Source: a virus. Taken from it: a DNA stretch of 25,904 nucleotides. The translations under genes and the position numbers were made by a program. The stretch covers positions 1-25,904 of the IMG/VR virus record IMGVR_UViG_3300024352_000322, one strand, 5' to 3'. The notes beneath the pieces are model-generated. The model saw only the letters and a list, made by a program, of their open reading frames with translations. It did no database searches and was not told the origin of the DNA. Positions 1 to 25,904 of the stretch are shown piece after piece; positions within the stretch are counted from its first letter, which is position 1; each line of letters begins with the position of its first letter.

Positions 1-76
1 GATAGCCATCGTAGTGGCAGTAGACGCTTTTGCAGACATCGCCGTGCATGACAGCTACTCGTGAACGTGTTCCCAT
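1..76 (-). CDS. Small phage protein, 3' part beyond the window edge
   Basis: Only the first 25 codons are inside the window, starting MGTRSRVAVMHGDVCKSVYC. The ATG at 76 has an AGGAG ribosome binding site about 8 nt upstream and a perfect sigma70 promoter at 109-137. The N-terminus resembles a small protein of unknown function found in many tailed phages, in which 'GTRSR.AV.HGD..KSVYCH.DGY' is the conserved opening; that comparison is from memory. No function can be assigned. Confidence 0.7.
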   Translation of the reverse strand, partial: MGTRSRVAVMHGDVCKSVYCHYDGY

Positions 77-108
77 GTTTCGCTCCTAGGTTGTTTAAAC
101 AAGTGTGT

Positions 109-137
109 ATTATACTGCCAAATGGGGTTGTTGTCAA
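109..137 (-). promoter_or_regulatory. Perfect sigma70 promoter for the leftmost gene
   Basis: Reading the minus strand, TTGACA (137-132) is followed by exactly 17 nt and TATAAT (114-109), a full consensus match. Predicted transcription start is near 102, giving a leader of about 26 nt that contains AGGAG. The -35 box lies in the 7-bp inverted repeat GGGGTTG/CAACCCC (124-130 and 135-141), just after the stop codon of the gene ending at 150, so the dyad could be a weak terminator or an operator. Confidence 0.85.
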
Positions 138-149
138 CCCCTGTTGTTG

Positions 150-518
150 TTAATCTACGTAATGCACGTCTTTAAAGCTCTCATAGCCAAACTTAGCTTC
201 CCAGCTAGCAATAAACTCAGCGCCTACGTCCAAGCTCACGTAGTTGTCTCCCTGCATACCCTGCTCGCTGTAGCACAAGTCTACCGCAAGCCCACGCTCC
301 TTAATAACTTTTTGCAGTTCGCCATAAAAGTTTTCGTCAGTGTAAATTAAGCCATCTATGTTAACGTCCCACGTGCCTGTGTCAAAATATACACGCAGTT
401 CGCCAAAGTCCTTGTCCTCTGCAACATAGCCCAGCTCCATGTGCGTTACCAGCACGTCAGCCTGTGTAGTGCTCCAAAGCCCAGTGCCTGCTGTGTGCAA
501 AATTTCGTTTACCTGCAT
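150..518 (-). CDS. Conserved phage protein of unknown function (122 aa)
   Basis: A 122-residue soluble, acidic protein. The segment 'DGLIYTDENFYGEL' near residue 55 and 'YSEQGMQGDNYVSLDVG' near residue 83 resemble a small conserved family of phage proteins of unknown function (recalled, not searched). No catalytic motif, signal peptide or membrane segment is seen. The ATG at 518 is preceded by AGGAG in the leader AGGAGCGAAACT, almost identical to the leader of the gene starting at 76, so the two were probably set up for the same expression. It has its own perfect promoter at 551-579. Confidence 0.8.
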   Translation of the reverse strand: MQVNEILHTAGTGLWSTTQADVLVTHMELGYVAEDKDFGELRVYFDTGTWDVNIDGLIYTDENFYGELQKVIKERGLAVDLCYSEQGMQGDNYVSLDVGAEFIASWEAKFGYESFKDVHYVD

Positions 519-550
519 AGTTTCGCTCCTATTGCTGTTTAAGTGTTTGT

Positions 551-579
551 ATTATAGCGCACTCTAGCCAAATTGTCAA
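551..579 (-). promoter_or_regulatory. Perfect sigma70 promoter within an operator-like dyad
   Basis: TTGACA (579-574), 17 nt, TATAAT (556-551) on the minus strand, driving the gene at 150-518. The promoter sits in an inverted repeat: TTATAGCGC (552-560) against GCGCTATAA (587-595), with inner CTAG (564-567) against CTAG (580-583). One arm covers the -10 box and the other lies just upstream of -35, the arrangement expected of a repressor operator, though no repressor is identified here. Confidence 0.85.
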
Positions 580-615
580 CTAGTATGCGCTATAACCCTA
601 CACTAGAGTCAACTT

Positions 616-921
616 CTACATAGTCCAGTAGAGCTCTGAGCTAGGGTCGCAGCAGCGTGGGGTGTTAACGCTTTGGGTGAACTCTTGCCCCGTCATCAAG
701 TTACGCCGAGTCACACGCTGCTCTATCACTGAATGATACCATGCTGCTTCCGCAGCGGCCATCCAAAACAGGGGGTCATCTTCGTCAGCATTGCTGCCCG
801 GCACGTAGGGAAAGTGTTGCGCATACTTCTTATGGGCCCTGGTGATAGCTGCTTGTGCAGCTGGGTGGGTCTTGTAGCTCTTAACTATGGCAGATGAACG
901 CTTGTCATAGACATACCACAT
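616..921 (-). CDS. Small phage protein of unknown function (101 aa)
   Basis: The 101-residue product begins MWYVYDKRSSAIVKSYKTHPAA, with residues 1-35 reading like a short beta-hairpin followed by an Ala-rich helix. The pattern '(Y)VYDK...V..YKT..AA..A' is shared in outline with the gene at 2878-3159, so the two may be distant paralogues. Its ATG is 2 nt downstream of the stop of the 924-1244 gene, and the ribosome binding site GAGGAG lies inside that gene's last codons, so they form a two-gene operon driven from 1254-1282. No function is recognised. Confidence 0.7.
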   Translation of the reverse strand: MWYVYDKRSSAIVKSYKTHPAAQAAITRAHKKYAQHFPYVPGSNADEDDPLFWMAAAEAAWYHSVIEQRVTRRNLMTGQEFTQSVNTPRCCDPSSELYWTM

Positions 922-923
922 GT

Positions 924-1244
924 TTAGTCTCCTCGGGTGTCAGTGTTTAAATTTGGACGAAGCTCGCGACGCAGTTCTACTTCACGACGATGTGCCGCAG
1001 CCTTGCCTCGGATGATTTCATGCACGATGATTTCGATGTCATCTTTTGATGCTAGCTCGCGCAGTGCTGAGCACAGGGCCCAGTTCTTGAACTCTGTTTT
1101 GGCACGATAGAAGTGCTTGGCTGCTCGTGCGCGAACTGACTTATTAATAGTAGTCTCAGTCTTGGCAGTGACGCCAATGTAGTTGCCCTGCGGAACACGC
1201 AGTTCGTAGATGATGTGATTGCGATCGTTTCGTTTAGCTCTCAT
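924..1244 (-). CDS. GIY-YIG-like small protein (106 aa)
   Basis: The 106-residue protein has 'IYELRVPQGNYIGVT' at about residues 11-25, matching the two GIY-YIG strands with the second written as YIG. It is followed by Arg and His residues (VRARAAKH), a late Glu ('VELRREL') and a C-terminal 'RPNLNT', in the order expected for a stand-alone GIY-YIG nuclease fold. Such small phage proteins may be active or inactive endonucleases. A longer in-frame start at 1286 is rejected because the perfect promoter at 1254-1282 would lie inside the coding sequence; the ATG at 1244 begins about 3 nt after the predicted transcription start, so the mRNA is nearly leaderless. Confidence 0.65.
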   Translation of the reverse strand: MRAKRNDRNHIIYELRVPQGNYIGVTAKTETTINKSVRARAAKHFYRAKTEFKNWALCSALRELASKDDIEIIVHEIIRGKAAAHRREVELRRELRPNLNTDTRGD

Positions 1245-1253
1245 AGTTTTAAT

Positions 1254-1282
1254 ATTATAGCACCATGGAGCCAAAATGTCAA
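1254..1282 (-). promoter_or_regulatory. Perfect sigma70 promoter, nearly leaderless transcript
   Basis: TTGACA (1282-1277), 17 nt, TATAAT (1259-1254) on the minus strand. Only 9 nt separate the -10 box from the ATG at 1244, so the predicted leader is about 3 nt (ACT). The spacer shares TTTGGCT and GTGC with the promoter at 551-579, suggesting duplicated promoters. Confidence 0.85.
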
Positions 1283-1318
1283 CCAAAATTGCCTATAGTT
1301 GACTCAGCTGTAGGGTTT

Positions 1319-1456
1319 CTAGCGTATGGCCCACAGGATCAGCACTGCTGCGCACATGATGATGCCCGCGATGACCCCCAGCTGCTGTATGGGCCACAGC
1401 TCGTGAAACCAACGTTTGAAGTCGTCTAGGGGGTCTAGGGGGTTGGGCTGTCTCAT
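1319..1456 (-). CDS. Small single-pass membrane protein (45 aa)
   Basis: This 45-codon gene starts MRQPNPLDPLDDFKRWF and ends in a hydrophobic stretch of about 20 residues (LGVIAGIIMCAAVLILWAI) followed by Arg and the stop. That suggests one membrane helix with a Pro/Asp-rich N-terminal tail. A GAGAG ribosome binding site lies 6 nt before the ATG. It follows the three tRNA genes on the same strand and may be co-transcribed with them. It could act at the host membrane, for example in superinfection exclusion or lysis timing, but nothing in the sequence decides this. Confidence 0.6.
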   Translation of the reverse strand: MRQPNPLDPLDDFKRWFHELWPIQQLGVIAGIIMCAAVLILWAIR

Positions 1457-1495
1457 CACGGTCTCTCACTGTGCTGCGCTGCTGCTGTTGTTGGG

Positions 1496-1580
1496 TGGTA
1501 GGACCGACCGGAATCGAACCGGTATGCATTGCTGCGAGGGATTTTAAGTCCCTTGTGTCTACCTATTTCACCACGGTCCC
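1496..1580 (-). tRNA. tRNA-Leu (anticodon UAA)
   Basis: On the minus strand the acceptor stem GGGACCG pairs with CGGTCCT. The anticodon stem AGGGA/TCCCT encloses CTTAAAA (anticodon TAA), a long variable arm follows as in class II tRNAs, and the T-arm is ACCGG-TTCGATT-CCGGT. A discriminator A and an encoded CCA (1498-1496) complete the molecule. It reads UUA, an AT-rich codon used often in this window. Confidence 0.95.
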
Positions 1581-1595
1581 ACATGCTGCTGTATC

Positions 1596-1672
1596 TGGCC
1601 ACGCCTAAGGGATTCGAACCCCTGACCCACAGCTTAGAAGGCTGTTGCTCTATCCAACTGAGCTAAGGCGTG
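1596..1672 (-). tRNA. tRNA-Arg (anticodon UCU)
   Basis: The acceptor CACGCCT/AGGCGTG is fully paired. The D-arm is GCTC...GAGC, the anticodon stem ACAGC/GCTGT encloses CTTCTAA (anticodon TCT), and the T-loop is TTCGAAT. Discriminator G is followed by an encoded CCA. It reads AGA, a frequent codon in the neighbouring genes. Confidence 0.95.
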
Positions 1673-1676
1673 AATT

Positions 1677-1754
<78 letters not shown>

Positions 1755-1768
1755 TGTAACTAGTGTAA

Positions 1769-2095
1769 TTAATCCTCTCTTGGGTGCGGTTGGTTAACTT
1801 CTGGATCCCACAGTGCTGCACGTTGCTGCTGTCCTGCTGCGACGAATCTGTGTAGATCTTCCATTCTTTCCTGGAACACCTCCGGGCTAGCTGCTGCTAC
1901 ACGCTGCATGTCCCAATCACCGGGATAGTGACGCAGCGCCCCGCGAGCACGATCACGTATACCTGAGGCCACTCTGGGAGTCATTTTGGGGTCACAGAGC
2001 TCTTCCAGCAGCCTACGTGCCTGCTGCACAGCTCTGTATCGTTCATCTGGTAATGTCAACTCTCTGCTCCTTGCCAAAGCTCTTTTCTTAAGCAT
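1769..2095 (-). CDS. BPSL0761-like phage protein (108 aa)
   Basis: The stretch 'LTLPDERYRAVQQARRLL' (residues 14-31), 'PRVASGIRDRARGALRHYP' and then 'W..QR.A...PEVF' follow the layout of a small family seen in phages and prophages and annotated, as I recall, as BPSL0761 family; its role is unknown. It is all-helical and Arg-rich, compatible with nucleic-acid or protein binding. The ATG at 2095 is exactly 6 nt downstream of a perfect TATAAT, so the mRNA should start at the A of the start codon and be leaderless. The three tRNA genes follow immediately downstream on the same strand. Confidence 0.7.
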   Translation of the reverse strand: MLKKRALARSRELTLPDERYRAVQQARRLLEELCDPKMTPRVASGIRDRARGALRHYPGDWDMQRVAAASPEVFQERMEDLHRFVAAGQQQRAALWDPEVNQPHPRED

Positions 2096-2101
2096 GAGTC
2101 T

Positions 2102-2130
2102 ATTATACGATCATTTTGACCCTTTGTCAA
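2102..2130 (-). promoter_or_regulatory. Perfect sigma70 promoter, leaderless transcript
   Basis: TTGACA (2130-2125), 17 nt, TATAAT (2107-2102). Six nucleotides (AGACTC) separate the -10 box from the ATG at 2095, placing the expected +1 on the A of ATG. The promoter lies in the 3' end of the upstream gene (2111-2338) and directly abuts the 11-bp repeat GGCCCCGCTGC (2141-2131). It probably also transcribes the tRNA cluster. Confidence 0.85.
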
Positions 2131-2338
2131 GCAGCGGGGCCGCCTTTTGGCTAGCTTGATCACGTATACGAGTGTAGATATCCCAATTGCGACTGTCCCG
2201 CCATATCATCTCCGCACAGCAGCGAGCTAGAAAGCCCGTGGCCCATATGAATGCCAGATGCCGTTCGCGATGTGTATAGGGATTTAGTTCAGAGATATCA
2301 CGCAGGATCCGATCAGCTAGTTCACGAGTGTTAGTCAT
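2111..2338 (-). CDS. Small protein of unknown function (75 aa)
   Basis: Starting at the ATG at 2338 (MTNTRELADRILRDI...), the 75-residue product is mostly helical, with a Trp/Cys-containing middle (FIWATGFLARCCAEMIW). The reading frame is open further upstream, but that would overlap the small membrane protein gene at 2365-2514, so the short form is preferred. A TAAGG lies about 13 nt upstream, a weak ribosome binding site. It contains the next promoter and one 11-bp repeat in its 3' end. No family is recognised. Confidence 0.5.
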   Translation of the reverse strand: MTNTRELADRILRDISELNPYTHRERHLAFIWATGFLARCCAEMIWRDSRNWDIYTRIRDQASQKAAPLLDKGSK

Positions 2339-2364
2339 TGTGTGTGTAACCTTAGCAGCGGGGC

Positions 2365-2514
2365 CTACAGGGCAAACGCTATGTATAGCATCAGATAACA
2401 GATCACAGCCAATTGTGCATTGACTCTGTCCTGCCACGAGTCACTAGTCAGTGCCCAGTATACTAGTAGAGTGAATAAAGGCACAGAGGCCAAGAATAAT
2501 ATAGTAGTGATCAC
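2365..2514 (-). CDS. Small two-helix membrane protein (49 aa), GTG start
   Basis: A 49-codon frame starts with GTG at 2514, preceded by the ribosome binding site GGGAGCGAACT, which resembles the AGGAGCGAAAC leaders of the genes at 76 and 518. The product has two hydrophobic segments, ITTILFLASVPLFTLLVYWA (residues 2-21) and LAVICYLMLYIAFAL (35-49), joined by the polar loop TSDSWQDRVNAQ, and it ends at the membrane edge. The codon order and hydrophobicity argue against chance. The stop TAG runs into an 11-bp GGCCCCGCTGC repeat. Function unknown; a holin-like or exclusion role is only a guess. Confidence 0.55.
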   Translation of the reverse strand: MITTILFLASVPLFTLLVYWALTSDSWQDRVNAQLAVICYLMLYIAFAL

Positions 2515-2690
2515 AGTTCGCTCCCGTGTATACTATACTTATACAGTGACTAGACCGTAGATGATCACGTTTTCAACGCAGCGGGGCCGGTAGATCTCTA
2601 CAGGGAAATGGTGGAAAACTGATCGTTTGAGCAGAGTAGAGTCTAGAATTTCATACAGTAGAGAATCGTCAGGTCGGTGGTAGGAGAGGC

Positions 2691-2780
2691 TTAGCTAAAA
2701 TACCACACAATTCCACACTTTTTCACACTTTTTTGCACTTTGTGGTATCCCCTACCCCCACTATAGATGTCTATACGCAT
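2691..2780 (-). CDS. Possible 29-aa micro-ORF
   Basis: An ATG at 2780 follows AGGAG with 7-nt spacing and opens a 29-codon frame (MRIDIYSGGRGYHKV...). The ribosome binding site is good, but the length is small and much of it is encoded by the CACACTTTTT repeats, so it could be accidental. Confidence 0.2.
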   Translation of the reverse strand: MRIDIYSGGRGYHKVQKSVKKCGIVWYFS

Positions 2781-2832
2781 GCCACTACTCCTAGTCCGAT
2801 CAGTAAATCACACTTTTTGCTACTTACTGATC
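2700..2832. repeat. Iterated CACACTTTTT with two inverted repeats
   Basis: CACACTTTTT occurs at 2714-2723, 2724-2733 and 2809-2818, with a related GCACTTT at 2735-2741. The first pair lies in the loop of ATACCACA (2700-2707) and TGTGGTAT (2741-2748). The third lies in the loop of the perfect 9-bp pair GATCAGTAA (2798-2806) and TTACTGATC (2824-2832). The 2515-2867 stretch has no convincing gene apart from the micro-ORF, so this looks like a regulatory or replication site. Confidence 0.55.
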
Positions 2833-2877
2833 ACGCACACACGCACACACGTATACGCACAACTCACGCAGCGGGGC

Positions 2878-3159
2878 CTAGGAGTCGTCCTCGCTCTGCG
2901 AGAGACTCCCTACAGTTAAATCCTCTGTGTCTACAGTATCTTCTATGATCACATACGTAGCAGTCTCTACGGTGCCGTTGGCCAGCTGGCATTGTTCTGC
3001 TTCCCAATTGTCCCCTATGCACACACGCTCTATACGATCTTGAAAGCCCAAATGCGAGTTACGAGCACGTTGGGCGATTCGAGCGCCAGCTCGAGTCTTA
3101 TAGTAACGAACTCGTTCTTCAGAGTCTTTGTGCACCAAATAGTAAACAGTCTTTTGCAT
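2878..3159 (-). CDS. Small phage protein of unknown function (93 aa)
   Basis: The product begins MQKTVYYLVHKDSEERVRYYKT and has a very acidic C-terminus (DTVDTEDL...SQSEDDS). The N-terminal hairpin followed by 'YYKTRAGARIAQRAR' parallels the gene at 616-921 (SYKTHPAAQAAITRAH), suggesting paralogy. There is no Shine-Dalgarno sequence within the predicted transcript: a late-type box TTTAAATA (3172-3165) stands exactly 5 nt before the ATG, so the mRNA may be leaderless. It is divergent from the gene starting at 3213. Function unknown. Confidence 0.65.
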   Translation of the reverse strand: MQKTVYYLVHKDSEERVRYYKTRAGARIAQRARNSHLGFQDRIERVCIGDNWEAEQCQLANGTVETATYVIIEDTVDTEDLTVGSLSQSEDDS

Positions 3160-3164
3160 ACTGA

Positions 3165-3172
3165 TATTTAAA
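3165..3172 (-). promoter_or_regulatory. Late-type promoter box, leaderless position
   Basis: TTTAAATA on the minus strand matches T4 late TATAAATA at 7 of 8 positions and ends 5 nt before the ATG at 3159. In T4 the box spans -13 to -6, so +1 would be the A of ATG. Confidence 0.5.
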
Positions 3173-3199
3173 CCTCTCGGGTCTTTAGACCCTGATTAC

Positions 3200-3207
3200 T
3201 GTAAATA
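3200..3207 (+). promoter_or_regulatory. Late-type promoter box, leaderless position
   Basis: TGTAAATA (7 of 8 match to TATAAATA) ends 5 nt before the ATG at 3213, placing +1 on the start codon. It stands back to back with the minus-strand box at 3165-3172. A small palindrome GGGTCT/AGACCC (3179-3192) lies between them. Confidence 0.5.
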
Positions 3208-3212
3208 ATTCT

Positions 3213-3401
3213 ATGTATACACTCAACTATGACCATCAGCAGTTGGATCGCTTACAGGATAGGATACGGGTAGGACAGCCAATTCGTATCATACACATAC
3301 TCTGGGACTACTCAGACGGCTTTTCAACTCATTGGGAAGATCGATACATAGTCATAATAGACTGTGATCCTGAGACTTATACTTTACTATGCTTGATATA
3401 A
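3213..3401 (+). CDS. Small protein of unknown function (62 aa)
   Basis: A 62-residue protein (MYTLNYDHQQLDRLQDRI...) with an N-terminal amphipathic helix and then strand-rich, Ile/Asp-rich sequence. No family is recognised. There is no Shine-Dalgarno sequence; the start sits 5 nt after a late-type box. Its 3' end overlaps the next gene by 13 nt in another frame. Confidence 0.5.
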   Translation: MYTLNYDHQQLDRLQDRIRVGQPIRIIHILWDYSDGFSTHWEDRYIVIIDCDPETYTLLCLI

Positions 3402-3601
3402 AGTTATTCTGTTATCGTTACCATCCATTTGAACAGTTAGCCTACGATGAAGAAGCTGTTTGGCGAGATATACAAGCATGGGGAGGTTGGATGAGTATCA
3501 GAGGAGATTGCATAGACTTCTTTGTGCCCTGTGAGTATATTAGTTTTTTTCTACTCAAGTATCCGGAACTCTCACGTCAACCTGCACTAGACTACGTATA
3601 G
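3389..3601 (+). CDS. Small protein of unknown function (70 aa)
   Basis: A 70-residue product with many aromatic residues ('VWRDIQAWGGWMSIRGDCIDFFVPCEYISFFLL' spans its middle and was judged protein-like). It starts inside the end of the previous gene, suggesting translational coupling since no ribosome binding site is visible. No known motif, signal or clear membrane helix. After it, 3602-3699 has no gene: it holds GC-rich hairpins and a late-type box. Confidence 0.5.
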   Translation: MLDIKLFCYRYHPFEQLAYDEEAVWRDIQAWGGWMSIRGDCIDFFVPCEYISFFLLKYPELSRQPALDYV

Positions 3602-3672
3602 TTATATGCGTAGATAATTATTCAAATTCCCTACACACAATCTGCGCTGCGCTTCGCGCTAAAAAATTTGCG

Positions 3673-3688
3673 CTGCCCCTCCGGGCAG
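3673..3688. other. Strong 6-bp hairpin before a late-type box
   Basis: CTGCCC (3673-3678) pairs with GGGCAG (3683-3688) around the loop CTCC. A second GC-rich stem-like stretch (GCGCTTCGCGC) lies about 20 nt upstream, separated by AAAAAATTT. No T-tract directly follows either hairpin on either strand, so it is not a classic terminator. It may insulate the next transcription unit. Confidence 0.45.
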
Positions 3689-3694
3689 TAAATA
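3687..3694 (+). promoter_or_regulatory. Late-type promoter box, leaderless position
   Basis: AGTAAATA keeps the core TAAATA (6 of 8 to TATAAATA) and ends exactly 5 nt before the ATG at 3700. The downstream gene has no Shine-Dalgarno sequence. Confidence 0.45.
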
Positions 3695-3699
3695 CTCTG

Positions 3700-4359
3700 A
3701 TGACCTACTCTCAATTACTAGCCTTTGGTTGCAGTCACGTTGCGGGCTGCGAGTTGATTCCTATGCCTCCTCAGTGGTTCGCAGACTATGACAGTCAGTG
3801 TAAGCCTCTCAGCTTTAGCAATCAGATCGCGGATCGTTTAGGAATTCCCTGTGCAAATTGGGCCATGAGCGGAGGCTCAAATGCTCGCACACTGAGATTG
3901 CTGGCTCGTGAACTAGCAGCATTGAGTCCCAGCATCGTGATCGTAGGCTGGACCTATACAGATCGCTCAGAGTGCTATTGGCCTGATCCAGGGCAGTGGC
4001 CCTCTAGAGATCAGGATCTTTATCTGCAATTGGGCTCACAGTGGCTGGACATGCCTGACTGTGACACCGCAGCTAATCGTGCTTACATACAGCACATATG
4101 GAGACCCAATCCTACACTGGCCACTCTGCATCGTTGCGCTCAGGCTCTGTGTCTGCAAGGTGGACATCAGCTCATAGAACTGATCATGACTGACGAACCC
4201 GATCTTGACACACCCTGGGCACTGAGCATAGAGGGCAGACCGAACTATCCGCAGTGGCTGAGAGATCGAGGCTTTGCCTGTGGTCCTTGGGGTCACGGAC
4301 TTGAAGACGCTCATGAAGCTTTGGCTGATCTGTTGGTCAAAGCGGTGCAGGTAGAATAA
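3700..4359 (+). CDS. SGNH-hydrolase-like phage protein (219 aa)
   Basis: The opening 'LLAFGCSHVAGCEL' (residues 6-19) has the GxS nucleophile block I, 'NWAMSGGSNARTLR' (52-65) resembles the block III region with GGSN, and the C-terminal 'EDAHEALADLL' supplies a D-x-H pair as in block V of SGNH/GDSL hydrolases. This fits a family annotated in phages, as I recall, as DUF6071/SGNH. Usual activities are esterase or deacetylase; a role on host surface polysaccharide is possible but unproven. It has no signal peptide. It starts the plus-strand run that continues with the lipoprotein gene 8 nt later. Confidence 0.75.
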   Translation: MTYSQLLAFGCSHVAGCELIPMPPQWFADYDSQCKPLSFSNQIADRLGIPCANWAMSGGSNARTLRLLARELAALSPSIVIVGWTYTDRSECYWPDPGQWPSRDQDLYLQLGSQWLDMPDCDTAANRAYIQHIWRPNPTLATLHRCAQALCLQGGHQLIELIMTDEPDLDTPWALSIEGRPNYPQWLRDRGFACGPWGHGLEDAHEALADLLVKAVQVE

Positions 4360-4362
4360 ATA
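4355..4362 (+). promoter_or_regulatory. Late-type promoter box, leaderless position
   Basis: AATAAATA (7 of 8 match to TATAAATA) overlaps the stop codon of the SGNH-like gene and ends 5 nt before the ATG at 4368, placing +1 on the start codon. Confidence 0.5.
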
Positions 4363-4367
4363 ATAAC

Positions 4368-4769
4368 ATGAAGAAATTCTTTTTGATCATGATCTGCGCA
4401 CAGTTGTTATCAGGCTGTGCTGCCCTAAGCACAGTTCGGGGTTGGATCCCTTCATTCTGGGATGATAATCAATCAGCTAAGATCGTGGATGTTCAGCTCA
4501 GAGTGGATCGCATCAACTGTGATCAGCCACAGTTGGCACAGGCAGAGCGCATACGTGATGATCTTAGATGGTTTGAACTGTATTCTAACAGCAAGGGTTC
4601 TAGACAGGCAGATGTTCTGCGCTTGATCAAGCCCATGCAGGACACAGTGGATGATTGGTATCGGCGCAGTCTAGATCAGCAGGGCTCAAAGGGCTACTGT
4701 GAGATCAAAAAGAAGATACTGCAATCACAGAGTGAACGAGCTGCTTCTGCAGTTCTAGGGAGATTTTGA
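4368..4769 (+). CDS. Putative phage lipoprotein (133 aa)
   Basis: Residues 1-17 form a lipoprotein signal: KK, a hydrophobic core FFLIMICAQ and the lipobox LLSG-C, so Cys17 is the predicted lipidation site. The mature part is helical and polar, with 'DDLRWFELYSNSKGSRQADV' near residues 63-82 and a C-terminal Cys region (GYCEIKKKI). Residues 2-4 after Cys are AAL, which would not retain it in the inner membrane, so an outer-membrane periplasmic-face location is predicted. Possible roles include superinfection exclusion; an Rz1-type spanin is less likely because the protein is long and not Pro-rich. The stop overlaps the next start (TGATG). Confidence 0.7.
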   Translation: MKKFFLIMICAQLLSGCAALSTVRGWIPSFWDDNQSAKIVDVQLRVDRINCDQPQLAQAERIRDDLRWFELYSNSKGSRQADVLRLIKPMQDTVDDWYRRSLDQQGSKGYCEIKKKILQSQSERAASAVLGRF

Positions 4770-5002
4770 TGCGTGAACAATTAGAACAATTAGTGCATAC
4801 TGATCGAGCATGGTGCCAACAGCGAGCAGTCATGGCTCTGGAGATGCTCACACAATATGAGCAGGGTCAACTCACACAGAGTGAATTCGCAGAACTCATG
4901 CAGGATCTAGTTCGTTCAGATAGATTGGACGCAGAAGCCGATGATCTAGAGCTAAAAACACACTTAGTCATGGCCGTTTATGGAGCAGCGCAGTTAGTAT
5001 GA
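4769..5002 (+). CDS. Small helical acidic protein (77 aa)
   Basis: The ATG at 4769 overlaps the previous stop by one base (TGATG) and has AGGGAG upstream; an in-frame TTG one codon earlier is less likely. The product (MREQLEQLVHTDRAW...) is almost entirely helical and Glu/Gln-rich, with no recognised domain. It overlaps the next gene by 4 nt (ATGA), so 4368-5487 is one translationally coupled unit. Confidence 0.65.
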   Translation: MREQLEQLVHTDRAWCQQRAVMALEMLTQYEQGQLTQSEFAELMQDLVRSDRLDAEADDLELKTHLVMAVYGAAQLV

Positions 5003-5487
5003 AAATCCGAGAAATTATCACTGAAAACATCTTTACCTGTGACTATCACAAGGTCATGGACGCTGTGGCCCGGCTCTATCAAGAACACTACAACGTCAAT
5101 ATCTGGGACAACGCTGAAGCACATGACGATGCTGCCAAGGTCCTGATGAAAGAGCATCCCACAGAAGACGAACTAGATTTTATCATAGACACAGCCGAGT
5201 TACCAGAACGTTTTATGGAATTGGACTTTCCTCTAAACGATGAACTGATGTTTGGAGTCACATCCACAGATGCAAGCCTAGATGAAGAACCAGCTAGCCG
5301 TGAGCTATGCCAAAGCGGTAAACCTGATTCAGCATTGGGCGCCAGCCAACTTGCTTCTTGCAAAAGCCAGGGCTACAGATCCAGAGACGGTGGCAAGAGC
5401 CACAAAGTAGGATCTGAACGTGTCAAAGTCCGCGGCAAAAAGATCAAAGGTAAGAAGTATGGGGGCCCACTACCTGATTGGTCCTAA
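4999..5487 (+). CDS. Probable virion-packaged protein with capsid-targeting-like N-terminus (162 aa)
   Basis: The N-terminus MKIREIITE-NIF fits T4 capsid-targeting peptides: about 10 residues, basic then hydrophobic, ending I-T-E, a possible prohead-protease site. Residues 10-90 are acidic and helical. From about residue 110 there is a distinct, strongly basic Ser/Lys/Gly cassette ('LGASQLASCKSQGYRSRDGG' to 'KKIKGKKYGGPLPDW') that I recall as a recurring C-terminal module in phage proteins of unknown function. A basic tail would suit DNA packaging in the capsid. ATGA overlap with the upstream gene. Confidence 0.6.
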   Translation: MKIREIITENIFTCDYHKVMDAVARLYQEHYNVNIWDNAEAHDDAAKVLMKEHPTEDELDFIIDTAELPERFMELDFPLNDELMFGVTSTDASLDEEPASRELCQSGKPDSALGASQLASCKSQGYRSRDGGKSHKVGSERVKVRGKKIKGKKYGGPLPDWS

Positions 5488-6042
5488 ATGCAAACTATAC
5501 ATCCATCCACACTACTCATAGCACCTCCGGGCATACCCGATCGTAGATTTCGTAACGCAGTGATCATGCTGACCCACTCAACTGAGCAGGGCGACTTTGG
5601 CCTTTGTGTGAATAGACAGACCACACACAGCCTACAAGAAGTCACAGAACCCTTGGACCTAGGACCCGTGCCCGATCTCAGCTTATACTGGGGAGGTCCT
5701 GTGAATCCCGGCACTATCTGGATGTTGCATGACACGGGCTGGAGCATAGATCAAAGCATAGAGATCGACAGTGACTGGGCCATGACCAGCCACGCTGACA
5801 TGTTCACAGCCATAGCAGATGGCCATGAGCCTTTACACTATCGTATGTTTATGGGATTTTGTGCTTGGCAGCAGGGTCAACTGGCCCGTGAATTGGTAGG
5901 CGAAAAACCCTGGAATCACAAACACAGTTGGCTGACCGCTGAGAATCTAGGCCCTGAGTGGTTGCTGGGCCAGGACCCTGATAAGATATGGGAATCAGCT
6001 ACTACTCTGAGTGCCCACCAGGCTGTCGATAGTTGGCTTTGA
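5488..6042 (+). CDS. YqgE/AlgH family protein (UPF0301, 184 aa)
   Basis: The family signature is visible in order: 'LLIAPPGIPDRRFRNAVIML' at about residues 9-28, 'GDFGLCVNRQT' near 36-46, 'YWGGPVNPGTIWMLHD' near 67-82, 'SDWAMTSHADMFTAIADG' near 97-114, and 'FMGFCAWQQGQLARELVGEKPW' near 122-143. The length matches bacterial YqgE (about 185). The biochemical role is unsettled; AlgH in Pseudomonas was linked to alginate regulation. The ATG follows the previous stop directly with no clear ribosome binding site, implying coupled translation. Its 3' end overlaps the convergent zinc-finger gene by 41 nt. Confidence 0.85.
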   Translation: MQTIHPSTLLIAPPGIPDRRFRNAVIMLTHSTEQGDFGLCVNRQTTHSLQEVTEPLDLGPVPDLSLYWGGPVNPGTIWMLHDTGWSIDQSIEIDSDWAMTSHADMFTAIADGHEPLHYRMFMGFCAWQQGQLARELVGEKPWNHKHSWLTAENLGPEWLLGQDPDKIWESATTLSAHQAVDSWL

Positions 6043-6280
6043 ATCTCTCCAACTTGGTCTGACAATAGATACAGAGCTGCACACCTGGCACTAGCTCTCT
6101 ACGTGCTTGAGGAATATCTTCCCCACACTCTAAGCAGAACTCTTCACTGGGCAGTTCAGCCTGTTTGGCCAACTGCTTGCGAACATTATCCACAGCATTT
6201 TGATTAGTGAACAGAGCTTGGATCTGTGCGATCTCAGCTTCTTCTTCATTGTTGTATTCAAATACTTCTTTGTCGTTCAT
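6002..6280 (-). CDS. DksA/TraR-type C4 zinc-finger protein (92 aa)
   Basis: Residues 49-76 carry 'CLECGEDIPQARRELVPGVQLCIYC', a C-x2-C...C-x2-C finger with the G-x-x-IP-x-x-R spacing typical of DksA/TraR proteins, which bind the secondary channel of RNA polymerase. The N-terminal part is an acidic helix (NNEEEAEIAQIQALF), as in short phage TraR-like proteins. It probably tunes host transcription during infection. Its start lies inside the end of the membrane-protein gene (23-nt overlap), so they are co-expressed. Confidence 0.85.
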   Translation of the reverse strand: MNDKEVFEYNNEEEAEIAQIQALFTNQNAVDNVRKQLAKQAELPSEEFCLECGEDIPQARRELVPGVQLCIYCQTKLERFKANYRQPGGHSE

Positions 6281-6536
6281 CTGATGTCTTTATGGTAGTT
6301 AATAATGAGTTGCGATGTTGTTTATACTTAGTCCAATTCTCTTGAATACGCTCTAGCACAAACCATTTGATCATGAATCCAAACACGATGGCTACACCAA
6401 CTCCAGTTACCCAGATACCATAGTCACCGCCCATGCCCCAACCCAGGCCTTGTAGAAACATGGCCAGTATGAACATCTTTTGCCATGCCTGCCAGCTTTG
6501 CCACGTCCACTTTAAAAAACCAAATAACTCTTTCAT
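6258..6536 (-). CDS. Small membrane protein (92 aa)
   Basis: Two hydrophobic segments are visible, roughly residues 20-38 (KMFILAMFLQGLGWGMG) and 40-62 (YGIWVTGVGVAIVFGFMIKWF), flanked by a Trp-rich N-terminus and a basic, polar C-terminal tail. No family is recognised. It sits 1 nt after the upstream gene and overlaps the zinc-finger gene by 23 nt. A ribosome binding site AAGGAG (in the stop region of the upstream gene) precedes the ATG. Confidence 0.7.
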   Translation of the reverse strand: MKELFGFLKWTWQSWQAWQKMFILAMFLQGLGWGMGGDYGIWVTGVGVAIVFGFMIKWFVLERIQENWTKYKQHRNSLLTTIKTSDERQRSI

Positions 6537-6537
6537 A

Positions 6538-6777
6538 TCACTCCTTTTTCTTTAGTTGATCAATAACCTGTTGTTTGGCCCTACGATCTAGATCAGCATC
6601 TTCTGCTTCTCGAATCTTATAGGCCATGAGATCTATAAATTCGCAGAGTGCTATTTTACCTTCGTCGGTGAGATGGCTGTAACCAAACCCAACTGAACTA
6701 TGATAGTAATAATTACGGTTGTTTATGATTTCTTCTAGTCCACCGTAGACTAGGTCTTTGATAGCACCTTTTTGCAT
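6538..6777 (-). CDS. Small protein of unknown function downstream of DNA ligase (79 aa)
   Basis: The ATG at 6777 lies one base after the ligase stop (TAATATG). The longer in-frame extension to 6990 is rejected because it would read 200 nt of the ligase gene in another frame. The product (MQKGAIKDLVYGGLEEIINN...) is helical, with a Tyr-rich stretch (NYYYHSS) and a basic C-terminus. Coupled to ligase translation; no family recognised. Confidence 0.6.
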   Translation of the reverse strand: MQKGAIKDLVYGGLEEIINNRNYYYHSSVGFGYSHLTDEGKIALCEFIDLMAYKIREAEDADLDRRAKQQVIDQLKKKE

Positions 6778-6778
6778 A

Positions 6779-8104
6779 TTAGATTTTCTCACCTTTTGTA
6801 AATCCGCGGAATCGGAGGAAGCGAGGAAAACGGAGCGACCATGTGTCCTCACTATCCTGGCTCCTAGTCGCTGCATCTGCACGGATCTCCACGACCTGCC
6901 CAGGTAGCGAATCCTTAGCCTTCCAAAATTCTGCTCTTTGTTCGTCTGTAAAACCCGAACCGCAGTTGACCACAATCCTTTTACCATCATCTACACCTTC
7001 ACAAACAATAGCACCCAACTTGCCTACATTTCGTCCTGTGCCTTCTTCTACAGCAGTAACAGCCAAAGATACTTCAATGAAAGGCTTCATCTTTAGCCAC
7101 GAAGTAGTGCGTTTGCACTCATAGGGTGCATTGGGTTCTTTGATCATCACGCCTTCGTAGCCAGCTTCGATCATTTCTTTCATGTAGTCGCGGAATTCAA
7201 TTTCGTCAGTGAACACATCCAAATCAAACTCACGTTGCGGAACGATGTTGATAAATCCCGAATCATCAAAGATCTTTTGGAAGTTTTCACGAAGGAAAGC
7301 TGAACGACGACGCTGTCCCATCACGCTCTTGCCCTGTTTGAACTCTACCAAAGGCACGATATCAAACAGATTGAGATGAGCATCTGATGCATTAACATTG
7401 TCCTTGCGATGCACCTGCTTCATGAGATCCTGGAACGAACCGCTCATGATCTCACCGTCTAACACATAAGACCTGCCAAAGGTGTCGATATGTTGTTGCA
7501 GATAATCTGTGATATGCGCAAAGTTTTCTAGAACTTTGCCGTTGCGAGTATACTGAGTCACAGTTCTTTGTTCAAAGTCTATGACAGTAAGACAACGGAC
7601 TCCGTCTAACTTACGCTCTACGATTTTTTTACCTGTGAGCTTGCTTTCATGATTGGCTGAATCATGACTGAGCTGACACTCAAACACAGGCACTGAATAC
7701 TGCGGTTTCTTAGATTTCTTAGCGATCTTGTTCACAGTGGTTTCAGATACACCACAGCGTAGATCTTTGATAAGGATACGACGATAGAAGTCGTTCCATT
7801 GTTCACGAGTGGCCACATCCATGGCCAACTGGATAGCATCACGAGCAGCATGACCGGTGAGCTCACGTTTATAAAGAGCTTCTGCCAACTGTTTGAAGTT
7901 GTCCCAACTTAGACCTTGACCGTCCTTGTCGCTGATTGGCACCTGTTTGACACCAAATGTATATAGGTTGTCTAGGCACATACGCACACCTTCAAAGAAC
8001 TCGTCTAGTCCTTGATTCATAGCAGATTCTAGCACAGCCTCTTTGGCCAGACGACTGTTGTCTGCTTCTAACTGTTGAATAATAACCTGTGGTTGTGTTC
8101 TCAT
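6779..8104 (-). CDS. ATP-dependent DNA ligase, T4 gp30 type (441 aa)
   Basis: This seals nicks in DNA during phage replication and recombination. All core motifs are present: motif I KLDGVR (residues 165-170, Lys165 being the adenylated lysine), motif III LDGEI (215-219), motif IV EGVMIK (317-322) and motif V WLKMK (336-340), followed by an OB-fold region. An N-terminal helical domain of about 140 residues matches gp30 (487 aa), so the protein is slightly shorter but complete. The perfect promoter at 8194-8222 lies about 90 nt upstream inside a small gene whose stop is one base before this ATG. As expected for a replication gene it is on the early-type strand. Confidence 0.95.
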   Translation of the reverse strand: MRTQPQVIIQQLEADNSRLAKEAVLESAMNQGLDEFFEGVRMCLDNLYTFGVKQVPISDKDGQGLSWDNFKQLAEALYKRELTGHAARDAIQLAMDVATREQWNDFYRRILIKDLRCGVSETTVNKIAKKSKKPQYSVPVFECQLSHDSANHESKLTGKKIVERKLDGVRCLTVIDFEQRTVTQYTRNGKVLENFAHITDYLQQHIDTFGRSYVLDGEIMSGSFQDLMKQVHRKDNVNASDAHLNLFDIVPLVEFKQGKSVMGQRRRSAFLRENFQKIFDDSGFINIVPQREFDLDVFTDEIEFRDYMKEMIEAGYEGVMIKEPNAPYECKRTTSWLKMKPFIEVSLAVTAVEEGTGRNVGKLGAIVCEGVDDGKRIVVNCGSGFTDEQRAEFWKAKDSLPGQVVEIRADAATRSQDSEDTWSLRFPRFLRFRGFTKGEKI

Positions 8105-8105
8105 T

Positions 8106-8279
8106 TTAAACTTTCTTGTTGATCCAATTAGGGTCCCACATTTCTTCTGTGAGTTCTGGATAATACAATTCTGGTGCTACTGGTAATTTAGTTATTATAA
8201 CATCGGGCGGCTGTTTTGTCAATTCGTTATAGGCGTTATTGCCGAAAGCCATTAACCATAGAACCAAAAGTGTATCCAT
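8106..8279 (-). CDS. Small protein with hydrophobic N-terminus (57 aa)
   Basis: An ATG at 8279, preceded by AGGGAG, opens a 57-codon frame (MDTLLVLWLMAFGNNAYNEL...). The hydrophobic N-terminus (residues 3-13) is followed by a Pro/Glu-rich tail ending MWDPNWINKKV. The stop is one base before the ligase ATG, so the two are translationally coupled if transcribed together. Unusually, a perfect promoter lies inside the gene, so transcripts from it would bypass this protein. Function unknown. Confidence 0.55.
   Translation of the reverse strand: MDTLLVLWLMAFGNNAYNELTKQPPDVIITKLPVAPELYYPELTEEMWDPNWINKKV
8194..8222 (-). promoter_or_regulatory. Perfect sigma70 promoter for DNA ligase
   Basis: TTGACA (8222-8217), 17 nt, TATAAT (8199-8194) on the minus strand, within the 57-codon gene upstream of ligase. 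Predicted start near 8187, giving a leader of about 80 nt. Confidence 0.85.
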
Positions 8280-8287
8280 ATTTCTCC

Positions 8288-8638
8288 CTAGACTATCACG
8301 TCTTTTGTTGTTTTTCTATTAGAGTAAATTTCGTAACTGTGATTATCACGCACCCAATTCGCAAATGACTGTGGATCGCATTCAAACCATTCTCGAATAT
8401 CTTTGGGTTCGATATCATCTGTGGATGTGAACACATAGATTTCGTAATGACGATGACTATTCATTTGAGCTCGCATGATCAAATGCTGAACGTTGAAACT
8501 AAAATTCTTTTCAACCTTCTTGCTCTGTTTGATGCTGTCAAACAAATGAGCCCTAGCCCAATTGTCGGGATGATATTTGGTGATTTCCTCAAAGAACTCT
8601 ACACCCAAATTATCCCAACTGACAATATAATAACGCAC
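8288..8638 (-). CDS. Small phage protein of unknown function (116 aa), GTG start
   Basis: The GTG at 8638 is preceded by AGGAG, and a near-perfect promoter lies at 8669-8697. The product (MRYYIVSWDNLGVEFFEEIT...) looks like an alpha/beta soluble protein: an N-terminal strand, aromatic helices and 'HYEIYVFTSTDDI' near residue 63. No catalytic motif is recognised. It is the last gene of the ParB-like/HNH segment and is followed after 8 nt by the small gene upstream of ligase. Confidence 0.7.
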   Translation of the reverse strand: MRYYIVSWDNLGVEFFEEITKYHPDNWARAHLFDSIKQSKKVEKNFSFNVQHLIMRAQMNSHRHYEIYVFTSTDDIEPKDIREWFECDPQSFANWVRDNHSYEIYSNRKTTKDVIV

Positions 8639-8668
8639 AGTCTGCTCCTAAATTCTTACTATGGCAAT

Positions 8669-8697
8669 AGTATAACATCAATCGTCATTACTGTCAA
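8669..8697 (-). promoter_or_regulatory. Sigma70 promoter (11 of 12 consensus)
   Basis: TTGACA (8697-8692), 17 nt, TATACT (8674-8669). It lies in the 3' end of the HNH gene at 8678-9142 and would give the 116-aa gene an independent transcript with an AGGAG leader. Confidence 0.75.
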
Positions 8698-9142
8698 CCG
8701 ACCTGCGATGATCGTGATTTAACCCTGATTTTTTAGAATTACAATTTTGACATAGAGTTTGGACATTGGTATCGTCATCGGCACCACCGTCTGCTTTTCT
8801 AATTTTGTGATCACCGACTAGCATATTACGCATAGTTCTAAGTTTGTGATCTTCGTCGTCCCATTTTTGAGTTTCAAACCAAGAATCTTCTTTTGGATTG
8901 TAGCCGCACCAATCACATACCCATTTGCGAGAAAATGTCCAAGGGCGGTCAATTCGACCCAATCCTCCATACTCTCTTTGTTTGATTTGATGACCTCGAC
9001 AAAGATGTCGATCATTTGGACCTTTAAACATCGTTAAAGGTTCATCACACCAACTCAGTTTACAAGTTGCACGACTTTCAATTTGTTCTTTGAGAGTCTG
9101 TGCATCCTTGCGTTTATCGAGAGTAGCATCTCGTAGAATCAA
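8678..9142 (-). CDS. HNH endonuclease paired with a ParB-like gene (154 aa)
   Basis: Zinc-ribbon cysteines CDWC (residues 76-79) and CQNC (131-134) bracket the HNH core: DH at 111-112, then 'KADGGADDDTNVQTLC' with the central Asn at about 126, and a trailing 'NSKKSG'. An additional CxxxxC pair and a HLC..H cluster occur near residues 27-51. It should cut DNA, as a homing-type, packaging-linked or host-targeting nuclease. The start overlaps the stop of the ParB-like gene by 4 nt, showing that the two are made together. Confidence 0.8.
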   Translation of the reverse strand: MILRDATLDKRKDAQTLKEQIESRATCKLSWCDEPLTMFKGPNDRHLCRGHQIKQREYGGLGRIDRPWTFSRKWVCDWCGYNPKEDSWFETQKWDDEDHKLRTMRNMLVGDHKIRKADGGADDDTNVQTLCQNCNSKKSGLNHDHRRSVDSNDD

Positions 9143-10293
9143 AATAAGTCTCCTTGACTAACAGGCCATAACGGATTCATTTTTGGCAATACGATGTCGG
9201 AAGTATTCTTCTTGAGTTGTGCCAATAAGAACGTTAAAGCAATTTTATTTTCGTTGTAAGAGATACCCCAAAGAGTTCCGTCCGGGCTTGGTTTATTATC
9301 ACGCCACCAATCTTGATAAGACTTTTTAGCTTTGGCGTAGAACTCGTCAGAATCAAAATCTCCGCCCATTGCAGTCTTTAGTCCGCGAGCCACATCGCCG
9401 ATATACTTGTCTGAGACATCGATCTTCTGAATCTTACACATTTTAAAGAAATCGTAGATCATCCAACTTTCTTTTGGTCGCACAGGTCTTGAACTTTTGC
9501 ATACTTTAAAGAAATATTTGGCAAAATACTCTGTAATAACAGGTTCGTAATTTGGATCAATAAATTCATCTAAACGACTGTAAGCTCCCGGCTGATCAAT
9601 GTCGTTGAATTTTCTATTAGTTAAGAAAATTTTGCAGTTTTCTAGAGCTGTGTATTTGTTCTCAACAACTTTCCATTCGCTATTGTTAGATTTATCTGCG
9701 CGAACACCAAAAACTTTTTGATGCACAATGTCAATGTGGTCTAACGGTCTTTTGGCATCACCGTTGAGAGAAATAAAACATTCACGCATTTCGGATTTTT
9801 GTTCAGATGCATATACAACAATAGGAACCTTACACTTTGAAATGTCCTCTCCTAGAACCTTAGATGCAATAATCCAAAGAGCAATAGCAGTGTGTTGACC
9901 ATCCCAACAAACATAACGACCGGGCCTTGTGGGTTCGCGATACACACAAATAGGCATCACCAAAATTTGCTTGAAGTGATCTAAAATATTACAGCCGTGA
10001 ATCAAATCATAAAGACGCTGTAAAGTGATGTCGATATCGATAAGATCGAGCGTAGTTTGTTGAGCAGAACAAAGAGTTAAATCATTCCACGTTTTAATTT
10101 GTGGATTGAGAGAACGAAAGTTATCAATGCTGTCTTCGAGTAAACTTTGCTTCCAAAATTCTTCACCAATAGAAGAACGCAATCTTTCAGCAAGACTTAC
10201 ATAGTGCGACTGACTTTTATGAAATTGAGAATTAACCTTGTCTGCGTATAATTGAGTAGCAGCAGGTGTTTCTCGAACAAGGGTTAATAGCAT
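9139..10293 (-). CDS. ParB/DGQHR-like protein (384 aa)
   Basis: The key feature is 'CWDGQHTAIALW' (residues 129-140), like the DGQHR/ParB-Srx fold motif 'DGqHR..A', preceded by a strand-rich region (ILVMPICVYREP) and followed by 'VPIVVYASEQKSEMRECFISLN', which resembles the 'F..lN....p' segment of DGQHR-domain proteins. The rest is helical with no recognised domain. Related proteins are DNA-binding or nuclease-associated partners, including DndB-like regulators. The 4-nt overlap with an HNH nuclease suggests a functional pair. It has its own perfect promoter and an AAAAGGA ribosome binding site. The stretch 8288-10293 looks more AT-rich than its flanks, which may point to recent acquisition. 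Confidence 0.6.
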   Translation of the reverse strand: MLLTLVRETPAATQLYADKVNSQFHKSQSHYVSLAERLRSSIGEEFWKQSLLEDSIDNFRSLNPQIKTWNDLTLCSAQQTTLDLIDIDITLQRLYDLIHGCNILDHFKQILVMPICVYREPTRPGRYVCWDGQHTAIALWIIASKVLGEDISKCKVPIVVYASEQKSEMRECFISLNGDAKRPLDHIDIVHQKVFGVRADKSNNSEWKVVENKYTALENCKIFLTNRKFNDIDQPGAYSRLDEFIDPNYEPVITEYFAKYFFKVCKSSRPVRPKESWMIYDFFKMCKIQKIDVSDKYIGDVARGLKTAMGGDFDSDEFYAKAKKSYQDWWRDNKPSPDGTLWGISYNENKIALTFLLAQLKKNTSDIVLPKMNPLWPVSQGDLF

Positions 10294-10326
10294 TTGAATC
10301 CTTTTAAAGTTACCTTAATAACTCTA

Positions 10327-10355
10327 ATTATAAATTCAAATGCTATGATTGTCAA
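10327..10355 (-). promoter_or_regulatory. Perfect sigma70 promoter for the ParB-like/HNH pair
   Basis: TTGACA (10355-10350), 17 nt, TATAAT (10332-10327), starting 2 nt after the stop of the upstream HNH gene. The leader of about 27 nt carries AAAAGGA before the ATG at 10293. Confidence 0.85.
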
Positions 10356-10356
10356 C

Positions 10357-10875
10357 TCAATCTAAACCCAAATAGGTTGCCCAACTTGGGTGACCCAAAT
10401 GATAGCCTTTCCGCTTACGTTTTTCGGCTAGATCCCAAAAGTGCGGCTTGTATGGTAAGACTTTTGGTTTGAACTTGCCCACATGAGCAGCCTTCTTGTA
10501 GTTGCAGGGCTTACATGCAGTGGTAGAGTTTTCCCAAGTGGTCTTACCGCCCTGGCTCACAGGATGAACATGGTCCAAAGTAGCAGTTTGATCTGTTACA
10601 TCTGTGCCGCAGTATTGGCAAACATATTCATCTCGCAAGAACACATTACGCTTAGATAGTCGCATGGTGTTCTTTGGCTTTTGGTATTCTTTGAGCAGCA
10701 GAACAGCTGGCACACGGGTTTCCCAGCGAGCCGATCTTACAATCCAATCATTGTGCCATTCTAACACAGTGGCCTTTTCCAAAACCATATATCGTATGGC
10801 TTCCTGCCAGTCTACAGTAGACAGCGGAAGTAAGCTGATAGGTTGCATGTCTGCATTTAATAGTAAAGTGCTCAT
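10357..10875 (-). CDS. HNH endonuclease (172 aa)
   Basis: A classical free-standing HNH protein: 'RNVFLRDEYVCQYCG' (residues 76-90), 'TLDHVHPVSQGGKTTWEN' (99-116) with the catalytic His and Asn, and 'CKPCN' (121-125) completing the zinc site. The N-terminal 70 residues (LLLNADMQPISLLPLSTVDW...) are the usual lead domain of this common bacterial and phage family. It is distinct from the HNH at 8678-9142. The leader is about 45 nt or more and contains a GAAA-tetraloop hairpin (TCGC/GCGA, 10898-10909). A TATAAT occurs at 10932-10937 on this strand without a good -35 box. Confidence 0.9.
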   Translation of the reverse strand: MSTLLLNADMQPISLLPLSTVDWQEAIRYMVLEKATVLEWHNDWIVRSARWETRVPAVLLLKEYQKPKNTMRLSKRNVFLRDEYVCQYCGTDVTDQTATLDHVHPVSQGGKTTWENSTTACKPCNYKKAAHVGKFKPKVLPYKPHFWDLAEKRKRKGYHLGHPSWATYLGLD

Positions 10876-10980
10876 TTTGATTTCAATCTAAAGGGGATCG
10901 CTTTCGCGACAAAGTATTTAACCTTCAGGACTATTATATACTCACTTAATGCCGAAAAGCAAGAGATTTTTGCTACATAC

Positions 10981-11009
10981 TTGACCTGCGTTACAATTTT
11001 CTATATACT
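10981..11009 (+). promoter_or_regulatory. Sigma70 promoter for clpP (10 of 12 consensus)
   Basis: TTGACC (10981-10986), 17 nt, TATACT (11004-11009). The predicted start near 11016 gives a leader of about 20 nt with AAAGGAAC before the ATG at 11037. The rest of 10876-11036 holds only divergent leader sequence. Confidence 0.75.
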
Positions 11010-11036
11010 GTAACTTTAATACAACAAAGGAACACT

Positions 11037-11627
11037 ATGACACTAGTCCCAATGGTAATCGAAACTACATCCAAAGGCGAACGTGCTTTCGATATCTACA
11101 GCAGATTACTCAAAGAGCGTATCATTATGTTAAATGGTCCAGTTGAAGACCATATGGCTAATTTGATTGTTGCTCAAATGTTATTTTTGGAATCAGAAGA
11201 TCCAAACAAAGACATTAACTTATTCATTAACTCGCCGGGCGGTGTGGTCACAGCAGGTTTGAGTATCTATGATACCATGCAGTTTATTAAATGTGATGTG
11301 GCTACCTATGTCATGGGTCAGGCCTGTTCAATGGGATCGTTTCTAGCCAATGCAGGTGCAAAGGGCAAACGTTTTATGCTGCCCAATGCTCGTCATATGA
11401 TCCACCAACCATCGGGCGGTGCAAGAGGTATGGCATCTGACATTGAGATTTCATACAAAGAGATCATGCACATCAAGAAACGTCTAACAGAACTTTATGT
11501 CAAACATAATACCCAAGGTAAGACCTACGAAGAGTTCGAACGTGATATGGATAGAGATAAATTTATGAGCGCAGAAGAAGCCTTAGAATACGGGCTTATT
11601 GATAAAATTATTGAGAAAAGACCATGA
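11037..11627 (+). CDS. clpP: ATP-dependent Clp protease proteolytic subunit ClpP (196 aa)
   Basis: ClpP forms a double-heptamer peptidase chamber fed by ClpX or ClpA. Full catalytic set: Ser in '[20 protein letters not shown]' (Ser98), His in '[11 protein letters not shown]' (His123) and Asp in 'MDRDKFMS' (about 172-174). The 'INSPGG' oxyanion region and the '[16 protein letters not shown]' handle are intact, and the length equals bacterial mature ClpP. It is therefore a cellular-type, probably active ClpP rather than a diverged capsid-maturation protease. No ClpX/A gene is in the window, so it may join host ATPases or mix with host ClpP. It overlaps the cupin gene by 4 nt. Confidence 0.95.
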
Positions 11628-12010
11628 ACCAACAACCAACAGGAAAGTTAGACAAGGGCTGGGGCTTTGAATTAGTCTGGGCCAACAACGAAAAATACTG
11701 TGGAAAGATCCTAGTATTTGAGCGTGTGGGCGCAAAGACTAGCCTAGTGTTTCATAGAGATAAACGCAAGAGCTGGTTTGTCAACGAAGGAAAGATTCGT
11801 GTAACCTGGACTGATGTAGGCACAGGCGAATTGAAACAGGCTGAGCTAGAAGCAGGCAAGACCGCAGACTTTGCAGAAATGAGCCCCCATCAAGTGGAAG
11901 CTCTAGAACCCAACACTGTGATATTTGAAGTAGGAACTACAGATATTATTGAAGACCGTTTTAGACTTGCACCTGGTGATACGCAAACGAAGCCTTCAGA
12001 GCAGAAATAA
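11624..12010 (+). CDS. Cupin-domain protein, mannose-6-phosphate isomerase type II-like (128 aa)
   Basis: '[22 protein letters not shown]' (residues 12-33) and '[20 protein letters not shown]' (38-57) match the lone C-terminal cupin of type II phosphomannose isomerases: the paired strands with a metal-binding His, though the usual Glu after 'K.K' is Ser. Such single-cupin proteins occur in phages and are thought to act on sugars, but a pure binding role is possible. ATGA overlap with clpP makes them one operon. The 3' end overlaps the convergent 5-aminolevulinate synthase gene by 50 nt, with no terminator between. Confidence 0.75.
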
Positions 12011-13181
12011 GATCTTCAATCATTCCATCATCATGAAACGGAGTAGGTGCAAAACGTAACCGCTCCGTTCCCACATCTACTGTAGGATAGTTGATAGGCT
12101 GCACATAGATGTTGTATTCGTTTAACAGCATATCTGACACTGCCTTACACTTAACAGCATCGCCTACCAGCACAGGAACGATGTGTGTAGTAGAACATTC
12201 CATGACTCGAATACCGTTGGCATTTAATCTATGCTTGAGTTTTCTAGCACGTTCTTGATGCTTGTCTCGTATTTCATTATGATCTTTAAGATACTTAACT
12301 GCGGCTAGAGCACCAGCACAGGCCACAGGGCTCATTGATGTGGTGAAGATAAATCCAGCAGCTACTGAACGGATGGCATCAATAACATCTGCATCAGCAG
12401 CAATGTAACCGCCCTGGACGCCAAATGCTTTGCCCAGTGTTCCGTTAATGATATCGATTCTATTTTCTAAACCTAGTTCTTCAACTTTGCCGCCACCGTG
12501 TGTGCCGTAAAGTCCCACAGCATGAACTTCGTCGATGTAAGTTATAGCTTGATATTTGTCTGCTAGATCGCAGATCTGCTTGATAGGACTTACATCACCG
12601 TCCATAGAATACACTGACTCAAATACTATACACGGAGTATGTCCTGCTAATTTACTGTGAGCTAATTTGTTTTCTAGATCTTCTAGATCATTATGTTCGA
12701 ATATCTGTTTGGCTGCTCGACTGTGTTGTATGCCTACGATCAAACTGTTATGGTTTTTACTGTCAGAAATAAACTGTATATTTGGCACGATCTTAGCAAG
12801 GCTGATCAGTGTCCATTCGTTGGCCACATATGCTGAACTAAACAGCAGGGCACGACTTTTGTTATGCAGTATGGCTAGTTCGTGTTCTAGAGCCACATGA
12901 TAATGACTATGTCCGCCTATATTTCTAGTTCCGCCAGAACCCGACCCTGTTTGGTCTAGAGCTGTGTGCATGGCATCTAGCACTACTTTGTTCTGCCCCA
13001 TACCTAGATAATCGTTTGAGCACCAATTAACTATAGTTTTAATGTTATAGGGCCCATACCATATAGCTTTGGGGAATTCACCACGCTCGCGAACAATGTC
13101 GTTGAATACACGATATTTGCCGGAATCTTTAAGGTCTTTGATTAATTGTTTGAAAGGTTCTTTGTTGATCATAGTAAACAT
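11961..13181 (-). CDS. hemA: 5-aminolevulinate synthase (ALAS, 406 aa)
   Basis: This PLP enzyme condenses glycine and succinyl-CoA to 5-aminolevulinate, the first step of heme/tetrapyrrole synthesis in alphaproteobacteria. Hallmarks: '[11 protein letters not shown]', '[17 protein letters not shown]', 'DSKNHNS', 'ESVYSMDGD', '[12 protein letters not shown]', the PLP lysine in '[16 protein letters not shown]' (about Lys251) and a C-terminal '[10 protein letters not shown]'. The GGTRNIGG and FTTS motifs favour ALAS over other alpha-oxoamine synthases, and the length matches bacterial HemA (about 407). No Shine-Dalgarno sequence is visible. An ATG at 13172 is equally plausible: a weak late-type box (GTTAAATA) would put +1 three bases before it. 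A frame extension to TTG at 13202 is less likely. Confidence 0.93.
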
Positions 13182-13189
13182 ATTTAACC

Positions 13190-13197
13190 GATAAATA
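13190..13197 (+). promoter_or_regulatory. Late-type promoter box for the virion gene cluster
   Basis: GATAAATA matches T4 late TATAAATA at 7 of 8 positions. Predicted +1 near 13203 gives a 13-nt leader with CGGAG before the ATG at 13216. The box lies in a small CCGAT/ATCGG dyad (13188-13206). Confidence 0.65.
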
Positions 13198-13215
13198 TTC
13201 AATCGGAGATTACAA

Positions 13216-13620
13216 ATGGATATAGTTCAGTTAGACGTTCCTCTTTTTATTAGACTGCTAGAATTAGCTCGTGAAGATATCAAACAAGATGCAGACATAC
13301 ATGATCTTGCACAGAGAGTTATAGAACTCAGCAAGAACGGCCCGGTGGATATGGCACACTATGATGATATTGTCAGCTTCATGCAGAAACAAGGTAAGCC
13401 AGCAATCAAAGACGAAGATTTTTACAATGACGATATTCGCAGATTCCGTCAGATCGTAGACCTAGCAGACAAAGGCGATCCTACTGAATATTCAAACACT
13501 CCCAAAGAAGAATATGCTGCACCAGACGCAGTAACAACTCTAGCAGGTGGTGGGCCAAACAAACCTAAGCACGTTGATGATATACGAGGCAACAGTTTTA
13601 GAATCCACGGAGGAAATTAA
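13216..13620 (+). CDS. Conserved phage protein, probably virion-associated (134 aa)
   Basis: The N-terminal '[20 protein letters not shown]' and '[16 protein letters not shown]' form two helices typical of a small phage family of unknown function. The C-terminal half is polar and Pro/Gly-rich ([12 protein letters not shown]), probably flexible. It heads a run of closely spaced plus-strand genes behind a late-type promoter, the next start being 2 nt after its stop. Structural or assembly role inferred from context only. Confidence 0.7.
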
Positions 13621-13621
13621 A

Positions 13622-13846
13622 ATGTCAGCTAACGGAATTTCAACTCTAGCAAATAAAAAACTAAGACAAGAAGCTAAACTAGCTCTAGCTGGACAAGACA
13701 GAGCAGATCAAAATCTTATTGAACCGGGCAGATATGCCGATACAACCGCAGACATTACACAACTACCTACAAAATATAAAGCAGATAATACTGTAGAAGA
13801 TAATCCAAATGTAGGGGGTCTAATTCAGGGCCGCCCATGGGCATAA
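13622..13846 (+). CDS. Small structural-type phage protein (74 aa)
   Basis: The ATG at 13622 has a strong GGAGG 8 nt upstream, and the frame's longer start at 13547 is rejected. The sequence 'ANGISTLANKKLRQEAKLALA' and the C-terminal 'GGLIQGRPWA' match, from memory, a small family in marine T4-like phages located beside structural genes. It is flanked by a likely structural gene 3 nt downstream. Confidence 0.7.
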   Translation: MSANGISTLANKKLRQEAKLALAGQDRADQNLIEPGRYADTTADITQLPTKYKADNTVEDNPNVGGLIQGRPWA

Positions 13847-13849
13847 TCA

Positions 13850-15166
13850 ATGGGCATTCGAAATCCTAACTCAACAAACTACGTCCACAGTGACGAACCC
13901 AATCTCTACGACCTACACAAAGCATTAACCTATGATGCTGAAGGTAAGCCCAGTTTAAGAACACTAGATTCTCAAGCAGGCTACACTAGCAAGAACCGTA
14001 TCAAAATATCAGATTATCAAACTGATTTCTTTAATACATTCCAATACGGTAAAGAAACAGATGTCTGGGATGAAAGCACTACCTTGGGAGGATCAGCTAC
14101 TTGGAATACCAATACCAACTGGGTAGATATGGCAGTGGGCAGCACACAGGGATCTAAGGTAATTCGTCAAACTCGCAATGTGATGAGATATATCCCTGGA
14201 CGCAGTTCTACGCTAACATATGCCGTAAGATTACAAACACCAGTAACAGGCATACGCAGGCGATTAGGCCTTTTTGATGAAAATAACGGATTTTACTTTG
14301 AAGATGCTGGAGTAATAGGTGCCGACGGGCTACCCGAGTATAACGTAGTGGTGCGCACCAGCACATCGGGCGTTCTGACTGAAACTCGGGTTCCTCGCAG
14401 TCAATGGAACGGTGATAAGTTAGACGGAAGTGGAATAGATTCAATAACTGCCGATCCAACAAAATCTCAAATGGTATCATTTGAATATGAATGGTATGGT
14501 GCTGGACAGATAATCATAGGTTGGGTCATTAACGGGTTCACCCATGTTATACATACCTTTAATCACGCTAACATAGCATCTCTGCCCTGGAGCTCGACAC
14601 CTTTCTTGCCTATTAGATTAGAACTAGAGAATCTCACAGGTGTGGCAGGCACCCACTATCTATATCAAGGATCTAACAGCCTTATATCAGAAGGAACAGC
14701 AACTAAACTAGGTATCGCACAGAATATAACTGGTCCTATCACTGGTCGGACTATGGCAAGTGCTAATACATTTTATCCCATACTCAGCATCAGATTAAAA
14801 AGCACAGCCTTAAAAGGTATCGTTCTGCCTACATTCTTTCAAGCGGCCACTTTAGATAATACTTCAGTGTTTTATAAGTTAGTTCGCAACGCCACACTGA
14901 CCGGCGCCAACTTTGTAGACATGCCCGATGCTAACTCATTCACACAATATGATATCTCAGCTACCAGTTACACAGGCGGAGTAGATATTGATTCGGGATT
15001 CGTTATTGGCGGTGGAGGCACAGGTATTAGACTAGATAAAGACACAGTCTATCAAATAGGTAGAGGCAGTCTGGGCACAGTCAGCGATATTCTTACACTG
15101 GCCATAGCATCGCCCAACGCTAACAAATCGGCACTGTCTGCAATGACTTGGATTGAACAGAGATGA
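13850..15166 (+). CDS. Predicted phage structural protein (438 aa)
   Basis: A 438-residue, beta-rich protein with many Thr/Ser/Asn residues. The segment 'QTRNVMRYIPGRSSTLTYAV' (near 105-125), followed by 'GLFDENNGFYFE' (near 140-151), is typical of a virion protein family in cyanophage-like myoviruses: a jelly-roll-like domain that binds or displays on the particle. No enzymatic motif is seen. It follows the small GRPW protein with only 3 nt between and overlaps the next gene by 4 nt. It could be a head decoration, neck or tail-associated protein; which one cannot be read from sequence. Confidence 0.75.
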   Translation: MGIRNPNSTNYVHSDEPNLYDLHKALTYDAEGKPSLRTLDSQAGYTSKNRIKISDYQTDFFNTFQYGKETDVWDESTTLGGSATWNTNTNWVDMAVGSTQGSKVIRQTRNVMRYIPGRSSTLTYAVRLQTPVTGIRRRLGLFDENNGFYFEDAGVIGADGLPEYNVVVRTSTSGVLTETRVPRSQWNGDKLDGSGIDSITADPTKSQMVSFEYEWYGAGQIIIGWVINGFTHVIHTFNHANIASLPWSSTPFLPIRLELENLTGVAGTHYLYQGSNSLISEGTATKLGIAQNITGPITGRTMASANTFYPILSIRLKSTALKGIVLPTFFQAATLDNTSVFYKLVRNATLTGANFVDMPDANSFTQYDISATSYTGGVDIDSGFVIGGGGTGIRLDKDTVYQIGRGSLGTVSDILTLAIASPNANKSALSAMTWIEQR

Positions 15167-15588
15167 CATACAGAAAATATATTAACATAGTAGAAGCAGC
15201 CAACAAGGGCTGTCCTATTGCTACCTATGATATAGATGTTAACCTAAAGAATCGTCAGAAAGCCATAGACGAATATCACTATGGTCCTGCCAATCCAGAC
15301 GAGCCAGAATCATATTGGAAGGATGCTGCCCGTCGTTGGGGCATCACAGAAAAAACAGCTAAAACTATGAAGTGCGGCAATTGTGCTGCCTTTGATGTTA
15401 GCGACAAGATGTGGGCATGTATAGAAGAAGGCATTAAAGGCGACAGCAAAGAAACAGATGCCATGGCTACTATACACCGAGCAGACTTAGGTTACTGTAA
15501 CTTTTTACATTTTAAATGCGCTGGCAATCGTAGTTGCACAGCATGGGTCACTGGAGGAGCGATAGATGACAAAGACAGAACAGAATGA
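15163..15588 (+). CDS. Cys-rich virion-type protein with capsid-targeting-like N-terminus (141 aa)
   Basis: N-terminus MTYRKYINIVE-AANKG has the basic/hydrophobic lead and I-V-E then Ala expected for prohead-protease cutting. The C-terminal half holds six cysteines in 'MKCGNCAAFDVSD', 'WACIEEG', 'GYCNFLHFKCAGNRSCTAW', a spacing compatible with one or two zinc or iron-sulfur sites. I recall similar Cys modules in marine phages, sometimes annotated as iron-sulfur proteins, but the cofactor is unproven. ATGA overlap with the structural gene upstream and a 23-nt overlap with the Cys/His micro-protein downstream. Confidence 0.65.
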   Translation: MTYRKYINIVEAANKGCPIATYDIDVNLKNRQKAIDEYHYGPANPDEPESYWKDAARRWGITEKTAKTMKCGNCAAFDVSDKMWACIEEGIKGDSKETDAMATIHRADLGYCNFLHFKCAGNRSCTAWVTGGAIDDKDRTE

Positions 15589-15712
15589 ATTTTTATGTAA
15601 TCATTGCAGACATCCTGCACACTGCGGACATAGCTGCCTAGACGAAACCTGCGATCACTGTTCAGAGTGCGCCTGTGTTCACTGTCAAGCCAAGCCACAA
15701 GAAGAAGAATAA
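15566..15712 (+). CDS. Cys/His-rich metallothionein-like micro-protein (48 aa)
   Basis: An ATG at 15566, preceded by GGAGGAGCGATAG (a strong Shine-Dalgarno), opens a 48-codon frame with 9 Cys and 6 His. The pattern is LCNHCRHPAHCGHSC, then ETCDHCSECACVHCQ, ending in an acidic PQEEE tail. Repeated C-x2-C and C-x-C spacing is typical of metallothioneins and zinc-cluster peptides. It begins inside the previous gene and its stop overlaps the next start (TAATG), so it is embedded in a coupled operon. Likely binds zinc, copper or cadmium; a role in metal buffering or capsid delivery is speculative. Confidence 0.65.
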   Translation: MTKTEQNEFLCNHCRHPAHCGHSCLDETCDHCSECACVHCQAKPQEEE

Positions 15713-16335
15713 TGTTTCGTAGACATCAAGTAACACTGATGTCAAATCCTTCTTGCACAAAACCTGTAGAAGGTCTAGAAACACAGGACTTCAAATATTA
15801 CGACAAAGACGGATTTGAACTTAATCTAGCAGAACAGAAGTTTTATTCTGCTATGGGTTATCCCATTAACTATCCTATACTAAATCATCGTTGTTGGCAG
15901 GAGCCTTGGTTCGAATTAGAAAAATCTGATCTCGGATTAATACTAGATCATTCTATGTTTTTATGTCGTTGCAATTACGATAGAGAAGCTGTCGATCAAC
16001 TAAAAGAACTAAAAGAACTTATCCCTTCAGCAGATTATCTTTTAAGGACTAAACGTAAATGGGGTTTTGATTTTGCTTTAGATGCTGTCACTGAAGACGG
16101 CACCGTTTATGAAGTTCTGCACGTGGAATATGATCACTGCGACTATGAAACATTTAAGAATCGTATGATCTGTTTTGAATATACTGTTCGACATACTGAT
16201 TGGCAAGATGCAGCTATCCGTATTTGGAACGCTAAAAACAAGTGGGATCATCTACAAGGGTTCGAACAAAATCATTGGAAAGCTGAATATTTGCTCGGAT
16301 GGACAAAAGCTGAGTATACTGAAAAAGCCGTATAA
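15712..16335 (+). CDS. Phage protein of unknown function (207 aa)
   Basis: The ATG at 15712 overlaps the previous stop (TAATG); an alternative ATG at 15739 exists. The product has a Cys/Trp/Tyr-rich centre and 'KWGFDFALDAVTEDGTVYEVLHVEYDHCDY' style alpha/beta sequence near residues 115-145, then 'GFEQNHWKAEYLLGWTKAEY' at the end. I recall related proteins in T4-like cyanophages but no function. No signal, membrane or catalytic motif is recognised. A late-type promoter begins within its last codons. Confidence 0.7.
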   Translation: MFRRHQVTLMSNPSCTKPVEGLETQDFKYYDKDGFELNLAEQKFYSAMGYPINYPILNHRCWQEPWFELEKSDLGLILDHSMFLCRCNYDREAVDQLKELKELIPSADYLLRTKRKWGFDFALDAVTEDGTVYEVLHVEYDHCDYETFKNRMICFEYTVRHTDWQDAAIRIWNAKNKWDHLQGFEQNHWKAEYLLGWTKAEYTEKAV

Positions 16336-16338
16336 ATA
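16331..16338 (+). promoter_or_regulatory. Perfect T4-type late promoter box
   Basis: TATAAATA, 8 of 8. Predicted +1 near 16344 gives a 20-nt leader containing AGGA before the ATG at 16364 (thermonuclease). It overlaps the stop codon of the previous gene. Confidence 0.75.
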
Positions 16339-16363
16339 TACAGAGTTATTTAGGATCCTATAA

Positions 16364-16798
16364 ATGAAAAAACTACTACTATTATTATTGGCAGTGCCCG
16401 CATTAGCACTGGCAGATAAAACACCACAAGGTGTTACTTATGATGCACAAATTTTAAGGGTGAACGACGGCGACACAGTAGTAATCAGTGCGCCGTTTCT
16501 TCCTAAACCGCTTAAGCCAGAACTTGCGATTAGAATCTACGGAGTCGATACTCCAGAAAAAGGATTCAGAGCCCAATGCCCTTCAGAAGATCAACGAGGA
16601 CAAGCCGCCACAGCCTTTACCAAAAACGCTGTCGCTACAACCCAAAAGCATCAAGTTACGCTCTACGGATGGGATAAGTTCGGTGGTCGTGTATTGGGAG
16701 ATATCATACTAAACGGTGTGAGTCTACGATCCGAATTAATACGTAATGGCTTTGCTCGTGAATATTACGGTGAGGCAAAACAAAGTTGGTGTAACTAA
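16364..16798 (+). CDS. Secreted thermonuclease / SNase family nuclease (144 aa)
   Basis: Residues 1-18 (MKKLLLLLLAVPALALAD) are a Sec signal peptide with a probable cut after ALA. The mature part is a staphylococcal-nuclease OB-fold: 'LRVNDGDTVVI' (31-41), 'AIRIYGVDTPEKG' (55-67) with Arg57 and Glu65, and 'DKFGGRVLGDI' (104-114) with Arg109, matching the catalytic Arg/Glu/Arg set and the calcium-binding aspartates. It should degrade DNA or RNA in the periplasm or outside the cell, for nucleotide salvage or exclusion of rival DNA. Late expression is suggested by its promoter. The stop overlaps the next start (TAATG). Confidence 0.9.
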   Translation: MKKLLLLLLAVPALALADKTPQGVTYDAQILRVNDGDTVVISAPFLPKPLKPELAIRIYGVDTPEKGFRAQCPSEDQRGQAATAFTKNAVATTQKHQVTLYGWDKFGGRVLGDIILNGVSLRSELIRNGFAREYYGEAKQSWCN

Positions 16799-17664
16799 TG
16801 AGACAAGAAAGTTATAAAATATTTGCGCAACTGTTAGAAGGTTATGTAGACGAAGCATCTACATCGCTGGATCTTATCTCCGGCAATCCTGGCGGAAAAG
16901 AAGTTATCGTCAAACTACACAAAGATATGCGATTAGCGCACGATCAAGATTATCGTCAGGTAGATAAAATTTCTTGGTCAGAACTAAAGGGTGCTTATCA
17001 AGGAGCATGGGTCATTATCAAAGGTGCTAACGGCACAGGGGCTATCAAAGCTCGAGGCGATACCTACGAAGCTGTGGCCAGCAGTGGCGGGGAAACTAGA
17101 TCAGTTAAAGACAGCCGTGGTGGAAATATATTAGATTTCTTAAAAGGTGAGATTGGAAAACTACAGAAATTTTATGTAGGCAAAGGTTCTAAAGCTGTAG
17201 ATGATAAAAAGAGGAACCGTTCAGATGCACAGGCAGGAACTACAGGTGAAGTTACAGTAGATACACTTACTAAAAAGTTTAAACCTTTGTGGGTTCGTGC
17301 TATCACAGCAGCTATCGCAGACATCAAAGGACACATTGCCAATCAGATCAAAAACGATGCGTTTGATAAAGCAGAAAAGAAACTTAGTCAGGTTAAAACT
17401 TTACAAAATGCTATAGACAGTTTAGAGGCAGGAGATTCGGATGTTCCAGGTAGTGTTTCTCAAGCTATCAACACAGCAGTATTGATGGCAGCTAGTCATC
17501 ATTATCCAGAACAGACTGGTAACATTACCAGAGGTTACAGTAGAGGATTTAATGCAGAACGTTCAGAAGGCCCAAAGCAGTTATTAACAGATATATCCAA
17601 TGGCGATCAAAAGAAACTGGGCACAGTTCTTGGATTCTTTAAAAGGACTTTGATATCAGGATGA
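16798..17664 (+). CDS. Probable internal virion protein with capsid-targeting-like N-terminus (288 aa)
   Basis: N-terminus MRQESYKIFAQLLE-GYVDE reads as a capsid-targeting peptide ending L-L-E before Gly. The rest is Lys/Gly/Ala-rich and soluble, with 'SWSELKGAYQGAWVIIKGANG' near residue 65 and long basic helices (AEKKLSQVKTLQNAIDSLEAG). The predicted basic charge suits packaging with DNA. No known domain is recognised. TAATG coupling to the nuclease upstream and ATGA overlap to the next gene suggest a late operon of internal proteins. Confidence 0.6.
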   Translation: MRQESYKIFAQLLEGYVDEASTSLDLISGNPGGKEVIVKLHKDMRLAHDQDYRQVDKISWSELKGAYQGAWVIIKGANGTGAIKARGDTYEAVASSGGETRSVKDSRGGNILDFLKGEIGKLQKFYVGKGSKAVDDKKRNRSDAQAGTTGEVTVDTLTKKFKPLWVRAITAAIADIKGHIANQIKNDAFDKAEKKLSQVKTLQNAIDSLEAGDSDVPGSVSQAINTAVLMAASHHYPEQTGNITRGYSRGFNAERSEGPKQLLTDISNGDQKKLGTVLGFFKRTLISG

Positions 17665-18788
17665 AATTAAATCAAATCGTATTAGAAGCTAACATAGCAG
17701 CCAAACTCAAAGACCCCAAGATGATCAAGATGTTGACCATTGCTATGCGTCATGACGGCACATTGCCTAAAAATAAAGTAGCAGCACTAGGAACAAAGCC
17801 TGCAGACGATCAAGTCGTTAAGTTATGGAGTGAACTGTTAGACGACAGTCTTAGATCAACAGATTATGGGGACCTAAGTCAAGATGGTAAGTTTGACGAT
17901 TGGCTCACTCGTCTTTATATCAACGGTGTTGTTGACTACGAAGATATCAACGGTGAAGGCGGAGATGCTCTAGGTGCTTGGAAAGCACTGAGCATCCGAG
18001 GTAAGCTCAAAGAGCCACATCAAGATTTCAACAAGTTCAAGAGTCTCAAACAGATACAGCGCATCATACAAGATAGAGAATACCGTAACGAGCTTGCTCG
18101 GATCAAAGATGCCGAAACTATCGAAAAACATAAGCGTGAAAAGAAAGAAACTACCTTAATCGATAACGAGCGTTTTTTAATTACATTGCCTTATAACTAC
18201 GGAGCCTGTTATACATTTAATAATTCTGTTGGTTTCAATGCTAGTTTCTGCACAGGATCTAGTTCAGGCCTACGCTGGTTTGAAAGATATGCTCCGGAAG
18301 GTCCGATCATTTCGATCTTCGATAAAGAGAATCCAGACGATAAGAATGGTAAATGGCAGATGCATGCCCCTACTGGGCAAATGAATAATGGTGATCAAAG
18401 CGATAGTTATTCTAGAGGCGATAAAAAGTTTGCAGAGTTATTTCCAGGATTAATGAAAGAAATCATCAAAGCACTACAGAGTAAAGCCGAAGAAATCAAA
18501 CAGAATTCGGAAAGCATTACAAGAGGTGGTTATGATGTTGCTAAAGCTATTGCTGATATTAAAGATAGGTTACCGGCTTCTTATGCATCTGAGGCACCTA
18601 AGAAAGATGAACCAGAAGAACCCGAACAAGATGCCAATGACGGCCCAGGAACTTATTTGGTAACACAAATAGCTTCAGGAAGAACAGCACGTATCGAAGG
18701 AGAAAATCGAGCTGATGTCCTTCGTAAGCTGACTACACGCTATCCCGATTCTAACGAGGCTGATTATAGAATCGAGAAGCAAAACTAA
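17661..18788 (+). CDS. Probable internal virion protein with a WCT-like core (375 aa)
   Basis: N-terminus MKLNQIVLE-ANIAA resembles a capsid-targeting tail (V-L-E then Ala, a slightly off-consensus site). The central block has 'ASFCTGSSSG', then 'RWFERYAPEGPIISIFDKEN' and 'KWQMHAPTGQMNNGDQSD'. This echoes a phage family in which 'KWCTA...F..Y...GPLYVI.D...KYQFH' is conserved; the function of that family is unknown to me. The C-terminus is a Pro/Glu linker and a small alpha/beta domain. ATGA overlap with the gene before. After its stop comes a structured intergenic stretch. Confidence 0.6.
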   Translation: MKLNQIVLEANIAAKLKDPKMIKMLTIAMRHDGTLPKNKVAALGTKPADDQVVKLWSELLDDSLRSTDYGDLSQDGKFDDWLTRLYINGVVDYEDINGEGGDALGAWKALSIRGKLKEPHQDFNKFKSLKQIQRIIQDREYRNELARIKDAETIEKHKREKKETTLIDNERFLITLPYNYGACYTFNNSVGFNASFCTGSSSGLRWFERYAPEGPIISIFDKENPDDKNGKWQMHAPTGQMNNGDQSDSYSRGDKKFAELFPGLMKEIIKALQSKAEEIKQNSESITRGGYDVAKAIADIKDRLPASYASEAPKKDEPEEPEQDANDGPGTYLVTQIASGRTARIEGENRADVLRKLTTRYPDSNEADYRIEKQN

Positions 18789-18878
18789 CACACTACCTTA
18801 GGACGTTATCGTTACAAGTGTGTGCCCGGCTGCTGGGCAGGGGATTATGGGAGTCGTGCCCCGGAATGGTCCCCTAAG
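18788..18878 (+). ncRNA. Structured RNA candidate with possible pseudoknot
   Basis: Between two plus-strand genes, complementary arms are nested: ACACACT (18788-18794) with AGTGTGT (18817-18823); TGCCC (18823-18827) with GGGCA (18835-18839); GGGGA (18840-18844) with TCCCC (18870-18874); and CTTAGG (18797-18802) in the first loop with CCTAAG (18873-18878), a potential pseudoknot. No known riboswitch is recognised. Together with the A/T-rich 18879-18899 it fills the leader of the amidotransferase-like gene, which lacks a clear ribosome binding site. Confidence 0.5.
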
Positions 18879-18899
18879 TGAGCTTTTACAATTTATATC

Positions 18900-19520
18900 A
18901 TGCACATTGCTATATTTGTTCATCAACCAGCTTGCTCAGTTGATTCAGTTAATGGCATTATAAAATCTCTTTCTCCTCAACATTCCTTTAAATTATTTTC
19001 CAAAGATGAAGTAGAATCTACATTCTTCGATGATGTAGACTGTATTTGTATTCCCGGAGGCATCGGAGATGCAGATAGATTTGATAGCCTAATGAAATAC
19101 AATGAAGAGCATGTTGTTCGATATGTAAAACAAGGAGGCCGCTATCTTGGCATATGCATGGGCGCATATTGGGCAGGACCTGATTACTTTGACCTACTTA
19201 ATAATGTCAAAGTAGAACAGTATATTAGACGACCTAAAACAGATACCCATCGCCCACACCCAAAAGCCATGCCTGTGTTATGGAACGGCGAACAGCATAG
19301 GATGTATTTCTACGACGGTTGTGCATTTGAAGGCACAGGCTTTAAAACAATAGCAACTTATCCTAACATGGATCCTATGGCGATCATTCAAAACCGCATA
19401 GGATTAATAGGCTGTCACCCTGAAAGTAGTCAATACTGGTATAATAAAAAATACCTCGAACCGCATTGGCATCGAGGTATTCATTACAAACTTTTATTAG
19501 AGTTTGTTAACTCTTTCTAA
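18900..19520 (+). CDS. BPL_N / class I glutamine amidotransferase-like protein (206 aa)
   Basis: 'CICIPGGIGDADRFD' (residues 49-63) followed by 'GGRYLGICMGAYWAGPDYF' (79-97) with the nucleophile-elbow Cys, and 'GLIGCHPESSQYW' (168-180) supplying His and Glu, match the BPL_N/DJ-1-like flavour of class I amidotransferase folds. The length is as expected for a stand-alone domain. BPL_N proteins are often found without a known partner; the substrate is unknown. The start is an ATG without a strong Shine-Dalgarno sequence, preceded by the structured RNA. The 3' end overlaps the convergent terC by 14 nt. Confidence 0.8.
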   Translation: MHIAIFVHQPACSVDSVNGIIKSLSPQHSFKLFSKDEVESTFFDDVDCICIPGGIGDADRFDSLMKYNEEHVVRYVKQGGRYLGICMGAYWAGPDYFDLLNNVKVEQYIRRPKTDTHRPHPKAMPVLWNGEQHRMYFYDGCAFEGTGFKTIATYPNMDPMAIIQNRIGLIGCHPESSQYWYNKKYLEPHWHRGIHYKLLLEFVNSF

Positions 19521-20199
19521 ACAAATACTTTTTGTGAAGATGCAATCTTGCCTGATTGTATTGAACAGCAGTAATAACCAATGCAGCTACCCAAGGTAGT
19601 ATTGCGGCCACCCAAGGAACTAATCCTGCCCACCATGCAGCCATTAATGGTTCTTTCATAGCCATTAAGAATGCTACAGCAAATAACACAAATGATCCTA
19701 GAAATACTGTGTCCGGCCAACGTTGTAGTATCTTGCTGACCATGGTAGCACCAAACAATATGATTGGCACACTGATCAACAATCCAGCGGCGACTAAAAT
19801 AAAACTACCATTGGCGGCTGCGGCAATGCCTAAGGCATTGTCTATGCCCATGACAGCATCAGCGACCACAATAGTTCCAATTGCACCCCAGAAGGTGTCC
19901 TTGGCTTCGATGTTGTGTTCGCCGTGATCAAATACCAGTTTCCAGCCAATCCATATCAGTGCTAGAGCACCTATGATCCTAAGTCCTGGGATCATTAATA
20001 GGTATGTTAGTGCCGCAACTGATACAAATCGTATAGCAATGGCTCCGAACGTTCCCCAGAAGATTGCCTTCTTGCGTAAGTGGTCTGGTAATTTGTTAGC
20101 CGCCATTCCGATAACAAGAGCGTTATCACCAGCTAATACAATGTCTATCAAAATGATAGCGAGAAATGCCCAAAGGGCTTGGAGTGTAAAGAGTTCCAT
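19507..20199 (-). CDS. TerC-family membrane transporter, YjbE/YkoY type (230 aa)
   Basis: About seven hydrophobic segments and the two TerC signatures are present: 'IILIDIVLAGDNALVIGMA' (residues 15-33) and 'IVVADAVMGIDNALGIAAAA' (109-128). The paired Asp-Asn residues in membrane helices probably bind metal. Characterised relatives export Mn2+ and help metallate secreted proteins. It is 230 residues, the short YjbE-like form without C-terminal CBS domains. Its leader carries a yybP-ykoY Mn2+ riboswitch, giving an independent hint of Mn2+ export. The ribosome binding site AAAGGAAAATT lies just before the ATG. Unusual in a phage. Confidence 0.9.
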   Translation of the reverse strand: MELFTLQALWAFLAIILIDIVLAGDNALVIGMAANKLPDHLRKKAIFWGTFGAIAIRFVSVAALTYLLMIPGLRIIGALALIWIGWKLVFDHGEHNIEAKDTFWGAIGTIVVADAVMGIDNALGIAAAANGSFILVAAGLLISVPIILFGATMVSKILQRWPDTVFLGSFVLFAVAFLMAMKEPLMAAWWAGLVPWVAAILPWVAALVITAVQYNQARLHLHKKYLFRKS

Positions 20200-20220
20200 A
20201 ATTTTCCTTTAAAAAGTTAT

Positions 20221-20306
20221 GGTCTCACCTCTTTGTCTATATACCGGACGCTGTTTCGCCGTGTTGACGATATATAGAACCCTAACTACAGGTTGGTTAC
20301 TCCCCG
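20221..20306 (-). promoter_or_regulatory. yybP-ykoY (Mn2+) riboswitch upstream of terC
   Basis: On the minus strand the conserved core is present: GGGGAGTA (20305-20298) near the 5' end, CGTCAACAC (20269-20261) in the internal loop, and GAGACC (20226-20221) at the 3' end. Pairing supports the fold: AACC/GGTT hairpin, CTATATA (20277-20271) with TATATAG (20243-20237), and ACC beside the first motif with GGT before GAGACC. The closing stem outside is weak. It precedes a TerC gene, the classic partner. The aptamer ends about 21 nt before the ATG and the region to it is T/A-rich (ACTTTTTAAAGG), so translation control is more likely than termination. Confidence 0.85.
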
Positions 20307-20313
20307 AAAATAT

Positions 20314-20898
20314 TTAGCCTACGATTCTCTCGTAGATTTCTTTCCAGTTCTTTACTCTAGGAATTTCCGGATGTTCAAAATCCATATTGTGTCCATGTTC
20401 CATAAGTAAACTTTTTAGACCTCGATCTTGACCAGCTACAGCATTGGTAATTTTATCTTCAATCCACCAATAGCCTTTGTCTTGATACTTGTCCAATACT
20501 TCGTCTTTATCAGCACCTGTTTCTAGTATGATAAATTTGGTAAATGCAGTTTCTCCAAACAACTTACGCAGATTCATTTTGCGTAGTTCCTGTGCATTCT
20601 CATCTGAACTCATAGATGTGATACAATGAAACACATAACCGTGTTCTTCGTGTAGCCGTTTAACATAGAACATGGCATCACGCAAGGGCGGTAAGAAACC
20701 CATATGTGCCGATTCATTAAACATCTTTATAAGTTTTTTGGCCTGCTCTTTTTCAATACCATAGCGTTTGCCAATATCGTATTTGAATTGGTGATCCTCG
20801 GTTTTTTGGAAACCATGTTGTTCCATCCAAACTGAGAAAGCGTATTCCCAATCTAGCAGAACTCCGTCTGCGTCTGTTAAAATGATTTTATTTTTCAT
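20314..20898 (-). CDS. HAD-superfamily phosphatase (194 aa)
   Basis: 'ILTDADGVLLDWEYAF' (residues 6-21) is HAD motif I with the Asp nucleophile and DxDG pattern. 'CITSMSSDENAQ' (about 92-103) fits motif II (T/S), and 'GYWWIEDKITNAVAG' (142-156) is the acidic motif IV region. It resembles the 5'(3')-nucleotidase-like HAD proteins found in phages, perhaps acting on nucleotides. The ATG at 20898 is 6 nt after a perfect TATAAT, so the mRNA is leaderless; the frame's longer start at 20913 lies inside the promoter and is rejected. Confidence 0.85.
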   Translation of the reverse strand: MKNKIILTDADGVLLDWEYAFSVWMEQHGFQKTEDHQFKYDIGKRYGIEKEQAKKLIKMFNESAHMGFLPPLRDAMFYVKRLHEEHGYVFHCITSMSSDENAQELRKMNLRKLFGETAFTKFIILETGADKDEVLDKYQDKGYWWIEDKITNAVAGQDRGLKSLLMEHGHNMDFEHPEIPRVKNWKEIYERIVG

Positions 20899-20904
20899 AC
20901 AGCT

Positions 20905-20933
20905 ATTATACACTCAGTTAATTAATTTGTCAA
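20905..20933 (-). promoter_or_regulatory. Perfect sigma70 promoter, leaderless transcript
   Basis: TTGACA (20933-20928), 17 nt, TATAAT (20910-20905), then AGCTGT and the ATG at 20898, so +1 should be the A of ATG. The layout is the same as at 2102-2130. Confidence 0.85.
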
Positions 20934-20948
20934 GTCCTCTACAAGACC

Positions 20949-20956
20949 CATAAATA
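20949..20956 (+). promoter_or_regulatory. Late-type promoter box for the isocitrate lyase operon
   Basis: CATAAATA (7 of 8 to TATAAATA). Predicted +1 near 20962 yields a 19-nt leader with AAGGAG before the GTG at 20981, the same geometry as at 16331-16338. Confidence 0.65.
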
Positions 20957-20980
20957 CTGCATCACAGCAAAGGAGATATC

Positions 20981-22189
20981 GTGAAAAAACGCAATTACAC
21001 ACAAGACACAGTCCGCAAGTTACAAGGCTCATTACAAATTGAGCACACTTTAGCCAAACGTGGTGCTACCAAACTACGTGAACTTCTAGCTACAGAACCA
21101 TACGTTAATACGCTAGGCGCATACAGTGGACAACAAGCAGTCCAACATGCCAAAGCAGGACTCAAAGCAATTTACCTATCGGGTTGGCAAGTGGCCGCAG
21201 CCGCTAACACCGCAGGTCAAACATATCCTGATCAAAGTTTATATCCAGTAAACTCTGTTCCTACAATCGTTAAACAGATCAACAATGCTTTCCGTCGTGC
21301 TGATCAAATCGAATACTCAGAAGGTAATGTAACTACAGATTACTTCCTACCAATCGTTGCTGATGCTGAAGCAGGCTTTGGTGGTGCGTTAAACGCATAC
21401 GAATTGATGATGGCCATGATCGAAGCAGGTGCAGCCGCAGTTCACTTTGAGGATCAATTATCAAGTGAAAAGAAATGCGGTCACTTGGGCGGTAAGGTTC
21501 TAATTCCTACTAGCCAAGCGATTCGTAACCTACAGGCTGCGAGATTGGCCGCAGATGTAGCAGGTGTTGATACAGTTATTCTAGCAAGAACAGATGCAGA
21601 ATCAGCAACGTTGATTACCAGCAACCATGACCCGTTAGACAAGGATTTTATTATCGATGAACGCACTGAAGAAGGTTTTTACAAATTTAAAAATGGGCTT
21701 GATGCATGTATTAGCCGAGGTCTTGCTTATGCCCCTTACGCTGATCTCCTATGGTTCGAAACTAGCACACCTGATATTGCACAGGCTAAGAAATTCGCCG
21801 ATGCTATACATGCTGAGTTTCCAGACCAAATGTTGGCTTATAATTGCAGCCCTAGTTTTAATTGGCGTAAGTTTTTATCTGTAGACGAGTGCGAAACATT
21901 CCAGCGCGAGCTAGGTGAATTAGGATATAAGTTCCAATTCATTACACTAGCAGGATTCCACAGTGTTAACCTAGCAACATTTGAATTAGCAGAAGCATAC
22001 AAACAACGTGGTATGGCTGGCTACAGTGAAATGCAGGAACGTGAATTTGCCGCCCAGGCTCGTGGCTTCACAACCGTTAAACATCAACGTGAAGTTGGCG
22101 TTGGTTACTTTGATCTAATCAGTGAAGCAGTTGGTGCTACCAGCACAGTGGCCAACAAGAGTTCTACAGAAGCGGAGCAATTTCACTAA
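20981..22189 (+). CDS. aceA: Isocitrate lyase (402 aa), GTG start
   Basis: Isocitrate lyase cleaves isocitrate to succinate and glyoxylate, the entry of the glyoxylate shunt. The catalytic loop KKCGHLGG (residues 164-171, Cys166) is exact. Substrate and metal regions are present: 'SGWQVAA' (67-73), '[10 protein letters not shown]' (126-135), 'HFEDQ', 'NCSPSFNW' (288-295), 'TLAGFHS', and a C-terminal [13 protein letters not shown] separates it from methylisocitrate lyases. At 402 residues it is shorter than E. coli AceA (about 434) but complete. GTG start with AAGGAG. The stop overlaps the aldolase start (TAATG). Rare in a phage; no malate synthase is in the window. Confidence 0.94.
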
Positions 22190-22842
22190 TGTTAGAAACC
22201 ATTTGCGATATTCTAGTAGAAGCATATAAGCGCAATTGGATTACGAGTAGAGATGGCAACATCTCTATTCGTCATCACGATAGAGATCATTTCTATGTTA
22301 CTCCTAGTGGTGTGCGCAAACAGACAATGCAACCTGATCAGTTTAAAAAGATTAAAATAAACAAATGTATCAATAGCGGTGCAGGCACAGCAGAAATGTT
22401 GTATAGTTGGGAGGAAATGCCTTACAGCGATATCAGTATAGGATTGAAGCCCACAGGTGAAATGCCTCTGCACTTTGGTCTACAACGTGAAATATACCAA
22501 GATGAAGTTCGTGTAGTTACTCATATCCATCCTACCTATATCGTTGCTGCCATGCATGCCGGAATCGAACTAAGTGAATTGGCCAAAGATTTTCCAGAAC
22601 TTAGTCGTTATACTAGAGTAGCACCCAATGTAGGTGATGTTCCGCCGATATCACAAGAATTAGGCGATCAATGTCACGAAAAGTTGGGTTTAAATCCAAA
22701 TACTGGAGAGATTAAGTATGATATAGTTGGAATTAAAGGACATGGGGTCGTGGCTATAGATTCAACGCCATGGCGGTCTTTTGAACATATAGAGAGATTA
22801 GAACATATTTGCAAGATAGTTCTAAGCTCAGGGAATTATTAA
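22189..22842 (+). CDS. Class II aldolase/adducin-family protein (217 aa)
   Basis: 'SRDGNISIR' (20-28), 'TPSGVRKQ' (38-45), Glu91 in 'PTGEMPLH', His112 and His114 in 'THIHPTY' and His185 in 'IKGHGVVAID' give the Zn2+ ligands and general acid of the fuculose/ribulose-phosphate aldolase family. The 'WRSFEHIERLEHICKIVL' C-terminus is also typical. It may act on sugar phosphates, or be an epimerase or decarboxylase; the substrate cannot be read. Translation is coupled to isocitrate lyase upstream and to the desaturase downstream (both TAATG). Confidence 0.88.
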   Translation: MLETICDILVEAYKRNWITSRDGNISIRHHDRDHFYVTPSGVRKQTMQPDQFKKIKINKCINSGAGTAEMLYSWEEMPYSDISIGLKPTGEMPLHFGLQREIYQDEVRVVTHIHPTYIVAAMHAGIELSELAKDFPELSRYTRVAPNVGDVPPISQELGDQCHEKLGLNPNTGEIKYDIVGIKGHGVVAIDSTPWRSFEHIERLEHICKIVLSSGNY

Positions 22843-23543
22843 TGATTGAATTTATATACACCTTGGTAATGGTTCAAATTACCATTGCTTGTGTCACGCT
22901 CTATTTGCACAGATCGCAGACACATAAAGCAGTAGCTTTCCATCCGGTAGTTAATCATATAATGCGTTTTTGGTTATGGTTGACTACAGGTATGGTTACT
23001 AAACAATGGGTAGCAATACATCGCAAGCACCATCAGGCCAGCGACACTGACTCTGATCCTCACAGTCCGCAAATTTATGGAATTAAGAAAGTGTTATTCG
23101 GTGGCGCATTATTGTATCACGAAGCCAGCAAAGATACAGCCATGGTCGAAAAACTAGGAGTTGGAACTCCTAATGATTGGTTAGAGCGTAACATTTACTC
23201 CGCACATAGTCGCTTAGGGATTCTATTGATGTTGGTCATAGACCTTGTTCTTTTTGGACCTGTAGGACTGTTAGTGTGGGGTATCCAAATGATATGGATA
23301 CCGTTCTGGGCCGCCGGAGTAGTAAACGGATTAGCTCATTGGTGGGGATATCGTAATACAGATACCAAAGACACTAGTCGCAATTTATGGCCCTGGGCAT
23401 TGTGGATTGGCGGGGAAGAATTGCACAACAATCATCACGCAGATGGTGCCAATGCTAGATTTAGTCAGAAATGGTATGAGTTTGATATAGGATGGATGTA
23501 TATCAACATACTTAGATTTTTTAAGTTAGCAACAGTTAGATAA
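22842..23543 (+). CDS. Membrane fatty acid desaturase (233 aa)
   Basis: Three histidine boxes bind the di-iron centre: HRSQTH (23-28), HRKHH (60-64) and HNNHH (195-199). An additional His in 'NGLAHWWGYRN' (about 166) is typical of acyl-lipid/acyl-CoA delta-9-type desaturases. Hydrophobic segments near residues 4-22, 38-54, 122-145 and 146-163 anchor it in the inner membrane. It needs O2 and an electron donor from the host and would add double bonds to membrane acyl chains. The ATG at 22842 overlaps the aldolase stop; an upstream frame extension to 22809 is rejected. Last gene of the operon before the terminator. Confidence 0.9.
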   Translation: MIEFIYTLVMVQITIACVTLYLHRSQTHKAVAFHPVVNHIMRFWLWLTTGMVTKQWVAIHRKHHQASDTDSDPHSPQIYGIKKVLFGGALLYHEASKDTAMVEKLGVGTPNDWLERNIYSAHSRLGILLMLVIDLVLFGPVGLLVWGIQMIWIPFWAAGVVNGLAHWWGYRNTDTKDTSRNLWPWALWIGGEELHNNHHADGANARFSQKWYEFDIGWMYINILRFFKLATVR

Positions 23544-23547
23544 GAAA

Positions 23548-23568
23548 AAACCCCCTTAAAGGGGGTTT
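23548..23568. terminator. Bidirectional rho-independent terminator
   Basis: AAACCCCC (23548-23555) pairs with GGGGGTTT (23561-23568) around TTAAA. On plus it is followed by TTTCTCTTTTC; on minus the reverse is followed by TTTTTTCTTA. It ends the isocitrate lyase operon and also the leftward small-gene unit starting near 24130. Confidence 0.9.
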
Positions 23569-23600
23569 CTCTTTTCTATAATAATGCTCTACGAGCTATA

Positions 23601-23876
23601 TTACTTCTTCACGCCTTGATTAACAAAAGAATACATCTTTTCGGCGGTTTCTAATACTTTATCTAAACCTGGGAACTCAGGCATATCTACCTTAGACAAT
23701 ACTTGTCCAGTTTTGTCGTCGCGCTTCACAGATACTTCCCAACCCTGCCACTTGTAATTAAACTCTTGACCAACCAAATCCTTAGCCATTTCAAGAATTT
23801 CTGTGCGGATTTCATAACCGTTCTTGTTAAACTTAACTTCTGGTGCTTTCATTTCTAGTCCGTTTGTAATTGACAT
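23601..23876 (-). CDS. Conserved phage protein of unknown function (91 aa)
   Basis: 'GYEIRTEILEMAKDLVGQEF' (residues 20-39) and 'VDMPEFPGLDKVLETAEKMY' (63-82) match, from memory, a short protein family common in T4-like marine phages without known function. The ATG has AAGGAG 7 nt upstream in a leader (ACACACAAGGAGAA) almost identical to that of the next upstream gene. Soluble; no motif. It ends at the bidirectional terminator. Confidence 0.75.
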   Translation of the reverse strand: MSITNGLEMKAPEVKFNKNGYEIRTEILEMAKDLVGQEFNYKWQGWEVSVKRDDKTGQVLSKVDMPEFPGLDKVLETAEKMYSFVNQGVKK

Positions 23877-23908
23877 AATTTTCTCCTTGTGTGTGTATGT
23901 CTAGACCT

Positions 23909-24130
23909 TTAGGCGGTCACATCCTTCTTAGGAAACAGATACTTACTAACTGATTCCACAGAATATTTAGCCATGTCGATAGTGTTGTTCACAGCCATCT
24001 TGGCGAATTGTGTTTGTGCATCGATATATGCGTGAGCTGCTTTGTTTAGTGCAGGATCTTTGAACACTTGATCCGTAACGATCTTCTTAGTGTTTTGAAA
24101 TGAGTCAATGTAAAAATGTGGTGAAAACAT
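23909..24130 (-). CDS. Small protein, weakly phasin-like (73 aa)
   Basis: The ATG at 24130 with AAGGAG is chosen over a TTG at 24205. The product (MFSPHFYIDSFQNTKKIVTD...) is a long amphipathic helix with 'AHAYIDAQTQFAKMAVNNTI', a periodicity like short phasins that coat polyhydroxyalkanoate granules. That resemblance is loose, since many helical proteins look alike. A granule or membrane-associated role is only a suggestion. Its promoter lies just upstream at 24161-24189. Confidence 0.6.
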   Translation of the reverse strand: MFSPHFYIDSFQNTKKIVTDQVFKDPALNKAAHAYIDAQTQFAKMAVNNTIDMAKYSVESVSKYLFPKKDVTA

Positions 24131-24160
24131 AACTTCTCCTTGTGTGTTTGTGTATGTATT

Positions 24161-24189
24161 ATTATATATCCCTGAGGGATAGAAATCAA
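24161..24189 (-). promoter_or_regulatory. Sigma70 promoter (10 of 12 consensus)
   Basis: TTGATT (24189-24184), 17 nt, TATAAT (24166-24161), driving the 73-aa gene and probably the 91-aa gene after it. Confidence 0.7.
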
Positions 24190-24201
24190 GAGTCAGCATA
24201 G

Positions 24202-24411
24202 TCAAAATCTCCGATCCTGTTCTAGCAATTCTATCAATTTCTGACAGTCTTCCCAGTCTGTGAATCTTCTAACGATTTTTCTGTTATAAGGTGTGATACT
24301 TTTTAACATTATATCGTCTTCGTCGAACTGGGCTACGGTTGTAACGTAGCCCCACTGATTGCGCCAAGGTCCCCAGGTATCATAAGGAACCTCTTTAAAA
24401 TTGTAAAACAT
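24202..24411 (-). CDS. Small protein of unknown function (69 aa)
   Basis: The ATG at 24411 lies one base after the stop of the 40-aa gene. The longer in-frame start at 24489 is rejected because it reads that gene out of frame. The product (MFYNFKEVPYDTWGPWRNQW...) is Trp/Tyr-rich and strand-like, with a charged helix at the end (DCQKLIELLEQDRRF). No domain recognised. Co-transcribed with the 40-aa gene from the late-type box at 24561-24568. Confidence 0.6.
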   Translation of the reverse strand: MFYNFKEVPYDTWGPWRNQWGYVTTVAQFDEDDIMLKSITPYNRKIVRRFTDWEDCQKLIELLEQDRRF

Positions 24412-24412
24412 A

Positions 24413-24535
24413 TTATTTTCGGCAAACTTCCTGCGCTTCTCGCCATTTGCCATTGCGGGCCAATTCTGCTGCATATCTAGCCTTGCCAATTTCGCAGAGA
24501 AAATCCCATGTGGTTTTTAGAACTTTTTTGAACAT
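24413..24535 (-). CDS. Small helical protein (40 aa)
   Basis: An ATG at 24535 with AGGAG 8 nt upstream opens a 40-codon frame: MFKKVLKTTWDFLCEIGKAR, then helix-rich 'YAAELARNGKWREAQEVCRK'. This is an amphipathic single-helix peptide of a kind often seen beside phage structural genes. It stands 20 nt after the predicted start of a perfect late promoter, and its stop is one base from the next gene. Confidence 0.6.
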   Translation of the reverse strand: MFKKVLKTTWDFLCEIGKARYAAELARNGKWREAQEVCRK

Positions 24536-24560
24536 TTCCGTCTCCTGATGTGTGTATTAG

Positions 24561-24568
24561 TATTTATA
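24561..24568 (-). promoter_or_regulatory. Perfect T4-type late promoter box
   Basis: TATAAATA (8 of 8) on the minus strand. Predicted +1 near 24555 gives a 20-nt leader with CAGGAG before the ATG at 24535, the same geometry as at 16331-16338. Confidence 0.7.
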
Positions 24569-24602
24569 CTGAGATGTTGCGCACCGCACAAAACAAGGGC
24601 AT

Positions 24603-24631
24603 TTGACAACAAAATAAGTTTAGTTTACAAT
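24603..24631 (+). promoter_or_regulatory. Sigma70 promoter (11 of 12 consensus)
   Basis: TTGACA (24603-24608), 17 nt, TACAAT (24626-24631), upstream of the gene at 24673. A weak late-type box (GTTAAATA, 24645-24652) follows it, so the gene may be expressed at both times. Confidence 0.6.
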
Positions 24632-24672
24632 ATGATTGCTTTGAGTTAAATATAATATAAACGGAAACTCCG

Positions 24673-24957
24673 ATGAAACTACGAACCAGATCAATACTGC
24701 AAGAATTGAATGAAATAGCAGAAGTCCGAAACAAGGACTCTCTGTTTGAAAGCAGAGCTACGAATATTATAAATTCAGCTATTAATCTATTAGAAAGCAT
24801 CCATAAGAACTACTCTCCAGAACAGGCAGATGAGCTAGAGCGTAGATTTATCAATGCTATCCGCGGTCAAGATCCTGCTAAATTTACAAGAGGAATACGT
24901 AAAATCGTAGAGTCTCGCAGAACTAATAAACATCTAGATCAAACCAATGACGATTGA
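24673..24957 (+). CDS. Helical protein with capsid-targeting-like N-terminus (94 aa)
   Basis: N-terminus MKLRTRSILQE-LNEIAE has a basic/hydrophobic lead ending L-Q-E, fitting a prohead-protease site. The remainder is helical with many Arg/Lys and 'SPEQADELERRFINAI' (50-65), consistent with a small DNA- or core-associated protein. A weak GGAAA ribosome binding site precedes the ATG. The 3' end overlaps the next gene by 11 nt. Confidence 0.6.
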   Translation: MKLRTRSILQELNEIAEVRNKDSLFESRATNIINSAINLLESIHKNYSPEQADELERRFINAIRGQDPAKFTRGIRKIVESRRTNKHLDQTNDD

Positions 24958-25735
24958 ATTATTTGAAGGGGGCAATGTATTCAAAGGCCCGGACAAAACA
25001 CCTCTAACACGCAGAATTAAGCGTGAAGAAATCCCTACCACAATAGCTTTTCTGGAAAAAGAAACCGGAGTGGACTTTACCACAGACAAAGACGAAGAAG
25101 GTGTTCCAATTAAATGGTTAGGAACAACTGGCCGTAAGGTAGACAGCGGCGACTTGGATCTATCAGTAGATGCTAACGAATTAGATAAAAAAGAATTTGC
25201 ACAAAAATTAATCAGTATCTTTGGTAAAGATAGTGTAAAACTTTCTGGTGACAATGTTCATTTAAAAACACCAATCAATGGTGATCCATCAAACGGATTT
25301 GCTCAAACAGATTTTATGTTCAGCACCAATCCCAAGTTTCAACAAGGCAGTATGTTGGGTGGCGGCGCAGATAGTCCTTACAGAGGCGAACATAGACATA
25401 TATTATTGTCTAGCATCGCTAGAGCAAGAGGAATGAAATATAGTCCTAAGCACGGATTAGTAGATCCGGAAACCAATGAACCAGTTCCTAATGGCGACGA
25501 TTGGAACGTTATTTCAAAACAACTGTTAGGTCAATCAGCCACTGTTAAAGATATTCGCTCAGTGGAAGCTATCATCAACTATATTAAAAAATTACCTAAC
25601 TACGAAGAATTAATTGCTGCCGCACAAGAAACATTAGGACGTAGCGGCATCGAGCTACCAAAGAAAGAAGCGTTGGAACATTACACTCCTAATAGCCCTA
25701 GTTGGATGCGCAGGATCATTGACATAGTATCATGA
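24947..25735 (+). CDS. Nucleotidyltransferase-fold protein, virion-type (262 aa)
   Basis: 'LGTTGRKVDSGDLDLSVDAN' (residues 58-77) is the G-T/S...D-x-D core of the DNA polymerase beta-type nucleotidyltransferase fold, with Asp122 in 'FAQTDFMFS' as the likely third acidic residue. 'YRGEHRHILLSSIARARG' (about 143-160) is a basic helix expected in the family. The start MTIELFE-GGNVF also looks like a capsid-targeting tail (L-F-E then Gly). Related proteins occur in T4-like marine phages; their substrate is unknown, and they may be co-packaged enzymes acting on tRNA or protein. ATGA overlap with the next gene. Confidence 0.75.
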   Translation: MTIELFEGGNVFKGPDKTPLTRRIKREEIPTTIAFLEKETGVDFTTDKDEEGVPIKWLGTTGRKVDSGDLDLSVDANELDKKEFAQKLISIFGKDSVKLSGDNVHLKTPINGDPSNGFAQTDFMFSTNPKFQQGSMLGGGADSPYRGEHRHILLSSIARARGMKYSPKHGLVDPETNEPVPNGDDWNVISKQLLGQSATVKDIRSVEAIINYIKKLPNYEELIAAAQETLGRSGIELPKKEALEHYTPNSPSWMRRIIDIVS

Positions 25736-25904
25736 GAGCATTTGAATTTTTAACAGAAAAATGGAGCGCAAAATACAAACGCTCAATCAACTGTTCAAAC
25801 CCTAAAGGGTTTAGTCAGAAGGCTCACTGTGCTGGTCGTAAGAAAAACGAAAGTGTAAATGAAGCCGAAGCTCCTGCTCCTAAGAAAGTAGGCCGTGAGT
25901 TCAA
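25732..25904 (+). CDS. Capsid-targeting-like protein with Cys/Lys cassette (partial)
   Basis: The start overlaps the previous stop (ATGA), and 57 codons are visible before the window edge. The N-terminus MRAFEFLTE-KWSAKY ends L-T-E, a possible prohead-protease site. It is followed by 'INCSNPKGFSQKAHCAGRKK', a cassette I recall from several phage structural proteins, with two Cys and many Lys/Arg, then an acidic/Pro linker. The remainder is outside the window, so the full domain content is unknown. Confidence 0.65.
   Translation, partial: MRAFEFLTEKWSAKYKRSINCSNPKGFSQKAHCAGRKKNESVNEAEAPAPKKVGREF

Follow-up and report, generated by a model that had tools for sequence, protein, structure and literature searches.

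Two promoter classes placed on start codons point to leaderless early and late mRNAs in T4-like phages

In the virus record IMGVR_UViG_3300024352_000322 of IMG/VR and in related phages, promoters of two classes very probably place the first transcribed nucleotide on the A of the start codon, so that leaderless mRNAs would be made and translated as such; the 5′ ends are predicted from the DNA. The window analysed here is the entire 25.9 kb record (25,904 nucleotides). In the proposed mechanism, +1 would be the A of the start codon, with a leader of 0 nt or, occasionally, 1-3 nt. Early genes would be read from host-type sigma70 promoters (TTGACA-17-TATAAT-6-ATG) and late genes from a T4 gp55-type box (TAAATA-5-ATG, sometimes 4 nt). 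The resulting mRNA, with a 5′-terminal AUG and without Shine-Dalgarno (SD) sequence, would be bound as a leaderless message by 70S ribosomes, dependent on fMet-tRNA and IF2, as for lambda cI. Leaderless starts would be one of two maintained designs, because leadered, usually SD-bearing genes follow the same two boxes in the same genomes.

Two sigma70-type sites in the window, for which the original prediction had reported an ATG 6 nt past a perfect TATAAT, were found exactly as described. At the first (promoter 2102..2130, minus strand; TTGACA 2130-2125, 17 nt, TATAAT 2107-2102), the ATG lies exactly 6 nt past the TATAAT at the predicted +1 of 2095 and opens, without an SD, an ORF of 108 aa with no assigned function (MLKKRALARSRE..., 1769..2095(-)). 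Homologues with its MLKKR N-terminus in the genomes G002, G003 and G020 have the same promoter and 6-nt spacing. At the second (20905..20933, minus strand; TTGACA 20933-20928, 17 nt, TATAAT 20910-20905), the ATG at the predicted +1 of 20898, again exactly 6 nt on, starts an NT5C/HAD-like phosphatase of 194 aa (phrog_420, 20314..20898(-)), and this promoter is kept in most close relatives. Both sites match the sigma70 promoter (TTGACA, 17 nt, TATAAT) at 12/12 positions. Within the window, TATAAT-6 nt-ATG occurs at 2 of 20 sites (P = 0.05), and at 2 of 7 perfect promoters (P = 0.0065). The TTGACA at 17 nt had been overlooked, as had two near-leaderless genes with predicted 3-nt leaders: one starts at ATG 1244(-), 9 nt past the TATAAT of a perfect sigma70-type promoter (1254..1282(-)), and the other, a 5-aminolevulinate-synthase-like gene (11961-13172(-)), at ATG 13172, 8 nt after a late-type TAAATA (13181..13186(-)). 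In orthologues of the latter from G001, G002, G003, G010 and G020, the box-to-ATG distance is 4-5 nt.

The late-type box TAAATA stands exactly 5 nt before an ATG at four window sites, all of them as first reported (3159(-), 3213, 3700 and 4368), and each ATG is the predicted +1. The starts at 3159(-) and 3213 are divergent and 53 bp apart; they belong to ORFs with no assigned function of 93 aa (2878..3159(-), box 3165..3170(-)) and 62 aa (3213..3401(+), box 3202..3207(+)). A GAGG that precedes the 3159(-) ATG by 13 nt is too distant for a good SD and also lies upstream of the predicted +1. In orthologues of 3159(-) the TAAATA box is mostly not kept, which makes this a single site without comparative support. 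The third box (3689..3694(+)) precedes an ORF of 219 aa without family match (3700..4359(+)), for whose product no relative was found in IMG/VR. The fourth (4357..4362(+)) overlaps the stop codon of 3700-4359 and leads to a lipoprotein-like ORF of 133 aa (MKKFFLIMICAQLLSGC..., 4368..4769(+)). Read-through from upstream genes could give some genes longer mRNAs, for example 4368 with its overlapping box. TAAATA-5 nt-ATG was found at 4 of 14 sites in the window (P = 9e-5).

Other late-type boxes, earlier placed at 16331, 20949 and 24561 and said to leave SD-bearing leaders of 19-20 nt, were confirmed as the leadered design. They comprise 16333..16338(+) (ATG 16364, 20-nt leader with an SD-like motif), 20951..20956(+) (GTG 20981, 19-nt leader with AAAGGAG) and 24561..24566(-) (ATG 24535, 20-nt leader with AGGAG). 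The candidate leaderless transcripts had been described as free of internal SD sequences, and this is true of the window sites. Across the window and its relatives, SD-like motifs were found in 0/36 sigma70 and 6/103 late leaderless candidates, compared with 82/109 sigma70 and 87/154 late leadered genes.

The original prediction had proposed a histogram of box-to-start distances on the full phage genome. Since the window is the whole record, this was run on related phage genomes, namely the window together with nine relatives from IMG/VR (1.33 Mb in all; seven of the nine span 68-250 kb), with start codons taken mechanically from ORFs. Both boxes gave peaks at 5-6 nt, and the two proposed geometries, TATAAT at 6 nt and TAAATA at 5 nt, are the two main modes genome-wide. 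For TATAAT, 31 ATGs lie at 6 nt and 5 at 5 nt, although 5 of these 36 cases come from the family of the 20898 gene, which is over-represented because the relatives were picked via its homologue. For TAAATA, there are 72 at 5 nt and 31 at 4 nt. Past the peaks follows a near-empty stretch with 0-5 cases per position at 8-16 nt, and then a second hump at about 17-33 nt, which is the leadered, usually SD-bearing class. The peak genes number 139 in 88 protein families. GTG or TTG starts formed no peak in the same histogram (sigma70 at 6 nt: ATG 31, GTG 2, TTG 0; late at 5 nt: ATG 72, GTG 3, TTG 1). An unbiased position-specific hexamer scan recovered TAAATA at 5 nt (74 vs 6.8 expected, p 2e-49), TATAAT at 6 nt (33 vs 4.1, p 4e-19) and TTGACA at 29 nt, corresponding to 6+6+17 (30 vs 2.8, p 9e-21). 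The statistical weight of both spacings is moderate in the window alone and overwhelming in relatives.

The geometry is not private to the window phage: it is also present in relatives and in the cultured pelagiphage HTVC008M, and an unselected sample from IMG/VR contains its sigma70 form. In this sample, scored by open-frame fraction and not by whole-collection spacing counts, an open frame of at least 60 codons starts at N6-ATG in 76/117 of the perfect promoters among the matches listed, and at N10-ATG in 18/117. Such an open-frame filter is needed, as T4 gives 10 raw pattern matches yet no real peak. In HTVC008M, 11 late boxes are followed by an ATG at 5 nt, and its late-box genes include gp010, gp014, gp019, gp020, gp025, gp026, gp027, gp053, gp063 and gp093. 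Melnitz, a Methylophilales phage, has three such boxes, including that of the same adenylate-cyclase gene as in HTVC008M. No clear sigma70 leaderless peak was seen in the HTVC008M or Melnitz genome, and in C48C1, which is the nearest named phage when judged by the 20898 gene, the sigma70 signal is weak at most (three cases at 5-6 nt). T4, Syn9, S-PM2 and phiM12 together showed no peaks, with one sigma70 case at 5-6 nt and zero late cases at 4-5 nt.

Among orthologues of 20898 and 4368, the spacing was kept while the upstream DNA diverged; for 4368, about 13 distinct divergent upstream sequences carry TAAATA-4/5 nt-ATG. This conservation extends to distant relatives. Some genes switch between leaderless and operonic form among orthologues. 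The leaderless reading first proposed for the window is supported by the hexamer scan, the ATG specificity, the control genomes and this orthologue conservation.

What the geometry is for is a separate matter. Leaderless starts could be a by-product of genome compaction, in which promoters drifted onto starts, were tolerated by the host and have no function of their own; we consider this a serious contender, only somewhat short of an even chance, and it disputes the purpose and not the mechanism. The short intergenic regions, the switching among orthologues and the sharing of one geometry by two unrelated promoter classes all fit such a history, whereas the long conservation despite diverging flanks, the gap left empty at 8-16 nt and a possible link of leaderless starts with low-copy parts speak against it. 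Leaderless starts may, on the other hand, be of benefit to the phage. In one speculative and rather unlikely version, start geometry would be a built-in code for dosage and timing, with low-copy proteins made from leaderless starts (terminase, head closure, tail-tube cap, baseplate wedge, tape measure, DNA-end protector, clamp loader) and high-copy ones from SD-led starts (capsid, sheath, tube and portal genes), and phage changes to the ribosome, e.g. through bS21, may tune the balance. A phage bS21 is present in G002, G004, G005, G006, G008, G009, G011 and HTVC008M and absent from G001, G003 and G007, all three of which also have leaderless-type genes.

The anatomy of the sites fits that of promoters. 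Distances of 6 and 5 nt between box and ATG agree with box positions of -12..-7 and -13..-6, and the T4 late box is positioned at -13 (PMC2988020). A -35 match of at least 5/6 was found in 31/36 leaderless sigma70 cases vs 6/35 off-peak, and in these genomes the sigma70 promoters with leaders prefer A (71%) and then T (61%) in the register of the leaderless-class ATG. There is little or no space for a leader, because terminators directly adjoin the box in some relatives, including the boxes before the terminase genes G001:125531(-) and G003:63772(+), and because divergent starts are separated by 26 bp in HTVC008M and by 53 bp in the window. This promoter and terminator anatomy can be read directly in the genomes, as can the geometry, the peak that it forms genome-wide, its conservation and the lack of SD sequences. 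From these we infer that the 5′ ends lie exactly at the ATG and that the leaderless form is translated.

Two further explanations appear highly improbable. If the boxes were real promoters and translation began at a downstream, SD-led codon, the leaders would be ordinary; the starts were indeed assigned mechanically from ORFs, but the peaks are ATG-specific and confined to one position, homologous proteins align from residue 1, and GenBank agrees with all eight HTVC008M start codons checked. The N-terminus of the 20898 protein is confirmed by its C48C1 homologue, which has the same first residue and whose gene lies within an operon, and the 4368 protein opens with a complete lipoprotein signal that would be destroyed by removal of the N-terminus. 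It is just as hard to credit that TAAATA or TATAAT by the ATG aids translation in polycistronic mRNAs, as a context rich in A/T or supplying a stop codon (TAA), and has no role in transcription. A/U-rich upstream regions can aid initiation, and in some cases (4357 in the window, 11961 in HTVC008M) the preceding gene uses the TAA of TAAATA as its stop codon, but the sigma70 class keeps its separate TTGACA at 17 nt, it is TAAATA and not TAA in general that is conspicuous among all hexamers at this spacing, no cistron lies upstream of the divergent and terminator-bounded genes, and the equally compact T4-like genomes of Syn9, S-PM2 and T4 lack such a peak. On this evidence we rejected both possible artefacts, a stop-codon context and a wrong start. 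Two points of background count against the leaderless reading itself. Leaderless mRNAs are usually poorly translated in well-studied gammaproteobacteria. Moreover, a survey called only 2 of 117 alphaproteobacterial genomes leaderless-bearing (PMC3160421). The best matches of an isocitrate-lyase-like gene are an alphaproteobacterium (69%) and Arthrobacter (67%), and no host was assigned from these.

The late boxes resemble those of T4, whose late promoters have an 8-bp TATA box and depend on gp55 (PMC2988020). Both have a TAAATA core roughly one helical turn ahead of +1 and lack a -35 element. Of the TATAAATA-like 8-mer expected at -10, the TAAATA core is present here, and the two preceding bases are only weakly conserved in relatives and clearer (ATAAATAG) in HTVC008M. 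The difference lies in position: in T4, Syn9 and S-PM2 late boxes precede the start codon by about 20-30 nt, while here they do so mainly by 4-5 nt, a late 5-nt spacing shared with the cultured Kyanoviridae HTVC008M and Melnitz. A gp33 homologue is annotated in Syn9, and a window virion protein shares 59% identity with cyanomyovirus proteins. Searches for Gp23 capsid and T4 portal proteins succeeded in G001, G003, G007, HTVC008M and C48C1 and found neither in G002, G004, G005, G008 and G010; searches for sheath and T4-gp19 tube proteins returned nothing in the IMG/VR relatives. A study of pelagimyophages had missed late promoters with standard methods (PMC7029224), and boxes right on the start codons are a plausible reason.

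Lambda cI, transcribed from PRM, is the classic leaderless phage mRNA. There, too, a sigma70 transcript begins with the AUG, but lambda has a single such gene, whereas here there are dozens per genome and a second promoter class. Leaderless mRNAs are also known as a phage-wide habit: in the Thermus phage phiYS40, middle and late mRNAs are mostly leaderless, and infected cells show IF2 up and IF3 down (review PMC3594737). The likeness is that of a large phage with a whole temporal class, including late genes, expressed from leaderless mRNAs. However, the phiYS40 host belongs to Deinococcus-Thermus, where leaderless genes are common (PMC3160421), while the phages here are T4-like, use a gp55-type late box and are leaderless only in part of each promoter class. 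The -10-adjacent genes of Deinococcus-Thermus (PMC12340547) and the TA-like signals of bacterial genomes (PMC3160421) have the -10 placed, as here, with +1 at the start codon, and were recognised by the same distance statistic. Those are cellular and usually have a -10 alone, in contrast to the full -35 and -10 of the early class and the T4-type box of the late class. A two-promoter leaderless version in T4-like phages, virion genes included, appears to be unreported in the literature searched.

If confirmed, these results would mean that an abundant T4-like phage group of uncultured water bacteria runs its early and late programmes partly independently of SD sequences, with terminase, clamp-loader and baseplate genes among the SD-independent set, and the calling of starts and promoters in such genomes would change. 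HTVC008M offers a cultured system in which the leaderless prediction is directly testable. A further question is how leaderless phage mRNAs fare on host ribosomes, or on ribosomes altered by the phage (bS21).

The IMG/VR record of this virus consists entirely of the 25.9 kb window, and all coordinates of promoters, boxes and starts in the original prediction were confirmed in its sequence. Seven perfect TTGACA-17-TATAAT promoters were found, all on the minus strand, and in two cases, an ORF (2095, minus) and an NT5C/HAD-like phosphatase gene (20898, minus), the ATG lies exactly 6 nt past TATAAT. Late-type TAAATA boxes are rarer than chance (14 versus 21 expected), and four of the 14 have an ATG exactly 5 nt downstream, at the ORFs 3159 (minus), 3213 and 3700 and at the lipoprotein-like gene 4368. 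Based on the window alone, the late set reached significance (P = 9e-5), with the TATAAT set at the borderline. The window further contains four copies of the element GCAGCGGGGCC (reverse complement GGCCCCGCTGC; 2127-2141, 2351-2365, 2574-2588 and 2864-2878), spaced 224, 223 and 290 bp apart and close to the ends of small minus-strand ORFs, with one copy immediately upstream of the 2130 promoter. Host-like genes encode an isocitrate-lyase-like enzyme (20981-22189, plus) and, as judged by eye, a putative TerC-like membrane protein (19507-20199, minus) and a putative ClpP-like protease (11037-11627, plus).

The box-to-start distance histogram proposed in the original prediction was run on relatives collected via the 20898 gene, of which nine contigs were read whole (1.33 Mb including the window), with distances taken from each box to an ATG lying close to where an open frame begins. 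The anticipated peaks at 5-6 nt were present: TATAAT was followed by ATG at 6 nt in 31 cases and at 5 nt in five, and TAAATA at 5 nt in 72 and at 4 nt in 31, the sigma70 5-nt and late 4-nt positions having been added post hoc, after the data were seen. Past the peaks, both boxes showed 0-5 cases per position at 8-16 nt, followed by a leadered hump at ~17-33 nt; GTG and TTG starts gave no peak in the same histogram. Grouping the 139 leaderless candidates gave 88 protein families, with 23 families in the sigma70 class and 66 in the late class. When every hexamer was scanned without bias at every distance, the strongest signals, alongside Shine-Dalgarno (SD) words, included TAAATA at 5 nt, TATAAT at 6 nt and TTGACA at 29 nt. 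In a minor class, the ATG and the box lie 3 nt further apart (late 8 nt, sigma70 9 nt), which predicts a 3-nt leader; members of this class include 59714 of the cultured SAR11 phage HTVC008M (NC_020484) and window starts 1244 (minus; 9 nt past TATAAT of a perfect promoter) and 13172 (minus). The 5-aminolevulinate-synthase-like gene (11961-13172, minus; named from its homologue in the related contig G001) is leaderless in five relatives, 4-5 nt from TAAATA, and lies at 8 nt in the window.

SD-like motifs occurred in 0/36 sigma70 leaderless candidates versus 82/109 leadered starts, and in 6/103 versus 87/154 for the late class. A good -35 element (at least 5/6 matches) preceded 31 of the 36 sigma70 candidates, whereas only 6/35 off-peak TATAAT sites had one. 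Where the sigma70 promoters of these genomes are leadered, they favour A then T in the register of the leaderless-class ATG, an independent sign of the +1 position. Terminator-like hairpins stand immediately 5' of the box in 10/103 late candidates compared to 9/600 random places, including the terminase large subunit genes of the relatives G001 and G003, which makes upstream read-through unlikely at these genes. In HTVC008M, the divergent DNA-end-protector and head-closure genes have 26 bp between their start codons, with two boxes within; the 3159/3213 pair shows the same layout with 53 bp.

Upstream of 20898 homologues, the DNA is strongly divergent outside the promoter. TTGACA-17-TATAAT-5/6-ATG is kept in most of the closer homologues; others are leadered or in operons. 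For the 4368 gene, TAAATA-4/5-ATG is kept in ~13 distinct upstream sequences, and other orthologues have different upstream contexts, some with SD-like motifs. The 2095 gene is common to four phages, with identical N-terminus and promoter geometry.

Four equally compact T4-like genomes, T4, Syn9, S-PM2 and phiM12, served as controls: analysed in the same way, they yielded a single sigma70 case at 5-6 nt, and late cases at 4-5 nt were absent. In T4 and Syn9, the late box instead lies ~20-30 nt ahead of the start. In HTVC008M, 11 late boxes are followed by an ATG at 5 nt, and the GenBank start matched the predicted leaderless start exactly in all eight genes checked (gp010 2OG-Fe(II) oxygenase, gp014 CsgF, gp019 adenylate cyclase, gp026 head closure, gp027 baseplate tail tube cap, gp053 baseplate wedge subunit, gp063 baseplate wedge initiator and gp093 tail completion). 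The starts of gp020 (putative tail tape measure; 16007, minus) and gp025 (DNA end protector; 18916, minus) coincide with annotated ends. The cultured Methylophilales phage Melnitz has three genes of this late-box geometry, one of them adenylate cyclase, and its annotated starts agree for adenylate cyclase and gene 112.

TATAAT usually occupies positions -12 to -7. The first base of the T4 late box is at -13 (PMC2988020). If +1 is the A of ATG, distances of 6 nt for TATAAT and 5 nt for TAAATA are expected from these registers. Transcription from the A of ATG with SD-independent ribosome binding is the best reading: RNA polymerase would initiate at this A, and the resulting 5'-AUG mRNA would be bound by ribosomes without an SD. 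A bS21 homologue is encoded by seven related contigs (G002, G004, G005, G006, G008, G009 and G011) and by NC_020484 (91237-91392), and is absent from G001, G003, G007, T4, Syn9 and C48C1, the closest named phage by the 20898 gene; phage bS21 could be relevant to SD-independent translation.

Leaderless mRNAs are a familiar phenomenon. They make up the majority of middle and late transcripts in phiYS40 (PMC3594737), and -10-adjacent starts have been described in Deinococcus-Thermus (PMC12340547). For T4-like phages, we found no description of a leaderless habit in the literature searched, subscription papers being outside its scope; in a pelagimyophage study, late promoters went undetected by standard methods (PMC7029224).

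Leaderless genes of known role mostly encode enzymes or low-copy parts, whereas the capsid, portal, sheath and tube genes checked have SD-like starts, with the box often more distant or absent. This suggests leaderless starts as a candidate means of dosage control, with simple compaction as a serious alternative explanation. In an unselected IMG/VR sample, among the matches listed, at least 60 codons were open in 76/117 cases with an ATG at 6 nt from a perfect promoter versus 18/117 with an ATG at 10 nt. Leaderless starts of the sigma70 form are therefore common among environmental phages and not peculiar to the phage of the window.
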